A stretch of 64,000 bases of DNA from Flavobacterium sp. 83 (GTDB taxonomy: Bacteria > Bacteroidota > Bacteroidia > Flavobacteriales > Flavobacteriaceae), in assembly GCF_000744835.1 (NCBI RefSeq), contig NZ_JQMS01000001.1:310001-374000 (forward strand), given 5' to 3'. The notes beneath the pieces were generated by a model. It did not search any database. It had not been told where the DNA came from and was given only the letters and a program-made list of their open reading frames with translations. Shown in pieces: positions 1 through 64,000 of this stretch. The translations under genes and the position numbers were made by a program. How positions within the stretch are numbered: position 1 is the stretch's first letter; each line of letters starts with the position of its first letter.

Positions 1-462
1 ACCTAATCTATCATTTTCTCTATACGGATATATCCATTCGTTATTATGGTAGACTTTATCTGTAGTAATCAAAACCACGGCGCACGGTTTTTCTAGTAAA
101 CGAACCCCATCTAATACATTAGCTGTACCAATTACATTCACTTCAAAAGTTTCGGCAGGTATTTCATAAGACAACCGCACCAAAGGCTGAGCGGCTAAAT
201 GAAAAACAAAATCAGGCTGAAAAGCAACAATCTCGTCCTCTAACCTTTTTTTATCTCTTAAATCTGCAATAATTGAAGTAGCAATTGCATCTCCATCAAT
301 CAAGTAAAACAAATCATCATTGGTTTTCGGTGCTAAAGCATATCCTTTAACATCTGCACCCAATAAGGACAAAGTCTTTAACATCCAAGCGCCTTTAAAA
401 CCAGTATGACCAGTTAAAAAGACCTTTTTCCCTTTATATATTTCCCGTAGTTTCTCTATCAT
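1..462 (-). CDS. rfbG: CDP-glucose 4,6-dehydratase, N-terminal part (cut by window edge)
   Basis: Short-chain dehydrogenase/epimerase-fold enzyme that converts CDP-glucose to CDP-4-keto-6-deoxyglucose, the first committed step to CDP-linked deoxysugars. I translated the minus strand from the ATG at 462: 154 codons stay open to the left edge. The nucleotide-binding motif TGHTGFKGAW is near residue 17, HLAAQPLVRLSYE near residue 90, and TTDKVYHNNEW near residue 135, all typical of this family. The start lies 1 nt after the rfbF stop codon, so the two are surely co-transcribed. The C-terminal half, including the YxxxK catalytic pair, is outside the window. The family call is firm because rfbF, which makes its substrate, is adjacent. 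Confidence 0.9.
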   Translation of the reverse strand, partial: MIEKLREIYKGKKVFLTGHTGFKGAWMLKTLSLLGADVKGYALAPKTNDDLFYLIDGDAIATSIIADLRDKKRLEDEIVAFQPDFVFHLAAQPLVRLSYEIPAETFEVNVIGTANVLDGVRLLEKPCAVVLITTDKVYHNNEWIYPYRENDRLG

Positions 463-463
463 A

Positions 464-1234
464 TTACCAAGTTTTCCATGGCGCTGTATTTGACTCCCAA
501 CTTTCTTCTAACTCTACCTTATCCCTAAGAGTGTCCATGGGTTTCCAATACCCATTATGCAAATACGCTCCCATTTTACCATCAGCTGCTAAACGCTCCA
601 TGGGTGCTTTTTCAAAAATGGTACTATCCCCTTCTATATAATCAAAAACTTCAGGTTGACAAACAAAAAAACCTCCATTGATCCAGGCACCATCACCTTT
701 GGGTTTTTCTAGAAAAGAGTCTACTTGATTATCAACTCCTAAATTCAAAGCACCAAATCGGCCTGAAGGCTGAACTGAAGTTACTGTGCAAAGGTTTCCG
801 TTTTTTTTATGTGTTGCCACCAGCTCACTAATATTTACATTTGAAACGCCATCTCCATAAGTTAATAAAAAAGGTTCATTACCAATGTGTTTTTGAATCC
901 TTTTGATACGTCCCCCTGTCATTGAATTCACTCCGGTGTCTACCAAAGTAATAGTCCAGGGCTCGGCTTCCGATTCATGCACTTTAATGGAATTATTTTT
1001 TAAATCGATAGTTACATCGGATTTGTGCATAAAGTAATTAGCAAAATATTCTTTAATTACATAGCCTTTGTATCCTAAACAGACAACAAAATCATTATAT
1101 CCATAAGAGGAATATATTTTCATAATATGCCAAAGGATTGGCATTCCACCTATTTCAACCATCGGTTTTGGTCTTAAAACTGTTTCTTCTGAAAGTCTTG
1201 TTCCTAAACCACCTGCTAATATAACTACCTTCAT
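464..1234 (-). CDS. rfbF: Glucose-1-phosphate cytidylyltransferase
   Basis: Makes CDP-glucose from CTP and glucose-1-phosphate in the cytoplasm, feeding CDP-deoxysugar synthesis. The protein opens with the nucleotidyltransferase signature MKVVILAGGLGTRLSEET and keeps EIGGMPILWHIMKIYS, LTYGDGVSN, EKPKGDGAWINGGFF and the C-terminal WKPMDTLRDKVELE block seen across RfbF proteins. I place the start at the ATG at 1234 (256 aa, the family's usual length). A longer reading to 1258 would need a TTG codon and overlap the upstream gene more deeply. Even so, the start at 1234 falls only 11 nt beyond the reductase stop codon. rfbG follows after 1 nt. Confidence 0.93.
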   Translation of the reverse strand: MKVVILAGGLGTRLSEETVLRPKPMVEIGGMPILWHIMKIYSSYGYNDFVVCLGYKGYVIKEYFANYFMHKSDVTIDLKNNSIKVHESEAEPWTITLVDTGVNSMTGGRIKRIQKHIGNEPFLLTYGDGVSNVNISELVATHKKNGNLCTVTSVQPSGRFGALNLGVDNQVDSFLEKPKGDGAWINGGFFVCQPEVFDYIEGDSTIFEKAPMERLAADGKMGAYLHNGYWKPMDTLRDKVELEESWESNTAPWKTW

Positions 1235-1244
1235 TTTTATCTTT

Positions 1245-2285
1245 TTATGATTGTTCAATTTCTAAATATACATTATCTGTCAATGGATGACTGCAACACA
1301 ATAAATAATCTTGCTGTTCTAAATCTGTCCTTTCTTTTGACAATCCTATCATTCGCATTTTACCTACTTTCAATTCTGCTTTACAGGTATTGCAACTTCC
1401 CGTCTGACAAGAATAAGGCAATTCGATTCCCGCATCTAAAGCCGCTTCCAAAACACTTTTACCTTTTTCGACTTCAACTACAGTATCACTGCCTTGAAAA
1501 TGAATTGTAACGTTGTGTGTCACTATATCTTCAAACTCTTTTGGATCTTTAACCAATTCAAAATCCTCAGAAAAAATAGTTGTAGTAGGGAATTTTAAAA
1601 GATCTAAAGTATCTTTAATCGTATTTTTTAGATCCACAGGACCACAAATATAGTGGGCCGTTTTAGAAACATCTGCGCCTGTAAGTAGCTCTATTATAAA
1701 ATCTTTGTTAATACGGCCGCTTCTTACAAAATGATGTTTTTCATCATGAGTATACTGGGTATGAAAATGCCATACTTTAAAATTAATTGGATACCGTTGA
1801 AGCAATTGATTAATTGCTTCCAAAAATATGGTAGATTCAAAATTTTTATTTCCATAAACCAACGTAACAATAACCTTCGGATTTGAAATTAAAACTTCCT
1901 TAATTATTGAAATCAATGGTGTTATACCGCTTCCCACGCCCCAGAAATAAATTTGACTGATCATTTCATCAGTAACAGGAATAAAATCTCCCATAGGCTC
2001 CATCACTTCAACCATATCTCCTATCGCAATCGTGTTGTGAATGTGATTGGAAAAAATGCCATCCGGAATTCTCTTTATAGTAGTCTCCAAAAAAGAATCT
2101 ACTGAAGGTGCCGAAGAAAAAGAATAAGGCCTAGTATATTTTCTTCCGTTAATTCGAAATGACAATGTGAGATACTGCCCAGCCTGATACTTAATTTTGC
2201 GCAAGCCTGGCTGCTTGAAACAAAGTGTTATTGCATCTGCTGTTTCTTTTCTAATCTCTTGAACTTTTAACGTATAATTCTTCAT
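1245..2285 (-). CDS. FAD/NAD(P)H oxidoreductase with C-terminal 2Fe-2S ferredoxin domain, probable CDP-deoxysugar reductase partner
   Basis: Single-chain electron carrier of the ferredoxin-NADP reductase superfamily. The N-terminal half has the FAD motif RPYSFSSAP near residue 52 and the pyridine-nucleotide motif GVGSGITPL near residue 117, followed by YICGP near residue 213. The C-terminal ~85 residues carry a plant-type 2Fe-2S site (SCQTGSCNTC, then LLCC). This order, flavin first and ferredoxin last, is that of PaaE/PaaK-like reductases. The classical AscD/DdhD reductase that serves CDP-4-keto-6-deoxyglucose 3-dehydrase has the ferredoxin first. Its position directly upstream of rfbF-rfbG suggests the same electron-donor job, but that is inference. 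ATG start at 2285. Confidence 0.75.
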   Translation of the reverse strand: MKNYTLKVQEIRKETADAITLCFKQPGLRKIKYQAGQYLTLSFRINGRKYTRPYSFSSAPSVDSFLETTIKRIPDGIFSNHIHNTIAIGDMVEVMEPMGDFIPVTDEMISQIYFWGVGSGITPLISIIKEVLISNPKVIVTLVYGNKNFESTIFLEAINQLLQRYPINFKVWHFHTQYTHDEKHHFVRSGRINKDFIIELLTGADVSKTAHYICGPVDLKNTIKDTLDLLKFPTTTIFSEDFELVKDPKEFEDIVTHNVTIHFQGSDTVVEVEKGKSVLEAALDAGIELPYSCQTGSCNTCKAELKVGKMRMIGLSKERTDLEQQDYLLCCSHPLTDNVYLEIEQS

Positions 2286-2309
2286 TGCCTATTTAGTAAA
2301 AAATATTTT

Positions 2310-3368
2310 TTATATTTCTTTCAAAATTCGTCTGATAATCAAAATCAATACCGCTAGCATTCCTGCTAAAATACCCCCTAAAACAATCCCTTTTGCTTTA
2401 CCAAACCGTTCTTTTGGTAAAGGTAAAATAGGTCGGTCAATAACTTGTATTAAAGGAGTTTCTTTTCGCAAGGTAACTTTAGCTAATTCAGTTTGTTTCA
2501 CCAGCTCTGTCAATATAGCAGTATTTGCCTGTACATCGACCTGTCGTCTAACCGAAGGAGCTCGACGCACATTTAGTGCCGGATTCAAATTAAAGGTATT
2601 ATCATTTGCTGCTGCAACTCCAGTAATCGCTCCGTTTAGTTCTCGACGAATCGAATCCGTTTGCCTTTGAAGTATCGCCATATTCATTCTTGACTTTTTA
2701 CTTTTGGTGTCAACATAAAAATCGGATACTTTTTTCGCCAGTGCTTCTGAAAAATATTTGGCAAATAATTCATCGGTAGAAACTACATCAATACTTATAA
2801 TTGATACCTTTTTATCTTTTTGGGCAACCATTAAGCCATTTTTGGACAAATCATCGTAAACAACACCTAGTATACTGTCATGCACGCGTGTAAAATACTT
2901 GCGGTTGGTATTAGGTATAAATTGTATGTTTTTATATTTTGGTTTGTCATTCCATTTGTCACGCCATCTCTCATTTCTAATGTACATCTCTGCCAAAGAA
3001 ATGGTCTCAGAACCTACCAAAACAGGGGTCAATAACGTTTGTTCCACCATAGAGCGAGATTTGAACAATTCCGTTAAATTCGCTCCTGTAAAAACACTTC
3101 CTCCGCCACCTCCTCCGATGTCTAATCCAAGAGAACTGGCTAATCCTATAGCACCACCCAATCCGCCACCCGATTTTTCATCTTCTAATGCAAAAGATAG
3201 TGTCGCTGTATATATTGGCTTTTTAATAAAAGAATAAGTCAAACCCAGAGCACTTCCAATAAATACAATCAGGAAAAGTATTTTCCATTGTGAAAGCAGA
3301 TAGAAAAACCATTCTTTTCCTCTTTCTATTAATTCTTTTAAAGTAATTTGGTCGTTTTGTTCGTTCAT
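2310..3368 (-). CDS. Wzz-like chain-length determinant / polysaccharide co-polymerase
   Basis: Inner-membrane protein with the layout of Wzz-type co-polymerases, which control polymer length. A transmembrane segment near residues 30-50 (ILFLIVFIGSALGLTYSF) is followed by the typical YTATLSFALED stretch, a large periplasmic region, and a second transmembrane helix near the C-terminus (GIVLGGILAGMLAVLILI) preceded by a proline-rich stretch (DRPILPLPKERFG). There is no kinase domain, unlike the two Wzc-like proteins in this window. A glycine-rich patch including six consecutive Gly lies near residue 90. I chose the ATG at 3368; a reading to 3377 would start with TTG. It sits 24 nt upstream of the reductase gene. 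Confidence 0.82.
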   Translation of the reverse strand: MNEQNDQITLKELIERGKEWFFYLLSQWKILFLIVFIGSALGLTYSFIKKPIYTATLSFALEDEKSGGGLGGAIGLASSLGLDIGGGGGGSVFTGANLTELFKSRSMVEQTLLTPVLVGSETISLAEMYIRNERWRDKWNDKPKYKNIQFIPNTNRKYFTRVHDSILGVVYDDLSKNGLMVAQKDKKVSIISIDVVSTDELFAKYFSEALAKKVSDFYVDTKSKKSRMNMAILQRQTDSIRRELNGAITGVAAANDNTFNLNPALNVRRAPSVRRQVDVQANTAILTELVKQTELAKVTLRKETPLIQVIDRPILPLPKERFGKAKGIVLGGILAGMLAVLILIIRRILKEI

Positions 3369-3377
3369 TTTTTTCAA

Positions 3378-3776
3378 GATTTTAAGCTTGTATTTTATTT
3401 ATTATTGGAATATTGTATAAAAAACAATCATACAATTATAGTCCCTCAAACCCGTTAGGAGTTATTAATTTTTAATATAATTTTCGTCAGTTCGTGTGAT
3501 TTTCGACAGAAAATTATATCGAGAACTAGAAAGTTAGTAATAAAAAAAGGTTCTCTATACACGTCACTTCGAGTGCGTAGCCTATCGGGAAGTTTTGTTC
3601 CGTTTTACTCCACTATAAACACTCGAACTGACGTTTTTGAATACTTGCACCCAACGAGTTCCCTCAATATTTTTGTTAGTTACCAGTAAACGATATGTAA
3701 ACAAGGACTCCCAATGCTAACGTATTAATGGATTAGCATTTTAGGGACGGTATATTGACAGTAATCTAACATTGAA
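3378..3776. other. Intergenic region holding palindromic repeat copy A
   Basis: This gap of about 400 bp between the SLBB export gene and the Wzz-like gene contains no credible ORF. Most of it is occupied by a copy of the dispersed palindromic element described separately (3450-3659). The remaining flanks are AT-rich with no obvious promoter or terminator that I can defend. Confidence 0.7.
3450..3659. repeat. Palindromic repeat element, copy A, with 8-bp flanking direct repeats
   Basis: About 210 bp with inverted ends. The left end begins acccgtt and the right end finishes cccaacgagt; subterminal blocks cgtcagttcg and cgaactgacg face each other. An inner block ttgttccgttttact is shared with the copies at 9998 and 28221 but in the opposite orientation, so this copy is inverted relative to them. 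The 8 bases tccctcaa occur immediately outside both ends (3442-3449 and 3660-3667), which looks like a target-site duplication. No coding capacity, so a MITE-like non-autonomous element is the likeliest reading. Confidence 0.75.
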
Positions 3777-6203
3777 CTACCTTAATATCGCAATAATTAC
3801 CCCTGCCAAACTTGCCAAAACACCAGCTATACTAACAAATTCACCCGTACTGATCTTTTTAACTTCTGGCTTTTCTGGTACTATGATTTGTGAACCTGGT
3901 TTTACTTTAGGATAGGATCTAATAAAAAGGAATGAATGTGCCACAGCTGCTTTCCCATTAGGATAAATAATATAAGCTTTTTTTCTCCAACCTTTATTAT
4001 CGATACCTCCAACAGAACTTATATAATATCCAAATCCTTTACCCTTTTCATAAGGGATCTCAGAAGTCAACAATACATTTCCGGTAACTTTTACTCCTTC
4101 ATTGAAGGCAGCCACTTCAATTTCATCTCCAGGAAACAGAATAACATTGGTATTGCTTTTAGGATCCTTAACAATCGACTTCCAATCTACCGGTATCGTA
4201 GCAAACTTTAAATCTTCTTTTAGTTTTTTCTTCAATTTGTTTTGAATACTGTCTTTTTTACCCAAATTCAAATTGACGCTTTCTACCTCTTCAATTTGTT
4301 TGGCTTGAATCGGTCTTTTAATTTTAACACCTTCAACATTCGCTAATGAAGTAAGACCACCTGCGCGTTTTACAATATCATAAACCCTGTCTTTTTTATT
4401 TGCCAAAACATATTTTCCGGTATAATTTACAGCTCCATTAATCGTTACCGTTTCTGGTTTTTCGTACATCGCCATTTTGCGTATGTTCACTACATCAAAC
4501 GGTTGTAAGGCAAAGTTTTTTAATTGTTCATTGCTATCAGCAGTAATTTCAATATTAAATAATTCTACTTTACTAGGATTTGCATCATCTATTTTTTCTG
4601 CTTTAATCATTCTGGCTACTTCAACTCGTTTCGAAGCTGAGCCAGTTAATCCTCCGGCTTGAATCAATAAATCATTCAAAGTCAGGTTTTCATAATAATC
4701 ATATGTCCCCGGTTTTTTTATTTCACCATCTATTGTTATTTTATATTCTTCAACAAAATCTAAAATAGAATAAACTGTCACAACATCTTCTTTTTTCAAA
4801 ACAACATCCGCTTCCAGATCACCCGCCATTGCTTTTGTTAAATTAACGTTGACAATTTCCGTAGTCAAATCTTGTTGTAATCGAATTATTCTCGCTCTGT
4901 TGCTATAAGCATCTTCTTTTAAACCATCCGCTTTTGTAATCAAATCTGAAATTCGCATGCCTTCATAAAATGAGTACGTATCCGGTCTAAAAACTGCGCC
5001 TTCTATTTTGATACGATTTTCAAATCGGTTTAATATTTTTGTAACTCGAAATACATCACCCGAAAGTGGCTTGTAAGTATTAAATTCAGTAGCATTTACA
5101 TCTTTAACTTTAAACTCCTTACTTGTTTTTTGCAACACACTAACAGATGCCGTATATGCAAACTCATTAAATCCCGAAGCAAAAGATAAAAGATCATTAA
5201 AAGTCTCTCCTTTTTTCATTTCAAATATCCCTGGTCGTTTTACTTGTCCTTCTACAGTTACACGCTGCGTATAAGCAGGAATCCGAATCACATCATTATC
5301 CTTTAAACCCACATTATCAGATTGATCTCCATTGACCAAAAAATGATAAATATCAATATTTCGATATACTTTATTACCTCGTAACAACTCAATATTTCTG
5401 TAACTCCCATTCTTTCCGGGACCTCCGCCTAAAAACAACGCATTATAAACGGTTGCTAAAGAAGATACGGAATAATTACCCGGCTGTCTACTTCCTATTA
5501 ATGTCACTCTAATCGTTCTGATCCGACTTAAACTAATCCCTACCTGAGACTGACCTGATCTAACAGTACTGTAAACTCTTGCTATTGCTTCTTTTATTTT
5601 TTGTGTAGCAGCTTCGATGGTCATTCCAGAAACAGGAATCTGGCCTACATACTGAATATTAACTTTCCCTTCCATGGTAACGGGCACAGACGCATTAAAT
5701 TCCTGCACACCATAAACACTGATTTGCAATTCATCACCTGGTCCCAGTACATAATTCACTGGCGTAGCTAATTTTAAATTAGGCTCAAAGTTCAATGTTG
5801 GGTTATCAAACAATTCAGAACCAAAAATCAAGACATTAACCGAATCTTTTACTTTGGTATTGACAATTTTTTCTTGTTTTCTGGTGAGCTCTTTTGCTTC
5901 AATTTCAACTTTTTGATCCTCTTTTTTATCAAGATTGGAAGAATTAGAATTCCCCTCTAAACGCAATTTCAACTTAGCAAATTCGCTCTCTGACATTCCT
6001 TTACCCAAAGCCATTGGTTCTGCCTGTTCTATAGTGACATTATTCGTTTGCAATTGCGTTTTTATTTTAGCAATATCTGCATCCGATAAATAGTCTACTT
6101 TAATCGTACTTAAGTCCGTGCTTTTAAGTAAATCTTGAGCCAAAAGAGTCGAAGTTTGAAAAAGGGCAACAAACAATACAATAACTGTAATTATTTTTTT
6201 CAT
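3777..6203 (-). CDS. Large SLBB-domain polysaccharide export protein (Wza-like)
   Basis: An 808-residue secreted or outer-membrane-associated export protein. A signal peptide with no lipobox cysteine covers about residues 1-22 (ending TLLAQD). The polysaccharide export domain lies near residues 150-215 (NYVLGPGDELQISVYG, then GQIPVSGMTIEAATQKIKEA). At least five SLBB-type beta-grasp repeats follow, recognisable by headers such as VTVEGQVKRPGIF, IKIEGAVFRPDTY, ITIDGEIKKPGTY and VTINGAVNYTGKY. A hydrophobic helix closes the chain (SIAGVLASLAGVIIAIL). It is about three times longer than the two export lipoproteins of this locus, so it probably forms a different channel or a periplasm-spanning partner. 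Separated from both neighbours by repeat-bearing gaps. Confidence 0.88.
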   Translation of the reverse strand: MKKIITVIVLFVALFQTSTLLAQDLLKSTDLSTIKVDYLSDADIAKIKTQLQTNNVTIEQAEPMALGKGMSESEFAKLKLRLEGNSNSSNLDKKEDQKVEIEAKELTRKQEKIVNTKVKDSVNVLIFGSELFDNPTLNFEPNLKLATPVNYVLGPGDELQISVYGVQEFNASVPVTMEGKVNIQYVGQIPVSGMTIEAATQKIKEAIARVYSTVRSGQSQVGISLSRIRTIRVTLIGSRQPGNYSVSSLATVYNALFLGGGPGKNGSYRNIELLRGNKVYRNIDIYHFLVNGDQSDNVGLKDNDVIRIPAYTQRVTVEGQVKRPGIFEMKKGETFNDLLSFASGFNEFAYTASVSVLQKTSKEFKVKDVNATEFNTYKPLSGDVFRVTKILNRFENRIKIEGAVFRPDTYSFYEGMRISDLITKADGLKEDAYSNRARIIRLQQDLTTEIVNVNLTKAMAGDLEADVVLKKEDVVTVYSILDFVEEYKITIDGEIKKPGTYDYYENLTLNDLLIQAGGLTGSASKRVEVARMIKAEKIDDANPSKVELFNIEITADSNEQLKNFALQPFDVVNIRKMAMYEKPETVTINGAVNYTGKYVLANKKDRVYDIVKRAGGLTSLANVEGVKIKRPIQAKQIEEVESVNLNLGKKDSIQNKLKKKLKEDLKFATIPVDWKSIVKDPKSNTNVILFPGDEIEVAAFNEGVKVTGNVLLTSEIPYEKGKGFGYYISSVGGIDNKGWRKKAYIIYPNGKAAVAHSFLFIRSYPKVKPGSQIIVPEKPEVKKISTGEFVSIAGVLASLAGVIIAILR

Positions 6204-6249
6204 ATAGAATCTAAGTTTATATTTTTATTAAATGATACCATTTAAATGA

Positions 6250-6380
6250 TATACATCGTCAATTTGAGTGATTAACAACCGAAAATTAGTTCAAAAAAAA
6301 GTATTAATCAATTTTTGAACCAAACTATCTTACGAAAAAATATTCGGACTGACATTTTGAATAATTAAAATCAATTGAAT
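6250..6380. repeat. Probable decayed copy of the palindromic repeat element
   Basis: The block cgtcaatttgagtgatt resembles the left subterminal block cgtcagttcgagtgatt, and ggactgacattttgaata resembles the right block gaactgacgtttttgaata of the intact copies. Outer tips are not recognisable and no flanking duplication is seen. Matching was done by eye, so this is a weak call. Confidence 0.35.
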
Positions 6381-6668
6381 AAATACATTATGGATAAAGT
6401 TTACACTATTTAATATTACTCACAAAAACTGTTCATCCAACTATTTAAAACGACAAATGGCTTCGCCTCAGCAAGCCACATCGTAAGCATACTCTCCTTA
6501 ACTATTTTTTACAAAGCTATAGTAAAAATACAGCATAAGCTATGATTTTGAGTAGGAAATAGAAAACAAAAAATAAAAAGAACAAATACTTTCTTTTAAA
6601 AAATTAAAAATTATGATAAAACACTAAGTATCAGAAATTTCATATAAAAGATAGAAATAGGTGTAAAT

Positions 6669-6708
6669 AAAAAAAGTTTACAAAATTAAAACTTTGTAAA
6701 CTTTTTTT
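6669..6708 (-). terminator. Intrinsic terminator after the tyrosine autokinase gene
   Basis: The arms agtttacaaa and tttgtaaact pair perfectly over 10 bp around a short AT loop and are flanked by A/T runs. On the minus strand the hairpin is followed by a T run, as expected for termination of the transcript ending at 6725. By symmetry it could also stop plus-strand transcription. Confidence 0.75.
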
Positions 6709-6724
6709 AAATAAGTCGTTATAA

Positions 6725-9097
6725 CTAAACCTTCAATATGCTTTTATACCAAGGTACTTGTTTTAATTTTACTCCATAACCATATCCGTAACCATACCCT
6801 TTGGTCGAATCCGTGTCATTAAGAAGTAGACACATATTAGGTAATTTTTTCTCTTTATACAAAGTATTTGCAATGTTCAACATTCTTTTTTCCAAAAAGT
6901 TAGCACGAGCAACATAAATAAAACAATCGGCATTTTTAGCAATCAATAAAGTATCAGTAACTAAAGTCACCGGAGCAGTATCTACAACAATATAATCATA
7001 CTGGGATTTTAAAGTTTTAAAAGCCAAATCTACTTTTTTACTCATTAATAATTCAGCAGGATTTGGAGGAATTACACCTGCAGGAAGTACATGAAAATCT
7101 TCATAACCATCATATTTTACAATTAAATCCTCAAGGAGTAAATCTTTTGAAGATAAGTAATTCGTAAATCCACGGTCTGGCAAGGTGAGATACTCATCCA
7201 GTCTTGGATTTCTGATATCCATTCCTATCAACAATACTTTTTTACCCGATAAAGCAAAGGTAGCAGCAAGATTAGCAGAGACAAAAGTCTTCCCTTCTTT
7301 AGGAAAGGTAGAAGTAACAAATATTGTTTTTGCCTGACCCTCAGGAACCTTACTCAACATAAACTCCAGATTTGTTCGAACAATTCTTAAGGCTTCTGCA
7401 GTACTGGAACGACTTTCTGATCTTATGACTTCAGAAGGACTATCCGATGTAGGCACATCACCTATAAAAGGAATCTGTGTTTTTCCATCTAAATCAAGTC
7501 TGCTTTTAATTTTGGTATCTAACAGGTCATCGGTATAAATAACCCCAAATGGAACCAGTAATCCTAGCAAGAAACCAGCTAAGTAAATGATATTTTTCTT
7601 TGGTGAAAGCGGTGCCTTTTCTGCTTTGGCAGCATCGATAACCCGCGCATTAGGCTCCGTAGCTGACAAAGAGATTGCCGTTTCCTCCCGTTTTTGTAAC
7701 AAATACAAATACAATTCTTCTTTTACTTTCTGTTGCCTAGCAATTACCCTGAATTGACGCTCCTGTACCGGTATTTTACCAATCTTGGCATTCAGCACCC
7801 CTTCATTACTACTTAAGTCCCTTTTTTGAATAGACAAACTCGCTTGCAATCGCAATAAACTGGCAGCTACAGTCGTTTTTAACGAAGAAATTTGCTGATC
7901 AATTTTAACCACGGAAGGATTGACAGCGGTAGCTGATTTCAAAATCCGGTTACGATCCAAAACCAATTGATTGTACGAGCTAATCAATCCAGAAGTATCT
8001 CCTTGACCTGCAATAATGTTGCTAGGCAACAAATCAGCATTCGTACTTTTTTTCATAAAATCCAACATCGACGAAACAACGTTCAATTGTATTTCAGTCT
8101 CCACTCCCTTTTTATCGTATTCATTAGAACCTTCAATAAAAAGCTTCGCCTCTGATTCGATATCAGTCAGTTTATTCGACTTTTTAAAACTTTCAACATC
8201 TTGCTCGACACCATCCAACTCTTGGGTAATCAAAGTCAAACGGTTGGCTATAAACTTAGACGTATTTTCTGAAACAAAATTTTTATCGGCTGCGGCATCT
8301 TCATTATAAATCTGAATCATATTATTTAGAAAATCCTCCGCCTTTGTGACTACAGCATCAGTAACAGAAAGGGTGACCACACTACTCGTTTTACTAATGG
8401 ACTCTACTTTTAATTTTTTTCCGAAACCATCTACAACATCCTCTAGCGGACTTACAACAATACTGATGGGACTGTCTTTCTTTTTGGGATTCACAACAAC
8501 ATTTGTCTTACTGACCATAAGACGTCCGCATTTAGTAGGTATTAGCTCCCCATAGCGAAACACACTTTTATTATTTAAAAGTATCTTTGAAGTATCCTTT
8601 ACTGATTCATTCTCCAATTTAAAGGTAGTGGCTGTCAAAGCGGTATATTTCAAATCCATTTTTTGCTCATAAAAAAGATTTGTTTTATCCACAAAATAGA
8701 CTGCTATAGGAGACTCTTTGTAAATTTCTACATCCACTACATTTCCCCTATTAACTAGAGCAACATTAAGATTTAATTTTTTTACCGTACTTTCTACTAA
8801 GGTTCTGGACTTTAAAATTTCAATTTCATTATCCACATTACTTTTTAAGCCTCCGCCCATACCTAAATCCGCAAAAGCAGACAGTTCAGAAAGCATCCCT
8901 CCTTTTTTTTCATCTTTTACTAAAATGCTAGTACTTGCCTGATATTCAGGCACCGTGTACCGCAAATACAAAAAAGCAAAAAACAAACTCATACAGGCAC
9001 AAATCAGGAACCATTGCCAATGCACGATATACTTATCAAATACTTCTTTCAATTGAAAATCACTTTCCTGATCTTCGTCAAACCTATTATTTTCCAT
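6725..9097 (-). CDS. Polysaccharide tyrosine autokinase (Wzc-like BY-kinase), copy 1
   Basis: Inner-membrane co-polymerase fused to a bacterial tyrosine kinase that cycles phosphorylation to drive polymer assembly and export. The N-terminal Wzz domain has a transmembrane helix near residues 30-50 and the YQASTSILVKDE stretch. A long coiled-coil periplasmic region follows, with a second helix near residue 505 (NIIYLAGFLLGLLVPFGVIY). The cytoplasmic kinase has Walker A STFPKEGKT near residue 600, Walker A' LLIGMDIRNPRL and Walker B YDYIVVDTAPV. The C-terminal tail has alternating Gly-Tyr residues (GYGYGYGYG), the expected phosphorylation cluster. It starts 8 nt after the export lipoprotein gene, forming a two-gene export module. 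Confidence 0.93.
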   Translation of the reverse strand: MENNRFDEDQESDFQLKEVFDKYIVHWQWFLICACMSLFFAFLYLRYTVPEYQASTSILVKDEKKGGMLSELSAFADLGMGGGLKSNVDNEIEILKSRTLVESTVKKLNLNVALVNRGNVVDVEIYKESPIAVYFVDKTNLFYEQKMDLKYTALTATTFKLENESVKDTSKILLNNKSVFRYGELIPTKCGRLMVSKTNVVVNPKKKDSPISIVVSPLEDVVDGFGKKLKVESISKTSSVVTLSVTDAVVTKAEDFLNNMIQIYNEDAAADKNFVSENTSKFIANRLTLITQELDGVEQDVESFKKSNKLTDIESEAKLFIEGSNEYDKKGVETEIQLNVVSSMLDFMKKSTNADLLPSNIIAGQGDTSGLISSYNQLVLDRNRILKSATAVNPSVVKIDQQISSLKTTVAASLLRLQASLSIQKRDLSSNEGVLNAKIGKIPVQERQFRVIARQQKVKEELYLYLLQKREETAISLSATEPNARVIDAAKAEKAPLSPKKNIIYLAGFLLGLLVPFGVIYTDDLLDTKIKSRLDLDGKTQIPFIGDVPTSDSPSEVIRSESRSSTAEALRIVRTNLEFMLSKVPEGQAKTIFVTSTFPKEGKTFVSANLAATFALSGKKVLLIGMDIRNPRLDEYLTLPDRGFTNYLSSKDLLLEDLIVKYDGYEDFHVLPAGVIPPNPAELLMSKKVDLAFKTLKSQYDYIVVDTAPVTLVTDTLLIAKNADCFIYVARANFLEKRMLNIANTLYKEKKLPNMCLLLNDTDSTKGYGYGYGYGVKLKQVPWYKSILKV

Positions 9098-9105
9098 GCA
9101 CTAAT

Positions 9106-9900
9106 TTATTTTGTAGTAGTAATAATCAAAGTAATTAAGGTAATCAACAACGAAGAAATAGAAATAATTACTCCGGTATTAGGACCTATAGCCGCTCCAT
9201 TTATCTTATTTCGGTTCGGTTCCACGTAAACGACATCATTTTGGGCTAAATAATAGAAGGGAGAGTTGATAAAATCAGCTTTAGTAATATCAACTCTGTT
9301 ATAGGATTTTATACCATTTATTTCACGTATGATCAAAATAGTATTTCTCTTTCCATAAATGGTCAAATCCTTCGCCATCGTCAACGCTTCAATCAATGTA
9401 ATTCGTTCAGAGGCGACTGGATACGTCCCCGGCAAATTAACTTCTCCTTGTACCGAAATTTTAAAATTCATGACACGAAGGTTAACTATAGGATTCTTAA
9501 TATAAACCGCAATTTTATCTTGTAGCATTTTCAATACTTCAAATCGGGTCAATCCACTTACTTTCAATTTACCCAAAACAGGAAAATCAATAGTTCCCTG
9601 AGCATCCACTATATACAACTGAACGGTTTCCTGTCCACGAACAATATCTAATTTATTAGTACTTGGAAGACTATATGTTTTTAAATTGAATGGCATAGCA
9701 ATTTCAGGATCTTCGGCTGATACAATAATCATCAGTAAATCATCCGGTTGCATCTTAATTTCATACGAATTAGACTTTTCCTGAGGTGTAATTCCATCTG
9801 CACCCTGATAATACACAATATCTTTAGGCGAAGCACAGGAAAAAAGAAAAAAAATCAAAAACAACGAAATTGCTTTTTGTAATAAAGAAAGGTATTTCAT
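9106..9900 (-). CDS. Polysaccharide export lipoprotein (Wza-like), copy 1
   Basis: Outer-membrane export channel protein of the Wza family, 264 aa. A lipoprotein signal is clear: basic start, hydrophobic core, then lipobox FLFSC with the cysteine near residue 22. The export domain follows (MQPDDLLMIIVSAEDPEIA, then GTIDFPVLGKLKVSGLT), then an SLBB-like segment (ISVQGEVNLPGTYPV) and a C-terminal hydrophobic helix of Ile, Leu and Thr residues. Much shorter than E. coli Wza but usual for Bacteroidota. A -7-like box (caaatata on the plus strand, 9921-9928) lies just upstream of the start, without a clear -33 box. Confidence 0.9.
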   Translation of the reverse strand: MKYLSLLQKAISLFLIFFLFSCASPKDIVYYQGADGITPQEKSNSYEIKMQPDDLLMIIVSAEDPEIAMPFNLKTYSLPSTNKLDIVRGQETVQLYIVDAQGTIDFPVLGKLKVSGLTRFEVLKMLQDKIAVYIKNPIVNLRVMNFKISVQGEVNLPGTYPVASERITLIEALTMAKDLTIYGKRNTILIIREINGIKSYNRVDITKADFINSPFYYLAQNDVVYVEPNRNKINGAAIGPNTGVIISISSLLITLITLIITTTK

Positions 9901-10235
9901 AAATTTATTTTTAAAAAGAGCAAATATAAGTATTTTGAGTTACTATTTAGGAGACATCAAAAACAAGAAAATATTTATAACAAAATTAATAAGATAACCC
10001 GTTGGGTGCAATTATTAAAAACGTCAATTCGAGTGTTTTTTGTGTAGTAAAACGGAACAAAAATGTATCGAGAATCGTTTTTAATGAAATTTTTCTTGTT
10101 CTCGATACGATTTTCTATCGAAAATCACTCGAACTGACGAAAAATTATTATCAAAACCTAATTACACCCGACGGGTTAAGATAACATTTCTCTTTTGATT
10201 TGTGGAATTAAAAATTCAAAAAGTGATTTATATTT
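9901..10235. other. Intergenic region holding palindromic repeat copy B
   Basis: About 335 bp between the initiating sugar transferase and the export lipoprotein gene. It holds one well-preserved palindromic repeat (9998-10176) and a possible -7 promoter box near 9921-9928 for the lipoprotein gene. I see no gene; an apparent 60-codon plus-strand reading frame lies within the repeat. Confidence 0.7.
9998..10176. repeat. Palindromic repeat element, copy B, with flanking direct repeats
   Basis: The best-preserved copy, about 180 bp. It opens acccgttgggtgcaatta and ends tacacccgacgggt, so the outermost ends are inverted repeats. Subterminal blocks cgtcaattcgagtg and cactcgaactgacg also face each other, and the centre contains gtatcgagaa opposite ttctcgatac, so nearly the whole element can fold into one hairpin. 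The bases taagata (7-8 bp including shared edge bases) lie directly outside both ends (9991-9997 and 10177-10183), consistent with a target-site duplication. No coding potential. Confidence 0.8.
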
Positions 10236-11654
10236 TTAATACGCATTATCCTCACCTTTAAAAACATTGAAAACAGTTAAGTAAATAATTTTTAAATCCA
10301 ATAAAATACTCCAGTTTTCTATATACCAAATATCATGATCCACGCGGTCCTTCATATCAATAAGCTCTTTCGTTTCACCCCGACAGCCATTCACTTGTGC
10401 CCAACCGGTAATTCCAGGTTTCGCATAATGACGGACCAGATAATTATTGATTAATTCGGAATATTGTTGGGTATGTTTTAACATGTGCGGACGTGGTCCC
10501 ACCACAGACATGGTACCCCACAATACATTAAAAAACTGAGGTAATTCATCTATATTTGTTTTCCGCATAAACGCACCAATTTTAGTTACTCGGGCATCGC
10601 CCTTCGTAGCTTGCATCGTATCTGAATTATTATTGACCCTCATCGTTCTAAATTTCCAACACAGAAAAGATTCGTTCTCCCTTCCGGAACGTTCCTGCTT
10701 AAAAAAAATGGGTCCAGGTGAATCTAATTTTATTAAAACAAAAATAATAGGAAACAACCAAGGAAAAACCAATACGATGGCCAAAAAAGAAAAAACAAGA
10801 TCAAACATTTTCTTTGACAACAAATTGACCGTAATCTCTAAAGGCTCTTTACGCAACATCAAGACAGGGGTATTCTCATAAAAATTAATCTCTACCTTAC
10901 GTGATTTAGTGTACAACTGAAAATCAGGTAAAAACTTAATGCGAACCATATTGCGTTCACAAAGCAACGTCAATTCATTGATTATTTTTATATTATCAAT
11001 ATGCAGAGCGACATACATTTCATCTACTTTCTCCTTTAGAAGATAGTCTTCAATCGCATTAAAATTTCCCAGTATAGGTGCCGATATAAAAGCAAAAGGA
11101 TCGACCGAGTCCTCAAAAAAACCCAATACCCTATAACCATAGGTAAGGTCTTTTGATAAAATTTTTCGTATGTGCTCACCTGTATCATTGGCTCCAATAA
11201 TAATCACATTCTTAAAATTATACCCTTTTGCCCGAATGTATTTCAACACTATCATGAAAACTACCCGAGATACAAAAAGTAGAATAAAAAAAACAATATA
11301 AAAATAGATGATACGCAAACGATTAACATCCGCATATTCTAACAGCACTACAATCATGGCGATCAATGCTGCGTGAATAATAATCATTTTAATCATTCGC
11401 ATCAAGATGCTCTCAATACGTTCGATACGAACAACCCGATACGAATCTTTATAAAGTAATAATACAATCCAAAATAAATTAGACAATAAAGATATTGTTC
11501 GCACCTCTTTTAATTCAATTCTGTCAAAACTATCATATCGTAATAAGAAAGAGAGTACAATAGCTGCGTTCAACAATACAATATCCCATACTAAAAAACA
11601 AAGTTTAAAATAACGGGAAAAACGATAAGTAGCTAGGTGTTTTATTAATGACAT
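10236..11654 (-). CDS. Polyprenyl-phosphate sugar-1-phosphate transferase (WcaJ/WbaP family initiating transferase)
   Basis: Starts the repeat unit by transferring a hexose-1-phosphate to undecaprenyl phosphate at the inner membrane. The N-terminus holds several hydrophobic helices (about residues 15-140). A Rossmann-like domain follows (NVIIIGANDTGEHIRKIL near residue 168). After one more membrane helix near residues 280-305 comes the catalytic domain: SPGPIFFKQERSG, CWKFRTMRV, RKTNIDELPQFFNVLWG, SVVGPRPH and KPGITGWAQVNGCRG. The 472-residue length and domain order are typical of full-length WcaJ-like proteins. Which sugar it transfers cannot be read from sequence. Confidence 0.93.
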   Translation of the reverse strand: MSLIKHLATYRFSRYFKLCFLVWDIVLLNAAIVLSFLLRYDSFDRIELKEVRTISLLSNLFWIVLLLYKDSYRVVRIERIESILMRMIKMIIIHAALIAMIVVLLEYADVNRLRIIYFYIVFFILLFVSRVVFMIVLKYIRAKGYNFKNVIIIGANDTGEHIRKILSKDLTYGYRVLGFFEDSVDPFAFISAPILGNFNAIEDYLLKEKVDEMYVALHIDNIKIINELTLLCERNMVRIKFLPDFQLYTKSRKVEINFYENTPVLMLRKEPLEITVNLLSKKMFDLVFSFLAIVLVFPWLFPIIFVLIKLDSPGPIFFKQERSGRENESFLCWKFRTMRVNNNSDTMQATKGDARVTKIGAFMRKTNIDELPQFFNVLWGTMSVVGPRPHMLKHTQQYSELINNYLVRHYAKPGITGWAQVNGCRGETKELIDMKDRVDHDIWYIENWSILLDLKIIYLTVFNVFKGEDNAY

Positions 11655-11892
11655 ATATAAATAAGATTTGTAAAAAAACTAATTAATAAAAAAATATCTT
11701 TCTATAATTTATAACACCAACCGGACAACCATGGGTATCATTAATTTTTTATTATAAATTTCGCAAGTTCGAAGCCTAATTATTATTCTAAAAAGCAATA
11801 TAAAATGACGTTTAAGCTAACCGTTTTAGTATTTTTTTTTTAAAAAAAAAGATTTGTAATTTAACAATAGTTAACTACAAACAAAAAGGGTC
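11655..11892. other. Intergenic region with possible decayed repeat
   Basis: About 238 bp. Around 11727-11827, blocks such as aaccatgggtatcattaa and tttcgcaagttcga align by eye with the outer and subterminal parts of the palindromic element, followed by aatgacgttt on the far side. This may be a decayed copy. Nothing else recognisable. Confidence 0.35.
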
Positions 11893-12351
11893 CTATTTTT
11901 TTTCTACTAAATTCGCTTTAAATCTTTTTAAAATATAGAAGGCAACAAAACCAATTTGGCTTCCTATGATACCAAACATAACATCCATTATATCAGGATG
12001 CCTCTTACTGATAAAAAATTGACCGCCTTCGGCAAGACAAACTACAACCAATACTACAGCCGAATTCCTGAACCAAAAACCAAACCTGTTTTTATTTTTT
12101 TGCAATTTATTCTTTAAAGAAAATAAAGCTTCCAAAAAAAAACCAAATATAACAAAGGGAACCGCAGTACGAAGATTGAAATAAGTATTACTCCAATTAA
12201 GAAGCCATAAAGGCAAATAAGTCTCTGATGCTAATTTGTTATCCGGAATCCATGAAAAATAAAAAATAGATATGGTAATTAGTAAAAACAGCACAAAATT
12301 ACCCAGACATATCCATCTATTATATGCATTCTTTCTTTTGTACGAAATCAC
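11893..12351 (-). CDS. VanZ-like small membrane protein
   Basis: A 152-residue protein with about four hydrophobic segments. Its C-terminal half has the pattern of VanZ-like proteins: EGGQFFISKRHPDIMDVMFG followed by a glycine-containing last helix and a basic tail. The biochemical role of this family in polysaccharide loci is not established. The frame opens with GTG at 12351, immediately preceded by an in-frame stop, and has no internal Met near the start, so GTG is the only plausible initiation codon. It lies between the WecG/TagA-like glycosyltransferase and the initiating transferase. Confidence 0.72.
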   Translation of the reverse strand: MISYKRKNAYNRWICLGNFVLFLLITISIFYFSWIPDNKLASETYLPLWLLNWSNTYFNLRTAVPFVIFGFFLEALFSLKNKLQKNKNRFGFWFRNSAVVLVVVCLAEGGQFFISKRHPDIMDVMFGIIGSQIGFVAFYILKRFKANLVEKK

Positions 12352-12473
12352 TTATGGAGTAACTATCTAAATTAATTAAAATAAACACTATTTTTGATAC
12401 TAATTATAAACCATTATGTAATTTATGTTAAAAAAATGTTGAACTTTACAAAATAAAAGCTAACAATAACATT

Positions 12474-13223
12474 CTATTGGAAGGGGTTTTTATAAATACC
12501 TATTTTTTGTTTTAAAATAAAATAAAAAAAAGGCAAATCATCAATTAAATACCTTTTCCACAAACGTTTAGGTTCCTGTAACAGTCTATACAACCATTCC
12601 ATCCCTGTCTTTTGAAATATTTTGGGAGCACGTTTAACTCTACCTGCTTCAAAATCTATGGTAGCACCTAAAGCCATAAACAATTTGATATTTTGGAATC
12701 TATCTTTGTATTTATATATCCATTTTTCTTGCTTAGGCGCTCCTACTCCTACAACTAATACTGTAGCGTCAGTTTTGTTAATTAAATCAATAATTCTTTC
12801 ACATTCCGTTTCATTTTTTTCAAAACCAAAAGAAGGAGAGTGAGCCCCTACAACCACATCCCTACCAGTGCGAAAATTAATTTTATTCATTGCTAAATCT
12901 GCTACTCCAGTTTTCGCACCTAAAAGAAAAATCTTTACATCATTATTATTTTTATGAAATTCACAGTAAGCAGGTAATAATGAAGATCCAGGAATTACTT
13001 CTTTAATGGGGTTTCCTAAAAATTTTGCACCTAAAGCTAGTATATTACTGTCACATATTACCCAATCTGCTTTTTGATAGATTTCATAAAATTCGCGGTC
13101 TTTTTGCAATTTAACCAGATGATCAACATTGGGGGTAATTATAATACCTTTTTTTAAATTATTTAATAATTCTGAAAGCTTTAAAGAATGTAAATTAATA
13201 TTAAGAATATTTATTTTTTTCAT
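12474..13223 (-). CDS. WecG/TagA/CpsF-family glycosyltransferase
   Basis: Transfers a sugar (ManNAc or ManNAcA in characterised members) onto a lipid-linked intermediate. The family pattern is plain: TPNVDHLVKLQKD near residue 31, ADWVICDSNI near residue 52, VIPGSSLLPAYC, then VVGVGAPKQEKWIYKYKDRF near residue 155 and the closing GATIDFEAGRVKRAPKIFQK and GMEWLYRLLQEPKRLWKRYL. Length 249 aa is normal. It is peripheral-membrane at most, with no transmembrane helix. It may add the second sugar to the primed lipid, which is inference. Confidence 0.9.
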   Translation of the reverse strand: MKKINILNINLHSLKLSELLNNLKKGIIITPNVDHLVKLQKDREFYEIYQKADWVICDSNILALGAKFLGNPIKEVIPGSSLLPAYCEFHKNNNDVKIFLLGAKTGVADLAMNKINFRTGRDVVVGAHSPSFGFEKNETECERIIDLINKTDATVLVVGVGAPKQEKWIYKYKDRFQNIKLFMALGATIDFEAGRVKRAPKIFQKTGMEWLYRLLQEPKRLWKRYLIDDLPFFYFILKQKIGIYKNPFQ

Positions 13224-13239
13224 ATTTTTGTTAAATTAA

Positions 13240-14160
13240 TCAACCTACCTTCTTTATCAAATATTTAGCATTTTCTCTTTCATTTAATACTTTTTTATAT
13301 TTAAGTACTTTATCTAATCCTATAAATAAATTTGAACGATGCTTTATTAATTCTAATAATACATAAAGAACATATTTCATTCCCAACTTATACGATTTTG
13401 CTAAAAAATATAAAACAGATTGTTGATATTTTTTTTTATTTATAATACATAAAAACTTATTTGCTCGTAATGCTGCATTAAATCTAGCATCAAAATGGCT
13501 TTTACTAAAAGAATTTGTTAAACTACCATGCGATACAGTTATAATATATAATATTTCAAGAGTAGCCGTTATAGATTTAGCATGAAAAGCAGATTTTAAC
13601 GAGAAATAAATATCATTAGATGCTAAAATTTCTTCAAAACGAATATTGTTACTTTCAATAAGTTCTCTACGAATCATTTTACCCCAAGGAGGCGTGAAAT
13701 AGTATCTTAAAGCATCTTCGTCATTAATATTTTTCAAATAATCACTCACCAAATTCATATACCGAACATGTCGACTCGCAATTTGGTTAGTATCGGCAAA
13801 AACACTAGATGTACCAAAATAGATAATATCTTCTTTGGCTTCAAAATAATCATCCAATAATATTTCCATATTCTCTGAGAAATAATCATCCGCATCAGCA
13901 AAAATCACCCATTTACCCGAAGCTCTCTCTAACGCTAAATTTCTAGCTTTACCAGCCCCTCCAGAATCTGAATTAAAAATAACAATAACGTTATCATTAA
14001 AGGAATGACTGTTAATTTTCTCTTTTTCAGAATAATTACTATTATCATCTACAATAATTACCTCAAAATCAGATTGTTCAGGAATTGACTTCAAAAGCTT
14101 TAATAATAAGTCAAACGAATTTTTATGAGGAACAACTATTGAATACTTTATTTTCATCAT
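13240..14160 (-). CDS. Family 2 glycosyltransferase
   Basis: Cytoplasmic GT-A-fold glycosyltransferase. The N-terminal domain shows IKYSIVVPHKNSFD, the nucleotide-binding FEVIIVDDNSN, GGAGKARNLALERASGKW and the metal-binding DXD region FADADDYF. The C-terminal part has the acceptor-domain block NDIYFSLKSAFHAKSI. I use the ATG at 14160 (MMKIKYS; the next codon is also Met). A longer frame to 14181 would require GTG. Its sugar donor and acceptor cannot be assigned. The gene is very AT-rich, like its neighbours up to the flippase. Confidence 0.88.
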   Translation of the reverse strand: MMKIKYSIVVPHKNSFDLLLKLLKSIPEQSDFEVIIVDDNSNYSEKEKINSHSFNDNVIVIFNSDSGGAGKARNLALERASGKWVIFADADDYFSENMEILLDDYFEAKEDIIYFGTSSVFADTNQIASRHVRYMNLVSDYLKNINDEDALRYYFTPPWGKMIRRELIESNNIRFEEILASNDIYFSLKSAFHAKSITATLEILYIITVSHGSLTNSFSKSHFDARFNAALRANKFLCIINKKKYQQSVLYFLAKSYKLGMKYVLYVLLELIKHRSNLFIGLDKVLKYKKVLNERENAKYLIKKVG

Positions 14161-14317
14161 TACTTTTTTTTTAAAATTCACTAATTAAGACTAAAAATAT
14201 ACGTATTACAATGACTTAATAAAAACTAACAAATAAATACATAAATAAGGGTTTAACATTTATTTTTCATTAGAAACAAATAAATAGTAAAAAGCCTTTA
14301 CTAAAGTGTAAATAATA

Positions 14318-15418
14318 CTACTTTTTATTACATAACATTAACTTGTAAACATCAAAGAATTCATTTTCTTTTAAATTCATGTCAAACTCTTTAGAAAAAG
14401 CAACTCTTTCTTCAAAATATTTACCTTTTAATAAATCTTGATTATTAAAATATCTTTCGAGGTTTTCAATTAAAGAATCCATATCATCACAAACGTTTGA
14501 TTCATCTAATTTCTCTACAACTTCAGTAATTCCGCCACCATCCGCCATAACCAACACAGGCTTTCCGTACTCCATACATTCTATTGCAACAAGACCAAAA
14601 GCTTCTGTCGTTGACGGAAAAACACAAACATCCATCATAAATTGGTAGTCTTCAACATTAATTACATTACCAGTAAATAATACTTTTTCACTCATGCCTA
14701 ACGATTTTACTAATTCCTGAAGCCGCCCTTTTTCATTACCATCACCAACAATAAGTAGAAAAGCACTTTTTTTATTATGCTGAAAAACACAAAATGCCTT
14801 AATAAGTAAATCAATTCTTTTCCATTCAATTAATCTACTTGAAGTACCTATAATAAATTTATCATTCAAATTTAAAACACTTCTTAAATCCCTATTCTTT
14901 ACATCTCTAAAACTGACTCCATTGTAGATAATTGAAGAGTTTTCATTTTTAACCCCTCTCTTTCTCCAGAAATCTTCGGTATACTTTGAATTAAACGTTA
15001 AAAAAATTTTTTTACGATTCGAAAAAAATTTAAACAAACTCCATTTTAAAAAATCTGTTCTTTTTACAGCTCTACCAAAACCAAGTACACTATGATTAGT
15101 AAATATTACCTTGTTACTATTAAAATAAAACAATAAATCTCTTATAGGTCTAAAAGAGTGTATGTGTACAACATCATAGTGCTTTGCAATTGAATTCATC
15201 TTTGTATATTTAACTAAATTTAAATCAAATGCATCTATATCTATAAAATACCTTTTTATGTCAATGTCTAAAAACAAAGATATTAATTCACCTTCTTTTT
15301 TACAAAAAAACACTCCTACTTCTAAAGATTTGTTTTTAGACTGAGCCTTTGCTAAATAATAAACAAATCTTTCTATGCCACCTATATCAGTACCGTTCAG
15401 TATATGAAGTATTTTCAT
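14318..15418 (-). CDS. Family 4 glycosyltransferase
   Basis: GT-B-fold retaining glycosyltransferase, 366 aa. The N-terminal domain has MKILHILNGTDIGGIERFV, a start typical of GT4 enzymes. The donor-binding C-terminal domain has GTSSRLIEWKRIDLLIKAF near residue 190, LLIVGDGNEKGRLQELV, the VLFTGNV block, and the signature PSTTEAFGLVAIECMEYGKP, containing the EX7E pair, near residue 270. Soluble or membrane-associated. The specific linkage formed is unknown. Confidence 0.9.
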   Translation of the reverse strand: MKILHILNGTDIGGIERFVYYLAKAQSKNKSLEVGVFFCKKEGELISLFLDIDIKRYFIDIDAFDLNLVKYTKMNSIAKHYDVVHIHSFRPIRDLLFYFNSNKVIFTNHSVLGFGRAVKRTDFLKWSLFKFFSNRKKIFLTFNSKYTEDFWRKRGVKNENSSIIYNGVSFRDVKNRDLRSVLNLNDKFIIGTSSRLIEWKRIDLLIKAFCVFQHNKKSAFLLIVGDGNEKGRLQELVKSLGMSEKVLFTGNVINVEDYQFMMDVCVFPSTTEAFGLVAIECMEYGKPVLVMADGGGITEVVEKLDESNVCDDMDSLIENLERYFNNQDLLKGKYFEERVAFSKEFDMNLKENEFFDVYKLMLCNKK

Positions 15419-15466
15419 TTGAAGCCATTATTGCAACGCCACTGTTGACGTTAAATTATTATTATT

Positions 15467-16489
15467 TTAGTATAAACATTTTTTGTAAAGCCTCAAAAAG
15501 CTTTTTTTTATCCTTATGCACGGACTAACGCTTATAAAGTATAGCCTACCAAAATAAAGAGGCATATACATTTTAAAATAAGGAAAATTAACAAAATTTT
15601 TCTTTTCTACAAACCCAGCAAAAAGCTTATATTCTTTAAGTACATCCTGATAAGGAAAACCTTGTACTTTTCCGCTATATATAAAATAGTCATCTAACAA
15701 ATCACTAACCACCTGCCTGTGATATTTATATAATATAGGAACGGTTGATACAAGATTCAATATTACCTTTAGCTGAGCTAATGCTCTTTCTCGAGTAACA
15801 CTTTTATTAACCGCAGAGGAAGCTATATCTTTATAAAAATACAAAACTCCCTTATTCGTAAAGACATTTTTTGAATTAGCAAATACTTTTATTATAAAAT
15901 CTTGATCCTCAGAGTAATGCAATTTATTGTCGAACACGATATTATTATCGACTATTAAACTACGTTTGAATACATACGACCAAACTGCGTGTGTATATGA
16001 CTCCTTCCTAAAAAAATCATTTAAATTCTCATATCTTCTATTTCTCTTTGGACTTACATTATAGCTGCGAGTATTTGACTCTCTTGTAAAGCCAATTTGT
16101 ATTACATCTGGTTTACTTACAATACCGTACATAATCAGATTACTAATGTAATTAGAACTAACCATATCATCACAATCAACAAAACAAATATACTCTCCAC
16201 TTGCTTCTTCTAATCCACGATTCCTTGCAGAAGACACCCCTCCATTTTCCTTCGTAAAAACCTTTACAAAAGAAAATTTTTTAAAATATTTCATTAAAAT
16301 ATCATTACTCCCATCCGTTGACCCATCATTAACCAGAATAATTTCTATCGTAACTCCTACTGTATTACTGTCGATAATTGAGTCAACACATTGTGAAATA
16401 AAACATTCAGCATTGTAAACTGGAATTATAAATGAGAAGATAAAATCCTCTTTTGCTTTCATATTATCAAATTTATTTATTATATGCAT
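15467..16489 (-). CDS. Family 2 glycosyltransferase
   Basis: GT-A enzyme with FSFIIPVYNAECFISQCVDS near residue 19, EIILVNDGSTDGSNDIL, NGGVSSARNRGLEEASGEY and the DXD-type FVDCDDM near residue 105, followed by the acceptor-side block SEDQDFIIKVFANSKN. Length 340 aa. The ATG at 16489 overlaps the end of the upstream polymerase gene by 17 nt; an internal ATG at 16462 (MKAKEDF) would avoid most of this and is an alternative start. Donor unknown. Confidence 0.88.
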   Translation of the reverse strand: MHIINKFDNMKAKEDFIFSFIIPVYNAECFISQCVDSIIDSNTVGVTIEIILVNDGSTDGSNDILMKYFKKFSFVKVFTKENGGVSSARNRGLEEASGEYICFVDCDDMVSSNYISNLIMYGIVSKPDVIQIGFTRESNTRSYNVSPKRNRRYENLNDFFRKESYTHAVWSYVFKRSLIVDNNIVFDNKLHYSEDQDFIIKVFANSKNVFTNKGVLYFYKDIASSAVNKSVTRERALAQLKVILNLVSTVPILYKYHRQVVSDLLDDYFIYSGKVQGFPYQDVLKEYKLFAGFVEKKNFVNFPYFKMYMPLYFGRLYFISVSPCIRIKKSFLRLYKKCLY

Positions 16490-17699
16490 ACCTACTACTT
16501 AAATAGGGCATAAATGCATAGCAGCAAAGTAAAAAAACACTCAAAACTTGGTCATTAAATGCCAACGAATTATTTGTTGAACTAAGAAAAAGAAAAATAA
16601 TCGAAATGAAAATAACATCTCGAGTCCTATAAAAACTCAGTAATGACTTAAATAACTTAAAATAAGCAAAAGTAAAAAGAAAGGTAAATATAAGACCATA
16701 TCTAATTACGAAAATAATCCAGTAATTCTCAACATGCCCGAAACTCATTATTGAAAGAATATTATTGTATTCATCAGATGACATACCAAAGAGAAAATCC
16801 ATAATACTGTAATGATCAAATATAGACCAAATTTCAAATCTTGCTAATGCACTTTTGTCAGATGTCACATCAATATTCAATAATCTATCGCCCCAATTTA
16901 AAGTTATAAAAAAATAAAAAATAGTCATAATTACCAAAGAAAAAGCAATAATAATTAACGGCTTAATCTGTTTCATGCTCGTCTTTCTACTTGACAAATT
17001 CAGCACAAAATAACACACTAAAACTATCGCCCATAAAACTATGGAGCTACGTGTATTAAAACATAACAAAGACAGAAATCCACTCAATAGATATGCATAT
17101 TTTTTCCAAATAGAAATTTCAGCGTCTATTAAGACGAATGACATTAAAATTGAGGTCATTAATGCGTTATTTAATGGATGATTTTGAAAGGCAGTACTTC
17201 TAAAGCTAGTATCTTCTGATACCCAATCTGTAATAATATAACTTCCAGTAAAAGGAAAAAAATTAAAATTCAAAACTCTCTCTAATATGGCCATTGCACT
17301 ATTACAAATAAGAAAAAATAAAAGCAACGACCTTAGGTTTTTCGTAATGGACCTAGGCATATGTTTTATAATTATAGATATCAATACAGGAAGCAATAAT
17401 CCATTTGGAATGCTCGACATAGACCCGGTGTTACCCAGTATAACCATGAATAACACCATACAGCATAATACAACTACCACAATCAACTCTTCTCTACTTT
17501 TTCGAAGAACATTCTTCTTATTCATAAAAAATATAAGAAGAACCGCAAGGTAAAACTGTGGCAAAAGTAACTGATAAGAAGACACGTTAGATGTTCCCGT
17601 CATCCACCCTAAAACATACAAAACATTAGTACCAAAAAAAAGGGTACAAATAATAATACTATAAAACCAATATTTATATTTATAATTAGAAATTACCAT
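16473..17699 (-). CDS. Probable O-antigen/capsule polymerase (Wzy-like)
   Basis: A 408-residue integral membrane protein with about ten or more hydrophobic helices and a longer extracytoplasmic loop in the second half (around residues 260-320). Wzy polymerases diverge too much for firm motif matching, but the AFQNHPLNNALMTSIL and CFNTRSSIVLWAIVLV segments resemble conserved parts of O-antigen ligase/polymerase-type proteins. It sits between a glycosyltransferase and the pyruvyl-transferase-family gene in a locus that otherwise lacks a polymerase, which supports the call. Confidence 0.75.
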   Translation of the reverse strand: MVISNYKYKYWFYSIIICTLFFGTNVLYVLGWMTGTSNVSSYQLLLPQFYLAVLLIFFMNKKNVLRKSREELIVVVVLCCMVLFMVILGNTGSMSSIPNGLLLPVLISIIIKHMPRSITKNLRSLLLFFLICNSAMAILERVLNFNFFPFTGSYIITDWVSEDTSFRSTAFQNHPLNNALMTSILMSFVLIDAEISIWKKYAYLLSGFLSLLCFNTRSSIVLWAIVLVCYFVLNLSSRKTSMKQIKPLIIIAFSLVIMTIFYFFITLNWGDRLLNIDVTSDKSALARFEIWSIFDHYSIMDFLFGMSSDEYNNILSIMSFGHVENYWIIFVIRYGLIFTFLFTFAYFKLFKSLLSFYRTRDVIFISIIFLFLSSTNNSLAFNDQVLSVFLLCCYAFMPYLSSRYAYNK

Positions 17700-17840
17700 A
17701 CGTATTATTTAACTTAAAAACCATTTTATAGTGTCGATTAAATATCCAAAAAATGTATTATTCTACAAACCGAATTATAGATAGGGATGTTAACTAATTT
17801 TTCCAATTATAAATCGAAACTATAAATTTAAATCAATATG

Positions 17841-18968
17841 TTATAAATTATTTTTCAGAAAATCGACAGACTCATTTCTCCACTTATCCAAAACACTATT
17901 AACTTTTACATAATCGATTTCGTCATACAAAAGGTTTTCAGCAAGCTCTCCTTCTTCGTCAATCAATCGGTGTTCTAAATCGAAAAGCTTCAATAAACTA
18001 TTGAACCTCGATAATCCTCGTTCTTTATTTCCAATAGCAATAAAATTTTTATTAAATATAATTGAAAAAATAATTCCATGAAATGAGTCAGCAATAACAA
18101 AATCAGCTTTTAAAAATGAATTTAACCAGCCTTCAACGGGAGGATATAGATAGTTTTCTACTTCCATACAACTTGACTTGCCATACACTTCTTTTGGTTG
18201 ATTTGAAAACACAGGTAAACCAAGCAATGATGAGGCGTTCTTAATCAATGTGGTCTTATTCGCCGTTTTGTCCAAAATATAAGTAAAAATCCCATTTACC
18301 GGCTTTAAATCCCTTCTGGAAGAATCAATAACTTTTATATAATCTTCTTTTTTTAACAATAGAGTTGGGTCTAAAACAACTTGAGCACTAGAATTAAAAT
18401 ATTGCTTGCAAAGATCAACTCCTGAGTACTCTCTTACTGAAATTGCATCAAATTGTTGGATTAAATGTTTGCACTTTTCAGTTTCAATATCTGAAAATTC
18501 CCATTTGTCAGTTCCAAACGATGCGGCATAAGAGATCTTTCTTATTTTGGCATTATCTTGCAAAAAATCGAAAAAATAATTATAGATATTTGGGGAATAT
18601 ATGGGTCTCCATGTTTGATCACTACCTACAATTATAGCATCATAATTATTCTTATGAAAATGACTTTTTAAATCTAGTGTATTATCAATATATTCCGACC
18701 TATTAATATTACTATGAATAAATTGTATTGTATTTTTATAAACATAGTCAATTTGTCTTTTTGAAAAGAAAGGTTTTCGTTTATTTACAATCCTATCGTA
18801 TGTAGCATTTTTAAAATAACGTAATGTTTTTAGAATATCTTTTTTGTTTTGCCTATCTATGGTGATCACTTCGTGACCTAAATCTTTTAGAATTTTTTGT
18901 AATGCATAAGCCTGAAGAATACCTCCATAATTATGCGCAAGAGGTTGTGTTAAAATTGCGATTTTCAT
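17841..18968 (-). CDS. Polysaccharide pyruvyl transferase family protein
   Basis: Member of the family that adds ketal pyruvate to sugars or otherwise decorates surface glycans. It begins MKIAILTQPLAHNYGGILQA, with the family's NYGG block. Other marks are YDAIIVGSDQTWRP near residue 110, ISYAASFGTDKW, ISVREYSGVDLCKQYF, VVLDPTLLLKKEDY and the C-terminal ADSFHGIIFSIIFNKNFIAI with the conserved SFHG. The ATG at 18968 gives this usual start; the reading to 18986 would need TTG. The exact modification is unknown. Confidence 0.87.
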   Translation of the reverse strand: MKIAILTQPLAHNYGGILQAYALQKILKDLGHEVITIDRQNKKDILKTLRYFKNATYDRIVNKRKPFFSKRQIDYVYKNTIQFIHSNINRSEYIDNTLDLKSHFHKNNYDAIIVGSDQTWRPIYSPNIYNYFFDFLQDNAKIRKISYAASFGTDKWEFSDIETEKCKHLIQQFDAISVREYSGVDLCKQYFNSSAQVVLDPTLLLKKEDYIKVIDSSRRDLKPVNGIFTYILDKTANKTTLIKNASSLLGLPVFSNQPKEVYGKSSCMEVENYLYPPVEGWLNSFLKADFVIADSFHGIIFSIIFNKNFIAIGNKERGLSRFNSLLKLFDLEHRLIDEEGELAENLLYDEIDYVKVNSVLDKWRNESVDFLKNNL

Positions 18969-19106
18969 TTTTTTATATTTAATCAATGCTTTTAAGGTAG
19001 AGTTTTGAGCTTTTATTTATAAATTATTGATATTCTAATATTTGAAATTTATTTTTAATTTTTAATTAACTTTTTAAGTTAATATTGTAATTATTACCAT
19101 TTTTTA

Positions 19107-20270
19107 TTACTGAATATTACTCAACAATAATAATAGCATTCCTTGTGAGAACTCGCTATAACCAAATGATTTAGAATAATCATTAATGCCATGAGTATCT
19201 CCAGACGTAAATTTAATTAAACCTTCTTTAGATATATATATTCCAAGTTTCTTCAAAACATCAGCCTTTTTATAAATATTTTTATTTGTCAAACTAATGC
19301 TGTACATAAACATTGCTGTTGGTGACGCATCAAAATTATTTGAACTACCCGGAAATTGAGTCCAAAAACCTTCTTTTGTTTTCAAGGAATCCAAACTACT
19401 TAATAGGCCTGTTAACTCTTTCTTATATTCACCCGTGATTGTAGAGTATTTTGACAAAGCTAACAAATACCACCCAATCCCCCTACCCCAGTTAGTAGGA
19501 CCTATTTTTATTTTGGATTTCAACACTATACCATGAGTTGGTAAAAATGTTTCTTTGTCAACACCATATTTAATATAAAAATCCAATTGTTTTTTTGCTA
19601 TGCTTACCGACTTACCATCATGTTTAATTTTATCATATTCCATTAAAAAAGGAACGACCATTCCCAATACATCATCAAGTTGAAAATCTAATTCTTTTCG
19701 ATACATTATAATACCATTTTTATCGGACATTGATAATAATTTTTTATAAACCAAATTCGAAAAATTTAAATATTTATCTTCTTTATAAAATTTGTATAAA
19801 TTTAGCGCTGCCGATCCAAAAGGGACTTGATCAACTTTATCAAAATCAAATATTGGATTACCTTGATTGTCAATTAATTTATCGAATATAATTTTAAATT
19901 CGTTTAATGATTTTCGATTACCTTTCTCAATAAAATATTCAGACAATCCATAATATAAAAAGGCCTTTGGGTAATTATATGTTTTCCAATCACCCGAATG
20001 ATAATCACCTCGTCTCAAATTAAATATCGTCTCTGTAAAACCTTTATGTTCAGCACCCATAACTAAAATATTAGATTTAGCAATTTCAAGGGATTTACTT
20101 GCAATTTGTTCCTCAGGATTACTAACACCAAGAATTGTGTTATTATCTTGAAAATTTTCGAGTTTTGGATATATAAATGGGAAAGTATCAATTATAAAAA
20201 CCAATAGATTTAAGGCAATAGAAACAATTAGAATAATTAATAATTTCTGTTTTGAAATTGTAAAATTCAT
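19107..20270 (-). CDS. Membrane-anchored GH88/GH105-like (alpha/alpha)6-barrel protein
   Basis: A 387-residue protein with a single N-terminal hydrophobic helix (residues 11-29), so probably anchored with its body outside the cytoplasm. The body is alpha-helical; blocks QLDDVLGMVVPFLMEYDK, NWGRGIGWYLLALSKY and SPTAMFMYSI resemble the DD-x-MG, WGRGNGW and SASAMF-type patterns of unsaturated uronyl / rhamnogalacturonyl hydrolases. No characterised homologue is evident to me, so catalytic activity is unproven. Its ATG overlaps the flippase stop by 4 nt (ATGA), which suggests translational coupling. It could trim or edit the polymer made by this locus. Confidence 0.6.
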   Translation of the reverse strand: MNFTISKQKLLIILIVSIALNLLVFIIDTFPFIYPKLENFQDNNTILGVSNPEEQIASKSLEIAKSNILVMGAEHKGFTETIFNLRRGDYHSGDWKTYNYPKAFLYYGLSEYFIEKGNRKSLNEFKIIFDKLIDNQGNPIFDFDKVDQVPFGSAALNLYKFYKEDKYLNFSNLVYKKLLSMSDKNGIIMYRKELDFQLDDVLGMVVPFLMEYDKIKHDGKSVSIAKKQLDFYIKYGVDKETFLPTHGIVLKSKIKIGPTNWGRGIGWYLLALSKYSTITGEYKKELTGLLSSLDSLKTKEGFWTQFPGSSNNFDASPTAMFMYSISLTNKNIYKKADVLKKLGIYISKEGLIKFTSGDTHGINDYSKSFGYSEFSQGMLLLLLSNIQ

Positions 20271-21787
20271 TTAATTTTAGTTTTTATAAATGATGTTATT
20301 AAGGTTTTTTCACTATTATCTAAACCTATAAAATAAATTGAAATTAAATTTATAATTGTTAAAGTTATTGATTTTACAAAAAAATCTAAATAAGAATTTT
20401 GGATTGAAATATTCATAAAATGAAAAGCTAATACTGCAATCGCAGTCACTACAATTATTTTTGATAACACTTTTAATGAGAACGATTTAACATCTAGATT
20501 TATCATTTTTTTCAAAAATAATAATCTCCATAATAATGAAATCGCATTTACTGTAATAATTACAATAAAAATTATTGAGGGATTGCTATAACATCTTAAG
20601 AGTAAATAAGATATTGGCAAACATAAAAATACAAATGACCCCATTGTTATCTGATACCATTTTATATCACCTGTTAGCTGAGCACCAATCATAAGAGGTC
20701 CCGAAATGCATTCTATCAATATACTAATTATACTTAAAGTCACGAAAACAGAAGTGTATTTCGGTGGATTTTTTAACCATAATTCTAAAATAAAATTAAT
20801 ATTAAAAAGAATGGGACAGGCAATAATAAACATTAAAAAGTAAGAAAATTTAGCACTCTGAAAAATCAACTTTAAACATTGTTGTCTATTTCCTGCTGCA
20901 TACTGTTTAATGATTTGAGGATTTATAGCCATTTGAAAATTAGACACAAAACCTTGCACTGTTGTTTGTACTTGCATACTAATTCCGTAAGCAGCATTTA
21001 AAACAGTTCCGAAAAAAAGATTCAATAATATATTTAAACCTTGTCCCCGGGCTACTCCTGCTATATTCCCAAACAAATTCCAACCTGAATAGGACAATAA
21101 AACTTTGTAGAAAGATTTGTCATAATAAAATTGGTATTTACTCTCTTCATATTGCCACTTGCAATACTGTTTATGTCCTGTCCTTACAATAAAAGATATC
21201 AGAAACAATAAACCAGCATAAAGTATTAATTTATCATAAGAAAACACAACCAAAAGATAAACGATTATTAATTTCAAAAACACCTCTACAATGGCCATAT
21301 AGGCATAAATATCCATCTTTTCTCTGGCTACAATCAAAGCATCATAGGGAACTTGTATGATTCCCAAAAGAAAAGTAAAAACAGAAAACTGATACACCCA
21401 ATTAACTGCTACCATCCTATCTAGAGGCAAATTTAATTTATGATTTACAAACCACAACCCTATTGTCTCTGCTAACACTAATACCAAAATAGCTATCGAA
21501 ATATGAATATTAAGTGTGGCATTAAAGGTTTTTTTTAATTGTTCCAAATCATTTTTTCCTATATCAAAAGCCAAAAATCGTTGGGTTGCCGAAGTCATGG
21601 CGCTATTGAAGAAGCTAAACAAAGTGACAATTCCACCTACAATACTATAAACCCCATAATCTTGTACTCCTAATGTATTTAAAACTACTCTCGAAGTATA
21701 TAAACTTACCCCCATTGTAAAAAACATTCTGATGTAGAGAATGAATGTATTTTTGGCAATTCGTTTGTTATTTCCTGAATTAGTCAT
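20267..21787 (-). CDS. Wzx-like flippase (polysaccharide biosynthesis/MOP superfamily)
   Basis: A 506-residue integral membrane protein with about 12-14 hydrophobic helices, starting RIAKNTFILYIRMFFTMGVS and followed by SRVVLNTLGVQDYGVYSIVGG, which is typical of flippases for undecaprenyl-linked repeat units in Bacteroidota. NAAYGISMQVQTTVQGFVSN near residue 260 and the mid-protein PQIIKQYAAGN also fit. It would move the lipid-linked oligosaccharide to the periplasmic face for polymerisation. The downstream GH88/GH105-like gene overlaps its stop codon by 4 nt. Confidence 0.9.
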   Translation of the reverse strand: MTNSGNNKRIAKNTFILYIRMFFTMGVSLYTSRVVLNTLGVQDYGVYSIVGGIVTLFSFFNSAMTSATQRFLAFDIGKNDLEQLKKTFNATLNIHISIAILVLVLAETIGLWFVNHKLNLPLDRMVAVNWVYQFSVFTFLLGIIQVPYDALIVAREKMDIYAYMAIVEVFLKLIIVYLLVVFSYDKLILYAGLLFLISFIVRTGHKQYCKWQYEESKYQFYYDKSFYKVLLSYSGWNLFGNIAGVARGQGLNILLNLFFGTVLNAAYGISMQVQTTVQGFVSNFQMAINPQIIKQYAAGNRQQCLKLIFQSAKFSYFLMFIIACPILFNINFILELWLKNPPKYTSVFVTLSIISILIECISGPLMIGAQLTGDIKWYQITMGSFVFLCLPISYLLLRCYSNPSIIFIVIITVNAISLLWRLLFLKKMINLDVKSFSLKVLSKIIVVTAIAVLAFHFMNISIQNSYLDFFVKSITLTIINLISIYFIGLDNSEKTLITSFIKTKIK

Positions 21788-21844
21788 TATTTTTTATATC
21801 GTTTATGCTGCGTTATACTGAAACTTGATTTAATCTTTAAGGCT

Positions 21845-22969
21845 TTATTCAAAATAATTCAATGTAGCGTACCCGCCATCTTTTAGGTATTGTTCTTTTC
21901 GCATCAATTTCAAGTCTGACTGCATCATATCTTTTACCAAGGCTGGTAAATCATATTTGCATTCCCAGCCTAGTTTTGTTTTCGCTTTGGTTGGATCACC
22001 AATCAACAAATCAACTTCGGTCGGTCTAAAATATTTAGGATCAACTGCTAATACTTCTTTTCCAATCTCCAGTTGGAATGCTGGATTGCTACACGATTTA
22101 ATATAGCCTTTTTCTTCAACCCCTTCTCCTACAAATTCTAACTCAATGCCTACTTCTGCAAAACTCATTCGAACAAAATCTCTCACTGGAGTCGTTTTTC
22201 CTGTAGCAATGACCCAATCCTCTGCTTCATCAGCCTGCAAAATCATCCACATCATGCGAACGTAATCTTTGGCATGTCCCCAATCTCTTTTAGCATCTAA
22301 GTTTCCTAAATACAATTTATCTTGTAAAGCCAATGCAATTCTAGAAGTCGCTCTTGTAATTTTACGCGTTACGAAAGTTTCCCCACGAATAGGAGATTCA
22401 TGATTAAACAAAATACCATTACAGGCATACATGCCATACGCTTCTCTATAGTTTACTGTAATCCAAAAAGCGTACATTTTAGCCACAGCATAAGGCGAAC
22501 GAGGGTAAAATGGTGTTGTTTCTGATTGTGGTACTTCTTGTACTTTACCATACAACTCCGAAGTGGAAGCTTGATAAATACGGGTCTTTTTTTCTAACCC
22601 TAATAAACGAACGGCATCAAGGATACGCAAAGTTCCCAATCCATCCGCATTCCCAGTATATTCAGGTGTTTCAAAAGAAACAGCCACATGACTCATTGCA
22701 GCTAAATTATAAATTTCATCGGGCTGGATTTCTTTAATCAGACTAATCAAATTAGTACTATCCGTCATGTCACCGTAATGTAAAAAGAAGTTTCGATGAT
22801 CTACATGTGGATCTTGGTACAAATGGTCAATACGATCCGTATTAAATAAAGACGAACGTCTTTTTAATCCGTGGACGATGTATCCTTTTTTTAATAAAAA
22901 CTCACTTAGGTAAGCCCCGTCTTGTCCTGTTACCCCAGTAATAAATGCTGTTTTTTGTACTGCACTCAT
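21845..22969 (-). CDS. gmd: GDP-mannose 4,6-dehydratase
   Basis: Converts GDP-D-mannose to GDP-4-keto-6-deoxy-D-mannose using NADP. The glycine motif [15 protein letters not shown] is at residues 12-26. [25 protein letters not shown], and the catalytic [12 protein letters not shown] with YxxxK follow, as do [16 protein letters not shown] and [10 protein letters not shown]. Length 374 aa is normal. Together with fcl and manC it forms a GDP-L-fucose supply set. The gap to fcl (about 115 bp) is filled by a small heptanucleotide repeat, unlike the 7-nt gap between manC and fcl. Confidence 0.97.
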
Positions 22970-22972
22970 ATT

Positions 22973-23080
22973 CGTTATTCGTTGTTCGTTGTTTCTTGTT
23001 CGTTGTTTGTTCGTTGTTTGTTCGAAATACGAGAATCGTTTTTCGCTTTTTCTTCAACGATGGACGGTCAACGATGGCCG
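22973..23080. repeat. Short heptanucleotide repeat array between fcl and gmd
   Basis: About 108 bp made largely of 7-base units beginning with cg: cgttatt, cgttgtt, cgaaata, cgagaat, cgttttt, cgatgga, cggtcaa, cgatggc. Some units are shortened or doubled (for example tttcttgtt and tttgtt inserts). The units match or resemble those of the large array at 25065-25815. It starts 4 nt upstream of the gmd ATG, so it lies in the leader of gmd and in the fcl-gmd transcript. Confidence 0.7.
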
Positions 23081-23083
23081 AAT

Positions 23084-24034
23084 TTACATCTTCATTTGCT
23101 TAAACTGGTCAATGTTCTCTAAAAACCAACTGTAGGTCTTTTGTATTCCTTCCTCTAATTGTACTTGATGTTTCCATCCCAAAGCATGCATTTTGGAAAT
23201 ATCCATTAATTTTCTTGGAGTCCCGTCCGGTTTGCTGCTATCCCAAATAATTTCCCCTTGATGCCCAATAATTTTTTGGATGGTTTCTGACAATTGCTTA
23301 ATGGTTAAATCCTCACCCGTACCTATGTTATATAAATAATCCGGCAGTTTGTTTTCTAAAGCAAACACAACAGATTGTGCCATATCATCCACAAACAGAA
23401 ATTCCCTCATAGGTGTCCCGCTTCCCCAAAGGGTAACCGGAGCATTATTATTTATTTTAGCCTCATGAAATTTACGTATCATAGCCGGTAAAACATGTGA
23501 CGTATTCAAATCAAAATTATCATGAGTACCATAAAGATTTGTAGGCATCAAACTCACATAATCCTTTCCAAATTGCTTTCTGATTGCCTGACAGGTTTTC
23601 ACTCCAGTAATTTTTGCAATAGCGTACCATTCATTGGTTGGCTCCAAAGTATCTGTTAACAAATACTCTTCTTTTAAAGGTTGTGGTGCCCGTTTTGGAT
23701 AAATACAAGAACTTCCTAAAAAAATAAATTTCTCCACACCAGATTGCAATGCTGTGTCGATTAGATTATTCTGTATTTGCATGTTTTCCATAATAAATTG
23801 ATATGGAAAATCATTGTTCGCTAATATCCCGCCCACTTTTGCAGCAGCATCAATAATAACTTCCGGTTTTTCATTGGCCATGAAAGCGGCAACTTCCTGT
23901 TGCTTCCTCAGGTCCAACTCCTTACTGGAAACTCCAATCAAGTTAGTATAGCCTTTTTCAGTAAGCATTCGCCAGATGGCGCTTCCCACCATACCATTGT
24001 GTCCTGCTATATATATTTTGGTGCCTTTACTCAC
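23084..24034 (-). CDS. fcl: GDP-L-fucose synthase (GDP-4-keto-6-deoxymannose 3,5-epimerase/4-reductase)
   Basis: Second enzyme of GDP-L-fucose synthesis. It has the N-terminal YIAGHNGMVGSAIWR motif, DAAAKVGGILANN, the catalytic GSSCIYPK and YAIAKITGVK (YxxxK), then MPTNLYGTHDNFD and MREFLFVDDMA. Length 316 aa is normal. The start is GTG at 24034 (MSKGTKIYIAG); there is no in-frame ATG before the glycine-rich motif. It begins 7 nt after the manC stop, so the two are co-transcribed. Confidence 0.96.
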   Translation of the reverse strand: MSKGTKIYIAGHNGMVGSAIWRMLTEKGYTNLIGVSSKELDLRKQQEVAAFMANEKPEVIIDAAAKVGGILANNDFPYQFIMENMQIQNNLIDTALQSGVEKFIFLGSSCIYPKRAPQPLKEEYLLTDTLEPTNEWYAIAKITGVKTCQAIRKQFGKDYVSLMPTNLYGTHDNFDLNTSHVLPAMIRKFHEAKINNNAPVTLWGSGTPMREFLFVDDMAQSVVFALENKLPDYLYNIGTGEDLTIKQLSETIQKIIGHQGEIIWDSSKPDGTPRKLMDISKMHALGWKHQVQLEEGIQKTYSWFLENIDQFKQMKM

Positions 24035-24041
24035 AATTTTA

Positions 24042-25049
24042 TTAATTCAATAAATCAGAATTGGCTCTTTCTAATGCACTATACACACTTTTCACATCTT
24101 GTGAAAACTCTTTTTTCAAAATTAAATTAGCAGTAGGAGTATAAACGAATATGGTATCTTTTACCCCGATGAAAGCAGTATAATTATCGGTTCCAATCAC
24201 CATATTTCCGTTTTCGTCAACTTTGTGCCCAATAGTCAATAAATAATCGTAAACCGATTCAAAAGAACCCAAATCAGACCAAGCAAATTGAGACGTAACC
24301 ACTTTAATTTTTTTACTTCGCTCCATTACTGCATAATCAATGCTGATAGAAGGAATATCAAGAGATAAATCTAAATCTAAATTTCCTGCTGTATTATTTT
24401 CCCATGCTATTCTTGACTTTTCATATACTTCAGGATGAAAAGATTTTAGCTCTTCCAATAAAACACTGGCTTTAAAACAAAACATCCCACTATTCCACAA
24501 AAAATTACCTTTTGCTATAAAAGCAGCTGCAGTAACCTGGTTGGGTTTTTCTCTAAAAGAAACTACATCATCTCCTTTACGCTCGATATACCCGTATCCA
24601 ATTTCTGGTTTTGTAGGTACTATTCCAAAAGTAACGATAAACCCATTTAATGCTTTCTCAACCGCTTCATTAATTGCTTTTTCATAAGGGACCACATCAT
24701 CAATAATATGATCTGATGGAGTAACAATTAATATATCATCCGGTTGCGAAGCAAAAGCAGCAAACGCAATAGCAGCAGCCGTATTTCGTGGAGTTGATTC
24801 AATTATATCAATATATTGTGTACTTGATTTTTCTAAAACATTTCTACTCAAATGACAGTTATCAATATTACCGACAACCATCACTTTATCAGCAATATTA
24901 CGGTTCCGATCCACAGTCATTTCAAATAAAGATTTACCGTCAAATATATCCAGGTATTGTTTTGGTTGACTTTTTCGTGATAAAGGCCATAACCTACTAC
25001 CTACTCCTCCAGTAAGAATGACGTGTGTAATTGATTTTTTGTTTTCCAT
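24042..25049 (-). CDS. manC: Mannose-1-phosphate guanylyltransferase
   Basis: Makes GDP-mannose from GTP and mannose-1-phosphate. Signature HVILTGGVGSRLWPLSRKSQ followed by PKQYLDIF at residues 9-35, VTPSDHII near residue 108, EIGYGYIE, the FREKPN block and NSGMFCFKA. At 335 aa it is the single-domain form without the phosphomannose isomerase half. First gene of the manC-fcl-gmd group. Its leader is the long heptanucleotide array that ends about 15 nt before the ATG, an odd place for such a repeat. Confidence 0.95.
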   Translation of the reverse strand: MENKKSITHVILTGGVGSRLWPLSRKSQPKQYLDIFDGKSLFEMTVDRNRNIADKVMVVGNIDNCHLSRNVLEKSSTQYIDIIESTPRNTAAAIAFAAFASQPDDILIVTPSDHIIDDVVPYEKAINEAVEKALNGFIVTFGIVPTKPEIGYGYIERKGDDVVSFREKPNQVTAAAFIAKGNFLWNSGMFCFKASVLLEELKSFHPEVYEKSRIAWENNTAGNLDLDLSLDIPSISIDYAVMERSKKIKVVTSQFAWSDLGSFESVYDYLLTIGHKVDENGNMVIGTDNYTAFIGVKDTIFVYTPTANLILKKEFSQDVKSVYSALERANSDLLN

Positions 25050-25064
25050 GTTTTATTTTTTATT

Positions 25065-25815
25065 CGTTTACCGATGTTCGTTATTCGATGTCCGTTTACC
25101 GTTATTCGTTATTCAATGTCCGTTAACCGATGTTCGCTTTTCGATGGACGATGTTCGTTAACCGTTATTCGATGTCCGTTGACCGTTGTTCGATGTCCGT
25201 TGACCGATGAACGATTTTCGATGGACGGGAAAACGAAAGACGATGGACGATTTTCGTTGACCGTTATTCGATGTCCGTTGACCGTTGTTCGTTGACCGAT
25301 GTTCGCTTTTCGATGGACGAGAAAACGAAAGACGATGGACGATTTTCGTTGACCGATGGACGATGTTCGCTTTTCGATGGACGGGAAAACGAAAGACGAT
25401 GGACGATTTTCGTTGACCGTTATTCGATGTCCGTTGACCGTTGTTCGATGTCCGTTCACCGATGGACGATGTTCACTTTTCGATGGACGGGAAAACGAAA
25501 GACGATGGACGATTTTCGTTGACCGATGTTCGCTTTTCGATGGACGAGAAAACGAAAGACGATGGACGATTTTCGTTGACCGATGTTCACTTTTCGATGG
25601 ACGGGAAAACGAAAGACGATGGACGATTTTCGTTGACCGTTATTCGATGTCCGTTGACCGATGGACGATTTTCGTTGACCGATGTTCGTTAACCGTTGAC
25701 CGTTATTCGATGTCCGTTAACCGATGTTCGCTTTTCGATGGACGGGAAAACGAAAGACGATGGACGAGAAACCGATGTTCGTTATTCGATGGACGCTTTT
25801 CGATGGACGGAAAAT
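25065..25815. repeat. Large heptanucleotide (CGNNNNN) tandem repeat array
   Basis: About 750 bp that can be parsed almost entirely into 7-base units starting with cg: cgatgtc, cgttgac, cgttatt, cgttgtt, cgatgtt, cgctttt, cgatgga, cgaaaga, cgatttt. A single 8-base unit, cgggaaaa or cgagaaaa, recurs. The core cgaaaga after it starts at 25234, 25326, 25390, 25496, 25553, 25610 and 25751. All six distances (92, 64, 106, 57, 57, 141) equal a multiple of 7 plus 1, so the heptad register is kept strictly across the array. The array fills the gap between the TviB-like gene and manC. Open frames across it on both strands are by-products of the low stop-codon density. Confidence 0.9.
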
Positions 25816-25834
25816 GATGATTGCTATACAATTT

Positions 25835-27118
25835 TTACAATCTACCATCAACAGCTCTTCCCAAAACTCCTTTTACATCATACAAAATACTATTTGAATT
25901 TTGTAATCTTGAAAAGTCCAAATTTAAAAAGTCTGTATGCGCAACCCCCAAAACAATGGCATCAAACGTAGTATTGGGCAATGTATTTAAGGTAGTTAGT
26001 TTATATTCTTTTTTTACAGCATCAGGATCAGCCAATGAATCATATATTGTCACCGTAATGCCATAATCCGTTAAAGCGGCAATAACATCTACAATCTTTG
26101 TATTGCGAACATCAGGGCAGTTTTCCTTGAAAGTGATTCCAAGCATCAAGAGTGTTGCTCCATTTACAGAAATCCCTTTCTTAATCATCAGTTTTACAAT
26201 TTGAGAAGCTACGTATTCCCCCATACTATCATTTAGGCGCCTTCCGGCTAAAATAATCTCTGGATGATACCCCATTTCCTGCGCTTTTTGAGCTAAATAA
26301 TAAGGATCTACACCAATACAATGTCCTCCTACCAAACCAGGTTTGAAAGGAAGAAAATTCCATTTGGTTCCGGCCGCTTCTAAAACAGCCTGTGTGTCAA
26401 TGTTTATTAAGTTGAAAATTTTGGACAACTCATTCACAAAAGCAATATTAATATCACGCTGTGAGTTTTCAATTACTTTGGCTGCCTCGGCTACTTTTAT
26501 TGTTGGTGCCAAATGAGTACCGGCTGTAATCACAGACTGATACAATTTATTTACTTTTTGAGCAGTTTCTGGTGTAGAACCAGAAGTCACTTTTAATATT
26601 TTATCAACGGTATGCTCTTTATCGCCTGGATTAATTCTTTCAGGAGAATAGCCCACAAAGAAATCAACATTGAATTGTAAACCCGAAACGCTTTCCAAAA
26701 CAGGCACACACTCTTCTTCTGTAACTCCTGGATAAACTGTCGATTCATAAATGACAACATCTCCCTTTTTCAATAATTTCCCTACCGTTTCACTTGATTT
26801 GTATAAAGGAGTCAGATCCGGTCTGTTGTTTTTATCAACAGGCGTAGGTACAGTTACGATATAATAACTACAAGTTGCAATATCTTCTGGAATTGTAGAG
26901 CAATATAAACCTATACTAGCATTGTTTTTTTGAAGAAGTACTTTTTGCAATACAGCATCGGAAACTTCAAAAGTAGTATCGGTACCAGATTGCAATGAAG
27001 CAACTCTGGATGCATTGATGTCAAACCCAACAACCGCATATTTTGTTGCAAATAACCGCGCTAATGGCAACCCAACATACCCAAGACCAATTACCGCTAT
27101 TTTTATATTTGAGCTCAT
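25835..27118 (-). CDS. UDP-N-acetylhexosamine 6-dehydrogenase (TviB/VipA/WbpA-type)
   Basis: Oxidises C6 of a UDP-N-acetylhexosamine (GlcNAc or GalNAc) to the uronic acid with NAD. The N-terminal Rossmann motif is IAVIGLGYVGLPLARLF; the catalytic domain has AKVIENSQRDINIAFVNEL and the cysteine motif GLVGGHCIGVDPYYL near residue 265; the C-terminal domain has LGITFKENCPDVRNTKIVDV. Length 427 aa fits the TviB branch rather than UDP-glucose dehydrogenase. A WbpP/TviC-like 4-epimerase lies upstream, so the pair could yield a GalNAcA-type sugar. Substrate assignment is from family resemblance only. Confidence 0.88.
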   Translation of the reverse strand: MSSNIKIAVIGLGYVGLPLARLFATKYAVVGFDINASRVASLQSGTDTTFEVSDAVLQKVLLQKNNASIGLYCSTIPEDIATCSYYIVTVPTPVDKNNRPDLTPLYKSSETVGKLLKKGDVVIYESTVYPGVTEEECVPVLESVSGLQFNVDFFVGYSPERINPGDKEHTVDKILKVTSGSTPETAQKVNKLYQSVITAGTHLAPTIKVAEAAKVIENSQRDINIAFVNELSKIFNLINIDTQAVLEAAGTKWNFLPFKPGLVGGHCIGVDPYYLAQKAQEMGYHPEIILAGRRLNDSMGEYVASQIVKLMIKKGISVNGATLLMLGITFKENCPDVRNTKIVDVIAALTDYGITVTIYDSLADPDAVKKEYKLTTLNTLPNTTFDAIVLGVAHTDFLNLDFSRLQNSNSILYDVKGVLGRAVDGRL

Positions 27119-27164
27119 TTTTAGAAAAAACTAATTCACAAATGTCAATTTCAATGTACCGCTT

Positions 27165-27200
27165 CGCGCTTCCTACTCACACATTTGAGCAGGAAGCGCG
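27165..27200 (-). promoter_or_regulatory. GC-rich leader hairpin upstream of the TviB-like gene
   Basis: The arms cgcgcttcct and aggaagcgcg pair perfectly over 10 bp, extended inward by ctc/gag after one mismatch. It stands out as GC-rich within an AT-rich gap, 47 nt before the start codon at 27118. No T run follows on the minus strand, so it is not a classic terminator. It may be an RNA structure or a small palindromic repeat. Confidence 0.55.
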
Positions 27201-27420
27201 CTGTTATTTCCGTACAAATATAAAAATATAAACCAATATTTTCACTGAATTGTAAGAACTCTATGTTGTGAAATTATTAACTTTTCTTTAAAAAAAACAT
27301 AACATTCTGTAAACCAATACAAAAGAAATAACTAACAACAGCTCATTTCAGACAAAAAATTGTTTAAAAAAAATAATTCTAAATAATTTTAATGAAGACA
27401 AACTGAGTTTTAAATACAAT

Positions 27421-27469
27421 AAAAAAATGCTCAAAATAACATATACTTATATTACTAGAGCATTTTTTT
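27421..27469 (-). terminator. Candidate leader terminator downstream of the UpxY-like gene
   Basis: The arms aaaaaaatgctc and gagcattttttt pair over 12 bp around an AT-rich loop of about 25 bases. In the minus-strand transcript the second arm ends in a run of seven U, as in an intrinsic terminator. It lies about 157 nt after the UpxY stop, in front of the long biosynthetic operon, and would be a natural target of antitermination. Confidence 0.55.
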
Positions 27470-27625
27470 AAACAATTATATTGATTCTTCAGAAACTAAT
27501 ACACCAAATCTATAAATGTATAATACACCGATGCCTTTTTTACAATTTAAATCAATAGTTATAATTATACGAAAAAAATCAAAAATGACGCACTGCTTAC
27601 TATAAAAATAACTCCATTTGCATTT

Positions 27626-28090
27626 CTACTTAAATTTCATTTTCAAAACACATCCTAGTGATTCCAATACTAAAATATAGTGGGTATTATTTACCTCTTG
27701 AACTATTGCAGTTTGATTTGAAAATGGTCCTGAATCCAGTTCAATCTTATCACCAACTTGAAATGGAACTAACGAAATTTCACAATCAATAGAACTGTCA
27801 AGGCCTTTTTTAATAATATTGATTTCTTCATCCCTCACAATTGCCGGTTTTCCTAACCAAAATAAATATCGTACGGCTCCAGATGACTGAAATACTAAAT
27901 TCCTGGAAGCTTCTGGCAATTGAACGAAAACATAAGAATTAAAAAGTGGCACTTCAACCTTCTTTTTTCTATCAGACCATTGACGGACTTGTGTAATCAA
28001 GGGGCAATAACATTCGATTCCAATATTCCTCAATTGTTCCGCTACTTTTTTCTCCCATTTAGGTTTTGTATACACTACATACCAATTCAT
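27626..28090 (-). CDS. NusG-like transcription antiterminator (UpxY family)
   Basis: A 154-residue NusG paralogue. The NGN domain is obvious at the N-terminus: MNWYVVYTKPKWEKKVAEQL, then GIECYCPLITQ, VPLFNSYVFVQL and the FQSSGAVRYLFWLGKPAIV block. A KOW-like C-terminal part (FQVGDKIELDSGPFSNQTAI) follows. In Bacteroides, UpxY proteins are encoded at the head of capsule operons and let polymerase read through their leaders. Here the gene precedes about 27 kb of minus-strand polysaccharide genes, with hairpins in between, which fits that role. It is set off from the upstream dehydrogenase by a repeat-bearing gap. Confidence 0.9.
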   Translation of the reverse strand: MNWYVVYTKPKWEKKVAEQLRNIGIECYCPLITQVRQWSDRKKKVEVPLFNSYVFVQLPEASRNLVFQSSGAVRYLFWLGKPAIVRDEEINIIKKGLDSSIDCEISLVPFQVGDKIELDSGPFSNQTAIVQEVNNTHYILVLESLGCVLKMKFK

Positions 28091-28567
28091 CTTAGGTTTT
28101 GTTTTTAAAATAAAAATACGAATCTTTATTTATTTATTATGCGCTACTCCTTTATCAACTCTGATTACCAATTTTTAATGGTTATAACTAAACCTACCAA
28201 GCAAGAATTGAATACGTTTAGCCCCTTGAGGCAATTATCAAAAACGTCAGTTCGAGTTTTTTTGTGTTGTAAAACGGAACAAAGCTTAGCGCTACTAGTG
28301 ACGTGTATCGAGAACCGTTTTTAACACTGATTTTTCTAATTCTCGATACAAATTTTCTTAAAAGACTGTTTGCATTTTCAAAAAATTAACCCGAACAACT
28401 AAATCGCTATAACTTGATTTTATATTGCTTTTTTAGAATAAAAAACAGGCCTCGAACTGATGAAAATTATCATCAAAAACTAATTACACCCAACGGGTTA
28501 TCTTTAGTATTTTAGAGAACAACTATTAAACTGTGTAATCGCAATCCATACTTTACATAAAATTAGA
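28091..28567. other. Intergenic region holding palindromic repeat copy C
   Basis: About 477 bp between UDP-glucose dehydrogenase and the UpxY-like gene. The centre is occupied by repeat copy C (28221-28497). The promoter for the UpxY-like gene should lie between the repeat and 28090, but I cannot identify convincing -33 and -7 boxes there. Confidence 0.6.
28221..28497. repeat. Palindromic repeat element, copy C, with expanded right half
   Basis: About 277 bp. The left part (caattatcaaaaacgtcag, ttcgagt, then gtaaaacggaacaaa) and the central gtatcgagaaccgttttt / ttctcgatac match copy B. The right end atcaaaaactaattacac, ccaacgggt is excellent. Between the central stem and the right end lie roughly 100 extra bases not found in the other copies. 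The outer left tip (gccccttgaggcaatt) has drifted. Flanks tacgttta and tatcttta agree at 6 of 8 positions, possibly a decayed target duplication. Confidence 0.7.
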
Positions 28568-29959
28568 CTAAGACCCAATTGACTGATAAACAAAACCAAT
28601 CGCTTCCAGAGTTGGACCATCCAGTATATTTCTTCCATCAAATACAAATGCTGGTTTTTGCATGGAGTCATAAATTTTTTGCCAGTCATACTGTACAAAT
28701 TCATTCCATTCAGTAAGTATAGCTATTGCGTGGGCACCGGCGCAAGCTTCATAAGGGCTCTCAAAAGAAAGTATACTAGTTTCATTCTTTGAAGCAGCTC
28801 TAGTATCTAAATAATCTAAATCAGCGAGAACTTTTTTTCTGGAAACTTTTGGATCATAAACTGCAATTTTGGCATTTTCATTAATCAAATCATCTGCAAC
28901 ATAAATAGCTGCTGATTCTCTAGTATCATTAGTGTCTTTTTTGAAAGCCCAACCCAGAAAAGTTATTTTTTTATCAGAAACCGTATTATAAAGTGTTTGA
29001 ACAATATTATTAGAGAAACGTCTTTTTTGATGATCATTCAATATAATTACTTGTTCCCAATAATCAGCGACTTCATTCAATCCGTAGGATTTTGCAATAT
29101 AAACCAAGTTTAATATGTCTTTTTGAAAACAAGACCCTCCAAAACCAACGGAAGCTTTCAAGAATTTTGACCCTATTCTGCTATCCATTCCGATAGCTCT
29201 GGCAACTTCATTCACATCAGCACCCGTTTTTTCACAAAGTTCTGACATGGCATTAATTGAAGAAATCCGTTGTGCTAAAAAGGCATTAGCAGTCAGTTTT
29301 GATAATTCTGATGACCATACATTAGTAGTTACTATTTTATCTGCAGCAACCCAATTCGAATAAACGTCAACAAGTGCTTGTATCGCTTTTTGACCATCAT
29401 CAGAAGGATCTCCACCGATTAATATTCTATCTGGATTCAATAAATCCTGAACTGCAGTTCCTTCAGCCAAAAACTCAGGATTTGAAAGAATTTGAAACTG
29501 AACACCATTTCCGGTATTATCCAAGATACTTTTAATTGCCTCGGCTGTTCTTACCGGAAGAGTCGATTTTTCAACAACTATTTTATTATCTTTTGATATT
29601 CTGGCTATTTGTCTCGCACATAATTCAATATATTTCAAATCAGCTGCCATTCCTTTCCCTTTTCCATAAGTTTTAGTAGGCGTATTTACGGATATGAAGA
29701 TAATTTGAGCCTCGTCAATCGCTTTTTCTACATCAGTAGAAAAAAACAAGTTTCTCCCTCTTGCCACAGCAACAACTTCAGAAAGTCCTGGTTCATAAAT
29801 TGGAATATTATCCACATTTTCATCATTCCATGCAGCAATTCTTTCTTCGTTTAAGTCAACAACCGTTACTTGTATGTGTGGGCATTTTTGAGCAATTACT
29901 GCCATAGTAGGGCCTCCAACATATCCAGCTCCAATGCAACAAATTTTTGTAATTTTCAT
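28568..29959 (-). CDS. ugd: UDP-glucose 6-dehydrogenase (long, eukaryote-like form)
   Basis: Oxidises UDP-glucose to UDP-glucuronate. The start [33 protein letters not shown], the IYEPGL block, [24 protein letters not shown] and SNPEFLAEG all match the animal-type enzyme branch. The catalytic cysteine is in [19 protein letters not shown] near residue 265, and the C-terminal NAD-linking domain has [17 protein letters not shown]. Length 463 aa agrees with this long form. It lies 56 nt downstream of the epimerase gene and would provide glucuronic acid for the acidic polymer. Confidence 0.95.
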
Positions 29960-30015
29960 TTTATATTTTTTTTAATTTATAATATATTTAATTGACTACA
30001 TTTTTCTAAAAATAT

Positions 30016-30999
30016 TTATTTAAGATTCTCCCAATACCAACTTACAGCTTGTTTCAATCCTTCTTGCATAGAATATTGTGGATTATACCCTAATAATGCT
30101 TTGGCCTTATCAATGCTTGCTAAAGAATGTGGAATATCTCCAACTCTATTAGGCCCATATTCTACTGTAACATTAGCAATTCTTTTATCATATACCGATA
30201 AAAATTCCTTTAAATAATCAATTAAATTATTCAATGTATTTCTATCCCCATAAGCAGTATTATAAACGGTATTTACAGCATCTGGATTTTTTGTAAGCAT
30301 GGCCAACTCATTCATTTGAATCACATTATCAATATAAGTGAAATCCCGAGAAAAGTTCCCATCACCATTTATTTTTGGACTTTCCAATTGCATAAGTTGC
30401 ATTACAAATTTTGGAATAACAGCAGCATAAGATCCATTAGGATCTTGTTTCCTTCCAAAAACATTAAAATAACGCAATCCTATTGTTTCCAAACCATAGG
30501 TTCTGCTGAATATTTCAGCATACAGCTCGTTAACATACTTTGTTATTGCATAAGGCGAAAGTGGTTTTCCAATCACCTCTTCTACCTTTGGCAACCCCAT
30601 AGAATCCCCATAAGTAGAAGAACTTGCGGCGTAAATAAATCGTTTTACCTTGGCATCACGAGAAGCGACAAGCATGTTCAAAAAACCCGAAACATTTACT
30701 TCATTCGTAGTAATTGGATCAATTATAGAACGCGGTACAGAACCCAAAGCAGCCTGATGCAAAACATAATCGACACCTTTTACTGCATTATGACAATCAG
30801 TTGCATTACGAATATCACCTTCTATTAAACGAAAGTTAACATTATTGATGAAGTCCTTTAAATTATGTCTGTATCCAGTCGAAAAATTATCAAAACAAAT
30901 AACTCTATGCCCTTTAGATAAAAAATATTCACAAAGATTAGACCCTATAAACCCAGCTCCACCAGTTATTAAAAGTGTACTTTTTGTCTCTTCTTTCAT
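30016..30999 (-). CDS. UDP-N-acetylglucosamine 4-epimerase-like SDR enzyme (WbpP/TviC type)
   Basis: Extended short-chain dehydrogenase. The NAD motif is ITGGAGFIGSNLCEYF near residue 11; DNFSTGYRHNL, LHQAALGSVPRSI, catalytic ASSSTYGDS and SPYAITKYVNELYAE (YxxxK) follow, then RYFNVFGRKQDPNGSYAAVI, which is characteristic of WbpP/TviC 4-epimerases acting on UDP-GlcNAc(A)/GalNAc(A). Length 327 aa fits. It would work with the TviB-like dehydrogenase 3 kb downstream. A 170-codon open frame on the opposite strand is a shadow. Confidence 0.88.
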   Translation of the reverse strand: MKEETKSTLLITGGAGFIGSNLCEYFLSKGHRVICFDNFSTGYRHNLKDFINNVNFRLIEGDIRNATDCHNAVKGVDYVLHQAALGSVPRSIIDPITTNEVNVSGFLNMLVASRDAKVKRFIYAASSSTYGDSMGLPKVEEVIGKPLSPYAITKYVNELYAEIFSRTYGLETIGLRYFNVFGRKQDPNGSYAAVIPKFVMQLMQLESPKINGDGNFSRDFTYIDNVIQMNELAMLTKNPDAVNTVYNTAYGDRNTLNNLIDYLKEFLSVYDKRIANVTVEYGPNRVGDIPHSLASIDKAKALLGYNPQYSMQEGLKQAVSWYWENLK

Positions 31000-31026
31000 C
31001 TTTTCTTAATTTTTAAAAATACGTTC

Positions 31027-33492
31027 TTAAGTCGTTTTTTTACGAAATTTATCTACTACTTTTTTAAATATAGATTTTGGTTTATCCTCTTCATGATATC
31101 CATTTGAATACGTTCCATAGCCGTAACCATAGCCATAACCGTAACCATATCCTGCACCGTATTTAGCTTTATTCTCAAAACCATTTAAAATAATACTGGT
31201 ATTGTTTAACTCACCACGCTTTACTCTGTTGTTTAACAATGTTATCATTTCCTTTTTAGTAAAATTTTGCCTTACTATATATAAGGTAACATCACAATAT
31301 TGAGCTAATTCCAACGCATCCGACACCAAACCAACTGGAGGGGTATCTAATATAATATAGTCGTATTTTTTCTTTAACTCTTCGATTAATTCTTTCATAC
31401 CTTCACTCATAATCATTTCAGAAGGATTAGGAGGAACCGGCCCCGAAAGAACAACATCCAGATTGGGAATATGGGTATGATTTATGATTTCATCAACTGT
31501 TTTTTGCTTAATTAGATAATTTACAATCCCAACTTCATTAGATAAATTAAATTCAGTTGCTAATTTCGGTTTTCTTAAATCAAGACCAATAACTACCGTT
31601 TTTTTCTCGCTAAGAGCAAATACTGTAGCAATATTTATTGAACAAAATGTTTTCCCCTCACCACTTACCGATGATGTTATCATGAGTGTCTTTGCTCCGT
31701 CTACATTTTGTTGTTTATACAAAAATTGAAGTGACGAACGAATAGCTCTAAAAGATTCAGATAAAGCTGATTTAGGCTTTTCATTTACTGCTAAATTAGT
31801 ATTTTCTTTATTTACCCCAATAACCCCTATTAAAGGAATTAACGTTGACTTGCTTATATCCTCTGTGTTTTGAATTGAATTATTGACAAAGAAAACAGCA
31901 AAGACAAAAAGTAACGGAAACAATATTCCCAGAAATAATGCTAATACATAATTAACGGATGTTTTGGGTCCAACAAGACCTCCTCCAACATCTTTTGCAG
32001 GGTCAATAAAATGGATATCTGATAAATTTGCAGCTTTCACAATATCAGCTTCACTTCTTTTTTGAAGAAACGTGCTGTAAATATTATCACTTAAATCGTA
32101 TTTTCGTTTAATCTTGATAAGCTCTTGTTGATCTTCAGGAAGCTTTTTTATCGTACCTTCCGTTTCATTAATTTTACTACTTACTATGGCTAAATCATAC
32201 TGTAAAGAGGATTTAGCTGTAGCAATATTTTCTAATAAAACATTTTTAACCGCCTCCATTTGATTATCAAAATCCTTGAATATTTTATCGCTTTTCACTG
32301 CATATGCCATTTCAGATCTTTGTCCAGACAATGCAATCAATTTCGAAACATTAGCAACGATATTTGGATCTTCAATCCCTGCTACTGAAGGCGCCGGAAG
32401 TTTCGAATAATCTACGCTATTTTTCAAGTATGACTTTAACGAATTATAATACGCTATTTTACGCGTTACTTCATCTTTTGTAACATCAAATTCAAGAATT
32501 TTTTCTGAAAACTTGGCGCCTCCATCTTCTACATCAAATATATTTTTATCTTTTCTAAAAGATTTCAACTCATTTCCAGTTTCCTTTAGTTGAGATTCCA
32601 TGGCAATCAATGTACTATCAATAAAAGCTATTGTATTTGTCGCAAACTGATTCTTGCTATCTAATTGCCTTTTTATAAGCATATTGACAGTTGCATTCAA
32701 ATACTCGACCATTCTCGCTTTATTGGTTCCTTGCATACCCAAAGTAATTATAGACCCCCCTTTATCATCTGATTTAACGCTTACACCTCTATAAGAAGCT
32801 ACTGTTCCATTAAAATCATTAAATTGTACAAAATATTCTTTCCCTTTATAAAAACCAGGATTATCATTTATTTGTAATTTCCAATTCAAAAAAGGTAATG
32901 ACACTTGTTGTCCTACCTTATACTTTTTCACAAAATCACCAGTCGCAACAGCAGTATTACTATATGAATTATTGGAATAGGTTATTAATGAAACGTTTTG
33001 ACTTTCAAATGGGATTCTGATTTCATATACATTTTCACTCAAAAATTTAATTCCAATAAGATTTCCCGCTAATTGCCCTTTTGATTTATCAATATTTACA
33101 TAGAAAGGAACGGAACCATAGGCATCTTCAAGATTATATTTACCTTTAATTAAATAACTAATATAATACTGTAGTTTGTCCACAACTAACTCATTATGCG
33201 ATCTGGACTGTAATGTGGTTGAAATGGTTTGAACCTGATCTGAAGTTCCACCCCAGTTAAAAACTAAACTCGTATTAGATGTAAACAGAGGATTACTCTC
33301 TTCTTTTACAGAAATAAGTGTTTCCATTCCGTAAATTTTTTCTTTACGAATATTAACTTGGTAAGCAACCGTAAAAGTGATTAGTAAACTCAGTAAAAAC
33401 CACTTCCAATAACTTCCGATTTTTATTAAGAATCCCTTGAAGTCAAAACTAACTTGATTTTCAAAAATCGAAAAATCTTTTATATCTAACAT
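31027..33492 (-). CDS. Polysaccharide tyrosine autokinase (Wzc-like BY-kinase), copy 2
   Basis: An 821-residue paralogue of the kinase at 6725-9097. The N-terminal Wzz domain has a helix near residues 32-48; the long periplasmic helical region follows, and a second membrane helix lies near residue 515 (VLALFLGILFPLLFVFAVFF). The kinase domain has Walker A TSSVSGEGKT, A' VVIGLDLRKPKL and Walker B YDYIILDTPPVGL. The C-terminal tail has six Gly-Tyr pairs in a row plus more tyrosines and then a basic end. It follows the export lipoprotein by 15 nt, giving a second lipoprotein-kinase pair in the same locus. Confidence 0.93.
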   Translation of the reverse strand: MLDIKDFSIFENQVSFDFKGFLIKIGSYWKWFLLSLLITFTVAYQVNIRKEKIYGMETLISVKEESNPLFTSNTSLVFNWGGTSDQVQTISTTLQSRSHNELVVDKLQYYISYLIKGKYNLEDAYGSVPFYVNIDKSKGQLAGNLIGIKFLSENVYEIRIPFESQNVSLITYSNNSYSNTAVATGDFVKKYKVGQQVSLPFLNWKLQINDNPGFYKGKEYFVQFNDFNGTVASYRGVSVKSDDKGGSIITLGMQGTNKARMVEYLNATVNMLIKRQLDSKNQFATNTIAFIDSTLIAMESQLKETGNELKSFRKDKNIFDVEDGGAKFSEKILEFDVTKDEVTRKIAYYNSLKSYLKNSVDYSKLPAPSVAGIEDPNIVANVSKLIALSGQRSEMAYAVKSDKIFKDFDNQMEAVKNVLLENIATAKSSLQYDLAIVSSKINETEGTIKKLPEDQQELIKIKRKYDLSDNIYSTFLQKRSEADIVKAANLSDIHFIDPAKDVGGGLVGPKTSVNYVLALFLGILFPLLFVFAVFFVNNSIQNTEDISKSTLIPLIGVIGVNKENTNLAVNEKPKSALSESFRAIRSSLQFLYKQQNVDGAKTLMITSSVSGEGKTFCSINIATVFALSEKKTVVIGLDLRKPKLATEFNLSNEVGIVNYLIKQKTVDEIINHTHIPNLDVVLSGPVPPNPSEMIMSEGMKELIEELKKKYDYIILDTPPVGLVSDALELAQYCDVTLYIVRQNFTKKEMITLLNNRVKRGELNNTSIILNGFENKAKYGAGYGYGYGYGYGYGTYSNGYHEEDKPKSIFKKVVDKFRKKTT

Positions 33493-33507
33493 TATTTGAA
33501 CGTTGTT

Positions 33508-34299
33508 TTATTTTTTTAATAGTAAAAAGGTAGTTGTGGCAAGTGATAACAATGTTATAATTGTGCCTAACGATTCTATCCCTGTTTTTCCAGTTCCCCA
33601 AGTTTTCTGTTTGAGTGGTTTTATATAAATATAATCATTGGGTTGCAAGTAATAATATGGCGATTTCATCACATTTATATCAGTAAGATCTAAATCCTGC
33701 ATCTGAACACCAGTAGGTGTTTTTCTCATTATAGTAACGGCCTTTCTATTTCCGGTAATAGTAATATCACCAGAATTAGCAATAGCTTCCAAAATAGTTA
33801 CATTATCTTGAAATAATGTTTTTGTACCTGGCCCACCGATTTCTCCATTGATAGTATAACGCAAACCTGCTAATCTAACTGTCACAAAAATATTCGCTTG
33901 TTTATTAAAATATTCCGCTAACAGTTGTTTTTCAATTCTGACTCTAATTTCATCCAATGTATAACCTATGACATTTAATTCCCCTAAAATAGGAATTCTT
34001 ATATTACCATGATCATCAACGGTAAAACCATCAAAGTACAACCCTGCTTCTGATTTAGCTCCAACACTGCCCTCAGTTGTTGGACTAAAAATAGCCACTA
34101 ATTTTGGATCAATTGCTTTTATGGTAACACTCAAAACATCATTAGTTTGTAACCTATATGGTTTTGACTCCACAACGGCAATTGAAGTGTCTTCTTGTGA
34201 GTTATTCTTTTTTTGAAGGTAGATTAAATCTCGAGTTGAAATACAGGAAGAAAACAACACACTAATAATTAGTAATAAATAGAGACCGGATTTGCTCAT
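33508..34299 (-). CDS. Polysaccharide export lipoprotein (Wza-like), copy 2
   Basis: Outer-membrane export lipoprotein of the Wza family. The start at the ATG at 34299 gives a clean lipoprotein signal (MSKSGLYLLLIISVLFSSC, cysteine at residue 19); the reading to 34320 would need TTG and push the signal inward. The export domain (YRLQTNDVLSVTIKAIDPK, then GNIRIPILGELNVIGYTLDE), an SLBB-like segment (YTINGEIGGPGTKTL) and a final hydrophobic helix follow. First gene of the polysaccharide locus. A -7-like box (caaatata, 34318-34325, plus-strand view) lies just upstream. Confidence 0.9.
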   Translation of the reverse strand: MSKSGLYLLLIISVLFSSCISTRDLIYLQKKNNSQEDTSIAVVESKPYRLQTNDVLSVTIKAIDPKLVAIFSPTTEGSVGAKSEAGLYFDGFTVDDHGNIRIPILGELNVIGYTLDEIRVRIEKQLLAEYFNKQANIFVTVRLAGLRYTINGEIGGPGTKTLFQDNVTILEAIANSGDITITGNRKAVTIMRKTPTGVQMQDLDLTDINVMKSPYYYLQPNDYIYIKPLKQKTWGTGKTGIESLGTIITLLSLATTTFLLLKK

Positions 34300-34369
34300 T
34301 TTCAATATTTTTAGCGACAAATATAGCTTTTCATTTACAATTTAAAAAGCATGATTATTTATTAAATGA

Positions 34370-34990
34370 TTAATTATTTTTAAAAGACTTTTCAAAAGGC
34401 ACTCTATGCAATATACTTCTCCCTAAAGTAACTTCATCTGCATACTCTAATTCATCACCAACTGAAATTCCTCTTGCGATTGTTGAAATAACTATTTCAC
34501 AATCGGCAATTTGCTTGTAAATATAAAAGTTAGTGGTATCACCCTCCATTGTGGAGCTTAAAGCAAAAATGATTTCGTTTACACTTCCTGATTTCACCTT
34601 CTCGACTAACGTAATAATATTCAACTGACTAGGCCCTACTCCATCAATAGGAGAAATTTTACCTCCAAGAACGTGATAAATACCTCTAAATTGCCCTGTA
34701 TTCTCAATAGCCATTACATCACGAATATCTTCTACGATGCAAATAATTTGATGATTTCTACTTTTATTTGAACAAATTTCACACAATACACTATCGGATA
34801 TATTATTACAGCTGTTACAATACTTAATATCCTCACGCATAGCAACCAAAGCTTGGGACAAAAAACTAGTTTGCTCTTTGGGCTGTTTCAATAAATGCAG
34901 TACTAATCTTAATGCTGTTCGTTTACCTATTCCCGGTAACTGAGACATTTCGTTAACTGCTTTTTCTATAAGTTTTGAAGAAAATTCCAT
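34370..34990 (-). CDS. recR: Recombination protein RecR
   Basis: DNA-repair factor acting with RecF and RecO to load RecA. The 206-residue protein has the N-terminal helix-hairpin-helix [17 protein letters not shown], a four-cysteine zinc finger ([17 protein letters not shown] near residues 56-72) and a Toprim domain beginning [14 protein letters not shown] and continuing [16 protein letters not shown]. Full length. It marks the upstream border of the polysaccharide locus. A caaatgta box (34996-35003; -7 element on the minus strand) is so close to the ATG that the mRNA might be nearly leaderless. Confidence 0.96.
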
Positions 34991-35119
34991 AAATGCAAAT
35001 GTAGTAATTTGTTTAATTCTTTAATAGGTTAAAAAGTTAAACGAATAAAACAGTTAATCAATTATTCCGTTCAAACAATCAAACAAAAAATCGTATTTTA
35101 GTCACTTTAATTTCAACAA

Positions 35120-36628
35120 ATGACGCCCAGCACCATTCTACTATTGATAATCGTTTATTTTGGTATTTTATTTTATATCTCACATACTGTAAGCAAAAAA
35201 GACAGCGGAAACGACGCTTTTTTTAAAGCCAATAAAAATTCAAAATGGTATTTAGTTGCCTTTGGAATGATAGGAACCGCTCTTTCAGGAGTGACTTTTA
35301 TTTCAGTTCCAGGAGAAGTAGGCGCTCCAAGCGGAGAGCAATTCAAGTATTTTCAGTTTGTATTGGGTAATGCTATTGGTTTTATAATTATTGCCAAAGT
35401 ACTCTTGCCTTTGTATTATCGAATGAATTTGACTTCAATTTATGGCTATATTGAACACCGGCTAGGAATTTATTCTTACAAAACCGCAGCAACAATTTTT
35501 CTGATAAGCCGAACAATCGGTTCTTCTTTTCGATTGTATTTGGTTGTAATTGTCTTACAACGGTATGTTTTTGATTTTTATGAAATTCCTTTTGCTGTTA
35601 CCGTTTTGATTTCGCTGGCACTGATATTTGCCTATACATATCGTGGTGGTTTAAAAACGATAATTATAACTGACACTTTACAAACTTTCTTCTTAGTTTC
35701 TTCTGTTTTCTTAACCATTTTCTTTATTTGCAGAAGCTTAAACCTCAATATTTTTCAAGCCTTTGAAGAAGTGAAAAACAGTAATTATTCTAAAGTATTT
35801 TTCTTTGAGGATTTTGTATCGAATAAATTTCATTTTGCGAAACAAATTCTGGGTGGAATTTTTGTAACCATTGCTATGGTAGGTTTAGATCAGGATTTAA
35901 TGCAGAAAAACTTAAGTTGCAAGAATATTGGTGAGGCCCAAAAAAACATGTTTACCTTTACTGGAATATTTGTAGCTATCAATATCTTTTTCCTTAGCGT
36001 AGGCGCTTTACTTTATATTTATGCCAATAAAAATGGAATTGAAGTACCATCGGATTTAGTCACTGGAAAACCCAGAACCGATTTACTTTTTCCTGAAATT
36101 GCTTTTCACCATTTGGCTTTAATTCCATCCGTTGTTTTCCTGTTGGGATTGACAGCTGCAACCTTTGCCACAACCGATTCAGCCTTAACAGCCCTTACCA
36201 CTTCATTTTGTGTCGATTTTCTAAGAATGGATAAAGCAGAAAATTTAAATAAACCAAATATAGTCCGAACCAGGCATTTTGTTCATATTGCCTTTTCATT
36301 TTTGATGTTTCTGGTCATTATTTTCTTCAATGCTATCAATGACAGTTCTGTAGTAGGAATGATTTTCAGGGCAGCTTCCTATACGTACGGCCCACTTTTA
36401 GGATTGTATTGTTTTGGATTGTTTATAAAGTCAAAGACTGTTAAAGATAAATTTGTTCCAATAATTTGTTTCTTATCTCCTGCAGTAACTTTTCTTATTA
36501 GCGAAAATTCGAAAATGTTGTTTTTTGGATATGTTTTTGACAATGAACTAATTATAATAAACGGACTAATCACTTTTACAGGATTGTTATTGATCAGCAA
36601 GAATGCTACTTCCGAAACACAATTTTAG
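35120..36628 (+). CDS. Sodium:solute symporter family transporter
   Basis: A 502-residue inner-membrane protein with about 13 hydrophobic helices. GMIGTALSGVTFISVPGEVG near residue 50, TSIYGYIEHRLG, FLISRTIGSSFRLYLVVIVL and the Na+-binding-region block LLGLTAATFATTDSALTALT near residue 340 are typical of the SSS family. The substrate cannot be told from sequence. Divergent from recR with about 130 bp between them. In this family, Bacteroidota members are often annotated only as symporters. Confidence 0.9.
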   Translation: MTPSTILLLIIVYFGILFYISHTVSKKDSGNDAFFKANKNSKWYLVAFGMIGTALSGVTFISVPGEVGAPSGEQFKYFQFVLGNAIGFIIIAKVLLPLYYRMNLTSIYGYIEHRLGIYSYKTAATIFLISRTIGSSFRLYLVVIVLQRYVFDFYEIPFAVTVLISLALIFAYTYRGGLKTIIITDTLQTFFLVSSVFLTIFFICRSLNLNIFQAFEEVKNSNYSKVFFFEDFVSNKFHFAKQILGGIFVTIAMVGLDQDLMQKNLSCKNIGEAQKNMFTFTGIFVAINIFFLSVGALLYIYANKNGIEVPSDLVTGKPRTDLLFPEIAFHHLALIPSVVFLLGLTAATFATTDSALTALTTSFCVDFLRMDKAENLNKPNIVRTRHFVHIAFSFLMFLVIIFFNAINDSSVVGMIFRAASYTYGPLLGLYCFGLFIKSKTVKDKFVPIICFLSPAVTFLISENSKMLFFGYVFDNELIIINGLITFTGLLLISKNATSETQF

Positions 36629-36750
36629 TTTAAGCTCGTATGGTAGCAGCATCCTTTTCTTATTCCGTTTTTTTTTAACGGGACTGAAAAGATATAGCGA
36701 ACAGCTGGACACGAGCCAAGCGAACTGACCTAGTAAATAGTTCCCAAAAA
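36629..36750. other. Convergent intergenic region with weak hairpin
   Basis: Between the symporter and the CoA-binding-protein gene, whose 3' ends face each other. The arms ccgtt and aacgg around a T run, with ttttc/gaaaag further out, could fold as a weak shared terminator. The rest (gatatagcgaacagctgg and on) has a composition unlike the flanks and might belong to a dispersed family, but no second copy occurs in this window. Confidence 0.3.
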
Positions 36751-37119
36751 CTAATATTGATTTGTTGACAATAAAACTAAAGTACAGGCTACTTCAACTT
36801 TTATATCATTTAATTTTAATAATTGATAGAATTCCGGATTCTCAGTACCTGGGTTAAAAATAACACGTTTGGGTTGCGCCTCAACAATATAATTGTAATA
36901 ATCGCGCTGACGCAAAGGATTTAGATAAAGAGTGACCGTATCGACATTTTTCAAAGGAATAGCCTTAGTTTGGATTTTTATCCCAGCTACTTCTCCAGCA
37001 TTTTGTCCAATCGCAAGAACAGAATGCCCTTTTTCGACCAATTTTTCAATTGCCATAAAAGCATATCTAGCCGGTTTTGTTGACGCTCCAAGAACCAACG
37101 TTTTTTTATTTTTTATCAT
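36751..37119 (-). CDS. CoA-binding domain protein (YccU-like)
   Basis: A 122-residue single-domain Rossmann protein. TLVLGASTKPARYAFMAIEKL near residue 7 is the nucleotide-binding start of the CoA_binding_2 family; LYLNPLRQRDYYNYI and VIFNPGTENPEFYQLL with the conserved NPG and a late cysteine (EVACTLVLL) match the same family. Function of these small proteins is not settled. An 18-bp direct repeat containing a -7-like box lies upstream. Confidence 0.87.
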   Translation of the reverse strand: MIKNKKTLVLGASTKPARYAFMAIEKLVEKGHSVLAIGQNAGEVAGIKIQTKAIPLKNVDTVTLYLNPLRQRDYYNYIVEAQPKRVIFNPGTENPEFYQLLKLNDIKVEVACTLVLLSTNQY

Positions 37120-37135
37120 TTTCTGTAATTATCTT

Positions 37136-37204
37136 TTGCAAAAGTAATCAAAAAAGGTTCATGAGTTTAGCAATTATACGGTTTAGTTGCAAAAGTAATC
37201 AAAA
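37136..37204 (-). promoter_or_regulatory. Two copies of an 18-bp direct repeat carrying -7-like boxes
   Basis: ttgcaaaagtaatcaaaa occurs at 37136-37153 and again at 37187-37204. On the minus strand each copy contains TACTTTTG, a match to the Bacteroidota -7 consensus TAnnTTTG. They lie upstream of the CoA-binding-protein start at 37119. Clear -33 boxes are missing, so tandem promoters are a possibility rather than a finding. Confidence 0.4.
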
Positions 37205-37275
37205 CAATATCCTAACATTTGTAGCTTTCATAGCGTAAAAAAAAGAGTATTTTTACAGCATTAAATTAGAAAAAC

Positions 37276-37905
37276 ATGGATCTTTTCATCTATCTCTTTG
37301 CTGCACTTTTTTCGGTATTAAACCCTATAGGAACTGTCCCCATATTTGTGGGGCTCACACAAAATGACACCAAACAAGAACGTTCCAGAATTTCTTTATG
37401 GACGGCAATAAATGTTTTTGCCATCCTGATAATTTCTTATTTTATAGGACAATATGTTTTGATTTTTTTTGGAATTAGCATTGACGCTCTCCGAATAGCT
37501 GGGGGAATAATTATTGTTAGCTCTGGATTTTCGTTGCTTTCAGGGAAATTTAATAAAAAAAGAGGGATTAACAAAAAAATAGAAACCGATGCTCAAAAAA
37601 GAAATGATATTGCCTTGACTCCACTTGCTATTCCTATGCTTGCAGGACCTGGATCAATTTCTTTACTTATAGCATTTTATCAAGAACACAACTCAACAAG
37701 CGATATTATTATATCCTCGTTAGCCATTCTTGCCATAGCCATTGCTATTTTTATTATTCTTAGAAGTGCTCATTATTTAGCAAAAATTCTCGGAGCTTCA
37801 GGGATTGTTGCTATTTCTAGAATCATTGGTTTTATTGTAATTGCAATTGGAATTCAATATATTGTAAGTGCAATTATCAACATCATTAAAGGAAATCTAA
37901 CGTAA
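37276..37905 (+). CDS. MarC-family integral membrane protein
   Basis: A 209-residue protein with about six hydrophobic helices. The start MDLFIYLFAALFSVLNPIGT followed by VPIFVGLTQND is the hallmark of the MarC/YchE/YhgN family, as are LRIAGGIIIVSSGFSLLSG and ALTPLAIPMLAGPGSISLLI. These proteins were once linked to multiple antibiotic resistance, but that role was not upheld and the true activity is unknown. Convergent with the downstream CtlX-like gene. Confidence 0.92.
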   Translation: MDLFIYLFAALFSVLNPIGTVPIFVGLTQNDTKQERSRISLWTAINVFAILIISYFIGQYVLIFFGISIDALRIAGGIIIVSSGFSLLSGKFNKKRGINKKIETDAQKRNDIALTPLAIPMLAGPGSISLLIAFYQEHNSTSDIIISSLAILAIAIAIFIILRSAHYLAKILGASGIVAISRIIGFIVIAIGIQYIVSAIINIIKGNLT

Positions 37906-37916
37906 AAACAAACAAT

Positions 37917-37963
37917 ACAAACCAACTCTAACAAGGCTCTTAATCCCATCAGAGTTAGTTTAA
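37917..37963. terminator. Weak convergent terminator candidate
   Basis: Between the 3' ends of the MarC-family and CtlX-like genes, aaccaactct and agagttagtt can pair with one mismatch around a loop of about 20 bases. No strong T run follows. Position supports a shared terminator; structure alone is modest. Confidence 0.35.
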
Positions 37964-37965
37964 AA

Positions 37966-38901
37966 TTAATTTCTAGGCAAGAAAATCTCCGCCATCATAC
38001 ACCTGGCACTTCCACCGCCACAAGCTTCAATAGTATCTAAACTAGAGCTTAAAATTTCAGCATGTTTTTCAAGTTGTCCAATTTGCTTTGGCGTTAAACT
38101 TTGATGAGCAGCTGCACTCATAACCAAATATCGTTTATCATTTGCCCCACGAACTTCGAGCATATTTCCTGCAAAATTATTCATTTGAGCTTCTGTAATC
38201 AGAATAATTTCTTTTCCGTTTTCTTTTAGGTTATCCAAAACCATTTTGCGCTCTTTTTTGTCATCAATACAATCCGAACAAATCACGGCAAAAGTTTCTC
38301 CAACACACATCATTACATTCGTATGATAAATCAGTTTTCGCTCTGAATTCACCGTTTGAAAAGCTTCAAAAATTACCGGCGCATAATCAAAATCTTCACA
38401 GAATTCGATAAATAATTCTTCATCAGCTCTGGGAGATAAAGCGCAATATGCTTTGCTATTAGCTCTATCCAAGACTAAACTCCCGGTTCCTTCTAAGAAA
38501 AAGCCATCTTCCTCAGCAGAAGTATAATCCATTATATCATTAACTACAAACCCCTCATTTTCTAGTATATCTAAAATATCTTCACGACGTTCCTGGCGAC
38601 GATTTTCAGCAAACATTGGATACAACACCACATCGCCATTCTCATGAAAGGAAATCCAATTATTTGGAAAAATACTATCCGGAGTATCTGGATTCAAAGT
38701 ATCATCAACAACTGTAACATCAACCCCTACAGCTCTTAATTTCGTCACAAAAGCATCAAATTCTTGCTCCGCTTTAGCATTTACCGTAGCTGGCAAAAGC
38801 CCATCTAATACTTTTTGGTAATAATTATTTACTGCTGTTTGTTCATTCATTCGGAATGCAACCGGACGAATCATTAATATGGAATTTGTTGTTTGTTTCA
38901 T
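37966..38901 (-). CDS. ctlX: Citrulline utilization hydrolase CtlX-like (amidinotransferase superfamily)
   Basis: A 311-residue member of the guanidino-group-modifying superfamily. SILMIRPVAFRMNEQTAVNN at the start, then PDSIFPNNWISFHENGDVVL and YPMFAENRRQERR, EGTGSLVLDRANSKAYCALS, YHTNVMMCVGETFAVIC and the catalytic-cysteine end ACGGGSARCMMAEIFLPRN match the CtlX group, which hydrolyses citrulline in characterised cases. The symbol rests on motif resemblance. It lies downstream of another superfamily member, suggesting linked arginine/citrulline turnover. Confidence 0.85.
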   Translation of the reverse strand: MKQTTNSILMIRPVAFRMNEQTAVNNYYQKVLDGLLPATVNAKAEQEFDAFVTKLRAVGVDVTVVDDTLNPDTPDSIFPNNWISFHENGDVVLYPMFAENRRQERREDILDILENEGFVVNDIMDYTSAEEDGFFLEGTGSLVLDRANSKAYCALSPRADEELFIEFCEDFDYAPVIFEAFQTVNSERKLIYHTNVMMCVGETFAVICSDCIDDKKERKMVLDNLKENGKEIILITEAQMNNFAGNMLEVRGANDKRYLVMSAAAHQSLTPKQIGQLEKHAEILSSSLDTIEACGGGSARCMMAEIFLPRN

Positions 38902-38910
38902 ATATTTTTA

Positions 38911-38971
38911 GTTTAAAGTTTAATAGCTTAAAGTTTAATGTTGGGCAACGTTAAACTTTAAACATTAAACA
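38911..38971. repeat. Inverted AT-rich heptad repeat / hairpin between ctlX-like and deiminase-like genes
   Basis: The left part consists of gtttaaa- and gtttaat-type units; the right part reads gttaaac, tttaaac, attaaac, i.e. three 7-base units. The two halves are complementary: cttaaagtttaatgttg pairs with caacgttaaactttaa (one G-T type pair), forming a long hairpin over 38927-38961. No T run follows, so it is more likely a repeat or RNA structure than a simple terminator. Confidence 0.55.
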
Positions 38972-38976
38972 AATAT

Positions 38977-39891
38977 TTAATCTCTAATTAAAGGTAATGT
39001 AGAACATCGTAATAATCCTTCTTGCTTTGCAATTTCCGCATATGGGATCTCTTCAACTATAAAACCATTGGTGCGCAACCAATTATTTAATCTGGTAAAG
39101 TTTTTTTCAGAAACTACAACATTAGTATCTATTGAAAAAACATTCGAATTCATAGCATACATTTCGTCTCTCGTAATGTGAAATAGGTTTTCCTTTCCAA
39201 AAAGATTTACAAGAAACAAATAATCTGCTTCTTCACGAAATCCTCTTTTGTAAATAATCCCTTTATCATTCCCAACAGGCTGAAAACAACAGTCTAAATG
39301 CAAAGCATTATCACGAGCTTCAATTTTTGACTTTACCAAATCGAATTCTTTAACAATTTTATTTGGAAATAAATCTTTAATGTATTGAACTCCTTGTAAG
39401 TTTGTTCTTGCGGTAATATAATCTTTGTAGTCACTGCCTTTATAAGTTCCAATAAAAATATAGTCATTCCACAAAATCACATCTCCACCTTCAATATGCA
39501 CTTCTTCTGGAGGACGAACGACTTTTTTTGGATCAATTTGATCAATAACATATTGTATCGCATCTAACTCTCGCTCTCTATCCGGCAATATATTAGATTT
39601 AATAAAAATATCATCTATAACAAAACCTATGTCTCTGGTAAAAATTTGATTATAATTGACTATCATTTCTGGACGAAAAACAGTCACATTGTATTTTTCG
39701 AGCACTTTATTAAAGGCGTCCATTTCATTTACCATATCCTGCTCTAGTGGATACGTACCTGCTAAAATATGTTCTAATGACTTCGGATCATATGCTTCCT
39801 CCTGTTTTGGAGTGGGGCCATTATTAATCGCTGAACCTAAAACTACAGCGGTCAATCTTGAAGTTTCATTCTTTATATTTAATTCTAACAT
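38977..39891 (-). CDS. Arginine deiminase / dimethylarginine dimethylaminohydrolase family protein
   Basis: A 304-residue hydrolase of the amidinotransferase superfamily. FTRDIGFVIDD near residue 90, the catalytic-acid region EVHIEGGDVILWNDYIFIG near residue 135, ALHLDCCFQPV near residue 195 with the catalytic His, and the C-terminal cysteine in LLRCSTLPLIRD form the expected active-site set. Whether the substrate is arginine, a methylated arginine or another guanidino compound cannot be decided. The gene is followed by the CtlX-like gene after an AT-rich hairpin. Confidence 0.85.
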   Translation of the reverse strand: MLELNIKNETSRLTAVVLGSAINNGPTPKQEEAYDPKSLEHILAGTYPLEQDMVNEMDAFNKVLEKYNVTVFRPEMIVNYNQIFTRDIGFVIDDIFIKSNILPDRERELDAIQYVIDQIDPKKVVRPPEEVHIEGGDVILWNDYIFIGTYKGSDYKDYITARTNLQGVQYIKDLFPNKIVKEFDLVKSKIEARDNALHLDCCFQPVGNDKGIIYKRGFREEADYLFLVNLFGKENLFHITRDEMYAMNSNVFSIDTNVVVSEKNFTRLNNWLRTNGFIVEEIPYAEIAKQEGLLRCSTLPLIRD

Positions 39892-39914
39892 CTATTTTCA
39901 ATTTTGACAAATAT

Positions 39915-39947
39915 AAAAAAAGCTTCACAGATTAGTGAAGCTTTTTG
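39915..39947 (-). terminator. Terminator after citrate synthase gene
   Basis: The arms aaaaagcttcac and gtgaagcttttt pair over 12 bp around a 6-base loop, and the minus-strand transcript continues into U residues. It lies 10 nt past the gltA stop codon and directly before the divergent-side gene start at 39891, so it separates the two transcription units. Confidence 0.85.
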
Positions 39948-39956
39948 AATTGAAAT

Positions 39957-41240
39957 TTATCTTTTCTCAGATGATACAAAGTCTCTCAAAGGACTGCCAG
40001 TATATACCTGTCTTGGTCTTCCGATAGGTTCTTTATTTTCTCGCATTTCTTTCCATTGTGCTATCCAACCTGGTAAACGTCCTATTGCAAACATAACCGT
40101 AAACATATCCGTAGGAATACCTAATGCTCTGTAAATAATCCCAGAATAGAAATCAACATTTGGATATAATTTTCTAGACACAAAATACTCATCTACTAGA
40201 GCTGCTTCTTCCAATTTCTTAGCTATAGCAAGAATTGGATCTTCTACACCTAAAGTTGCCAAAACTTCATTTGCTGCTTTTTTAATAATTTTCGCTCTTG
40301 GATCGAAATTTTTATATACTCTATGACCAAACCCCATTAAACGGAAAGGGTCATTTTTATCTTTTGCTTTAGCTATATATTTCTCTGCATCACCACCATT
40401 TTTATGAATTTCTTCCAGCATTTCAAGTACTGCTTGATTAGCACCACCATGTAATGGTCCCCAAAGTGCAGAAACTCCTGCAGATATTGAAGCAAATAAT
40501 CCAGCATGAGAAGAACCTACCATTCTAACGGTCGAAGTAGAACAATTTTGCTCATGGTCAGCATGAAGAATAAACAATCGGTCTAACGCATCAATAACTA
40601 CAGGACTGGCTTTATAAGGCTCCGTTGGCAATTCAAACATTAAACGCATGAAATTCTCTACGTATCCTTTTGTATTATCATAATAATTCAAAGGATAACC
40701 CATACTTTTTCTGTAAGTCCAAGTTGCAATTACCAAGAATTTACCCATGGTTTTACAAACTGCCTCGTACATTTCTTTTTCATTTTCAACATTCACTGAC
40801 TTTGGATTAAATGCAGTCAAAGCACTTGTCAAAGCAGCTAAAACACCCATCGGATGAGCTGTTTTTGGAAAACCGTCAATGATGTTTTTCATTTCCTCGT
40901 TTACCAAAGTATATTTTCTAATATCATTTTCAAATTGCTCCAACTGAACTTTAGTTGGTAATTCTCCAAAAATTAAAAGATAAGAAACTTCTAAAAAATC
41001 TGCCTTTTCAGCTAAATCTTCTATTGAATACCCTCTATAACGCAAAATCCCTAGCTCTCCATCAAGGAAAGTAATTTCGCTTTTACAAGAACCTGAATTT
41101 TTGTAACCTGGATCAATAGTAATTGCACCCGACAAATCACGTAATTTGTTAATATCGATAGCTACTTCATTTTCGGTTCCTACAATAATAGGAAGTTCAA
41201 ACTTTTTGCCATCTATTTCTAATGTTGCTGTTTTTGACAT
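39957..41240 (-). CDS. gltA: Citrate synthase
   Basis: Condenses acetyl-CoA and oxaloacetate into citrate at the entry to the TCA cycle. The protein is 427 residues, the hexameric NADH-sensitive type length. Key blocks are ITFLDGELGILRYRGYSIED near residue 55, LHADHEQNCSTSTVRMVGSS with the catalytic His near residue 230, WGPLHGGANQAVLEML with the second His, and GFGHRVYKNFDPRA near residue 315, plus the aspartate block PNVDFYSGI. A possible -7 box (caaatcta, 41281-41288, plus-strand view) lies about 40 nt upstream. Confidence 0.97.
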   Translation of the reverse strand: MSKTATLEIDGKKFELPIIVGTENEVAIDINKLRDLSGAITIDPGYKNSGSCKSEITFLDGELGILRYRGYSIEDLAEKADFLEVSYLLIFGELPTKVQLEQFENDIRKYTLVNEEMKNIIDGFPKTAHPMGVLAALTSALTAFNPKSVNVENEKEMYEAVCKTMGKFLVIATWTYRKSMGYPLNYYDNTKGYVENFMRLMFELPTEPYKASPVVIDALDRLFILHADHEQNCSTSTVRMVGSSHAGLFASISAGVSALWGPLHGGANQAVLEMLEEIHKNGGDAEKYIAKAKDKNDPFRLMGFGHRVYKNFDPRAKIIKKAANEVLATLGVEDPILAIAKKLEEAALVDEYFVSRKLYPNVDFYSGIIYRALGIPTDMFTVMFAIGRLPGWIAQWKEMRENKEPIGRPRQVYTGSPLRDFVSSEKR

Positions 41241-41346
41241 AATATAATTGGAAATAAAACTTTTAAAATAAATAATTTACCAAATCTAGGGAATTTCGAA
41301 TTAATTAAAAAATGAATACGACAATGAAATTGTTAAAAGTCAAAAA

Positions 41347-41377
41347 AAAAGCCATTCAATTTATATGAATGGCTTTT
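41347..41377 (-). terminator. Terminator after enolase gene
   Basis: The arms aaaagccattca and tgaatggctttt pair perfectly over 12 bp around a 7-base loop; on the minus strand the hairpin is followed by a run of T. It lies about 20 nt past the eno stop codon and upstream of gltA. Confidence 0.88.
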
Positions 41378-41397
41378 CCCTAAAGAATATTTTAAAA

Positions 41398-43087
<1,690 letters not shown>

Positions 43088-44425
43088 ATGGAACCTTTAA
43101 AAAACCGTAACAATTTAATCAATTCTAGTGAAATTATAGCATTATTAAACAAAACAGCTACTCCATTAGAAAATTCAACAGATTTAGATCCATTAATCAA
43201 CGCTATAGGAGGTGCAAAATATGTCCTTTTAGGCGAAGCCTCACATGGAACACACGAATATTATGTCTGGAGAGCTAAAATCACACAGCGACTAATAAAA
43301 GAAAAAGGGTTTTCTTTTGTAGGAGTCGAAGGCGATTGGCCAGATTGCTATCGCGTGAATCGGTATGCTAAAGGATATCTAAATACTGAAAAAGATATTT
43401 ACAGTATCATGAATGAATTTAAAAGATGGCCAACCTGGATGTGGGCTAATTGGGAAACGGCAGCATTTATAGATTGGCTCAAGGTTTATAATGAAGATCT
43501 ATCCGCTGATAAAAGAGTAGGATTTTATGGTTTGGATGTATACAGCTTCAGGGAATCAATGAACTCCATCATTCAATATTTAGAAAAAAATGATCCAAAA
43601 GCACTGGCAATTGCAAAAACAGCCATGAAATGTTTTGAACCTTACGAAAGAGACGAAGGACAAACTTACGCGAGAGCCTCTTCATTCATACCAGAATTAT
43701 GTGAAAAAGAAATCCTTAACCTACTGAACAAAATAATAAAAAATGCACCCAACTACAATCATGATCCAGAAAATGTTTTAAGTACGGAACAAAATGCATT
43801 CATTACCAGAAATGCCGAAAAATATTATCGCGCTATGATTAAAAGAGGTCCAGCCTCATGGAACATTCGAGACGAACATATGGTTTCCACTATAGAAAGA
43901 CTTATGAAATTCCATGGAAACAAGGCAAAAATAATAGTATGGGAACACAACACACACATTGGCGACGCTCGAGCTACAGAAATGGCCTCCGAGGGCATGG
44001 TAAATGTAGGACAGTTATTAAGAGAACGCTATTTCAACGAAGGAGTTGTTGCAGTTGGATTTGGCTCTTACAAAGGGAGCGTGATTGCCGGCAGAGAATG
44101 GGGCGATTCCATGCGGAAAATAAAAGTTCCTGAAGCTGTAGCAGGAAGCTGGGAGCATGCCTTACACCTTGCAGGAGACGGAAAAAATAAGTTAATACTA
44201 ATGGATCAATTAAAAAAAGAAAAATGTCTTTCAACATACATAGGGCATCGCGCCATTGGAGTTGTATACAATCCAGAGCATGAAAAATTCGGCAATTACG
44301 TTCCTACAATACTACCAGAAAGATACGATGCCTTTATTTTCCTTGATGAAACAAGTGGATTGCATCCCCTTCACATCCAACCGGATGGGCACCAAATTCC
44401 CGAAACCTATCCTTTCGGAATGTAA
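43088..44425 (+). CDS. Erythromycin esterase family protein
   Basis: A 445-residue protein of the EreA/EreB-like hydrolase family. YVLLGEASHGTHEYYVWRAK near residue 48 is the family signature (GEASHGT with catalytic His), followed by FVGVEGDWPDCYRVNRY, the FYGLDVYSF block, DEHMVSTIERLM, IVWEHNTHIGDARATEM with a second catalytic His, and VGFGSYKGSVIAG. Many Bacteroidota have such genes without evidence of macrolide resistance, so the substrate is unknown. It stands alone, divergent from eno and convergent with carA. Confidence 0.9.
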   Translation: MEPLKNRNNLINSSEIIALLNKTATPLENSTDLDPLINAIGGAKYVLLGEASHGTHEYYVWRAKITQRLIKEKGFSFVGVEGDWPDCYRVNRYAKGYLNTEKDIYSIMNEFKRWPTWMWANWETAAFIDWLKVYNEDLSADKRVGFYGLDVYSFRESMNSIIQYLEKNDPKALAIAKTAMKCFEPYERDEGQTYARASSFIPELCEKEILNLLNKIIKNAPNYNHDPENVLSTEQNAFITRNAEKYYRAMIKRGPASWNIRDEHMVSTIERLMKFHGNKAKIIVWEHNTHIGDARATEMASEGMVNVGQLLRERYFNEGVVAVGFGSYKGSVIAGREWGDSMRKIKVPEAVAGSWEHALHLAGDGKNKLILMDQLKKEKCLSTYIGHRAIGVVYNPEHEKFGNYVPTILPERYDAFIFLDETSGLHPLHIQPDGHQIPETYPFGM

Positions 44426-44443
44426 GTTTACATCATTCAACAA

Positions 44444-44479
44444 AAAAGGGTTTGACTTTTAATTAAGTCAAACCCTTTT
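44444..44479. terminator. Bidirectional terminator between convergent genes
   Basis: The arms aaaagggtttgactt and aagtcaaaccctttt pair perfectly over 15 bp around a 6-base loop, with A runs on one side and T runs on the other. It lies between the 3' ends of the erythromycin-esterase-family gene and carA and can serve both. Confidence 0.92.
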
Positions 44480-44513
44480 AAATCTAAAAGCTACATGAAA
44501 TAGCACTCTAATT

Positions 44514-45614
44514 TTAACCTTTTATATTTTCGATAAATTGATCAAATAAATAAGAAGAATCATGCGGGCCCGGACTTGCTTCCGGATGGTATTGAACAGA
44601 GAAACAATTTTTGTTTTTCACACGCATACCTGCAACCGTCCCATCATTTAAGTGAAGATGTGTGATTTCTAAGTCAGGATGATTATCCAACTCTTCTTTA
44701 TTTACGGCAAAACCATGATTTTGAGAAGTGATTTCTCCTTTTCCAGTAATGATATTTTTTACAGGATGGTTTATTCCTCTATGACCGTTAAACATTTTAT
44801 ATGTTGAAATTCCATTCGCTAAACCAATTACCTGATGTCCAAGACAGATTCCGAATAAAGGTTTGTCGTTTACAAGAATTTCTTTTGCAACTTGAATAGC
44901 ACCAGAAAGAGGTTCAGGATCACCAGGTCCATTAGATAAAAAATAACCATCAGGATTAAATGAAGCTAAATCTTGATAAGATGAATCAAAAGGGAAAACT
45001 TTTATGTAGCAATCTCTTTTAGCAAGATTACGAAGGATATTCGTTTTAATTCCTAAGTCAAGCGCAGAAATTTTATAGGTTGCATTCTCATCACCAAAAA
45101 AGTAGGGCTCAGTAGTAGACACTTTTGAAGCTAATTCTAAGCCTTTCATGTCTGGCACATTTGCCAATGCGATTTTTAGTTCTTCGATTGGTGTTTCATC
45201 TGTACAAATTACAGCATTCATAGCGCCATTATCACGTATGTAGCTTACCAGCGCACGTGTATCTACATCAGAAATACAAATAAGCTTTTGTTTTATAAAA
45301 TAGTCTTCTAAACTCCCTGAAGCATCTTCACGAGAATAGTTAAAGCTAAAGTTCTTACAAATTAAACCAGCTATTTTAATACTTTTTGATTCAACCTCTG
45401 AATCGTTTACTCCATAGTTCCCAATATGGGCATTAGTAGCTACCATTAATTGACCAAAATAAGAAGGATCAGTAAATATTTCTTGGTAGCCTGTCATTCC
45501 CGTATTAAAACAAACTTCCCCAAAAGTAGTTCCACTGATTCCAATAGATTTACCATGGAATATGGTTCCGTCACTTAATAGAAGAATTGCTTTTTGTCGT
45601 GTTGTATATTTCAT
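44514..45614 (-). CDS. carA: Carbamoyl-phosphate synthase small subunit
   Basis: Glutaminase subunit that delivers ammonia to the large subunit for carbamoyl phosphate, feeding arginine and pyrimidine synthesis. The N-terminal domain has LLLSDGTIFHGKSIG and FNTGMTGYQEIFTDPSY; the class I amidotransferase domain has FLSNGPGDPEPL, nucleophile block PLFGICLGHQVIGLANG near residue 260, GHRGINHPV, SQNHGF and the His/Glu pair in QYHPEASPGPHDS. Length 366 aa is normal. The carB partner is not in the window. It lies downstream of rplQ but after a terminator, with its own promoter candidate. Confidence 0.97.
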   Translation of the reverse strand: MKYTTRQKAILLLSDGTIFHGKSIGISGTTFGEVCFNTGMTGYQEIFTDPSYFGQLMVATNAHIGNYGVNDSEVESKSIKIAGLICKNFSFNYSREDASGSLEDYFIKQKLICISDVDTRALVSYIRDNGAMNAVICTDETPIEELKIALANVPDMKGLELASKVSTTEPYFFGDENATYKISALDLGIKTNILRNLAKRDCYIKVFPFDSSYQDLASFNPDGYFLSNGPGDPEPLSGAIQVAKEILVNDKPLFGICLGHQVIGLANGISTYKMFNGHRGINHPVKNIITGKGEITSQNHGFAVNKEELDNHPDLEITHLHLNDGTVAGMRVKNKNCFSVQYHPEASPGPHDSSYLFDQFIENIKG

Positions 45615-45690
45615 TCTTTGGTTTCTATTATTTTTTTAATAGTATCATGTAACTCGAAAAAACTAGTTTCATGTGTAGTTAAATATTGTG

Positions 45691-45722
45691 CAAATTTAAT
45701 TCTTTAAAACAATGGATGCAAT
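45691..45722 (-). promoter_or_regulatory. Candidate carA promoter
   Basis: On the minus strand, ATTG is followed after 20 nt by TAAATTTG, matching the Bacteroidota -33 and -7 pattern. The start point would be near 45684, giving carA a leader of about 70 nt that contains a small ctatt/aatag hairpin next to the start codon. Confidence 0.45.
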
Positions 45723-45999
45723 GTTTTTTTTTAAATTTATATTAAAACATAAAGCAACCATTAATTTTTTAAAAATATAACTTTTGAAAACTCGAATATA
45801 ACTTTTTAAACCTCTAATAAAAAACAAACGTTCTAATTAGCCCTAATTAATAAACTTGCCTCTATTTTTTATAGTAATCAGTAAGCTTAGCTTGAAGCGG
45901 TAAACTTTTTCTTGTTGATCGAACTAAGAAAGAAAAAGACATAGCAAAAAACTGGTCAAAAGTTCTTCTAAACATATAATGTTATACTCCTAAAATTAA

Positions 46000-46041
46000 A
46001 AAAAATCAAAAAAAAAGGATAAACTAGTATAGCTTATCCTT
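46000..46041 (-). terminator. Terminator of the ribosomal protein supercluster
   Basis: The arms aaggataa and ttatcctt (46015-46022 and 46034-46041) pair over 8 bp around an 11-base loop. On the minus strand the hairpin is followed by nine T, then a further T-rich run. It lies about 28 nt after the rplQ stop codon. Confidence 0.85.
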
Positions 46042-46068
46042 GATTTTATAGAATGATTATTTTCATAA

Positions 46069-46557
46069 TTATTCAGCAGTGTCAGTAGTTGTTTCAGTTT
46101 CAGCAACTGGAGCTTCAGTAGCTTCATCAGCTTTCTTGGCTTTACCACCACGACGGCTTTTGGCTTTTTTAACTTCTTTTTTACCACCATTGTATAGTTC
46201 ATTGAAATCTACTAATTCGATCATTGCCATATCAGCATTATCTCCTAAACGATTTCCAACTTTAATGATACGAGTGTATCCACCTGGACGGTCTCCTACT
46301 TTAGCAGCTACGTCTCTGAACAAGTCAGTTACCGCATATTTGCTACGTAAGTAAGCAAAAACGATACGACGATTGTGAGTTGTATCTTCTTTTGATTTTG
46401 TTATTAAAGGCTCAACAAATTGTTTAAGCGCTTTTGCTTTAGCAACAGTAGTGTTAATACGTTTGTGCTCAATAAGAGAACAAGCCATATTAGCCAACAT
46501 AGATTTTCTATGTGCTGTCTGTCTGCTTAAGTGATTGAATTTTTTTCCGTGTCTCAT
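46069..46557 (-). CDS. rplQ: 50S ribosomal protein L17
   Basis: Large-subunit protein at the exit-tunnel side of the ribosome. The conserved core is residues 1-120: [20 protein letters not shown] at the start, [20 protein letters not shown], and [19 protein letters not shown]. The remaining 40 residues form a low-complexity tail, first basic ([17 protein letters not shown]) and then acidic with Thr and Glu, which is common in Bacteroidota L17. Last gene of the alpha operon, 40 nt after rpoA, followed by a terminator. Confidence 0.98.
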
Positions 46558-46597
46558 TGCTATGTAAATTTAACCCCCACGTTTAGCGGGGACTTAA

Positions 46598-47590
46598 TTA
46601 TTCTTTATCTAGTTTGTATTTTGCTAAATCCATCCCGAAGTTCAAATTCTTAATAGCTACTAGTTCATCTAGTTCTGTTAAAGATTTTTTACCAAAATTA
46701 CGGAATTTCATTAGGTCATTTTTATTGAACGATACTAAATCACCAAGTGTATCAACTTCAGCCGCTTTCAAACAATTTAATGCTCTAACAGAAAGATCCA
46801 TGTCAACAAGCTTAGTTTTAAGCAATTGTCTCATGTGTAATGACTCTTCATCATAAGATTCTGTTTGTGCAATTTCGTCAGCCTCAAGTGTAATTCTTTC
46901 GTCAGAAAATAACATGAAATGGTGAATTAAAACTTTTGCGGCTTCAGTAAGAGCATCTTTAGGATTAATAGATCCATCAGTTTTGATTTCAAAAACTAAT
47001 TTTTCGTAATCTGTTTTTTGCTCTACACGGAAGTTTTCAATTGCATACTTCACATTTTTTACCGGAGTAAAAATTGAATCAGTAAAAATAGTTCCAATTG
47101 CAGCATTCTGTTTTTTGTTCTCTTCAGCAGGAACATATCCTCTACCTTTTTCGATAGTTAAATCGAAATTCAGTTTGATTTTACTATCCAAATTACATAT
47201 AACAAGTTCTGGGTTCAAAACTTGGAAACCTGAAATAAATTTTTGAAAATCACCAGCTGTTAATTGATCTTTACCAGAAACAGAAATAGTAACTGATTCA
47301 TTATCGATATCTTCAATTTGACGTTTGAAACGTACTTGTTTTAGATTAAGGATAATTTCGGTAACATCTTCAACAACTCCTGAGATAGTAGAAAATTCAT
47401 GATCTACACCTTCAATGCGAACAGATGTAATTGCATAACCTTCTAATGCTGAAAGCAAAACTCTTCTAAGTGCATTACCAACGGTCAATCCGTAACCTGG
47501 CTCTAAAGGTCTGAATTCAAACTTACCTTCAAAATCGGTTGAATCGATCATGATAACTTTATCGGGCTTCTGAAAATTAAATATTGCCAT
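46598..47590 (-). CDS. rpoA: DNA-directed RNA polymerase alpha subunit
   Basis: Assembly and promoter-contact subunit of RNA polymerase, 330 aa. The N-terminal domain has [20 protein letters not shown] and [30 protein letters not shown] lies near residue 150. The C-terminal domain, which contacts UP elements and activators, spans about residues 250-320 and includes [20 protein letters not shown] and [16 protein letters not shown]. Follows rpsD by 21 nt in the usual alpha-operon order. Confidence 0.99.
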
Positions 47591-47611
47591 AAATTTCGAC
47601 TAAGTCAATTA

Positions 47612-48217
47612 TTATTTGTTGTACAACTCTACGATTAATTGTTCTTTGATGTTTTCTGGAATTTGAAGTCTAGCAGGAACAGTAACAAAAGTACCTGATT
47701 TAGTTTCATTATTCCAAGTAATCCACTCATAAACATGACTTGAATTAGATAAAGAACGTTCGATAGCCTCTATAGATTTAGATTTTTCACGAACACCAAC
47801 TACATCACCTGGTTTCAAGTGATAAGAAGGAATATTTACATTTTCTCCGTTTACTGTAATGTGACGGTGAGAAACGATTTGACGAGCACCTCTTCTAGAA
47901 GGAGCAATACCCATTCTAAAAACAACATTGTCTAATCTTGCTTCACACAATTGTAACAAAACTTCACCAGTTACACCTTTAGTAGCTGATGCTTTTTCGA
48001 ATAAATTTCTAAATTGTTTTTCTAAAATCCCATAAGAATATTTAGCTTTTTGCTTTTCCATTAACTGGACTGCATATTCAGATTTTTTACCTCTTTTTTT
48101 TGCCATCCCGTGTTGACCAGGTGGATAATTTCTTTTTTCGAAAGCTTTATCGTCTCCGAAAATTGCCTCGCCAAATTTACGAGCGATTCTTGTACTAGGA
48201 CCAGTATATCTTGCCAT
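47612..48217 (-). CDS. rpsD: 30S ribosomal protein S4
   Basis: Primary 16S rRNA-binding protein of 201 aa. Start [20 protein letters not shown], then [20 protein letters not shown], the S4 RNA-binding domain [20 protein letters not shown] near residue 93, and [18 protein letters not shown]. No zinc-cysteine motif is visible near the N-terminus. In many bacteria S4 represses the alpha operon; a matching leader here cannot be identified by eye. The gap to rpsK is 92 nt, wider than most in this cluster. Confidence 0.98.
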
Positions 48218-48309
48218 TTTAATTTATTTAAGATTGAGACTATGAATTCAGGTCATATCCTTCGATAATCTATATTCAATCTAGGTTATACTATAATAAT
48301 TTTTGAGTA

Positions 48310-48693
48310 TTAAACTCTACGTCTTTTTGGAGGACGACATCCATTGTGCGGCATTGGAGTAACATCGATAATCTCAGTCACTTCAATTCCACCGTTATGC
48401 AAAGAACGAATAGCAGACTCACGTCCGTTTCCTGGTCCTTTTACATAAACTTTTACTTTTTTAAGTCCAGCTTCAAGAGCTACTTTACTACAATCTTCTG
48501 CTGCCATTTGAGCCGCGTATGGAGTATTCTTTTTAGAACCTCTAAAACCCATTTTTCCAGCTGAAGACCAAGAAATAACTTCACCTTTTTTATTAGTCAA
48601 AGAAATGATGATATTGTTAAAAGTAGCAGAAATATGAGCTTCTCCCGTTGATTCAACGATAACTTTACGTTTTTTTGCAGTTGCTTTAGCCAT
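48310..48693 (-). CDS. rpsK: 30S ribosomal protein S11
   Basis: Platform protein of the small subunit, 127 aa. After a basic N-terminus the chain shows [57 protein letters not shown] and the final [18 protein letters not shown], all diagnostic. It starts 8 nt after rpsM, in the same transcript. Confidence 0.99.
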
Positions 48694-48701
48694 ATTACTT
48701 A

Positions 48702-49076
48702 TTATTTAGTTGCTTTTTTCTTGTTGGCAACAGTTTTTCTCTTACCTTTTCTTGTTCTAGAGTTGTTTTTAGTTCTTTGTCCTCTTAAAGGAAGACCAGT
48801 TCTATGACGGATACCTCTATAACATCCAATATCCATTAAACGCTTGATGTTTAAAGAAACTTCAGAACGCAATTCTCCTTCAATTTTGAAAGTTGATACA
48901 GCTTCACGAATTGCTCCGATCTCATCATCATTCCAGTCTTGAACTTTTTTATCTTGGCTAACTTGAGCTTTTTCTAAAATCTCAATAGCTCTACTTCTTC
49001 CTAATCCGAAGATATAGGTAAGTGCTATAACACCTCTCTTATTTTTTGGGATATCTACCCCTGCTATTCTTGCCAT
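48702..49076 (-). CDS. rpsM: 30S ribosomal protein S13
   Basis: Head protein of the small subunit that bridges to the large subunit, 124 aa. [20 protein letters not shown] at the start, [34 protein letters not shown] near residue 90, and a basic lysine-rich tail. Only 2 nt separate it from the rpmJ stop codon. Confidence 0.99.
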
Positions 49077-49078
49077 AA

Positions 49079-49195
49079 CTATCCTTGTCTTTGTTTAAAT
49101 CTAGGATTCTTTTTGTTTATTACGTACAATCTCCCTTTTCTTCGCACAATTTTGCACTCGGGACTTCTCTTTTTTACTGAAGCTCTAACTTTCAT
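49079..49195 (-). CDS. rpmJ: 50S ribosomal protein L36
   Basis: A 38-residue ribosomal protein that I found by translating the gap between infA and rpsM. It starts [15 protein letters not shown] at the ATG at 49195, continues [18 protein letters not shown] and ends KQRQG before a TAG at 49079-49081. Canonical zinc-binding L36 has three cysteines and a histidine; here only one of the cysteines remains and the others are Ser, Asn and Arg. It is therefore the zinc-independent form. Its position in the infA-rpmJ-rpsM order is classical. Confidence 0.96.
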
Positions 49196-49207
49196 TTTGA
49201 ATATCCT

Positions 49208-49423
49208 TTAATATCTATAAGTAATCCTTGCTTTTGACAAATCGTAAGGGCTCATTTCTAGTTTCACTTTATCACCAGGTAATAATTTGATGTAATGCAT
49301 ACGCATTTTTCCAGATATATGGGCGATTACAATATGTCCATTTTCTAACTCTACACGGAACATCGCATTTGATAATGCTTCAATGATTGAACCGTCTTGT
49401 TCTATTGCTGATTGTTTTGCCAT
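49208..49423 (-). CDS. infA: Translation initiation factor IF-1
   Basis: Small OB-fold factor that occupies the A site during initiation, 71 aa. [40 protein letters not shown] and the ending [20 protein letters not shown] then ITYRY are diagnostic. It lies 3 nt after the secY stop codon and 12 nt before rpmJ. Confidence 0.98.
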
Positions 49424-49426
49424 AAA

Positions 49427-50773
49427 TTAAGCTACTGCTTTTCTATTTTTACCACTTTTCATTAAACCGTCATAATGTTTGTTTAACAAATATGAATTGA
49501 TTTGTTGAATTGTATCTATGGCAACACCAACCATAATTATTAATGAAGTACCTCCAAAAAACATTGCCCAAGATTGTTGAACATCCATAAGACTCACAAC
49601 AATTGCTGGGAACACAGCTATCAAAGCAAGAAATAAAGATCCTGGAAAAGTTATTAAAGACATCACTTTATCAAGAAAATCAGAAGTTTCAACTCCAGGT
49701 CTAACACCAGGAATAAAACCTCCACTTCTCTTCAAATCATCAGACATTTTATTAGTAGGAACTGTGATTGCAGTATAGAAGAAAGTGAATACAACAATTA
49801 AAGTTGCAAAAACAAAATTATACCAAAAACCGAACATATTACTAAAAGCTCCAACAATTGATTGTGACGCATCTGATTTAGATAAACCTGCTACTGCAGC
49901 AGGAATAAACATAATTGCTTGAGCAAAAATAATAGGCATAACTCCAGAAGCATTAAGCTTCAATGGAATCCATTGTCTATTACCACCCATTAAATCTTGT
50001 TCATAATCACCTGAAGATGTACGACGAGCATACTGAACAGGTATTTTTCGAACAGCCATAACAAGCAATACACAAGCAATAATAACTAATAACCAAATGA
50101 TAATTTCAATAACCAATAACATTGGTCCACCATTATTATTAGTAACTCTAGTTGTAAATTCTTGAATGAAAGCTTGAGGCAATCTAGCCAAAATACCAAC
50201 CATAATCAACAATGATATACCGTTACCAATTCCTTTATCAGTAATTTTTTCCCCTAACCACATGGCAAAGATTGTACCTGTAACTAAGATAACAACTGAA
50301 GAAAATAAGAATTCAAATGAATTAAATCCTAACAAAAAAGCACTACTAGGCAAAGTTCTATACAAATTATAAATGTAAGTCGGACCTTGAACCAAAGTAA
50401 TACCTATCGTTAGCCAACGGGTAATTTGATTAATCTTCTTTCTACCACTTTCTCCATCATTCTGAAGCTTTTGTAAATATGGAATCGCAATTCCCATTAA
50501 CTGTACAACAATAGATGCAGAAATATATGGCATTATACCTAAAGCAAAAACTGAAGCTTTAGAGAAAGCACCTCCTGTAAACATATCAAGAATAGACCCA
50601 ATACCATTTTTGGTTTGACCTGCTAAACTATTTAATTGAGTTGCATCAATTCCAGGAAGCGTAACGTGTGCTCCAAAACGATAAACTAAAAGAAGACCTA
50701 AAGTGATTAGGATTCTATTTTTTAGTTCCTCAATTTTCCAAACATTACTTAATGATTCAATAAATTTCTTCAT
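49427..50773 (-). CDS. secY: Protein translocase subunit SecY
   Basis: Core of the Sec channel in the inner membrane, 448 aa with ten hydrophobic helices. NVWKIEELKNRILITLGLLL then VYRFGAHVTLPGID at the start; FALGIMPYISASIVVQLMGI near residue 75 is the conserved TM2 region. GIGNGISLLIMVGI near residue 185, a cytoplasmic loop with RRTSSGDYEQD, PLKLNASGVMPIIFAQAIM near residue 275 and GFIPGVRPG in the loop that contacts SecA or the ribosome complete the pattern. Encoded after rplO in the spc operon order. Confidence 0.99.
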   Translation of the reverse strand: MKKFIESLSNVWKIEELKNRILITLGLLLVYRFGAHVTLPGIDATQLNSLAGQTKNGIGSILDMFTGGAFSKASVFALGIMPYISASIVVQLMGIAIPYLQKLQNDGESGRKKINQITRWLTIGITLVQGPTYIYNLYRTLPSSAFLLGFNSFEFLFSSVVILVTGTIFAMWLGEKITDKGIGNGISLLIMVGILARLPQAFIQEFTTRVTNNNGGPMLLVIEIIIWLLVIIACVLLVMAVRKIPVQYARRTSSGDYEQDLMGGNRQWIPLKLNASGVMPIIFAQAIMFIPAAVAGLSKSDASQSIVGAFSNMFGFWYNFVFATLIVVFTFFYTAITVPTNKMSDDLKRSGGFIPGVRPGVETSDFLDKVMSLITFPGSLFLALIAVFPAIVVSLMDVQQSWAMFFGGTSLIIMVGVAIDTIQQINSYLLNKHYDGLMKSGKNRKAVA

Positions 50774-50786
50774 CTTAATAGAAAAA

Positions 50787-51239
50787 TTATATTGTTACGG
50801 CCTCTCCACCAGCAGCTTCAATAGCAGCTTTTGCAGTAGCAGTAAATTTGTGAGCGGTTACTTTTAATTTCGCTGTTAACTCTCCTCTTCCTAAAATCTT
50901 AACGATTTCATTTTTGGTAGCCAAACGATTAGCAACATAAACTGTCATATCAACAGTATCTTTAATAACACCATTATCAACTAATAGTTGTAGTGTATCA
51001 AGATTTACACCTTCGTAATCTTTACGATTGATGTTTGTGAAACCAAACTTAGGCACACGTCTTTGAAGAGGCATTTGACCACCTTCAAAACCAATCTTTT
51101 TAGAATAACCAGAACGAGATTTTGCTCCTTTGTGACCTCTTGCAGAAGTACCACCTTTTCCAGAACCTTCTCCTCTACCTAATCTTTTATTTTGATTGTG
51201 TGTAGAACCTTCAGCAGGTTGTAAGTTACTTAAATTCAT
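50787..51239 (-). CDS. rplO: 50S ribosomal protein L15
   Basis: Late-assembly large-subunit protein, 150 aa. [20 protein letters not shown] opens the chain, followed by the glycine-rich [40 protein letters not shown] and a C-terminal domain including [19 protein letters not shown]. It lies between rpmD and secY with short spacings. Confidence 0.98.
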
Positions 51240-51250
51240 AACAGTATTTG

Positions 51251-51433
51251 TTATTTAGTTTCTTCAACAGAAACTAAGTGTTTAACTTTATTTATCATCC
51301 CAAGGATTGTAGGGTTTGAATCATGCTCTACAACTTGTCCCATTTTACGTAGACCTAAAGCTTCTAATCCTCTCTTTTGAGTAAGGGGACAGTTGATTTT
51401 GCTTCTAACTTGTTTTACTAATAATTTAGCCAT
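51251..51433 (-). CDS. rpmD: 50S ribosomal protein L30
   Basis: Small large-subunit protein of 60 aa: [20 protein letters not shown], then [20 protein letters not shown] and a final [12 protein letters not shown] segment. Matches the bacterial short L30. It sits between rpsE and rplO, 12 nt from each. Confidence 0.97.
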
Positions 51434-51445
51434 AATTTCCTTGAA

Positions 51446-51973
51446 TTAACCTTTAAAAACTTTTTCTAAAGAAACACCTCTTTGTTTTGCAACAGTATAA
51501 GCACTTCTCATTTGTAATAAAGCATCAAAAGTTGCTTTTACTACGTTGTGAGGATTTGAAGATCCTTGTGATTTAGATAATACATCATGAATCCCTACTG
51601 ATTCCAAAACTGAACGAACAGCTCCACCAGCAATAACTCCTGTACCATGAGAGGCAGGAATTAAGAATACACGTGCACCACCAAATTTACCTTTTTGTTC
51701 GTGAGGAACTGATTGACCATTCAAAGGAATTTTCACCAAATTTTTCTTAGCATCTTCTACTGCTTTCGCAATTGCTTCAGAAACATCCTTAGATTTCCCT
51801 AATCCATGTCCAACCACTCCATTTTCATCACCTACAACTACAATAGCAGAAAAACCAAAAGCTCTACCACCCTTTGTAACCTTAGTAACACGATTTACAC
51901 TTACCAAACGATCTTTCAATTCTAGACCACTTGGTTTTACCAACTCTACATTCTTGTATTTACTATTAGACAT
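51446..51973 (-). CDS. rpsE: 30S ribosomal protein S5
   Basis: Decoding-fidelity protein of 175 aa. The double-stranded-RNA-like N-terminal domain has [20 protein letters not shown] and [20 protein letters not shown]; the C-terminal part has [19 protein letters not shown] and [20 protein letters not shown]. Follows rplR by 6 nt. Confidence 0.99.
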
Positions 51974-51979
51974 ACTATA

Positions 51980-52330
51980 TTAGAATTTAAGTCCAGCCGC
52001 TCTTGCGCCTTCTGCTAATGATTTAATACGACCGTGATATAAATAACCTCCTCTATCGAAAGTCACTACGTCTATCCCAGCTTCTAAAGCTTTTTCAGCA
52101 ACTAGTTTTCCAACTGCTATAGCAACTTCAATGTTCGTACCGTTACCTATTTCTTTTTCTCTTGAAGAAGCCGCCAATATAGTAACTCCGTTTACATCAT
52201 CAATAAGTTGAGCGTAAATTTCTTTGTTACTTCTAAATACAGATAGTCTTGGATTAGTAGCAGTACCACTAATAGTTTTTCTAATTCTGAATCTAATTCT
52301 TTGTCTTCTTTCAGGTTTTGTTAATGACAT
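51980..52330 (-). CDS. rplR: 50S ribosomal protein L18
   Basis: 5S rRNA-binding protein of 116 aa. [40 protein letters not shown] and the C-terminal [20 protein letters not shown] with GARAAGLKF are diagnostic. It lies 11 nt after rplF and 6 nt before rpsE. Confidence 0.99.
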
Positions 52331-52341
52331 AATCTTATTTT

Positions 52342-52884
52342 TTAAGCTGATTTACCTGCTTTTCTTCTTAATACTTCACCTACAAATTTAACACCTTTTC
52401 CTTTGTACGGTTCAGGCTTACGGAAACCTCTAATTTTCGCAGCTACCTGACCTAAAAGTTGTTTGTCAAATGATGTTAATTTAACGATAGGGTTCTTACC
52501 TTTTTCAGATATAGTTTCTAAAGTTACTTCTGGAGCAATTTCTAAAACTATATTGTGAGAGTAACCAAGCGCTAAATCTAATTTTTGTCCTTGATTTGAA
52601 GCTCTATAACCAACCCCTACCAATTCTAACGACTTAGTAAAACCATCTGTAACACCAATAATCATGTTATTGATTAAAGATCTGTACAAACCATGTTTTG
52701 CTCTTTGGTCCTTGTGATCAGACGATCTATCAACTTGAACTTGACCGTCTTCAACTGTAACAGTAACGTCCGAAAACTCCTGAGTTAGTTGACCATTTTT
52801 TCCTTTTACTGTAATAATACCATTTGCAACTTCAACAGTTACACCAGCAGGGATTACAACCGGACTTTTACCTATTCTTGACAT
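52342..52884 (-). CDS. rplF: 50S ribosomal protein L6
   Basis: Large-subunit protein near the factor-binding site, 180 aa with two similar domains. [20 protein letters not shown], then [20 protein letters not shown] near residue 80 and the C-terminal signature [20 protein letters not shown]. Lies 17 nt after rpsH. Confidence 0.99.
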
Positions 52885-52901
52885 CTTATATAGTCTTTAA
52901 A

Positions 52902-53300
52902 TTAGTATACGTAACAAATTACTTCACCACCAACATTTAACTGTCTGGCTTTCTTTCCTGTCATCAAACCTTTTGATGTAGAAACAATAGCGATTCCTAA
53001 TCCATTAAGGATTCTTGGAATAGTTGAAGAACTTGAATATTTACGTAAACCTGGTTTACTAATTCTTTGGATATCTTTAATTACTGACTCTTTAGTATCT
53101 TTATCATACTTCAAAGCGATTTTGATTGAACCCTGAACAGCGTTGTCTTCAAATTTGTAACTCAAGATATAACCTTGATCAAATAAGATCTTAGTTATTT
53201 CTTTTTTTAGATTAGATGCAGGAATTTCAACAACTTTGTGGTTTGCAGCCACAGCATTACGAACTCTTGTCAAGTAATCTGCAATAGGATCTGTATACAT
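52902..53300 (-). CDS. rpsH: 30S ribosomal protein S8
   Basis: Primary 16S rRNA-binding protein, 132 aa. [20 protein letters not shown] at the start, [20 protein letters not shown], and the C-terminal [20 protein letters not shown] with [17 protein letters not shown]. In E. coli S8 represses the spc operon. Here an unusually wide gap (about 120 nt) with a hairpin precedes the start codon, whereas most spacings in the cluster are under 20 nt. Confidence 0.99.
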
Positions 53301-53370
53301 ATGTATTGATTTGCGGTAACGGTTTTCAATTAAACTTAATCGAACCTGAAACCAATTTATAAATATTTAT

Positions 53371-53402
53371 GATACAGACAAAACGTAAGTTAAGTCTGTA
53401 TC
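53371..53402 (-). promoter_or_regulatory. Hairpin in the wide rpsN-rpsH gap
   Basis: gatacagac and gtctgtatc form a perfect 9-bp stem around a loop of 14 bases, about 20 nt after the rpsN stop codon and 70 nt before rpsH. No T run follows on the minus strand, so it is not an obvious terminator. It may be an mRNA-processing or S8-related control site, which is inference. Confidence 0.5.
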
Positions 53403-53422
53403 AGGACGCAATAAATTACGTC

Positions 53423-53692
53423 TTACCAAGATGCTTTTTTAACACCAGGTATCAATCCGTTATTTGCCATTTCACGAAATGTAACACGTGAAAGACCGAA
53501 TTGACGCATATACCCTCTTGGTCTACCTGTTAATTTACAACGATTGTGCAAACGAACTGGTGAAGCATTTTTTGGTAACTTTTGCAAACCTACGAAATCT
53601 CCAGCTTCTAACAAAGCTTTTCTTTTCTCAGCATACTTAGCTACTGTTTTTTCTCTCTTAACCTCGCGGGCTTTCATTGATTCTTTAGCCAT
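53423..53692 (-). CDS. rpsN: 30S ribosomal protein S14 (zinc-free type)
   Basis: Head protein of 89 aa: [20 protein letters not shown] at the start, [20 protein letters not shown] and [20 protein letters not shown] at the end. The length and the lack of CxxC pairs identify the longer, zinc-independent S14 form. It starts 3 nt after rplE ends. Confidence 0.98.
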
Positions 53693-53695
53693 GTC

Positions 53696-54247
53696 TTAAT
53701 TCTTTTTAAAAGGTAATCCTAATTCTGTCAATAGAGACTTTGCTTCTTTATCTGTTTTTGCACTAGTTACAAAAGAGATATCCATTCCTGAAATTTTGTT
53801 TACTTTATCAATATCAATTTCCGGGAAAATGATTTGCTCCAAAACACCAAGGTTATAATTTCCTCTTCCATCAAAACCAGTAGCTTTAATACCACTGAAA
53901 TCTCTTACACGTGGCAAAGCAGAAGTAATAAGTCTATCTAAAAACTCATACATTTTTTCTCCACGCAAAGTAACTTTTGCTCCAATAGGCATCCCTTTTC
54001 TCAATTTGAATGACGCAACGTCTTTCTTTGAAATTGTAGATACTGCTTTCTGTCCAGTGATCTTTGTTAACTCATCAACCGCATAGTCAATTAGTTTTTT
54101 ATCAGATACAGCTGCACCAACTCCTTTACTTAAAACGATTTTTTCCAATTTTGGAACTTGCATTACGTTTACGTATCCGAATTCCTCTTTAAGAGCAGCA
54201 ATTACTCTGCTCTTATATTCTTCTTTTAGTCTAGGTATATACGCCAT
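53696..54247 (-). CDS. rplE: 50S ribosomal protein L5
   Basis: 5S rRNA-binding protein, 183 aa. [60 protein letters not shown] then [20 protein letters not shown], and the late [20 protein letters not shown]. Adjacent to rplX with only 2 nt between them. Confidence 0.99.
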
Positions 54248-54249
54248 TA

Positions 54250-54564
54250 CTATAGTACTTGATTAGATTTTTTTGAAAATCTTACTTTCTTATCTCCTTC
54301 TACTCTAATACCAACTCTAGTCGTTTCCTTAGTTTTAGGATCAATTAAAGAAATATTAGATATTTGTATAGAAGCTTCTTTCTTTACGATACCACCTTGA
54401 GGGCTTTTTGCACTAGGTTTCGTATGTTTTGAAACCATGTTTACACCTTCAACAATCGCTTTGTTCTTCTCACGATAAACACGTAAAACTTTACCTTCAG
54501 CACCTTTATGGTCTCCAGCAATTACTCTTACGATGTCACCTGATTTTATTTTTAGCTTTATCAT
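54250..54564 (-). CDS. rplX: 50S ribosomal protein L24
   Basis: Assembly initiator of the large subunit, 104 aa with a KOW motif: [20 protein letters not shown] near residue 6, [20 protein letters not shown], and [20 protein letters not shown]. Lies between rplN and rplE. Confidence 0.99.
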
Positions 54565-54576
54565 CTTAAAAACGAA

Positions 54577-54945
54577 TTAAAGCACTTCTGGTGCTAATGA
54601 TACAATTTTCATGAATTGTTTTTCACGAAGTTCTCTTGCTACCGGACCAAAAACACGAGTTCCTCTCATTTCACCAGCAGCATTTAATAACACACATGCG
54701 TTGTCATCAAATCTAATGTATGAACCATCGGCTCTTCTCACTTCTTTTTTGGTACGTACAACAACTGCAGTTGAAACAGCTCCTTTTTTAACGCTTCCGT
54801 TAGGAGCAGTATCTTTGATAGAAACTACAATCTTGTCACCAACAGAGGCATACCTTCTTTTGGTACCTCCTAAAACACGGATAGTTAAAACTTCCTTTGC
54901 TCCAGTGTTATCTGCTACTTTTAGTCTTGATTCTTGTTGTACCAT
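54577..54945 (-). CDS. rplN: 50S ribosomal protein L14
   Basis: Interface protein of 122 aa: [60 protein letters not shown] and the ending [20 protein letters not shown] then VSLAPEVL. All characteristic. It follows rpsQ with 2 nt between the genes. Confidence 0.99.
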
Positions 54946-54947
54946 AA

Positions 54948-55208
54948 TTATTTAGCTCTTTCTAGGATTTCAACTAACCTCCAACATTTTGTTTTACTCA
55001 TAGGACGCGTTTCGCTTATCCTTACAGTATCTCCAACGTTACAGTCGTTCTTTTCGTCGTGTGCGTGATACTTTTTAGTTTTCAACACGAACTTACCGTA
55101 TAATGGGTGTTTTACTTTACGCACTTCAGCAACAACAATAGATTTATCCATTTTGTCTGAAGTAACAACACCAACTCTTTCTTTTCTTAAATTTCTTTTT
55201 TCTTCCAT
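54948..55208 (-). CDS. rpsQ: 30S ribosomal protein S17
   Basis: OB-fold 16S rRNA-binding protein of 86 aa. [40 protein letters not shown] and [20 protein letters not shown] then [13 protein letters not shown] are diagnostic. Lies 17 nt after rpmC. Confidence 0.99.
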
Positions 55209-55225
55209 CTTTCAGCAGATTACAA

Positions 55226-55417
55226 TTATTGCAACTCTCTTTTAGTAAGTTCCGTAGCTAATCTTGCAACTGTTCTTCTTACACTTCTAATTTGAAGTGG
55301 ATTCTCAATTGGAGAAATAGCGTGAGCCATTTTTAGGTCGGCATATGCCTTCTTAGTCTGGCTAAGTTTTTCTTGCAACTCCGCTGCAGAAAGATCTTTT
55401 ATTTCTGATTGTTTCAT
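55226..55417 (-). CDS. rpmC: 50S ribosomal protein L29
   Basis: Small two-helix protein at the tunnel exit. With the ATG at 55417 it is 63 aa, MKQSEIKDLSAAELQEKLSQ to RTVARLATELTKRELQ, the normal length. An open frame continues upstream to a TTG at 55453, but that would overlap the rplP stop codon and add 12 residues absent from the family, so I reject it. Confidence 0.96.
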   Translation of the reverse strand: MKQSEIKDLSAAELQEKLSQTKKAYADLKMAHAISPIENPLQIRSVRRTVARLATELTKRELQ

Positions 55418-55430
55418 AATATAATATAAA

Positions 55431-55856
55431 TTATGCTTCGAAATCTCTAGCAACGACGAATTTAGTTTTTACTGGAAGCTTTTGAGCTGCAAGACGTAAA
55501 GCCTCTTTTGCAACTGACAAAGGTACTCCTCCAACTTCAAACATAATTCTTCCGGGTTTAACAACTGCAGCCCAATACTCAACTGCACCTTTACCTTTAC
55601 CCATACGTACCTCAAGAGGTTTCTTAGTGATAGGTTTGTCTGGAAATATTTTGATCCATAATTGTCCTTCTCTTTTCATAAAACGAGTTGCAGCAATACG
55701 CGCAGCTTCAATTTGACGAGAGGTTAAGAACATTCCATCTTCATGTACAGATTTAATACCAAACATTCCATTAGAAAGTTCATGCCCTCTTTGAGAGTTC
55801 CCCTTCATTTTACCTTTTTGTACCTTACGGTATTTTGTTCTTTTAGGCTGTAACAT
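55431..55856 (-). CDS. rplP: 50S ribosomal protein L16
   Basis: Large-subunit protein near the peptidyl-transferase centre, 141 aa. [60 protein letters not shown] and [20 protein letters not shown] are the conserved blocks. Lies 19 nt after rpsC. Confidence 0.99.
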
Positions 55857-55875
55857 TTTTCTTTAGTTTAAAAAT

Positions 55876-56634
55876 TTACTTTCGTTTACGAGCGTCTGGT
55901 TTGCCACCTTTATTAAAAGGTTTTCTGTCTCCTCTAGGAGAATCACCACCTTTACCACCAGCACCAGATTGTTTTTTGTCCATTCCGGCAAGTGGAGAAA
56001 GATCTCTCTTTCCATAAACTTCACCTTTCATGATCCACACTTTGATTCCCATTCTACCATATGTAGTATGAGCTTCAGCCAAAGCATAATCAATATCAGC
56101 TCTGAAAGTTGATAGAGGAATTCTACCTTCTTTGAAACCTTCTGAACGAGCCATCTCTGCACCATTCAAACGACCAGAAATCAAAACTTTGATACCTTCT
56201 GCGTTCATACGCATAGAAGCTGCAATAGCCATTTTGATTGCACGTCTGTAAGAAATTCTGCTTTCGATTTGACGACAGATGCTTGTAGCAACTAGATACG
56301 CGTCAAGTTCAGGTCTTTTAATTTCAAAGATGTTGATTTGAACCTCTTTGTCAGTAATTTTCTTAAGTTCTTCTTTTAACTTGTCTACCTCTTGTCCACC
56401 TTTTCCGATAATGATACCAGGTCTAGCAGTAGTGATAGTAACGGTTACAAGTTTCAAAGTTCTCTCGATGATTACTTTTGATACACTAGCTTTTGATAAA
56501 CGAGCATGGATATACTTTCTGATTTTGTGATCTTCGGCAAGTTTATCACCGTAGTCATTTCCACCATACCAGTTTGAGTCCCATCCTCTGATGATACCAA
56601 GTCTATTTCCAATTGGATTTGTCTTTTGTCCCAT
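55876..56634 (-). CDS. rpsC: 30S ribosomal protein S3
   Basis: mRNA-entry-site protein of 252 aa. [20 protein letters not shown], the KH-domain block [20 protein letters not shown] near residue 73, [20 protein letters not shown] and [21 protein letters not shown] Gly/Lys/Arg-rich C-terminal tail of about 35 residues follows, longer than in E. coli and common in Bacteroidota. Lies 5 nt after rplV. Confidence 0.99.
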
Positions 56635-56639
56635 GCTGC

Positions 56640-57053
56640 TTAAGAATTGCTTTGTGTGTTATTGATAGCTCCAAGCACGATTGTTACGTGATTAGAACGT
56701 TTTCTTATTCTGTGTGCACGACCTTGTGGAGCTGGACGAAGTCTTTTCAACATCATTCCACCATCTACTCTGATCTCTTTAACGAATAAACCAGCTTCTT
56801 CCATATTAGCTTCAGGGTTTTTTGCTTGCCAGTTGGCAATTACAGATAAAACCAATTTTTCTAATTTTCTTGAAGCTTCTTTAGAACTAAATCTTAAGAT
56901 GTTTAGTGCTCTTTCTACCTTCTGACCTCTTACTAGATCTGCTACTAAGCGCATTTTTCTAGGTGAAGTAGGGCAGTTATTTAACTTTGCGAAGGCCAAA
57001 GACTTGTTAGCCTCTTTTCTTGCATCTGCTGTTTCTCTTTTACGAACTCCCAT
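56640..57053 (-). CDS. rplV: 50S ribosomal protein L22
   Basis: Tunnel-lining protein of 137 aa. [20 protein letters not shown] near residue 25, [20 protein letters not shown], and the tunnel-loop region [20 protein letters not shown] with [13 protein letters not shown]. The N-terminal ~20 residues are a lineage-specific extension. Lies 6 nt after rpsS. Confidence 0.99.
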
Positions 57054-57059
57054 TGCTTC

Positions 57060-57338
57060 TTATTTTTTACCTTTATTTTTTGCTCCAGCATGACCTCTAA
57101 AAGATCTAGTTGGTGAAAATTCTCCTAATTTGTGACCTACCATGTTTTCAGTTACGTAAACTGGTACAAATTGACGACCGTTATGAACTGCGATAGTTTG
57201 TCCAACAAAGTCTGGAGTAATCATAGAAGCTCTAGACCAAGTCTTAACCACTCCTTTATTTCCACCTGCGATGTTTTCTTGAACTTTCTTGTCTAACTTA
57301 TAATGAACGAAAGGTCCTTTTTTTAATGAACGTGCCAT
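57060..57338 (-). CDS. rpsS: 30S ribosomal protein S19
   Basis: Head protein contacting 16S rRNA, 92 aa. [60 protein letters not shown] and [20 protein letters not shown]. Lies 6 nt after rplB. Confidence 0.99.
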
Positions 57339-57344
57339 ATCTTA

Positions 57345-58169
57345 TTATTTCTTTCTACGTTCTACGATATACTTGTTACTCGGGTTTTTCTTAGAACGAG
57401 TTCTATAACCTTTAGCTGGTATTCCATTTCTTGAACGTGGATGTCCACCAGAAGAACGTCCTTCACCACCACCCATTGGGTGATCGACAGGGTTCATTGC
57501 AACAGGTCTTGTTCTAGGTCTTCTTCCTAACCATCTTGTTCTACCAGCTTTTCCTGATACAACTAATTGGTGATCTGAATTAGAAACCGCTCCAATTGTA
57601 GCCGAACAAGTCAACAAGATTAATCTTGTTTCCCCAGAAGGCATTTTAATTGTAGCATATTTTCCATCTCTTGCCATTAATTGAGCAAATGTTCCAGCAG
57701 AACGAGCGATTACAGCTCCTTGTCCTGGTCTCAATTCGATACAAGAAATTACAGTTCCAAGTGGAACTCTACTTAAAGGTAAAGTATTACCAATTTCAGG
57801 TTGAGATTCCGGACCAGAAACTAATTTCTGACCAACTTTCAATCCGTTTTGAGCAATAACATAAGTTTTCTCACCATCAGCATAAGCTAACAATGCGATA
57901 AATGCAGTACGATTTGGATCATATTCGATTGATTTCACTGTAGCCGGAATTCCTTCTTTTGTACGTTTGAAATCAATAATACGATATCTCTGCTTGTGAC
58001 CACCACCCGTATAACGCATGGTCATCTTTCCTTGACTATTTCTACCACCAGAGTTTTTTATCGGCGCTATCAAAGAGCGTTCCGGCTTATCAGTTGTAAT
58101 GGCGTCATAACCATTCACAACTCTAAATCGCTGACCTGGGGTAATAGGTTTTAATTTTCTTACTGACAT
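57345..58169 (-). CDS. rplB: 50S ribosomal protein L2
   Basis: Core large-subunit protein important for subunit association and peptidyl transfer, 274 aa. [20 protein letters not shown] at the start, [20 protein letters not shown] near residue 55, [20 protein letters not shown] near residue 142 and [20 protein letters not shown] near residue 230, which includes the catalytically important His. Lies 6 nt after rplW. Confidence 0.99.
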
Positions 58170-58175
58170 TTTATC

Positions 58176-58466
58176 TTAGATATTGTTGTAAAAATCAATT
58201 GTTTCTCCTTCTTGTACTTGAACAATTGCTTTTTTAATTGCATTTGTCTTTCCACTGATTAAACCACTTTTAGTGTATTTAGTAGTTCTATCCGGTCTTA
58301 CGTTCATCGTGTTAACACTCAAAATAGTTACTCCATAAGCAGCTTCAACAGCTTTCTTAATTTGCACTTTGTTTGCTTTTTTGTCAACAACGAATCCGAA
58401 GCGGTTTAAAACTTCACTTTCTTTGGTTACTTTTTCCGTTACTATAGGCTTAATTATGATGCTCAT
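58176..58466 (-). CDS. rplW: 50S ribosomal protein L23
   Basis: Exit-site docking protein for trigger factor and SRP, 96 aa. MSIIIKPIVTEKVTKESEVL, RFGFVVDKKANKVQIKKAVE and VNTMNVRPDRTTKYTKSGLI are the conserved parts. Lies 6 nt after rplD. Confidence 0.98.
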   Translation of the reverse strand: MSIIIKPIVTEKVTKESEVLNRFGFVVDKKANKVQIKKAVEAAYGVTILSVNTMNVRPDRTTKYTKSGLISGKTNAIKKAIVQVQEGETIDFYNNI

Positions 58467-58472
58467 ATCCTA

Positions 58473-59102
58473 TTATTTACTTAAATTTTCTTCAATTATC
58501 TCCAAAGAACTCTCTAAAAGCACTAAATTATTAGCATTTAATATAGCGTAAGTACTTAATTCTAAGCTACTTACTACGCTAGAGCCTTTTAAATTGCGTG
58601 ACGACAAATATACATTTTTATTTGTATCACCCAACACAAACAGGGATTTTTTATTCTCTAACTCTAAAGCTTTCAAAACGTTGATGAAATTTTTAGTGTT
58701 TGGAGTTTCAAAATTAAAGTCTTCAAGAACGATAATATTCGACTCTTTTGCTTTAATTGAGAAAGCAGATTTTCTAGCCAAACGTTTCAAGCTTTTATTC
58801 AATTTGAATGAATAACTTCTTGGTCTTGGTCCAAAAACTGTTCCACCACCCTTAAACAATGGATTCTTTGCACTACCCGCACGAGCAGTACCAGTTCCTT
58901 TTTGTTTTTTTATTTTACGAGTACTTCCCGCTACTTCAGCTCTTTCTTTAGCTTTGTGCGTCCCTTGTCTTTGATTAGCAAGATATTGCTTAACATCAAG
59001 GTATACTGCGTGATTGTTTGGTTCTATACCAAATACTGAATCAGAAAGTTGAACTTTTCTTCCAGTATCTTTTCCGTTGAAATCTAATACTTTTGCTTCC
59101 AT
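58473..59102 (-). CDS. rplD: 50S ribosomal protein L4
   Basis: Tunnel protein of 209 aa. DSVFGIEPNNHAVYLDVKQY near residue 22, then ANQRQGTHKAKERAEVAGST and KKQKGTGTARAGSAKNPLFK, GGGTVFGPRPRSYSFKLNKS in the extended loop, and a Rossmann-like C-terminal half. In E. coli L4 represses the S10 operon. Here its start codon overlaps the last base of rplC's reading frame by 1 nt, suggesting coupled translation. Confidence 0.98.
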   Translation of the reverse strand: MEAKVLDFNGKDTGRKVQLSDSVFGIEPNNHAVYLDVKQYLANQRQGTHKAKERAEVAGSTRKIKKQKGTGTARAGSAKNPLFKGGGTVFGPRPRSYSFKLNKSLKRLARKSAFSIKAKESNIIVLEDFNFETPNTKNFINVLKALELENKKSLFVLGDTNKNVYLSSRNLKGSSVVSSLELSTYAILNANNLVLLESSLEIIEENLSK

Positions 59103-59719
59103 TACTTCTGAATGATTACATAAGAGTTGTTATGACCAGGAACACATCCTTTAATAACAAGTAGGTTCTTATCAGCCACTACTTTTAAAACTCTAAGGTT
59201 TTGAACTTTTACATTGTCTCCTCCCATTCTTCCAGCCATACGCATTCCTTTGAATACTCTAGATGGATAAGAAGAAGCTCCTACAGAACCTGGCGCTCTT
59301 AAACGGTTGTGTTGACCGTGAGTTGCTTGACCAACACCACCAAAACCGTGACGTTTTACAACCCCTTGAAAACCTTTACCTTTAGACACACCTTGTACAT
59401 CTACAAATTCTCCTTCAGAAAAAATAGAAACATCTATAAGATCCCCTAAATTTTGTTCTGTTGCGAAATCTCGGAATTCAACGACTTTTTTCTTAGCTAC
59501 AGTTCCCGCTTTCTTAAAGTGACCTAAAGCCGCTTTTGTGGAATGTTTCTCGTTTTTGTCATCGAAACCAAGTTGCAACGCTTCGTACCCGTCAACACCT
59601 TTGGTTCTGACTTGGGTAACAACGCATGGTCCAGCTTCGATTACTGTACAAGGAATATTCTTCCCGTTCTCGTCGAAAATGCTAGTCATGCCGATTTTTC
59701 TACCAATTAACCCAGACAT
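59102..59719 (-). CDS. rplC: 50S ribosomal protein L3
   Basis: Early-assembly large-subunit protein, 205 aa. [60 protein letters not shown] then [20 protein letters not shown], and [20 protein letters not shown]. It follows rpsJ after an exceptionally wide gap that contains a promoter-like sequence, so a separate transcript may begin with this gene. Confidence 0.99.
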
Positions 59720-59793
59720 AATTATTAATTATTAATTATTAAATATAAATATAGAACGCAGCTTTTAAGCGAATCCTATTTTTTTAGTGGGTG

Positions 59794-59825
59794 CAAATGT
59801 ATAACTTATTTACACACAAACCAAA
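59794..59825 (-). promoter_or_regulatory. Internal promoter between rpsJ and rplC
   Basis: On the minus strand, TTTG is followed after 20 nt by TACATTTG, an excellent Bacteroidota -33/-7 pair. The same -7 octamer serves the rpsL promoter. Transcription would start near 59787, giving rplC a leader of about 67 nt. The 155-nt gap here contrasts with the roughly 6-nt spacings downstream. A 12-bp palindrome cttactagtaag (59859-59870) lies just after the rpsJ stop. Confidence 0.7.
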
Positions 59826-59874
59826 AAAATATTTTTCGCTTAAAAACAGCGTCCTTTTCTTACTAGTAAGCTAT

Positions 59875-60180
59875 TTAAACTTTGATCTCTACTTCAACAC
59901 CGCTAGGCAATTCAAGTTTCATCAAGGCATCAATAGTTTTTGATGAAGATGAATAAATGTCAATTAATCTCTTGTATGACATTACTTCAAATTGCTCTCT
60001 CGCTTTTTTGTTAACGTGTGGAGAACGTAGCACTGTAAAAAGTTTTTTGTGCGTTGGCAATGGAATTGGTCCCGTAACAACTGCACCGGTACTTTTTACC
60101 GTTTTTACAATCTTCTCAGCAGACTTATCTACCAACATGTGATCGTAAGATTTTAATTTTATTCTGATTTTTTGACTCAT
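59875..60180 (-). CDS. rpsJ: 30S ribosomal protein S10
   Basis: Head protein and NusB partner in antitermination complexes, 101 aa. [20 protein letters not shown] at the start, [20 protein letters not shown] and [20 protein letters not shown] in the loop that contacts rRNA, ending VEIKV. It lies 11 nt after fusA with no tuf gene between, and is followed by the promoter-bearing gap. Confidence 0.99.
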
Positions 60181-60191
60181 TTTCTTAAAGA

Positions 60192-62348
60192 TTATGCGTT
60201 TCCTTTTGCTTTTTTGATAACTGCTTCTGAAATATTAGAAGGCGTTTCAGAGTAGTGTGAAAATTCCATAGTGGATGTTGCTCTACCTGAAGAAAGTGTT
60301 CTTAACGTAGTTACGTATCCAAACATTTCAGATAATGGCACATCTGCCTTAATTGTTTTAGCACCAGCTCTATCACCCATATCATTCACCTGACCTCTAC
60401 GACGGTTGATATCACCTACGATATCTCCCATGTTTTCTTCTGGTGTAATCACTTCCATTTTCATGATTGGCTCTAATATAACAGCACCAGCTGCTTTAGC
60501 TACCTCTCTATAACCCATTCTTGCCGCAAGTTCAAAAGAAAGTGCATCAGAATCCACCGGGTGGAAAGATCCATCTAATAAGGTTACTTTCAAACTATCT
60601 ACTTGGTATCCTGCTAAAGGACCCGTTTTCATAGCTTCTCTGAAACCTTTTTCAACTGATGGAATATATTCTTTAGGAACGTTACCACCTTTTACTGCAT
60701 TTACAAACTGCAATCCAACTGGAGCTTTACCGTCAACTTCATCCGCTGGTTCAAGAATAAACACGATATCACCGAATTTACCACGACCCCCAGATTGTTT
60801 CTTGTACGTTTCTCTGTGTTGTGCTTTCTTAGTAAAAGCTTCTTTGTATTCAACTTGAGGCTCACCTTGGTTTACTTCAACTTTAAATTCACGTCTCATT
60901 CTATCAACTAAGATATCCAAGTGAAGCTCACCCATACCAGAGATAATAGTTTGCCCTGAAGCTTCATCTGTTCTAACTGTAAAAGTAGGATCTTCTTCAG
61001 CTAATTTAGCCAAAGCCATACCCATTTTATCTACGTCAGCTTTAGTTTTAGGCTCAATTGCAATACCAATTACCGGCGCAGGGAATTTCATACTTTCTAA
61101 GATAATTGGGTTCTTTTCATCACACAATGTATCTCCAGTTTTAATATCTTTAAATCCAACTGCCGCTCCAATATCACCTGCTTCGATATAATCGATTGGG
61201 TTTTGTTTGTTAGCATGCATTTGGTAGATACGAGAAATTCTTTCTTTGTTTCCTGAACGCGTGTTCAAAACATAAGAACCAGCATCCAAACGTCCTGAAT
61301 AAGCACGGAAGAAAGCTAAACGACCTACGAATGGATCAGTAGCAATTTTAAATGCTAAGGCAGCGAATGGCTCCTTAACATCTGGCTTACGCAAAATTTT
61401 AGTTTGATCTTCTTCTAACAAATCAGCATCATCAGGATGAATTCCTTCGATACCATCTTTATCCATTGGAGATGGCAAATATTTACATACTGCATCTAAC
61501 ATGAATTGAACCCCTTTGTTTTTAAAAGAAGAACCAGCAATCATAGGAATGATAGCCATATCCATTACAGCTGCTCTTAATGCAATGTTGATTTCTTCCT
61601 CTGTTATAGAGTTTTCATCTTCCATGAATTTTTCAAGCAAAGTCTCATCATAATCAGCTACTGCTTCAATAAGAATCGATCTGTATTCTTTAACTTCTTC
61701 AAGCATATCTTCAGGAATAGGCACAATATCGTAAGTTGCTCCTAAACCTTCTTCATGCCATACTATAGCTTGATTTTTAACTAAATCAACAACCCCTTTG
61801 AAATCATTTTCTTCACCAATTGGCAAAGTGATTGCAACTGCGTTTGATTTCAACATATCTCTTACTTGCTGACAAACCATCAAAAAGTTAGATCCTTGTC
61901 TGTCCATTTTATTTACGAATCCAATACGTGGAACTCTGTATTGATCTGCTAATCTCCAGTTAGTTTCTGATTGCGGCTCTACACCATCAACAGCACTAAA
62001 TAAGAAAACCAAACCATCAAGCACACGCAAAGAACGGTTTACTTCAACCGTAAAGTCAACGTGTCCCGGAGTATCGATAATATTGAAGTGATAAGGTAAT
62101 GTTTCAGGTAAAATTTTACCTTGTGTAGTTGGAAAATTCCATTCACAAGTTGTAGCAGCAGAAGTAATTGTAATACCTCTTTCTTGCTCTTGCGCCATCC
62201 AGTCCATTGTTGCAGCACCATCATGCACTTCACCAATTTTGTGTGATTTTCCAGTATAGAATAATATACGCTCAGTAGTTGTTGTTTTACCAGCATCAAT
62301 GTGAGCAGCAATTCCTATATTTCTTGTATATTTAAGATCTCTAGCCAT
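60192..62348 (-). CDS. fusA: Elongation factor G
   Basis: GTPase that drives translocation, 718 aa. The G domain has [20 protein letters not shown] near residue 10, the switch region [40 protein letters not shown] and [11 protein letters not shown]. Domain II has the [20 protein letters not shown] block, domain [23 protein letters not shown], and domain IV and V include [20 protein letters not shown] and [20 protein letters not shown]. Part of the str operon after rpsG. Confidence 0.99.
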
Positions 62349-62358
62349 TTCTTAAGAA

Positions 62359-62835
62359 TTAAAATCTAAAGTGAGAGAAAGCTTTGTTAGCCTCTGCCAT
62401 TTTGTGAGTATCCATTCTTTTCTTAACAGCAGCTCCTTCTTCTTTAGCCGCAGCTAAACATTCTGAAGCTAACCTTTGAGCCATTGATTTTTCGTTTCTT
62501 CTTCTTGAATAAAGAATTAACCATTTCATAGCCATAGAAATTTTTCTGTCTGGTCTAATTTGCATTGGAATTTGAAATGTAGCACCACCAACTCTACGAC
62601 TACGCACTTCTACGTGAGGCATAACATTAGTTAATGCATCTTTCCAAATCTCTAACGATGGTTTCTCAGCATCTTGTTTTTTAGACTCAATGATGTCAAT
62701 AGCATCATAAAATACTTTAAACGCTGTCGATTTTTTTCCATCCCACATTAAGTTGTTCACAAAACGTGTTACCAGTTGGTCATTAAACCTTGGATCTGGT
62801 AAAAGTGGTCTTTTCTTTGCCGCTCTTTTTCTCAT
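62359..62835 (-). CDS. rpsG: 30S ribosomal protein S7
   Basis: Head-assembly initiator, 158 aa. KRPLLPDPRFNDQLVTRFVN at the start, NLMWDGKKSTAFKVFYDAID, NVMPHVEVRSRRVGGATFQI, then PMQIRPDRKISMAMKWLILY and KMAEANKAFSHFRF. Lies 10 nt before fusA and 74 nt after rpsL. Confidence 0.99.
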   Translation of the reverse strand: MRKRAAKKRPLLPDPRFNDQLVTRFVNNLMWDGKKSTAFKVFYDAIDIIESKKQDAEKPSLEIWKDALTNVMPHVEVRSRRVGGATFQIPMQIRPDRKISMAMKWLILYSRRRNEKSMAQRLASECLAAAKEEGAAVKKRMDTHKMAEANKAFSHFRF

Positions 62836-62909
62836 GTCTTTTTTTTAATAAAATGTCATACCTATACAGCTGCAACGAATCACATCTCTACAAGAAATAA
62901 CTTTTTAAA

Positions 62910-63293
62910 TTACTTTTTTGCTTCTTTTGGGCGTTTTGCTCCGTACTTAGATCTTCTTTGCGTTCTTCCTGCTACTCCTGACGTATCAAGCGCACCACGA
63001 ACGATGTGATATCTAACTCCTGGTAAATCTTTTACCCTTCCACCCCTAACTAATACTATCGAGTGCTCTTGTAGATTGTGTCCTTCACCAGGGATATAAG
63101 CATTCACTTCATTACCATTTGTCAAACGTACACGCGCTACTTTACGCATTGCAGAGTTTGGTTTTTTTGGTGTTGTAGTGTAAACACGCGTACAAACCCC
63201 TCTTCTTTGAGGACAAGAATCTAAAGCAACCGATTTACTCTTCTTAGTTATCTGAGTTCTTCCTGTTCTTACTAATTGTTGAATTGTTGGCAT
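62910..63293 (-). CDS. rpsL: 30S ribosomal protein S12
   Basis: Decoding-site protein, 127 aa. [20 protein letters not shown] at the start, [20 protein letters not shown] near residue 32 with the conserved PKKPNS lysine region linked to streptomycin response, [20 protein letters not shown] and [20 protein letters not shown]. The lysines at the usual resistance positions are present, as expected for the wild-type form. First gene of the str operon, preceded by a strong promoter. Confidence 0.99.
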
Positions 63294-63327
63294 AATTAAT
63301 ACTAAAAATTTCTTATTATATTAAATT

Positions 63328-63343
63328 CCCGCTTTTTACGGGG
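63328..63343 (-). promoter_or_regulatory. Small hairpin at the 5' end of the rpsL leader
   Basis: cccg and cggg arms around a loop of about seven bases, in an otherwise AT-rich leader, immediately downstream of the predicted start point for rpsL transcription. It may protect the 5' end or be part of a regulatory leader; both are inference. Confidence 0.4.
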
Positions 63344-63346
63344 TTG

Positions 63347-63377
63347 CAAATGTAGAAAATATTTTTCACTCTACAAA
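63347..63377 (-). promoter_or_regulatory. Promoter of the rpsL (str) operon
   Basis: On the minus strand TTTG is followed after exactly 19 nt by TACATTTG, the Bacteroidota vegetative consensus at its standard spacing. Transcription should start near 63340, giving rpsL a leader of about 47 nt. Confidence 0.8.
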
Positions 63378-63473
63378 CGTTAAACCATTAATTTTCAATA
63401 AGATTATTTTACTATTTGATTTTTATTACAAACCATAGATATTTGCATTACATTTATTAAAACATAAAATCAT

Positions 63474-64000
63474 TTGAAACCTCTCTTAATATCTTTTTTG
63501 CTTTTATTTTTTGGGTTAAATTGTTTAGCTCAAAATTTTCAGCTGCACATAATTGGAAGCACGGATTCTGAAACAAAAACCATTGATTCCTTAAAATACA
63601 ATTCAAATCATAAAAATACAAAATCTGCTACAGATGAAATAAATCGAATATCAGAGAGACTATCAAAAATAGGATTTATAGAAAACAAAATTGTCACTAC
63701 AATCAAAACAAAAGACTCTACTTATCTAACCAAATTAAACCTAGGAAACAAAATTAAATCTATACGTATATATATAGGTAGAAACACTCAATTAAACAAC
63801 ATAGTCAACCCAAACAAAACTACCGACACAATAACACTCAAATACGAAGAAACTGAAACTTTCTTAAACAACACCCTTAAAAAATTAGAAGAAAACGGAT
63901 TTGCTTTAGCAAAATTAAAACTAACAAATATCCAAAAGAAAAAAAAAGTTCTTTATGCCGATTTAGAATCCATACCCAACAAAAAAAGACAATTAAATTC
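63474..64000 (+). CDS. Secreted outer-membrane protein with POTRA-like segments, N-terminal part (cut by window edge)
   Basis: I translated the plus strand from 63474: the frame stays open to the right edge. The only plausible start is TTG at 63474, because an in-frame TAA lies at 63465-63467 and no ATG occurs in this N-terminal stretch. It begins with a signal peptide (KPLLISFLLLFFGLNCLAQN). Two regions, INRISERLSKIGFIENKI and FLNNTLKKLEENGFALAKLK, have the helix-strand pattern of POTRA domains in BamA/Omp85-type proteins. A barrel domain would be outside the window, so the assignment is tentative. Divergent from rpsL. Confidence 0.6.
   Translation, partial: MKPLLISFLLLFFGLNCLAQNFQLHIIGSTDSETKTIDSLKYNSNHKNTKSATDEINRISERLSKIGFIENKIVTTIKTKDSTYLTKLNLGNKIKSIRIYIGRNTQLNNIVNPNKTTDTITLKYEETETFLNNTLKKLEENGFALAKLKLTNIQKKKKVLYADLESIPNKKRQLN

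Follow-up and report, generated by a model that had tools for sequence, protein, structure and literature searches.

A CG-led heptad array in the manC leader of Flavobacterium sp. 83 as a probable solo copy of the repeats of an IVP element

What has filled the spacer between two polysaccharide genes of Flavobacterium sp. 83 with hundreds of bases of seven-base units that begin with CG? The array lies in a 64,000-nucleotide stretch of the genome (the window), between a TviB-like nucleotide-sugar dehydrogenase gene and manC, and not in a 23S rRNA gene. We propose that it is probably the heptad part of an IVP element, present as a solo copy that lacks the gene and has expanded through duplication of blocks. 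Such an element would be a short intergenic insertion in which a PF05635 gene (for the 23S-rRNA intervening-sequence protein, IVP or S23p, a four-helix bundle) stands between tandem 7- or 8-nt repeats, and its repeat words would go with the clade of the IVP. Repeats with a 7- or 8-nt period surround many IVP genes, and their words match the IVP clade. The interpretation in a preliminary description of this DNA, which saw in the array a possible regulator of expression, protein-binding site or recombination site, is partly supported.

Two arrays of one vocabulary

The array was confirmed as real at the coordinates of Table 1, with a length of 745 bases in a spacer that measures 785 nt on the gene strand from the TviB-like gene to manC. 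The heptads first reported in the manC leader are borne out by the CG-to-CG steps. Of the 102 steps, 91 span 7 nt and 8 span 8 nt; the other 3, of 14 nt, mark sites with TG in place of CG. On the gene strand the 91 seven-mers use 13 distinct words, most commonly CGTCCAT (20 copies) and CGGTCAA (14), with CGAACAT and CGAATAA also present. The leading CG is fixed by the way in which units were cut; the A found at position 6 in 12 of the 13 words is free of that constraint. The word list given earlier is that of the plus strand; the genes lie on the minus strand, so that the transcript carries the words given here. Tandem, degenerate 7-nt units in an intergenic position are the mark of STRR-type repeats, and the main array consists of them; TAACTGA is absent from its 13 words.

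Table 1. Arrays and genes of the polysaccharide operon in the window
Feature	Position	Strand	Remarks
gmd, GDP-mannose 4,6-dehydratase, downstream of second array	21845..22969	-	TIGR01472 over cut-off
Second, short array, same vocabulary, in fcl/gmd spacer (gmd leader)	22970..23083	-	reaches gmd start codon
fcl, GDP-L-fucose synthase, upstream of second array	23084..24034	-	NF047922 472.8 bits, cut-off 500
manC, mannose-1-phosphate guanylyltransferase, downstream of main array	24042..25049	-	TIGR01479 268.7 bits, below cut-off 372.95; profile positions 1-348 of 467 covered
Main CG-led heptad array, filling TviB-like/manC spacer	25065..25809	-	most transcript units fit CGNNYAN
Seven 8-base cores, one per higher-order block	25226..25750	-	CGGGAAAA/CGAGAAAA on + strand
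TviB-like nucleotide-sugar dehydrogenase, upstream of main array	25835..27118	-	TIGR03026 over cut-off; NF011729 535.7 bits, cut-off 592
UpxY-family antiterminator gene, same operon, upstream of TviB-like gene	27626..28090		NF033644 over cut-off

The pattern (CGN5)x3CG occurs 71 times in the window, 69 times in the main array and twice in the gmd-fcl spacer, against 0.01 matches expected from 100 dinucleotide shuffles (largest 1). Self-identity of the main array is 0.561 at lag 7, 0.522 at lag 14 and 0.509 at lag 21; the lag-7 value in 500 mononucleotide shuffles was 0.257 +/- 0.016 with a maximum of 0.314, an excess of autocorrelation for the array. Two scans over periods 5 to 12 yielded arrays in the window at period 7 alone; Tandem Repeats Finder (TRF), at its own threshold, also reports short rows of other periods elsewhere.

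The higher-order blocks are marked by seven 8-base cores, five of type CGGGAAAA and two of type CGAGAAAA, starting at 25226, 25318, 25382, 25488, 25545, 25602 and 25743. Their distances of 92, 64, 106, 57, 57 and 141 bp are as first described, every one being 7n+1. The statement that the heptad phase never slips was mistaken: each 8-mer moves the phase by +1, and the seven cores occupy all seven residues modulo 7. An eighth 8-mer at 25765, unlike the seven cores, had been overlooked. Growth by block duplication, also suggested earlier, is confirmed by TRF, which finds a 57-bp block 3.0 times at 96% and a 64-bp block 1.9 times at 98%, along with a block of 92 bp. These duplications speak for a neutral satellite, a row of units grown without function in an unconstrained spacer, with slippage and unequal crossing-over favouring a 7-nt unit. 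Against such a satellite, 99 of the 102 CG steps hold at 7 or 8 nt though the middle letters vary.

The array is not alone in its operon, for the gmd leader contains another one built from the same words. Two literal 16-mers taken from the main array as probes match the genome in 2 places with at most one mismatch and in 18 with at most two, confined to the two spacers and to one strand; these two probes found no further site of the same words in the genome. An assembly artefact is an unlikely source of the array because the genome is one contig and both spacers contain same-word arrays in relatives as well.

Related loci and the CG clade of IVPs

The search of related genomes that had been recommended did find same-word arrays in the same two spacers, and with them an association with PF05635 genes that the preliminary description had missed. 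By DNA comparison, 3 of 61 genus genomes match, the window's own genome included. Of the two others, F. granuli (G017) has many CG and CGACTCA heptad arrays at the same polysaccharide locus. The second, G010, carries CG arrays in its fcl-gmd spacer, where they enclose a PF05635 (23S_rRNA_IVP) gene of 115 aa (3.8e-40). The IVP of F. psychrolimnae, a 90% relative of the one in G010, also matches TIGR02436, four helix bundle protein. In F. urumqiense, whose manC is 88% identical to that of the window, and in F. yafengii (L037 and L039), the IVP frame in the TviB-manC spacer is broken.

A scan of the window and seven 20-kb stretches over periods 5 to 12 detected period 7 in 27 segments and period 10 in 2, with no segment of any other period. 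Among 80 manC loci, 13 show a segment of period 7 at some position, and the segments number 29 for period 7, 6 for period 8, 3 for period 12 and one each for periods 6 and 11. CG-spaced runs of period 10 were seen in F. granuli (L030:2274-2315 and 3840-3921), where a palindromic element of about 60 bp (CTTCTCGATACAATTTTATAAAA...TCACTCGAAGTGA) also occurs many times between heptad arrays (L031, L032).

The TviB-manC spacer is normally tiny. It is at most 50 bp long and holds no window word in 32 of 46 loci, against 785 bp here. Four of the 14 spacers over 50 bp contain an IVP, with its frame broken in two, and measure 496 to 2052 bp. Two of the other ten are short, one of 63 bp with a small array and one of 103 bp. 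The remaining eight, of 327 to 2140 bp, have 0 or 1 window word each; four hold a cytidylyltransferase-like gene, two hold heptads of other words and two hold neither, so that a long spacer by itself is no sign of the element. Because most TviB-manC spacers are tiny and those bearing IVPs are long, array and IVP look like insertions into this spacer, one of several kinds found there.

Intact IVPs of one clade, the CG clade, occur in the TviB-manC spacer at L038 (F. psychrolimnae), L077 (F. palustre), L241, L245, L246 and L247, and in the fcl-gmd spacer at L033 (the same gene as L240), L242, L243 and L244. CG heptads stand on both sides of the IVP in these spacers, and the neighbours of IVPs in relatives and in other genera were named by eye. 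We counted words of the window's 13-word vocabulary in 150-nt flanks, a repeat of an earlier test whose vocabulary had been selected in part with the relatives in view. All 10 CG-clade IVPs have at least three window words (minimum 6), as compared to 1 of 124 other IVPs. With 500 scrambled vocabularies a mean of 0.55 of the 10 CG-clade IVPs was reached, with a maximum of 7. Since L245 and L247 lie next to each other and their flanks overlap, the 10 IVPs stem from 9 genomes. L139 is the gene of L033 and L240 once more; it is included in the sets of 71 IVPs and 244 flanks described below and was dropped from those of 127 and 124.

The CG clade is rare, being found in 7 of 299 genus genomes. A family-wide search of 397 genomes adds three CG-clade IVPs (73-76% identical), one from each of three other genera. 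They stand at three other gene pairs, sugar loci by eye, with CG heptads present, and have 3, 8 and 9 window words in flanks whose edges are approximate. A neutral satellite would not account for words that mark one IVP clade at unrelated gene pairs and are missed by 123 of 124 other IVPs. Residues kept in the IVPs include an arginine pair and an NIxEG..R motif, which in the protein of L038 are at positions 38-39 and 47-54. The flanks of CG-clade IVPs are mostly of one sense, unlike the inverted flanks of many IVP loci.

No PF05635 gene lies in the window. Four occur elsewhere in the same genome, none of them a CG-clade match; in a comparison with three CG-clade IVPs their identity does not exceed 43%. 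With no CG-clade IVP in this genome, its arrays are solo arrays. F. granuli likewise has CG arrays and no CG-clade IVP at the cut-off used. Arrays thus persist without the protein in both genomes, as drift alone would allow, a point in favour of the neutral satellite.

Repeats around IVP genes in general

PF05635 is present in 60 of 61 genus genomes, in 116 of 148 genomes of a phylum sample and in none of 14 control genomes. Loci were chosen by HMM rank (30, 4 own-genome and 29 new) and by listing, independently of their flanks. Further loci came from listed places, in most cases a single one for each genome (40 regions, then 20), and represent a subset of the matches.

To score inverted flanks, the left 150 nt were compared with the reverse complement of the right 150 nt, with a threshold score of 18 or more. 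In the genus, 46 of 71 IVPs have inverted flanks, as against 7 of 137 other ORFs of the same loci; 4 of the 75 IVPs of the genus set were lost from the test through short or N-holding flanks, and one gene entered twice (L144 and L185) was below threshold both times. ORFs from 400 kb of the window's own genome score in 19 of 314 cases, a control that includes one IVP because one of the 20 stretches sampled had been placed around it. Elsewhere in the phylum the counts are 16 of 46 IVPs and 3 of 65 controls, with three same-genus loci (L196, L211, L213) excluded here and kept in the period test. Similarity of the flanks in direct orientation was rejected as a mark of IVPs (13 of 71 versus 8 of 137 in the genus, 3 of 46 versus 3 of 65 outside it).

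For periodicity, 110-nt flanks were examined at lags 4 to 13 and called periodic if they beat all 20 shuffles by at least 2 matches. This was so for 100 of 244 IVP flanks, at lag 7 in 65 and at lag 8 in 31, which together make 96. Flanks of own-genome ORFs were periodic in 38 of 628 cases over the ten lags, of which 13 fell at lag 7 and 4 at lag 8, and those of local controls in 14 of 98 (11 at lag 7). Of the 25 IVPs that are periodic on both sides, 24 have the same lag left and right. An 8-nt period is found in 19 of the 20 periodic flanks of a clade of 21 IVPs; many of these IVPs stand beside the same genes and so are not independent. No significantly periodic flank was found for 53 of 127 IVPs.

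The words follow the protein. IVPs that stand at different sites and have 60% identity or more share 18.6 flank 7-mers, as compared to 9.8 for permuted pairs, a result equalled in 2 of 2000 permutations. Under the strictest synteny filter, with zero shared context words, the trend weakens: the figure is 16.3 and was reached by 44 of 2000 permutations. Below 60% identity the shared flank words show no trend (means 7.6-8.6). The orientation of IVPs was discarded as a sign of insertion at the RNA level, since 102 of 106 are co-directional with the upstream gene and so are 67 of 70 controls.

A long inverted repeat of short units, with CACAGATGACACGGATTAAACGGATT on one side, also surrounds a PDDEXK_3 (PF13366) gene of the window's genome (L252:10689-11006; C1 850689-851006). 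IVPs may therefore not be the sole small genes so carried.

The commonest lag among periodic control flanks is likewise 7 (11 of 14 local controls), as a neutral satellite would lead one to expect. A lag of 7 or 8 common to both flanks is left unexplained by it, and so are the frequent inverted copies. We therefore regard functionless growth as an unlikely account of the array, though the best of the alternatives to a solo copy of an IVP element.

A function in the leader is a good deal less probable still. Heptads might govern how well manC and gmd mRNA is translated or how long it lasts, through hairpins or a protein of the S1, Csp or CsrA type, as has been proposed for TAACTGA. A-rich heptads do reach to about 10 nt from the start codon in the window and in several relatives; in one Beggiatoaceae genome the majority of TAACTGA repeats likewise stand directly before start codons (PMC4679880), and the hairpin of a Nostoc STRR has been suggested to act in stability or coupling (PMC2670836). 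TAACTGA is not enriched at IVPs, however (6 of 127 versus 3 of 43), and was rejected as an IVP word. Folding gains little over shuffles (z -2.0 and -2.5), not enough to base a strong RNA fold on, and the one match to a known RNA family is below threshold (27.4 bits, cut-off 54) and outside the arrays. Same-word arrays also precede gmd and, in other genera, ugd-, manA- and wzx-like genes (by eye), and come after the stop codons of IVPs. With the words before such unrelated genes and missing from the tiny TviB-manC spacers of most relatives, the earlier suggestion of a dedicated control of manC is unsupported by the present tests. A recombination site for swaps of polysaccharide cassettes is very improbable, even though one operon holds two like arrays of one vocabulary in the same orientation bracketing manC-fcl, the genes after manC vary (in both the window and G010 they are fcl and gmd, in F. 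granuli a polysaccharide-export-like gene), and in G292 (L245, L247) an IVP gene is tandemly duplicated along with long CGAACAT runs. In the loci inspected, no array coincided with an exchange junction.

Known systems and a proposed mechanism

The likeness to cyanobacterial heptameric repeats noted at the outset extends to the IVP genes. A tblastn search of plasmids with one IVP gave 44 records, 38 of them cyanobacterial. In 15 loci taken from these, which are in part near-copies of one another (L274 and L275), the best upstream lag is 7 in 12 of 15, a raw count of best lags. Inverted flanks scoring at least 17 occur in 7 of the 15, where shuffles, the sole control in this comparison, reach at most 15. 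Heptad words at these S23/IVP genes include GGGAGTA/GGGGAGT, TCAGGAG and GGGTGTA.

On three of the plasmids (L269, L271, L277) the IVP/S23 gene lies within a cas operon, arranged cas6-IVP-cas4 twice and cas10-IVP-cmr3 once, with short repeats alongside. A figure legend in PMC10910872 lists the 23S rRNA IVP among new CRISPR associations, which the IVP genes in cas operons may explain.

The cyanobacterial STRR heptamers of Calothrix and Nostoc resemble the arrays described here in being intergenic, in having several vocabularies and in flanking plasmid S23/IVP genes. They differ in their words, and a link to IVP is absent from the available text of PMC2670836, PMC4692102 and PMC4679880. The TAACTGA heptamers of Beggiatoaceae, Cyanobacteria and Bacteroidetes are alike in their position near start codons and, in some Bacteroidetes, in forming long mixed arrays (PMC4679880), and unlike in being one fixed word that is not enriched at IVPs. 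The GGGAATC and GGGGA(C/T)T repeats of Xanthomonas and Nostoc are heptameric, intergenic and variable in copy number, with an inverted pair, but are read as G-quadruplexes (PMC4692102). The main text of that paper, by Rehm et al., contains no IVP, S23 or intervening-sequence terms and does not name XCC0516 (2gsc), the solved S23p that X. campestris encodes (organism from PMC4990558). A list of four helix bundle genes of F. columnare is given, without repeats beside them, in PMC5524665.

The 23S rRNA intervening sequences with an S23p/IVP ORF in Coxiella, Leptospira and Brucella share with IVP elements a PF05635-type gene, a short length and stem-forming ends (PMC4990558). That of Coxiella also has heptamers, three GACAGAT units directly before the S23p start, or two in some strains; it is removed by RNase III, and in the view of the authors its S23p is not produced and the ORF is decaying (PMC4990558). 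The IVP elements considered here, by contrast, sit between protein genes, have long repeats linked to a clade and, in the window, are represented by a copy without IVP. The solved Xanthomonas S23p is a toroidal homopentamer (PMC4990558, citing Lin 2006), a protein with a structure solved and its function not known (PMC4990558). Both structures, 2gsc and 2rld, have 5 chains. IVPs also match profiles of Avd, a related four-helix bundle of diversity-generating retroelements, below cut-off (NF033474 5.9e-8, 33 bits, cut-off 80; PF22296 26.6-28.3 bits, cut-off 40).

A parallel to the pairing of clade and repeat, and to the solo copies, is that of REP/BIME sequences and RAYT, in which one protein clade goes with one repeat family and solo repeats occur without the gene. 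The parallel ends at the enzyme, since RAYT is a transposase, we know of no catalytic activity for IVP, and the mobility of IVP elements is inferred.

We envisage that the IVP pentamer binds the repeated core (CG..YA every 7 nt) of the transcript or the DNA, perhaps with one heptad unit per subunit. TRAP, which binds evenly spaced triplets, provides the analogy for a ring whose subunit spacing sets the period of a repeat. If the pentamer were to contact the fixed letters of successive units, a fixed period with free middle letters would result. The arrays would then be the cis part by which an element is kept, spread or silenced, and it would be as parts of elements capable of movement that they reach new spacers. 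Since the cognate IVP is missing from the window, the solo array there may be either a relict or served in trans; its clean CG spacing suggests that it is young or kept.

Heptamers are reported to be the most abundant longer simple repeats in several genomes, and the number seven has been explained by a guess about the polymerase alone (as cited in PMC4679880 and PMC4692102). Heptamers and S23p have been reported together in Coxiella, without generalising (PMC4990558), and in the text examined, none of the open-licence PMC papers considered joins heptamer arrays with IVP. A wider proposal, which we put forward tentatively and with less than even confidence, is that many bacterial heptamer arrays belong, as the cis component, to a single widespread class of very small selfish elements in which the IVP/S23p pentamer is the sole product encoded, each IVP clade recognising its own word, the spacing of the ring setting the 7- or 8-nt period and solo arrays being non-autonomous. 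The class could take in cyanobacterial STRRs, the CG, TTCAC and GGGTGTT arrays of Bacteroidota and the repeats of the Coxiella intervening sequence. If true, this would place cyanobacterial STRRs, Bacteroidota arrays and rRNA intervening sequences in a common frame. Joining heptads with IVP gives each a testable partner, one protein with one word and one period, and the link between S23/IVP and short repeats is a concrete, testable lead on the purpose of such repeats.
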